A stretch of 13,604 nt of DNA from Nitrososphaerota archaeon (lineage in GTDB: Archaea; Thermoproteota; Nitrososphaeria_A; Caldarchaeales; Wolframiiraptoraceae): assembly GCA_021157985.1 (NCBI GenBank), contig JAGGVM010000036.1, positions 1-13,604 of the forward strand, written 5' to 3'. The stretch's first letter is position 1. Every line of letters begins with the position of its first letter. Shown in pieces: positions 1 to 13,604 of this stretch. The notes below the pieces were generated by a model. That model was not told the DNA's origin. It searched no databases and worked only from the letters and a program-made list of their open reading frames with translations. A program made the translations under genes and the position numbers.

Positions 1-53
1 CCTTCATCAACGGCTATTAGGTCTATCAGAGCTTCCCCCAAAGCGTAAATCAT
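1..53 (-). CDS. pfkB/ribokinase-family sugar kinase, N-terminal fragment
   Basis: Only the first 17 codons are in the window; the gene runs off the left edge. The minus strand reads ATG at 53-51 and then translates as MIYALGEALIDLIAVDE. This matches the usual first beta strand and substrate-binding start of pfkB-family carbohydrate or nucleoside kinases, where a hydrophobic strand leads into a G-E-x-L-I-D pattern. A strong Shine-Dalgarno sequence, GGAGGT, lies at 66-61, seven bases before the ATG, and supports both the frame and the start. Family members phosphorylate sugars or nucleosides with ATP in the cytoplasm; the substrate cannot be told from this fragment. The gene is divergent from tRNA-Ala. 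The family call rests on few residues, so it is moderate. Confidence 0.6.
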   Translation of the reverse strand, partial: MIYALGEALIDLIAVDE

Positions 54-90
54 CGACGCAACCTCCAACTTCGAAAGACCAACCAGCGCT

Positions 91-108
91 CAAAATATCT
101 AAATATCT
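91..108. promoter_or_regulatory. AT-rich divergent promoter region between sugar kinase and tRNA-Ala
   Basis: The stretch from about 91 to 108 is almost pure A/T and reads as a TATA-like element on both strands. On the plus strand its right half (101-108) is centred about 27 bases before the tRNA-Ala start at 132, the usual archaeal TATA spacing. On the minus strand it sits about 25 bases before a start point near 70-75, which would place the kinase Shine-Dalgarno site (66-61) inside a short leader. No experimental start sites are known; this is inferred from spacing. Confidence 0.45.
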
Positions 109-131
109 CGCTCATTCTTACCTTTCCTAGG

Positions 132-206
132 GGGCCGGTAGATCAGTGGGAGATCGCCCGCCTCGCACGCGGGAGGTCGCGGGTTCAAATCCCGCCCGGT
201 CCACCA
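132..206 (+). tRNA. tRNA-Ala (anticodon CGC), CCA encoded
   Basis: A full cloverleaf can be drawn. The acceptor stem GGGCCGG (132-138) pairs with CCGGTCC (196-202). The D stem is GATC/GATC, and the anticodon stem CCCGC/GCGGG encloses the loop CTCGCAC with anticodon CGC at 164-166. The T stem GCGGG/CCCGC encloses TTCAAAT. The third acceptor pair is G-U, the classic alanine identity element recognised by alanyl-tRNA synthetase, and the discriminator base is A (203). The 3' CCA is encoded at 204-206, unlike the other two tRNA genes in this window. No intron is present. T-runs at about 221-224 and 252-256 may act as terminators. Confidence 0.96.
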
Positions 207-323
207 AAATCAACTTCGAGCTTTTCCCGATATCACGCTAATATACTCCCGTTTTTCCGAGGCCAGCGGCGTAGAGTTAGGTTATTAAGTTGAGTTCTCT
301 TCTCGGAGGCTGGGTTTGAGAGA

Positions 324-2231
324 TTGGAGGCGGGGCGCGGGGAGGGCGCGGAGTTTAAGCGGGAGGTCGGCTGGTTTAGTTCTTTCGCGATGGGATACGG
401 AGACGTAGGCGCCGACATCTTCATAGCCTTAGGGATCGTGACGCTTTACACGGGTGGGGCCGCTCCGCTTGCTTTTCTCATAGCCGCCCTGCTCTACGTC
501 GCTATAGGTTTGGCCTACGCTGAGCTCGCGCCGACGTATCCCTACGCAGGCGGGGTTCAGGTCTACGCGATGAGGGCTTCGAATTCCCTGATCGGTTTTC
601 TGGCCGGCTGGGCGATAATGCTCGACTACACGATCGATATCTCCCTCTTCTCGACGGCTTCAGCCGGATACCTGAAATACTTGTTCCCATGGCTTAGAAA
701 CGCCTCGATAAACATCTTCGGCTTCTCGATTCCAAGCCTCGGATTGCTCGCCGCCCTCTTAGTGCTCCTCCTGATAGTAATAAACTACATAGGCATCAGG
801 TATTCCGCGGGCTTCGTCTCCGCGCTCGTGGCCTTGGGTCTGCTAATCCAGATCGTGATCCTAGGTCTCGGCTTCGGAACAGCGTTCGATTTCAAGCTCT
901 TCCTAGATCAAGTCGTCGAGCTGGGGAACGCGGCTCCTCTGAAAGAGGTCGGATACCTCAACGTCTTCGACGTCAAGACGAATAACTTCCTCTACGGCCT
1001 AACCCTCGCCATGGCCTCCTTCATAGGAATAGAGTCAATAGCCCAGGCGGCTGAAGAAACGAAGAAACCGCATAAATGGATCCCGAGGGCCGCGAAGCTC
1101 TGCGTGGTCGCCGTCCCGCTTTCCGTCATTCTGTTCAGCGTCCTCTCGATCGGCGTCCTAAACTGGAGGGTCCTCGGCTCTTCTTATGAAAACCCCGTGG
1201 CCGTTCTCGTAAGCAAGTTCCCCATGGTCGGCGAACCCCTCTCCCTGATCGTCTCTTTCACGGCCTTCATACTCTGCCTGGCCTCCGCAAACACCGGGGT
1301 AATCGGGGTTTCCAGGCTCGCGGCGAGCATGGGGAAGTTCAACCTGCTTCCCAACTGGCTTTACCACATCCACCCGAAGTTTAGGACGCCGACTAGGACA
1401 ATCCTGATCTTCGGCTTAATAGGCCTGCTCCTCACGCTTCCCGGGGATATCCCGCTTCTCGCAAGCCTCTACAATTTCGGAGCCTCCTTCAGCTATCTAA
1501 TCCTGATGATAAGCCTCCTGATGCTCCGGCGTATGGACAGAGAGGTGTATAGGCCTTGGAAGATCCCCTTCTCCCTCAAGCTGCGCTCAAATAACGGCTT
1601 CATCGAGATCCCGATAATAGGCTTGCTGGGGCTAGTCGGAATAGGCGCGATGTGGATGCTCGTCGTCCTCCTTCACCCCGCTGGAAGATTCTTCGGATTC
1701 CTTTGGGTGGCGATAGGCCTCTCCTTCTACGCCGTTTTCCGCAAAGCCATTCGAAGGAAGATAATCAGCAGAGATGAGAGAGGCCTCGTCGTTCCCGCGG
1801 GCTATCGGATGAAGCTCGCCGTCCTGGTAAGACCATCTGAAGACATGGAAGTCGTCAAGAAATCCATCATGAGAGCCCTTGATAAGCGGTTCTCAATAAA
1901 GCTCATGAGTATCCTAGACTATCCCGCGAAAATCCTAGACGCCCACACGGAGGAAGAAATTGAAAACGCTAGGAGGAAAGTCGAGGAAGAGCTCGCGTCG
2001 ATCGTGAGGGAGCTCCAGTCCCTGGGATTCGACGCCGACTACAAGGTCGAGGTAGGAGACTTCGCGGAGCTCGTTGAGCGGGAGATCAATGAAGGAGACG
2101 TGGACTTCATAGCATACATCGTTCGAGGATTCGGCAAGGCAGGCTTCGAGAAAGGGAAAGACGAGAAGATCCGGTCGATAATGCGGAGGCATCCCGGGAA
2201 AATAATGCTCCTAAAAAGGTTAAAGGAATAA
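324..2231 (+). CDS. APC-superfamily amino acid permease with C-terminal USP-like domain
   Basis: A 635-residue membrane protein of the amino acid/polyamine/organocation superfamily. The N-terminus (FKREVGWFSSFAMGYGDVGADIF, from about residue 11) resembles the APC first helix with its unwound glycine-rich substrate site. About 12 hydrophobic segments follow up to roughly residue 480, with a conserved-looking E-S-I-A-Q-A-A-E-E-T stretch in the middle. The last ~135 residues are soluble, alternating beta strands and charged helices (KLAVLVRP near the start, GKIMLLKRL at the end), like the universal-stress-protein-type domains appended to many archaeal APC transporters. The start is taken as TTG 324, with a weakly spaced CGGAGG at 304-309; an internal ATG at 390 is the main alternative but would cut the conserved N-terminus. 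Substrate is unknown. The neighbouring RAM-domain gene and argHG suggest amino acid traffic, which is inference. Confidence 0.85.
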   Translation: MEAGRGEGAEFKREVGWFSSFAMGYGDVGADIFIALGIVTLYTGGAAPLAFLIAALLYVAIGLAYAELAPTYPYAGGVQVYAMRASNSLIGFLAGWAIMLDYTIDISLFSTASAGYLKYLFPWLRNASINIFGFSIPSLGLLAALLVLLLIVINYIGIRYSAGFVSALVALGLLIQIVILGLGFGTAFDFKLFLDQVVELGNAAPLKEVGYLNVFDVKTNNFLYGLTLAMASFIGIESIAQAAEETKKPHKWIPRAAKLCVVAVPLSVILFSVLSIGVLNWRVLGSSYENPVAVLVSKFPMVGEPLSLIVSFTAFILCLASANTGVIGVSRLAASMGKFNLLPNWLYHIHPKFRTPTRTILIFGLIGLLLTLPGDIPLLASLYNFGASFSYLILMISLLMLRRMDREVYRPWKIPFSLKLRSNNGFIEIPIIGLLGLVGIGAMWMLVVLLHPAGRFFGFLWVAIGLSFYAVFRKAIRRKIISRDERGLVVPAGYRMKLAVLVRPSEDMEVVKKSIMRALDKRFSIKLMSILDYPAKILDAHTEEEIENARRKVEEELASIVRELQSLGFDADYKVEVGDFAELVEREINEGDVDFIAYIVRGFGKAGFEKGKDEKIRSIMRRHPGKIMLLKRLKE

Positions 2232-2240
2232 AGAGGCGAT

Positions 2241-2250
2241 CAATACTTAA
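2241..2250 (+). promoter_or_regulatory. TATA-like box for the RAM-domain gene
   Basis: The sequence CAATACTTAA lies in the 63-base gap after the permease stop. A start about 25 bases downstream (near 2272) would leave a leader of about 20 bases carrying the Shine-Dalgarno sequence GGTGA at 2281-2285. Readthrough from the permease is equally possible. Confidence 0.3.
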
Positions 2251-2294
2251 GTGACTTCTCCGTCTCTCAGATAGAAAGAAGGTGAGCCAGCCAT

Positions 2295-2573
2295 ATGTCT
2301 AAGAAAGCAGGTATCCGCGCGATTCTCCACATATTCGTCGAATCCAGCCAACTGGAGAACGTCAGCAGAGAAATAACGAAGCTCCCCGAATCCCTCGACG
2401 TATACGAGGTCACGGGCGAGTTCGACATCGTGGCCATAGTAACCGCCAACAGCATCGACCACTTCCGAGAGTTCCTCAAGGATAAGATCTTGAAGATCCC
2501 CGGCGTAAAGAGCACGGTAACCTCCATAGTCCTCCATACTTACAAGAAGGACGGCGTCGAAACAGGGGAATAG
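2295..2573 (+). CDS. stand-alone Lrp/AsnC effector-binding (RAM) domain protein
   Basis: A 92-residue protein that is essentially only the C-terminal RAM (regulation of amino acid metabolism) domain of the Lrp/AsnC family. It shows the beta-alpha-beta-beta-alpha-beta pattern: AILHIFVE, then helix VSREITKLPE, then DVYEVTGEFDIVAIVTA with the conserved V-T-G-E-F-D-I turn, then helix FREFLKDKI and GVKSTVTSIVLHTYK. No helix-turn-helix precedes it. Such solo RAM proteins form dimers or octamers that bind amino acids; they may modulate full-length Lrp proteins or enzymes, but do not bind DNA themselves. The ATG is preceded by GGTGA at nine bases. It sits between an amino acid permease and argH, so a role as an amino acid sensor is plausible but inferred. 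Confidence 0.85.
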   Translation: MSKKAGIRAILHIFVESSQLENVSREITKLPESLDVYEVTGEFDIVAIVTANSIDHFREFLKDKILKIPGVKSTVTSIVLHTYKKDGVETGE

Positions 2574-2587
2574 CCCCGGCGGCATGG

Positions 2588-2594
2588 TTATTTA
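2588..2594 (+). promoter_or_regulatory. TATA-like box for argH, probable leaderless start
   Basis: TTATTTA lies in the 43-base gap before argH. Its centre is 26 bases before the argH ATG and there is no convincing Shine-Dalgarno sequence next to that ATG. Together these suggest that transcription starts at or very near the start codon. This is inferred from spacing only. Confidence 0.45.
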
Positions 2595-2616
2595 GGAGCT
2601 TAGCGAAAGCTGAGCG

Positions 2617-4122
2617 ATGAAACCGCAGCGAAAGGGCGGGCTATATAGGTCGAGGCTCGGAAAGGGATTGGACGAGGATGCTTTACGTTATCTCTCATCG
2701 CTGAGAGACGACGAAGAGATCTTGGTGGACGATATAGAAGGAACCGAGGCCCACGTAATAATGCTCGCAGAGCAAGGAATAATACCGGAACAGGATGCGG
2801 AGAAGATTCTGAGGGTTCTTGAAGAATTGAGGGGGAAAGCGCTCAAAGCCGAACTAGCGCTCGAGGGAGAATTCGAAGATGTCCACGAGTTCATCGAATC
2901 GTTCGTCATAGAAAAGCTGGGAATAGAGGTTGGTGGAAAGCTTCACACTGGGCGGTCTCGAAACGATCAAGTCGCCCTCGACTTGAGGCTAAGCTCGCGG
3001 AGATACCTAATCGAGATCTGGAGGGCAGCGATTGAGCTCGCGGAAGCACTCCTCTCGAAAGCCCGCGAAGTCGGAGACGCGATAATTCTCCACTACACCC
3101 ATCTGCAACCAGCGCAGATAGGTTATCTAGCCCAATACCTGCTCGCTCACTTCTTCCACCTCCTAAGGGACATAGAGCGAATAGAATCTTGTTATCATAG
3201 AGTTAACGTGTCTCCGCTCGGAGCTTGTGCGATCGCTGGATCGACGCTCCCGCTCAACAGGCGTAGGGTCGCAGAGCTTTTAGGATTCGATGGAATAGTC
3301 GAGAACTCCGTTGACGCCGTGAGTTCAAGGGATTTCGCTCTCGAGGCTTTATCGGCCGCAGCCATACTGATGGTTAACCTGAGCAGGATAGCCGAGGACT
3401 TGATTATCTGGTCGTCAAGCGAATTCGGCTACGCAGAGCTTCCGGACGACCTCACCTCGCCGTCGAGCGTCATGCCCCATAAGAAGAACCCCTGCATTCT
3501 AGAGCTTCTAAGAGCTAAAGCCGGGAAGGTGATCGGCCTCCTCACCGCGGCTCTAACCATGATGAAAGGGATTCCCACGGGCTACGACCGAGATCTCCAA
3601 GAAGGCAAACCGGTTCTCTGGAACGCTCTCCAAGAAACACGCGACTCAACCCGGATCCTAGCGAAAGCGATCAAGGCCGTCGAGTTCAAGAGGGATCGGA
3701 TGTTTGATAAAGCGGCTGAGACCTATGCTCCGGCGATCGAGCTCGCGGAATCTCTGATAAAATACTCCGGCTTATCCCTCCGCGAAGCGCACATGCTGGT
3801 GGGAGCGTTCGTCAAGGAGCTCCATGAATCCGGAAAACTTCTGAAAGACGCGGACCTCGGATCCCTGGAGAGGCTTGCCGAATCGATCCTCGGAAAAGAG
3901 CTAAAGTTCCCCGAAACAGTCTTCAAGAAGATAATCGAAGCCCGCGGAGTGGCGGATCTCAGGACGACTGAGGGCAGCTCGAAGTACTCCGAGGTTCAAA
4001 GGCAGCTGGAGCTGGGACAAGAGCGGCTTGAAGAGGTGAGGCGCCGCCTCGAGAAAGCCATGAAAAATCTTTCAAATTCAAGGAGAAAATTCGAAGAATC
4101 TTTATCAAAGTTTTTAAGCTAA
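2617..4122 (+). CDS. argH: argininosuccinate lyase
   Basis: Cleaves argininosuccinate to arginine and fumarate, the last step of arginine synthesis, as a cytoplasmic homotetramer of the fumarase/aspartase superfamily. The superfamily blocks are all visible: HTGRSRNDQ at residues 110-118, YTHLQPAQ at 160-167 with the catalytic-region histidine H162, and the signature loop SSVMPHKKNP at 283-292 with the catalytic serine S284. The usual glycine before the two serines is proline here (PSS). At 501 residues it is somewhat longer than typical bacterial enzymes (about 460). The extra length is a charged, probably coiled-coil C-terminal tail from about residue 455. argG follows after 50 bases but seems to have its own promoter. 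Identification is secure. Confidence 0.96.
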   Translation: MKPQRKGGLYRSRLGKGLDEDALRYLSSLRDDEEILVDDIEGTEAHVIMLAEQGIIPEQDAEKILRVLEELRGKALKAELALEGEFEDVHEFIESFVIEKLGIEVGGKLHTGRSRNDQVALDLRLSSRRYLIEIWRAAIELAEALLSKAREVGDAIILHYTHLQPAQIGYLAQYLLAHFFHLLRDIERIESCYHRVNVSPLGACAIAGSTLPLNRRRVAELLGFDGIVENSVDAVSSRDFALEALSAAAILMVNLSRIAEDLIIWSSSEFGYAELPDDLTSPSSVMPHKKNPCILELLRAKAGKVIGLLTAALTMMKGIPTGYDRDLQEGKPVLWNALQETRDSTRILAKAIKAVEFKRDRMFDKAAETYAPAIELAESLIKYSGLSLREAHMLVGAFVKELHESGKLLKDADLGSLERLAESILGKELKFPETVFKKIIEARGVADLRTTEGSSKYSEVQRQLELGQERLEEVRRRLEKAMKNLSNSRRKFEESLSKFLS

Positions 4123-4130
4123 AAATTAAT

Positions 4131-4176
4131 CCATGTTTATTAGAGGCTTTTCAACATAATACATCGATAAACATGG
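4131..4176 (+). promoter_or_regulatory. argG promoter region with 10-bp inverted repeat spanning the start codon
   Basis: CCATGTTTAT (4131-4140) and ATAAACATGG (4167-4176) are perfect inverted copies, 26 bases apart. The left arm overlaps the best TATA-like box for argG (GTTTATTA, 4135-4142). The right arm contains the argG ATG (4173-4175). No Shine-Dalgarno sequence is present, so the mRNA is likely leaderless or nearly so. The layout could be a repressor operator covering TATA and start site, or an RNA hairpin masking the start codon if transcription begins upstream of 4131. The repeat is seen directly; its function is inferred. Confidence 0.45.
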
Positions 4177-5354
4177 GCGGTAAGGTCGCGCTAGCGTACT
4201 CCGGAGGGCTTGACTCCACTCTCATCTCGATTCTCCTGAAAGAGCATTACGGCTTCGACGAGGTCGTCGGGGTCCTAGTGGACGTCGGCCAGGGCGAGGC
4301 TGAGGTCGAGCTCGCTAAGGAGAGGGCCGAGAAGCTCGGAATAGATCTCCGCTACATCGACGCGAAGGAGGAGTTCGTGAAGAACTACGTCCACAAGTGC
4401 ATCAAGGCGAACGGGAGCTACGAGGGATACCCGGTCGGAACCTCGATGAGCAGGATCCTCATCGGTATGAAGACCGCCGAGATAGCCGTGAAGGAGGGAA
4501 TCGAGGCCGTTGCCCATGGAGCGACCGGGAAAGGGAACGACCAGTTCAGGCTCGAGGTCGCCTTCAAATACGTCGGTCCAGGTCTCAAGGTCATCGCGCC
4601 CGTCCGAGAGCTCAACCTCACGAGAACCCAGGAAGAGGAGATGCTGAAGAAATACGGGATCGAGATAAAGAAGCCTAAGGGGAAGATCGGGGGAGACGTG
4701 AACCTCTGGTCCCACTCGATCGGAAGCGGCCAGTTCAGCGACCTGAAAACCCAGTGTCCGGCCGAGGAATATTATTGGGTGAAGCCTCCGGAGGAGGTGC
4801 CCGACGAGCCGAGGGAGCTGACGATAAAGTTCGAGAAAGGTATTCCAGTCGAGGTCGATGGAATAACCGATCCGGTTAAGATGATAACCGAGCTCAATTA
4901 CATCGCCGGAGAATATGGGATCGGGAAGATAGACATCCTCGAAGACGGCATAATAGGCTTCAAGTCGAGGGAGATCTACGAGGCCCCAGCGGCCACGGTC
5001 CTCCTCGCAACCCACGCCGACTTAGAGCATCTCACCCTCACGAAAGAACAGCTCAGGCTGAAATCCCAGATAGATCACCTCTGGGCCGACATAGTCTACC
5101 ACGGAATGTGGCTCCACCCGCTTAGAAAAGACCTCGACGCCTTCATAGACTCAACCCAGAAATGGGTCAACGGAAAAATAACTATCAAGCTCCAGAAAGG
5201 CGGGTTCGAGATAATCGAGCGGGAATCGCCGGACGCCCTCTTCGCCCCGGAGATAAGGAGCCTGAAATCCGCGGGATTCGATCAAAAAGACTCAACAGGT
5301 GCCGTCAAAATATTCACCCTGCCATTCCAGCTATACAGCAAGAAAGGACGCTGA
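4173..5354 (+). CDS. argG: argininosuccinate synthase
   Basis: Joins citrulline and aspartate with ATP to give argininosuccinate, the substrate of the ArgH encoded just upstream. The N-terminal PP-loop that binds ATP pyrophosphate is SGGLDST at residues 10-16. The citrulline/aspartate region reads YEGYPVGTSMSR (83-94) and HGATGKGNDQFR (115-126), both family hallmarks. The C-terminal synthetase/oligomerisation domain continues to residue 393, the normal length for the family. The ATG at 4173 lacks a Shine-Dalgarno site and lies about 34 bases after a TATA-like box, consistent with an almost leaderless mRNA. The stop is followed by a T-rich stretch (5362-5371). A 246-codon open frame on the opposite strand (5015-4275) is a shadow of this gene. 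Confidence 0.96.
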   Translation: MGGKVALAYSGGLDSTLISILLKEHYGFDEVVGVLVDVGQGEAEVELAKERAEKLGIDLRYIDAKEEFVKNYVHKCIKANGSYEGYPVGTSMSRILIGMKTAEIAVKEGIEAVAHGATGKGNDQFRLEVAFKYVGPGLKVIAPVRELNLTRTQEEEMLKKYGIEIKKPKGKIGGDVNLWSHSIGSGQFSDLKTQCPAEEYYWVKPPEEVPDEPRELTIKFEKGIPVEVDGITDPVKMITELNYIAGEYGIGKIDILEDGIIGFKSREIYEAPAATVLLATHADLEHLTLTKEQLRLKSQIDHLWADIVYHGMWLHPLRKDLDAFIDSTQKWVNGKITIKLQKGGFEIIERESPDALFAPEIRSLKSAGFDQKDSTGAVKIFTLPFQLYSKKGR

Positions 5355-5361
5355 AACCCAC

Positions 5362-5385
5362 TTATTTTCTTCCAAAGATTTTCGA
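5362..5385 (+). terminator. T-rich termination region after argG
   Basis: Runs of T on the plus strand (TTATTTTCTT and ATTTTCGATATTT) follow the argG stop within 30 bases, before the oppositely oriented tRNA. Archaeal RNA polymerase terminates at oligo-T runs without needing a hairpin, so this is a reasonable terminator. No hairpin is evident. Confidence 0.4.
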
Positions 5386-5396
5386 TATTTGATATG

Positions 5397-5492
5397 TGGG
5401 CCCGGTGGGCTTCGAACCCACGACCACCCGGTGTCTCACCTTTATCTTCTCGGTTATGAGCCGGGCGCTCCACCAGGCTGAGCTACGGGCCC
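5397..5492 (-). tRNA. tRNA with anticodon CAT (elongator Met or Ile2), intron-containing
   Basis: On the minus strand the acceptor stem GGGCCCG (5492-5486) pairs with CGGGCCC, with discriminator A at 5397. The D stem is GCTC/GAGC, and the anticodon stem CCCGG/CCGGG holds the anticodon CAT at 5458-5456. The T stem GTGGG/CCCAC encloses TTCGAAG. A 22-base intron interrupts the loop at the standard 37/38 site. CCA is not encoded. The anticodon stem lacks the three consecutive G-C pairs (29-31/39-41) of initiators. The gene is therefore either elongator tRNA-Met or tRNA-Ile2, whose C34 is modified to agmatidine by TiaS. I cannot separate these without other tRNAs of the genome. A TATA-like ATTAAAT (5523-5517, minus) lies about 28 bases upstream. 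Confidence 0.93.
5433..5454 (-). other. 22-nt tRNA intron with bulge-helix-bulge motif
   Basis: The intron lies after the base following the anticodon (37/38). The exon CTCA (5460-5457) pairs with TGAG inside the intron to give the central 4-bp helix. It is flanked by 3-base bulges TA^A and AC^A, matching where the archaeal splicing endonuclease cuts. The outer intron helix is weak: only two C-G pairs, CC with GG, close the terminal loop. Removing it restores a standard seven-base anticodon loop. Confidence 0.88.
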
Positions 5493-5572
5493 CGCGTTTT
5501 TCTCTATACGTGCTTGGATTTAATGTTAATGATCGGTTTCACTCACCGCCTCGGGTTTTCCTCGATAAAATG

Positions 5573-5580
5573 TTAAATAT
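5573..5580 (+). promoter_or_regulatory. TATA-like box for the TIGR00300 gene
   Basis: TTAAATAT lies about 50 bases before the GTG start. A start site about 25 bases downstream falls near 5602, inside the hairpin listed next, and would give a leader of about 28 bases with the ribosome binding site GAGGT at 5619-5623. Confidence 0.45.
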
Positions 5581-5595
5581 CCTTATGAAATTTTT

Positions 5596-5612
5596 CTCTC
5601 AACCCTTGAGAG
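5596..5612 (+). promoter_or_regulatory. 7-bp dyad at the predicted transcription start of the TIGR00300 gene
   Basis: CTCTCAA, CCC, TTGAGAG: perfect seven-base arms around a three-base centre, at the position where transcription should begin (TATA at 5573-5580). It can be an operator or, if transcribed, a leader hairpin six bases before the Shine-Dalgarno site GAGGT at 5619-5623. Confidence 0.4.
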
Positions 5613-5629
5613 GTGGATGAGGTTGGCAG

Positions 5630-6910
5630 GTGACCGTCTTCCGGGATATTGATCCCGAGTTTTCTGAAATAGTCGAGCTCGAAGGCCACCTAATAGACTC
5701 CTACATTCTCCCAAAGGCTTTCGACAGAATAATGGATCTAGGCGGAGAGTTCGAGGTCATCGATTTCAGGATAGGCCGCAGAAAAGACGAGACAAGCTAC
5801 GTAAAGCTACTGGTCCGGGGCAGAAGCCCAGAGCACCTAGAAACGATACTGAAGAGCCTCAGGGACCTCGGAGCCGTGCCGGTCTCCGTATCCGACGCTA
5901 GGCTCGAGCCCGCTCCAGCCGACACGGTGCTCCCCGACGGGTTCTACGCGACGACCCATCACCCGACTTGGATACGCTATAAAGGCGTCTGGCTCAAGGT
6001 CCAGGACATCTGCATGGACAAGGTGATCGTGGTAGACTCCAAAGCAGAGAAAGCGTACTGCAAGGCGATACGCGAGGTCAAGAAGGGAGATCTAATAGTG
6101 GTCGGCGAAGAGGGGGTGCGCGTCAAGCCCCCCGAGTATCCGAGGACCGGGACCGGCGTCTTCGAGTTCATGAGCAGCGGAGCATCATCCGAGCGGCCGA
6201 CCCAAACGCTCGTGAAGAGGATCGCGGATGAGATATACAGTGTGAAAAGCGAGGGCGGGAAAGTGGCGGTGGTCGCGGGCCCCGCGGTGATCCATACGGG
6301 AGCCGCCGAGCACCTCGCCAAGATAATAAGGATGGGCTTCGTCGACGTTCTCCTCTCCGGAAACGCTCTGGCGGTTCACGATGTCGAGTACGCGTTGTTC
6401 GGGACATCGCTGGGTTTGAAGGTGGATGAGGGTAAGCGGATGCCCGGGGGAAATAGGAACCACCTCGTAGCGATAAACGAGATAATGAAATGCGGTGGAT
6501 TAAGGGGAGCCGTTGAGAAAGGCGTTCTCAAGAAGGGAATATTCTACGAGTGCATCGTCCGGGGAGTGCCCTACGTCCTGGCCGGATCCATAAGGGATGA
6601 CGGCCCGATCCCCGATGTAATAACGGACGTCGTCGAAGCTCAGAAAGAATACAGGAAGTACCTCAAAGGCGTGAAGCTCGTCCTCATGCTCTCCTCGATG
6701 CTCCACTCGGTCGCCGTTGGAAACATGCTTCCATCAACGGTTAAAGTGGTCTGCGTGGACATAAATCCAGCCGTTCCATTAAAGCTCATCGACCGAGGAA
6801 CCAGGCAATCGATAGGCGTGGTATCCGACGTCGGAGTGTTCCTTCCGATGCTCGCCGACGAATTAGCCAAGCTAAAAGCCCTCCACGGCCCTCCGAAAAA
6901 GAAGACCTGA
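5630..6910 (+). CDS. TIGR00300 / LOR-SDH family protein, probable ornithine cyclodeaminase
   Basis: A 426-residue protein of the archaeal family named for its N-terminal similarity to the lysine-ketoglutarate reductase/saccharopine dehydrogenase conserved region (about residues 10-110). The FYATTHHPTWIRYKG block at 106-119 is characteristic. A middle segment MSSGASSERPTQTLVKRIA leads into a C-terminal Rossmann-like domain (KVAVVAGPAVIHTG at 211-224; SGNALAVHDVEYALFG at 243-258). From established knowledge, relatives in methanogens and the C-terminal part of cyanobacterial ArgZ/AgrE act as ornithine cyclodeaminases that turn ornithine into proline and ammonia with NAD+. Its place beside argH and argG supports an arginine/ornithine/proline role. 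The GTG start is chosen because a TGA precedes it in frame (5618-5620) and GAGGT lies six bases upstream. The precise reaction here is inferred. Confidence 0.8.
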   Translation: MTVFRDIDPEFSEIVELEGHLIDSYILPKAFDRIMDLGGEFEVIDFRIGRRKDETSYVKLLVRGRSPEHLETILKSLRDLGAVPVSVSDARLEPAPADTVLPDGFYATTHHPTWIRYKGVWLKVQDICMDKVIVVDSKAEKAYCKAIREVKKGDLIVVGEEGVRVKPPEYPRTGTGVFEFMSSGASSERPTQTLVKRIADEIYSVKSEGGKVAVVAGPAVIHTGAAEHLAKIIRMGFVDVLLSGNALAVHDVEYALFGTSLGLKVDEGKRMPGGNRNHLVAINEIMKCGGLRGAVEKGVLKKGIFYECIVRGVPYVLAGSIRDDGPIPDVITDVVEAQKEYRKYLKGVKLVLMLSSMLHSVAVGNMLPSTVKVVCVDINPAVPLKLIDRGTRQSIGVVSDVGVFLPMLADELAKLKALHGPPKKKT

Positions 6911-6962
6911 TGAACTGACTTATCTTTTCTATAACATTCTTGGCCGCTTGTTTGAAAAAGAT

Positions 6963-6990
6963 GTCGATCCTTATGTTAAGAATGATCGAC
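6963..6990. terminator. bulged 11-bp hairpin between convergent genes
   Basis: GTCGATC (6963-6969) pairs with GATCGAC (6984-6990), and inside it CTTA (6970-6973) pairs with TAAG (6977-6980) around a TGT loop. This gives 11 base pairs with one 3-base bulge (AAT). It lies between the convergent TIGR00300 and SDR genes and its right end touches the SDR stop codon. On the plus strand it follows the T-rich TTATCTTTTCT (6920-6930). It may be a bidirectional terminator or a 3'-end stabiliser. Confidence 0.45.
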
Positions 6991-7787
6991 TATGCTGATA
7001 AGAATCCTCCATCCACGGGAATTAGTGCTCCAGTTACATAGGTGGTGAGGTCGCTAGCTAAGACGAGCGCTATCCTCGCGACTTCGTCTGGTTCTCCGAA
7101 TCTGCCTAGCGGTAGCCTGCTCTTAAAGGCCGCTGCCGACTTTATCAGCTCTACCTTGAACTTGAGCACCTCTTTCGCCGTCTCTTTCACGCCTTTCGTT
7201 AATATTCCACCCGGAATGATGACGTTCACTCTAAAACCGTTTTTTCCGTATTCTTTCGCTAAGCTGCGGGTGAGCGCTATCACGCCTGACTTGCTGATCA
7301 TGTAGTGAGAAAGTTTTTCTTCGAATGGAAGTATGGCCTCGATTGATCCGACGTTTATTATCACTCCTCCCTTCTTCAACCTCCTCTTTATCATATGCTG
7401 ACACATCCAGAAAACGGAATTCAAGTTCACGTTAAGCACTTTTTCCAGAAATTCCTCATCCACCTCGAGAAAGTCCTTGAAAGGATAGGTGCCCGCGTTG
7501 TTTACTAAGATGTCCGGCTCCCGACCGTTAAGCTTTTCCCATAACGCATCGATTTCTTTCTTCTTCGAGAGATCGACCACATGAGTGTTCACTTTCACTC
7601 CGAACTTTGAAGCCTCCATCCCAACGTTCTCCAATCCCTCACGATCTATATCCACGAGCTCTAGATCAGCTCCAGCCTCAGCGAATCGATACGTAATCGC
7701 CTCACCTATCCCGGCGGCGGCTCCCGTGATCAATGCCCGCTTTCCCTTCAGGGAGATGAGTCTCGACAGAGGCTTCAGCTCCGCCAT
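6990..7787 (-). CDS. short-chain dehydrogenase/reductase (classical SDR)
   Basis: A 265-residue NAD(P)-dependent oxidoreductase. Classical SDR motifs are all present: cofactor-binding TGAAAGIG at residues 21-28, NNAG at 96-99, and the catalytic set N121, S148, Y162 and K166 in the YMISK block. The PG and later VTGALIPVDGG stretches form the usual C-terminal end. The acidic residue D46 at the end of the second strand suggests NAD rather than NADP. The substrate is unknown; sugar, hydroxy-acid or 3-oxoacyl reduction are all possible. The ATG at 7787 has no Shine-Dalgarno site, and a good TATA box (ACTTATAATT on the minus strand, about 7819-7810) lies about 27 bases upstream, so the mRNA is probably leaderless. 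The promoter starts right after tRNA-Glu. Confidence 0.92.
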   Translation of the reverse strand: MAELKPLSRLISLKGKRALITGAAAGIGEAITYRFAEAGADLELVDIDREGLENVGMEASKFGVKVNTHVVDLSKKKEIDALWEKLNGREPDILVNNAGTYPFKDFLEVDEEFLEKVLNVNLNSVFWMCQHMIKRRLKKGGVIINVGSIEAILPFEEKLSHYMISKSGVIALTRSLAKEYGKNGFRVNVIIPGGILTKGVKETAKEVLKFKVELIKSAAAFKSRLPLGRFGEPDEVARIALVLASDLTTYVTGALIPVDGGFLSA

Positions 7788-7809
7788 AATTCCAAAGTTT
7801 TCGTAGAAA

Positions 7810-7819
7810 ATTATAAGTG
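7810..7819 (-). promoter_or_regulatory. TATA box for the SDR gene
   Basis: ACTTATAATT on the minus strand is centred about 27 bases before the SDR ATG and only a few bases after the 3' end of tRNA-Glu. The spacing and the missing ribosome binding site point to a leaderless transcript separate from the tRNA. Confidence 0.55.
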
Positions 7820-7820
7820 T

Positions 7821-7896
<76 letters not shown>

Positions 7897-8046
7897 TTTC
7901 CGCGGGCAAATACTCGATTCGCCTGAGAAGTTAAAAAACTTTCATCCCTCCGTTTTAGAGCCTCAACCTCCTCCGATACTTGTATACAGCTCTAAGGTTA
8001 TATCCTTATGAGAAGCCTCTCGAGATAAGTCTCTGGAGGTCTGCGG
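7897..8046. other. divergent intergenic region between tRNA-Glu and the Sm-like gene
   Basis: No gene is seen here. On the plus strand TTATAT at 7998-8003 is a candidate TATA box for the Sm-like gene, and GGAGGT at 8035-8040 is its Shine-Dalgarno site. A 7-bp inverted repeat, TTAGAGC (7955-7961) and GCTCTAA (7989-7995), flanks a 27-base centre; repeats of this size are expected by chance. An 8-base palindrome TCTCGAGA (8018-8025) sits at the predicted start site. Confidence 0.4.
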
Positions 8047-8478
8047 TTGTCAGCCATAGCGTCTAAGCGGTTCTCAGATGAATTATCTTCCCTCGCCGGG
8101 AAAAAGGTGAGGGTATCTCTCTCGAGTGGAGCCTGGTTCGAGGGAAAGGTCGCCGCGTATAATCCAAGCGATTACAGCTTATGGCTCACCGAGGCGAAGG
8201 ATAGAGAAGGCGCCGTCTTCGATAAGGTATTCGTCTCCGGGAAAAGCATAGAATACGTTTTGGTCCTCGAGGTCGGCCCCGATCTCTCGAAGCTCGCTGA
8301 AAGGCTCAGCCGGGTCTTTCCCAACATGGTGAGATACGTCAGAGAAGCCGACGTCATCTTGGTCATGGACCGGATCAGGGTGACGAAGGACGGCGTCGTA
8401 GAGGGAACGGGGCCCGCCGCCGAGCGCGTCAAGAAAGTCTACGAGGAATGGTTGAGAGAAGAGGGGAAACAGGAGTAA
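8047..8478 (+). CDS. Sm-like archaeal protein with C-terminal extension (SmAP3-like)
   Basis: A 143-residue protein. The first ~75 residues form an Sm/Lsm fold: FSDELSSLAGKKVRVSLSSGAWFEGKVAAYNPSDYSLWLTEA matches the Sm1 motif pattern (long glycine-containing beta strands), and KVFVSGKSIEYVLVLE matches Sm2, where the I-R-G/V-S-G-type turn contacts RNA. The remaining ~65 residues (SKLAERLSRVFPNMVRYVREADVILVMDRIRVTKDGVVEGTGPAAERVKKVYEEW) form an alpha/beta extension like that of SmAP3-type archaeal paralogues rather than the ~75-residue SmAP1. Sm proteins form ring oligomers that bind U-rich RNA. The start is TTG 8047, because GGAGGT lies six bases upstream. Role of the extension is unknown. Confidence 0.82.
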   Translation: MSAIASKRFSDELSSLAGKKVRVSLSSGAWFEGKVAAYNPSDYSLWLTEAKDREGAVFDKVFVSGKSIEYVLVLEVGPDLSKLAERLSRVFPNMVRYVREADVILVMDRIRVTKDGVVEGTGPAAERVKKVYEEWLREEGKQE

Positions 8479-8485
8479 CCGGTTG

Positions 8486-8527
8486 AGGGAGTTTTAATTC
8501 GTCCAGGCTCCCTGCGGGTAGCTGGAC
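8486..8527 (+). other. possible H-type pseudoknot between Sm-like gene and methyltransferase
   Basis: Four interleaved six-base segments pair as A-B-A'-B'. AGGGAG (8486-8491) pairs with CTCCCT (8508-8513), and GTCCAG (8501-8506) pairs with CTGGAC (8522-8527). The loops are 9, 1 and 8 bases, the classic geometry of an H-type pseudoknot. It can only act on the methyltransferase mRNA if transcription starts upstream of it, for example through the Sm-like gene. The first loop also contains TTTTAATT (8492-8499), a possible TATA box, which would then exclude it from the mRNA. Confidence 0.3.
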
Positions 8528-8545
8528 TTATACTAAAAAGGTGGG

Positions 8546-9508
8546 ATGACGACGGTTTTCACGGGCTTGGATATAAGGGTTGTTGACTTGTTCGCCGGCT
8601 GCGGAGGCTTCAGCTTAGGCTTTGGGAAGCTCGTTAAGGCCGCGATCGAGAACCACCCCCACGTTGTCAAGACCTATATGCATAATTTCCCATGGGTCTC
8701 CGTATTTCCCGAGGACGCTAAGAGGGTGAGCGGGAGAGTTATCCTCGAAACCACGGGGGAAGTGGATATAGTCGTGGGCTGACCCCCATGCGAGCCCTTC
8801 ACGAGCATGAACAAGAAGAGGAAGCTCGATCCGCTCGATAGGCTTCTCAACGACGCTCAGGGCAGGCTCGTCATGGAGTTCATAAGGCTCGTCGACGAGC
8901 TGAGGCCAAAGATATACATCATGGAGAACGTCCCCGATCTCGTAGAAGAGCCGCTCGGAAGGCTCCTTAAACGCTTCTTCGCCAGAATAGGTTATCCAGC
9001 GCACTTCAACTTCGTCGAAGCCCATCGCTACGGCGTCCCATCGAAGAGATACCGCGTCTTCATATCGAATCTCAAGATAGATCTGAGCGGGATGGAGGAG
9101 AGGCCTAAATGCGTTGATGAGGCTCTTAACGGCTTACCTCCCTTCGGCGAGCTCCCGAACCACCTCCCTATCAAGGTAGGTGTGGTCAGGTTCAGGAAGA
9201 TAAGGAAGCTGAAATGGGGTGAGGCGCTCTTCACTTTCAGGGATTCGTCGAATCGGGTGTACCGGAATTGGGTGAGGCTTCATCCAAAAAAGGTCGCGCC
9301 GTCGATCCATGGGAAATCCCGGTTTATTCACCCGCATGAGGACAGGCTCCTAACTGTTCGAGAGCAGGCTAGGCTCATGAGCTTCCCGGATAATCACGTC
9401 TTCTTCGGCGGAATTAACACGCAGTTCGATCAGGTCGGAGAGTCGGTTCCACCTCTACTCGCTAAAAAGCTGGCGAAGTTCGCTCTCAAGGCGCTTAACG
9501 AGCTATAG
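8546..9508 (+). pseudogene. cytosine-C5 DNA methyltransferase interrupted by in-frame TGA in motif IV
   Basis: Read straight through, this is one 320-codon gene for an m5C DNA methyltransferase. Motif I (SAM binding) is DLFAGCGGFSLGF at codons 14-26, with AIENH at 33-37. The catalytic motif IV reads G-stop-P-P-C-E-P-F-T, with the stop (TGA, 8780-8782) at codon 79 and the catalytic cysteine at codon 82. Motif VI is ENV at 127-129, motif VIII is SKRYRV, and motifs IX/X (LTVREQARLMSFP, GESVPPLLAKKLAK) end the protein. The target-recognition stretch is short, about 90 residues. One base change, GGA to TGA, explains the break; no frameshift exists. The next ATG (8807) lies after the catalytic cysteine, so reinitiation would give an inactive piece. 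No restriction enzyme gene is adjacent. ATG 8546 has AGGTG very close upstream; TTG 8567 is an alternative start. Confidence 0.85.
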
Positions 9509-9510
9509 GT

Positions 9511-9801
9511 TCAGCTTTTCTCCTTCTCGGATTTCTCAGCTTCTTCAGGGAGCATTACCTGGATCACTCCATCCTTATCCTTCTTCATCACGACCCTGAT
9601 CTTCCTCGGAGGCTTCTCCGCTCCCCGGCTCCAAATCAAGTGGTTAACGCCCTCCGAGAGCTTCACCTCTTCTCCCTTCATATGCCGCTTGGCGAACTCT
9701 TTCAATATGTTTACAGCTCGCTTGGCTCGCCTAGTTCTGGAGGCTTCATAAGCGTCTCTGAGGGGAACCACGTATACTCTCTCGAGAACGCTTTCGCTCA
9801 T
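9511..9801 (-). CDS. rpl31e: 50S ribosomal protein L31e
   Basis: A 96-residue large-subunit ribosomal protein of the archaeal/eukaryotic L31e family, located near the polypeptide exit tunnel. The core ERVYVVPLRDAYEASRTRRAKRAVNILKEFAKRHMK, then VNHLIWSRGAEKPPRKIRVVMKKDKDGVIQVMLPE, matches the family from end to end, including the LIWSRG and PPRKIRV blocks. The acidic/lysine tail is variable. The ATG at 9801 has GGAGGG seven bases upstream (9814-9809) and lies 12 bases after the L39e stop, so the two are co-transcribed. Its stop is only two bases from the stop of the convergent methyltransferase. Confidence 0.96.
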   Translation of the reverse strand: MSESVLERVYVVPLRDAYEASRTRRAKRAVNILKEFAKRHMKGEEVKLSEGVNHLIWSRGAEKPPRKIRVVMKKDKDGVIQVMLPEEAEKSEKEKS

Positions 9802-9813
9802 CTCCTATCCCTC

Positions 9814-9966
9814 CTACGGCTTGATCCTACCGCTCCTCCAATGCCTCCGCTTCGTATGGAACCTGAAGTTTCCCTTCGTCTTCATCACCACCCACGCTGG
9901 CACCGGCCAAGCCTTCTTCATCGCCCTCGAAAGCTTCCGCTTCAAGACCAACGTCCTTATCGTCAT
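9814..9966 (-). CDS. rpl39e: 50S ribosomal protein L39e
   Basis: A very small (50-residue), highly basic protein that threads through the wall of the ribosome exit tunnel. The family core VPAWVVMKTKG (about residues 22-32) and RRHWRSGRIK near the C-terminus are clear. The N-terminus MTIRTLVLKRKLSRAMKKAW departs from the more usual A-R-N-K-P start but keeps the K-x-x-L-x-x-A pattern. The frame stays open to 10077, but the ATG at 9966 gives the normal family length. GAGGAGG (9984-9978, minus) lies 11 bases upstream, a little far for a Shine-Dalgarno site. A TATA-like CTTTATTTT near 10018-10010 could give it an internal promoter. Confidence 0.94.
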   Translation of the reverse strand: MTIRTLVLKRKLSRAMKKAWPVPAWVVMKTKGNFRFHTKRRHWRSGRIKP

Positions 9967-10039
9967 CTCCGCAGCAGCCTCCTCAAGCAACCAAAAACCC
10001 AACGCGGTCAAAATAAAGATTCCGCAGCGAAACTGGGCT

Positions 10040-10360
10040 TTAGAGCCGTCTGATCCTGATGTTCCGCCTGCGATCAAGCCTGCTCAGAAGCTCCTTCAAA
10101 GCATCATCAGTTATAGGGGTCCTTATCCTACCTGCGCTCGCGAGCTGGATTAGCTGCTCTTCGAGCTGGGCCACGAGCTCCGGCTTTATGAGTCTGAGAT
10201 TAGCCAGCCTTTCCCGGGCCTCCGGCGTCAAGATTATCCTCATCGCGGCCTGCCTCTCGGCCTCCCTCCTCAGCCTCTCTTCCTCTTCCTCAAGCTTCTT
10301 CTGGAGCTCGGCCGCCCGCTTAGCCTTCAACCTCTCAAGCTCGTCCTCATCAATGGCCAT
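10040..10360 (-). CDS. PDCD5-family DNA/RNA-binding protein
   Basis: A 106-residue protein of the archaeal PDCD5 (TFAR19) family. It has a long, highly charged N-terminal helix (residues 2-40, ELERLKAKRAAELQKKLEEEEERLRREAERQ). A compact three-helix bundle follows, with ILTPEARERLANLRLIKPELVAQLEEQLIQLASAGRI and the conserved basic tail LKELLSRLDRRRNIRIRR. Archaeal members bind nucleic acid, but their cellular role is not settled. In many archaea this gene precedes rpl39e and rpl31e, as here, which supports a link to ribosome biogenesis or translation. No Shine-Dalgarno site is clear. A TATA-like AGTTATAAGC (10403-10394, minus) lies about 38 bases upstream, suggesting a short leader. Confidence 0.92.
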   Translation of the reverse strand: MAIDEDELERLKAKRAAELQKKLEEEEERLRREAERQAAMRIILTPEARERLANLRLIKPELVAQLEEQLIQLASAGRIRTPITDDALKELLSRLDRRRNIRIRRL

Positions 10361-10530
10361 GCGGAGATCCCGTGAGAACTAGCTGCCAATCCTGCTTATA
10401 ACTTGTTTCCCCGGTAGAAGGCGGTTCGTCGTCGATTAGCTCCTCCCCTCTTTTTATACATGTTGGAGTCAATTGAATGGGCTCGTGTGCAGAATATTTT
10501 AAATATTCTTGTAAACAATGATCTCGCGCT
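10361..10530. promoter_or_regulatory. divergent promoter region between PDCD5 cluster and BMP transporter operon
   Basis: This 170-base region contains no gene. On the minus strand AGTTATAAGC (10403-10394) is the likely TATA box for the PDCD5-L39e-L31e cluster. On the plus strand there are two candidates for the transporter gene: TTTTTATA at 10451-10458, preceded by a pyrimidine run, and the AT-rich palindrome at 10491-10509. The second has better spacing to the ATG at 10531. Confidence 0.5.
10491..10509 (+). promoter_or_regulatory. 19-bp near-perfect palindrome over the BMP gene TATA box
   Basis: AGAATATTT, T, AAATATTCT: nine-base arms with a single central T. Its centre is 31 bases before the ATG at 10531, and TTTAAATA within it is a good archaeal TATA box, so transcription would begin almost at the ATG. 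No Shine-Dalgarno site is present. A dimeric regulator bound here would block TBP/TFB; this is an inference from position and symmetry. Confidence 0.55.
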
Positions 10531-11889
10531 ATGGGCTCTGGAAAGATCTCTAGGAGGAAGTTTCTCGGAGTGGCGAAATCGGCCGCGATAGGCGGAGTGA
10601 TAGCCGCGGGAGCAATAGGAGCGGTAGCGGGTTACCTGGGAGGAGCTTCGACAGGCGGAAAAACCGTTACGACTACTAAAACGGAAAAGGTATTCGAGAC
10701 CGTTACTCAATCGGCAGGTGCGCCTGTCACAAAGACACTAACGAAGACCGTTACGGCCGGCGGAAAGAAGCTGAAAGCCGGCTACGTCTACGTGGGCCCG
10801 GTCGGCGACTACGGGTGGAGCTATGGCCACGATCGGGGTAGGCGGTGGGCTGATGAGCGGTTCGGCGCCGGCGTTGATAGCTTCTACATCGAGAAGGTTC
10901 CTGAGGCCGAGGTCGGCGGAGCAATCGAGAACCTCTTAGCCAAGGGAGCCGACCTCGTAATCACTACCAGCTTCGGATACATGGATAAAACCGCCGAATA
11001 CGCCGAGAAATATCCGGACAAATACTTCGTCCACATCAGCGGATATAGGAGCGGGGCCGCGGGAAACGCTCCCCAGAACATGAGCGCAGCGTTCGCGGAA
11101 TTCTATCAGCTGTATTATCTCTGCGGGCTCGCGGCGGGCGCCGTGACCCAGACCGGCGTCGTGGGCTATGTGGGAGCCTTCCCGATACCCGAAGTAGTTA
11201 GACACATAAACGCATTCGTCCTCGGGGCGAATTACGCTTACAAGAAGCGGACTGGTAAGAACATTAAGGCTCACGTCGATTGGATCTTCGAGTGGGTTTC
11301 GCCCGACAAGGCGAGGTCCGCGGCGACCGCGCTGGTGGAGGAAAAGAACTGCGACGTGTTAGCGTTCACAGAGGATACTCCCTCGGTCCTCCAGGTAGCG
11401 GAAGAATACCAGAAGAAGGGGAAGAAGGTCTGGAGCTTCAGCCACTACAGCGATATGAGGAAATACGGTCCAAACGCTCACCTAACCGGCCAGATAGCGA
11501 ACTGGGGGCCGATTTACCTCGACTTCTATAGGATGGTCGCGACCAACAGCTGGAACTCCGTCGACATCTGGGCCAGGATCGGAGACTACATACCATACAG
11601 GTGGAGAAAGCCTGTGGACAAGAGCACGGCCGGAAAACCCGAGGGAGTAGTATACCTCGCCCCGCTTAACCCCGCGATTCCAAGCGAGTGGCAGAACGCC
11701 ATAAAAGAGCGTTACGAGGAGATGAAGGAGCTTCTCTTCGAACCCTTCAGCGTTGAAGGAAACTTGGGTGAGCCGATCAGAGACCAGGATGGAGAGGTCA
11801 GGATAAAGGCGGGCGAGCGAGCCGACCACGACATGCTCTGGAGCATGGACTGGCTAGTAGAATACATCGAGGAGCCGCTGCCGAAGTAG
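10531..11889 (+). CDS. BMP-family (PnrA/Med-like) ABC transporter substrate-binding protein, Tat signal
   Basis: A 452-residue extracytoplasmic binding protein. SRRKFLG at residues 7-13 is a twin-arginine motif, followed by a hydrophobic helix (AAIGGVIAAGAIGAVAGYLG). A Thr/Lys-rich linker comes next (about 40-80, with repeated T-V-T-T/T-K-T units), as in many archaeal surface-anchored binding proteins. No lipobox cysteine is seen, so it may stay anchored by an uncleaved helix. The mature domain begins at K-x-G-Y-V-Y-V-G-P-V-G-D-Y-G-W-S-Y-G-H-D-R-G-R (82-104), the hallmark of BMP proteins that bind purine nucleosides. The stretches DLVITTSFGYM and GVVGYVGAF are further family blocks. With the ATPase and permease downstream it should form a nucleoside-type importer; the actual ligand is not known. 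Confidence 0.92.
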   Translation: MGSGKISRRKFLGVAKSAAIGGVIAAGAIGAVAGYLGGASTGGKTVTTTKTEKVFETVTQSAGAPVTKTLTKTVTAGGKKLKAGYVYVGPVGDYGWSYGHDRGRRWADERFGAGVDSFYIEKVPEAEVGGAIENLLAKGADLVITTSFGYMDKTAEYAEKYPDKYFVHISGYRSGAAGNAPQNMSAAFAEFYQLYYLCGLAAGAVTQTGVVGYVGAFPIPEVVRHINAFVLGANYAYKKRTGKNIKAHVDWIFEWVSPDKARSAATALVEEKNCDVLAFTEDTPSVLQVAEEYQKKGKKVWSFSHYSDMRKYGPNAHLTGQIANWGPIYLDFYRMVATNSWNSVDIWARIGDYIPYRWRKPVDKSTAGKPEGVVYLAPLNPAIPSEWQNAIKERYEEMKELLFEPFSVEGNLGEPIRDQDGEVRIKAGERADHDMLWSMDWLVEYIEEPLPK

Positions 11890-11906
11890 ATCGGCTAAAA
11901 GAGGAG

Positions 11907-11936
11907 ACATTTTTCAAAAATGTTTTTTACCCGTTT
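11907..11936 (+). terminator. hairpin with T-tract between BMP gene and ATPase gene
   Basis: ACATTTTT, C, AAAAATGT (11907-11923) forms an 8-bp inverted repeat that runs directly into a six-T run, and a further TTTTT follows at 11934-11938. This is a plausible intrinsic or partial terminator. It would let the abundant binding protein be made in excess of the ATPase and permease. A single-base loop is too tight to form as drawn, so in RNA the central pairs would open. Confidence 0.5.
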
Positions 11937-11995
11937 TTCTCCCCTCTTTTTGTCAAGGCTTTTGATTTTCGGAGACGTTGCGAGGGTGCGGTGAG

Positions 11996-13525
11996 GTGTC
12001 CGATCTAGTAGTCTTGAAGGGGATCGTGAAGCGTTTCCCCGGAGTCTTAGCGAACGATCACGTAGACTTCACCTTGAGGAGCGGTGAGGTTCACGCGCTT
12101 CTGGGGGAGAACGGCGCTGGGAAAACGACCCTGATGAACGTGCTTTACGGCCTCTACAGTCCCGATGAGGGAGAGATCTACGTTAAGGGGAAGCGGGTTA
12201 GGTTCAAGTCGCCTAGAGACGCGATAGAGCTGGGAATCGGAATGGTTCATCAAAACTTCAGGCTCGTCGAGTCGCATACGGTCTTGGAGAACATCGTCCT
12301 CGGGGCAAGCGATCTCGGATTCAAGATAGACTTCAAAAAATATGGGGAAAAGATAACGCGGCTCGCCGAGTCTTACGGATGGAGAATAGATCCATACGCG
12401 CGGATATGGCAGCTTTCAGCGGGAGAGAAGCAGCAGGTGGAGCTCCTGAGAATACTATATCGAGGAGCCGACATCTTAATCCTCGATGAACCTACATCCG
12501 TTTTAACCCCTCATGAGACGAGGGAGCTCTTCAAAGCCCTTAGGAGAATGACGTCGGAGGGTAAGGGAGTGATCTTCATCACCCATAAGCTCAACGAGGT
12601 CATGGAGGTGAGCGACCGGGTAACCGTGATGAGGAAGGGAAAGGTCGTTATCACGAAGAAAACCTCCGAAACGAACCCAGTAGAGCTGGCGAACTACATG
12701 GTGGGAAGGCTCGTGACAACCACGCCGAGTAAATCCGCCTCAAGGCCAAACGGGGTCATCGCCCAGATAATAGACCTCGAAGCCCTAAGCGATAAAGGAA
12801 CCCCCGCTCTCAGAAAAGTCAATCTATCGATCAGGCGGGGCGAGATACTTGGAATCGCCGGTGTAAGCGGTAACGGGCAGGTCGAGCTCGCGGAGGTCAT
12901 GGCGGGTCTCAGGAAAGCGATCGGAGGCCGGGTGATAATAGACGGGGTGGATGTCACGAATAAGAGCAGCCGCGAGATAATCGAGCTCGGCGTGGCCTAT
13001 ATCCCGCCCGAAAACGTGAAGTGGGGAATCATTCAAGAGATGAGGGTCGTGGATAACTTGTTCCTGAAAGCTTACAGGTATCCACCTTACTCGAATAAGC
13101 TGTTCTTGAGATGGGGCAGGATCTTCAAGGAGGCCGAGAAGCTGGTCAAGGAGTTCGGCGTGATCACGCCAAGCATCTTCACGAAAGCTCGATCGCTCTC
13201 TGGAGGAAACATTCAGAGACTAATACTCGCCCGAGAGCTCTCCGGGCTCATAGGTGGAAAAGCCCCCAAGCTCATAATAGCCGCTTATCCGACGAAAGGC
13301 TTAGACGTGGCGGCGGCGAGCTTCGTTCACTCAACCCTCCTAAAGTACAGGGAGCTGGGATCCGGAATACTCTTCATATCCGAGGACTTGGACGAGATCC
13401 TGAAGCTCAGCGATAGGATCGCTGTTATGCTTGAGGGGCGGGTCACGGGGGTCCTTGAGCGCGGAGAGGCTGACGTTGAGAAGATAGGGCTACTGATGTC
13501 TAAGGCGATTCCTCATTCAGGGTGA
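11996..13525 (+). CDS. ABC transporter ATPase, two nucleotide-binding domains (nucleoside/sugar type)
   Basis: A 509-residue ATPase with tandem ABC domains, as in RbsA/MglA-type and BMP-linked nucleoside importers. Domain 1 is canonical: Walker A GENGAGKTT (37-45), Q-loop Q86, signature LSAGEKQ (140-146), Walker B ILILDEP (160-166) and switch H197. Domain 2 is degenerate, as usual in this subfamily: GVSGNGQVEL (289-298) in place of Walker A, LSGGNIQR (401-408), and IIAAYPTKGLD (427-437) without the Walker B D-E pair. GTG 11996 is preferred as start because GAGGGTG lies seven bases upstream. TTG 11978 would add six residues but has only a tightly spaced GGAG. The stop overlaps the ribosome binding site of the next gene. 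It powers import of the ligand bound by the upstream BMP protein. Confidence 0.93.
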   Translation: MSDLVVLKGIVKRFPGVLANDHVDFTLRSGEVHALLGENGAGKTTLMNVLYGLYSPDEGEIYVKGKRVRFKSPRDAIELGIGMVHQNFRLVESHTVLENIVLGASDLGFKIDFKKYGEKITRLAESYGWRIDPYARIWQLSAGEKQQVELLRILYRGADILILDEPTSVLTPHETRELFKALRRMTSEGKGVIFITHKLNEVMEVSDRVTVMRKGKVVITKKTSETNPVELANYMVGRLVTTTPSKSASRPNGVIAQIIDLEALSDKGTPALRKVNLSIRRGEILGIAGVSGNGQVELAEVMAGLRKAIGGRVIIDGVDVTNKSSREIIELGVAYIPPENVKWGIIQEMRVVDNLFLKAYRYPPYSNKLFLRWGRIFKEAEKLVKEFGVITPSIFTKARSLSGGNIQRLILARELSGLIGGKAPKLIIAAYPTKGLDVAAASFVHSTLLKYRELGSGILFISEDLDEILKLSDRIAVMLEGRVTGVLERGEADVEKIGLLMSKAIPHSG

Positions 13526-13534
13526 ACGAGCGGC

Positions 13535-13604
13535 ATGAAGATCGAGACCCGGTTCGGGAAGATAAGGATCGAGCGGAGGCTTACTTACTCAAAATTAGTC
13601 TCAG
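13535..13604 (+). CDS. probable ABC transporter permease, N-terminal fragment
   Basis: Translation from ATG 13535 gives MKIETRFGKIRIERRLTYSK and continues past the window edge. The basic, cytoplasmic-looking N-terminus before an expected first membrane helix, and the position directly after the ATPase, fit the inner-membrane permease of a BMP/RbsC-like importer. GGGTGA (13520-13525) is a good ribosome binding site nine bases upstream and overlaps the ATPase stop, indicating translational coupling. No membrane segment is inside the window, so the function is inferred from context. Confidence 0.6.
   Translation, partial: MKIETRFGKIRIERRLTYSKLVS

Follow-up and report, generated by a model that had tools for sequence, protein, structure and literature searches.

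The window, the whole stretch of 13,604 bases of archaeal DNA that was analysed, carries on its plus strand a DNA methyltransferase frame (8546–9508) located between genes for an Lsm-family protein and ribosomal protein L31e (Table 1). The frame has one internal stop only, a TGA that takes the place of the second residue of the GGPPC motif and sits between VVG and PPCEPFTSMN (context VVG*PPCEPFTSMNKK, the asterisk marking the stop). The rest of the frame is open and without a frameshift; the nearest upstream in-frame stop is a TAA at 8534, the terminal stop is a TAG at 9506, and reading through the TGA with the codon taken as a residue gives a protein of 320 aa. From knowledge of the family, we take the Cys of PPC to be the catalytic Cys. 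There is no in-frame ATG, GTG, or TTG between the TGA and the Cys codon, and the first ATG, at 8807, lies past it, so the catalytic PPC motif, which the TGA precedes, is absent from either predicted product. A sequence-only reading of this DNA had described a single TGA at 8780–8782 in an otherwise open frame, followed by an ATG beyond the catalytic Cys, and on both points, coordinates included, it was correct. The annotated ATG at 8546 is perhaps not the true start: P0001, the closest homologue among the matches listed, begins MDLDIRVVD, and in most close homologues the first residue corresponds to the TTG at 8567 or to a codon adjoining it (window 8546–8569).

Table 1. The interrupted methyltransferase gene and its neighbours, in window coordinates.
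Feature	Coordinates	Strand	Evidence
Neighbour, Lsm-family protein with Lsm_C domain	8047..8478	+	PF14894; next to the methyltransferase gene in 10 of the 22 family genomes
Upstream piece, SAM-binding end; 78 codons then stop, ending ahead of the catalytic Cys	8546..8782	+	ORF; TIGR00675 28.6 bits alone
In-frame TGA, second residue of GGPPC	8780..8782	+	All 14 full family copies read as DNA have a Gly codon
Remaining frame, PPC to TAG; a start at ATG 8807 predicts a 233-aa product that lacks the catalytic Cys	8783..9508	+	ORF 8807–9508; TIGR00675 83.1 bits alone, below the cut-off
Neighbour, ribosomal protein L31e	9511..9801	-	PF01198; next to the methyltransferase gene in 12 of the 22 family genomes

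If the TGA is taken as an amino acid, the product matches PF00145 (E 5.3e-46, 158 bits, cut-off 22) and scores 139.4 bits with TIGR00675, above its cut-off of 100.65; each half alone stays below the latter cut-off. The profile level of a C5-cytosine DNA methyltransferase is reached only by the read-through protein, and these scores, compared with those of the halves, indicate that both halves are methyltransferase and not so by chance. Read through, the gene shares the whole fold and the motif order of the C5-cytosine DNA methyltransferases (PF00145, TIGR00675), but it differs from them in that its frame is cut at the catalytic motif and leaves no product with the catalytic Cys. Solved relatives by sequence include DNMT1, M.HaeIII, and M.HhaI. 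No restriction enzyme partner was found among the nine window proteins scanned by profile; such a partner is presumably absent, and the gene is probably a stand-alone, orphan-type methyltransferase. Orphan methyltransferases are described as common, and some are thought to be regulatory (PMC4752239). The conserved neighbours of the methyltransferase are housekeeping genes: Lsm, L31e, and PDCD5 recur in relatives, with L31e adjoining it in G000, G001, G002, G003, G005, G007, G008, G010, G011, G013, G014, and G016.

A methyltransferase match was present in 21 of the 61 genomes searched, the window's own included, and in 16 of the 22 genomes of the window's family (query P0048, a metagenome homologue). 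The comparison of the codon with other genomes of the lineage, which the sequence-only reading had proposed, gave a Gly codon at the site and no stop inside the gene in all 14 of the other full family copies read as DNA; a TAG reported for the G011 copy is its second aligned codon, before the first conserved residues. The earlier claim of a conserved Gly just before PPC also holds at the protein level, since 46 of 48 aligned family-level homologues cover the residue and have Gly (44), Ala (1), or Ser (1). Because four more distant copies of the same phylum have Ser at the site, the Gly is, judged from these alignments, conserved within the family but not absolutely. The protein database search returned 5,774 matches, the best 120 of which supply the figures given here. 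P0001, the top protein match among those listed, is 90% identical and intact, and the sources of the close protein matches are named as Thaumarchaeota, Nitrososphaeria, and Nitrososphaerota archaea, the group to which the window would accordingly belong. A search for a second copy of the same species, from which the window's own-genome records were possibly excluded, gave five loci, none of the same species, and scanning viral contigs for an exact match to a pattern from such a copy gave 0. The Lsm protein of the window (8047–8475; P0123) is listed in the protein database on a contig of 8,811 bases rather than one of the window's length, and going by that listing another assembly of the organism may exist.

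Six of the 22 family genomes lack a methyltransferase match. Three of these (G004, G018, and G020) keep L31e with enough flanking DNA to show that the methyltransferase is absent from its usual place: the Lsm–L31e gap of G018 is 131 bases with no methyltransferase match between, the next 1.5 kb beside L31e in G004 holds other frames, one of them transporter-like by eye, and the 1.5 kb beside L31e in G020 is without a methyltransferase match, Lsm lying ~10 kb off. G006 has neither L31e nor Lsm, so absence there is uninformative, and in the genus of G019 and G021 none of the six genomes here has a methyltransferase next to L31e. In G009 (L020) the copy is decayed: it has two frame changes around GGPPC and one TAG, and much of its C-terminal half is missing. 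Because the gene is absent beside L31e in three genomes and decayed in a fourth, it is, by this genome comparison, dispensable in the family. The decay in sister genomes that the sequence-only reading had named as the mark of an ordinary pseudogene is thus seen in part, in G009 and in the three genomes without the gene.

Truncated copies also occur among metagenome proteins. P0121 is an 80-aa protein that is out of frame directly after GGP, and P0048 (233 aa, on an 8,333-base contig) starts at the Met equivalent to 8807; both are known from protein records alone, and sequencing error is possible for both. Searching with the 78-residue piece, which could return only short N-terminal pieces, gave two matches, neither ending at the stop residue: P0121 leaves the frame just past it, and P0122 continues beyond. 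Since the breaks differ in kind (substitution, frameshifts, deletion) and this search returns only N-terminal pieces, we regard the several broken copies at or near GGPPC as a curious coincidence and do not read them as a shared mechanism. In G009 and P0121 the frame is lost no more than a few codons from GGPPC, where C runs occur, possibly a slippage-prone spot.

The age of the lesion was gauged from separate fits to codon positions 1+2 and to position 3 in an alignment of 15 copies, in which 308 of the 332 codon columns were retained. The window tip has lengths of 0.074 (positions 1+2) and 1.157 (position 3), and their ratio of 0.064 is the lowest of the 15 (others 0.078–0.277), a coarse comparison given that third positions are close to saturated. 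Of changes in the window gene, about 2.1% would make a stop (transitions weighted four-fold), and the absence of a second stop puts the lesion at less than roughly 0.15 neutral substitutions per site (95%). Based on the lowest codon-position ratio and the lack of a second stop, the lesion appears, at this coarse resolution, to be recent and constraint not to have been relaxed. Of the 136 positions with conservation of at least 95% among the other homologues, the window departs at 2, and full-length copies depart at 0 to 6. The residues unique to the window are, in contrast, more numerous than those unique to P0001 (14–17 versus 5–9 over five outgroups, chi-square 2.1–4.3; 18 versus 7 when polarised by majority, with 9 ambiguous). 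This excess in protein rate, which stands without a neighbour-gene control as the gene beside P0001 was not recognisable in the neighbour list, fits relaxed constraint weakly and points in the direction opposite to the codon-position result.

A recent nonsense mutation of a dispensable methyltransferase gene is the best reading of the locus, and we consider it probable. What is observed comprises the stop, the intact remainder, the intact relatives, the absence or decay of the gene in some of them, and TGA as a usual terminator (see below). As in a nonsense pseudogene, a premature stop occurs where orthologues are intact and the stop is not conserved, the codon being Gly in 14 of 14. Ordinary prokaryotic nonsense pseudogenes show the same single premature stop, intact relatives, and loss or decay elsewhere in the family; the window gene differs from them in having no further decay yet, which makes a young lesion indistinguishable from a sequencing error. 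Full constraint apart from the stop also counts against a mutation, as it is equally expected from an assembly error. Among the readings listed earlier from the sequence, a very recent lesion and a sequencing error both fit; phase variation is not indicated and readthrough is unsupported.

The second-ranked explanation is an error made in sequencing or assembly, or a consensus that took up a rare strain variant, with the organism's own gene intact and the enzyme an ordinary one. The otherwise undecayed gene, whose two departures from conserved positions are within the range of intact copies, is in keeping with it, as is the lowest codon-position ratio, and the bin is fragmented (158 contigs) and 76.1% complete. 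The loss or decay of the gene in relatives speaks against it, and so does a comparison of the window contig and 40 others (41 of 158 contigs; 221,732 of 810,631 bases) with 391,208 bases of G002, a genome of the same genus. The G002 frames yielded 72 homologous stretches without overlap, in which 18,392 residues are aligned, and the test is limited to these. They contain no frame breaks and seven interior stops: the methyltransferase TGA, two just before a start Met, and four in one 51%-identity frame that we judge to be antisense. The methyltransferase TGA is thus, in our judgment, the only true in-frame stop in the 72 stretches, and on this basis we judge the bin not to be riddled with errors; the stop count is nevertheless a weak test for error, because only ~2% of random base changes give a stop in the methyltransferase gene. 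Weighing these points, we regard an error or variant as unlikely, though well short of negligible, and infer that the T is real in the organism rather than only in its assembly.

The reverse comparison (62 stretches, 17,002 residues) showed 14 stops and two breaks. Both breaks and one stop fall in the G002 copy of the transporter gene that comes first in the window; the other stops are judged to be antisense or upstream of starts. That copy (L093, G002:C5:40001-60000, ~2987–4885, minus strand, corresponding to 324–2231 of the window) is either a pseudogene or affected by assembly errors.

Were UGA decoded here, by programmed readthrough or a suppressor tRNA, some full-length methyltransferase would be made, and a frame that continues and is constrained on both sides of the stop would be consistent with this. 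We consider it highly improbable, and still less probable its narrower form, programmed readthrough in this single gene with UGA remaining a normal stop, which would give a small and perhaps regulated amount of the full enzyme. Among 58 stretches of the window genome whose end lies within 15 codons of that of the relative, the genes end in TAG (22), TAA (21), or TGA (15), the hand-check for antisense covering only the four TGA-ended window genes; because 15 of these 58 genes end in TGA, UGA is an ordinary terminator in this genome. The four in the window are argG, the TIGR00300 gene, L31e, and the ABC ATPase, all of which terminate in TGA as had been read from the sequence, and the argument then drawn from them against a genome-wide code change is strengthened by the wider count and by the 72 stretches, in which the search for other conserved-position TGAs that had been suggested found none judged true. 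Genome-wide recoding of UGA was accordingly rejected. Selenocysteine and a suppressor tRNA gained no support either: the suggested search for a UGA-decoding tRNA, made in a bin 76.1% complete, gave five tRNA-Sec matches, none over the cut-off and all ordinary tRNAs by ARAGORN, and no ARAGORN call of a TCA anticodon among 29 tRNA matches, five loci being without a call. Since no full relative among the 14 read as DNA has a stop at the codon and no decoding tRNA was found in this bin (76% complete), the option of real UGA readthrough, also raised earlier, is unsupported.

Other apparent signs of recoding have ordinary explanations. The in-gene TGAs that searches reported for Lsm in G017 and for L31e in G019 are the terminal stops of those genes, and a "tRNA-Pyl (cta)" call (L124) is by eye a tRNA-Arg(TCT) with a short intron, in a genome where TAG ends 22 of 58 end-matched genes. 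Four tRNA genes received four-base anticodons from ARAGORN, probably due to introns; the tRNA genes that seem to bear introns, from long, four-base, or odd anticodon calls, are those at 5396–5492 of the window and at L118, L125, L129, L130, L131, and L124. A screen of more than 250,000 genomes (PMC8629427) describes UGA as Gly in Absconditabacteria and Gracilibacteria, upholds five new codes, all involving arginine codons, and reports nine archaeal stop codons inferred as sense, as candidates. The window gene likewise has UGA where its relatives have Gly, but compared with the code described there it is one instance, in an archaeon, in a genome where UGA ends genes regularly and no TCA anticodon was called.

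It is likewise very unlikely that the gene still works in split or truncated form, with one piece or the pair serving, for example, in DNA binding. Two-subunit m5C methyltransferases exist (M.AquI, EcoHK31I), and P0048 begins at just the equivalent Met. However, the PPC motif is in neither piece and no start codon lies between the stop and the Cys, P0048 is a protein record whose upstream DNA is unread, and the other broken copies differ in kind, having frameshifts and a deletion. Full length is moreover the rule, 43 of the best 48 matches (those with at least 60% identity among the matches listed) being 311–323 aa and five shorter. A phase-variation-like off state, another option raised from the sequence, is not indicated, since the frame is kept, as by a substitution and not by a change in repeat length.

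Under a recent nonsense mutation, a Nitrososphaeria-type archaeon would have had here the gene of a stand-alone C5-cytosine DNA methyltransferase, and one very recent base substitution in the assembled organism or strain would have made the second codon of GGPPC a stop. Translation would end after 78 residues, and the downstream piece from the ATG at 8807, if translated at all, would lack the catalytic Cys; both pieces are presumably inactive, and the enzyme would be lost. The family would tolerate this, the gene being gone or decayed in other lineages. The locus carries a caution, in that a single in-frame stop in a metagenome bin is no evidence of recoding, and readthrough of the stop would be needed for it to bear on the biology of the genetic code. 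Taken at face value, the locus matters little: one lineage would have lost a stand-alone DNA methyltransferase that is also absent or decayed elsewhere in its family.
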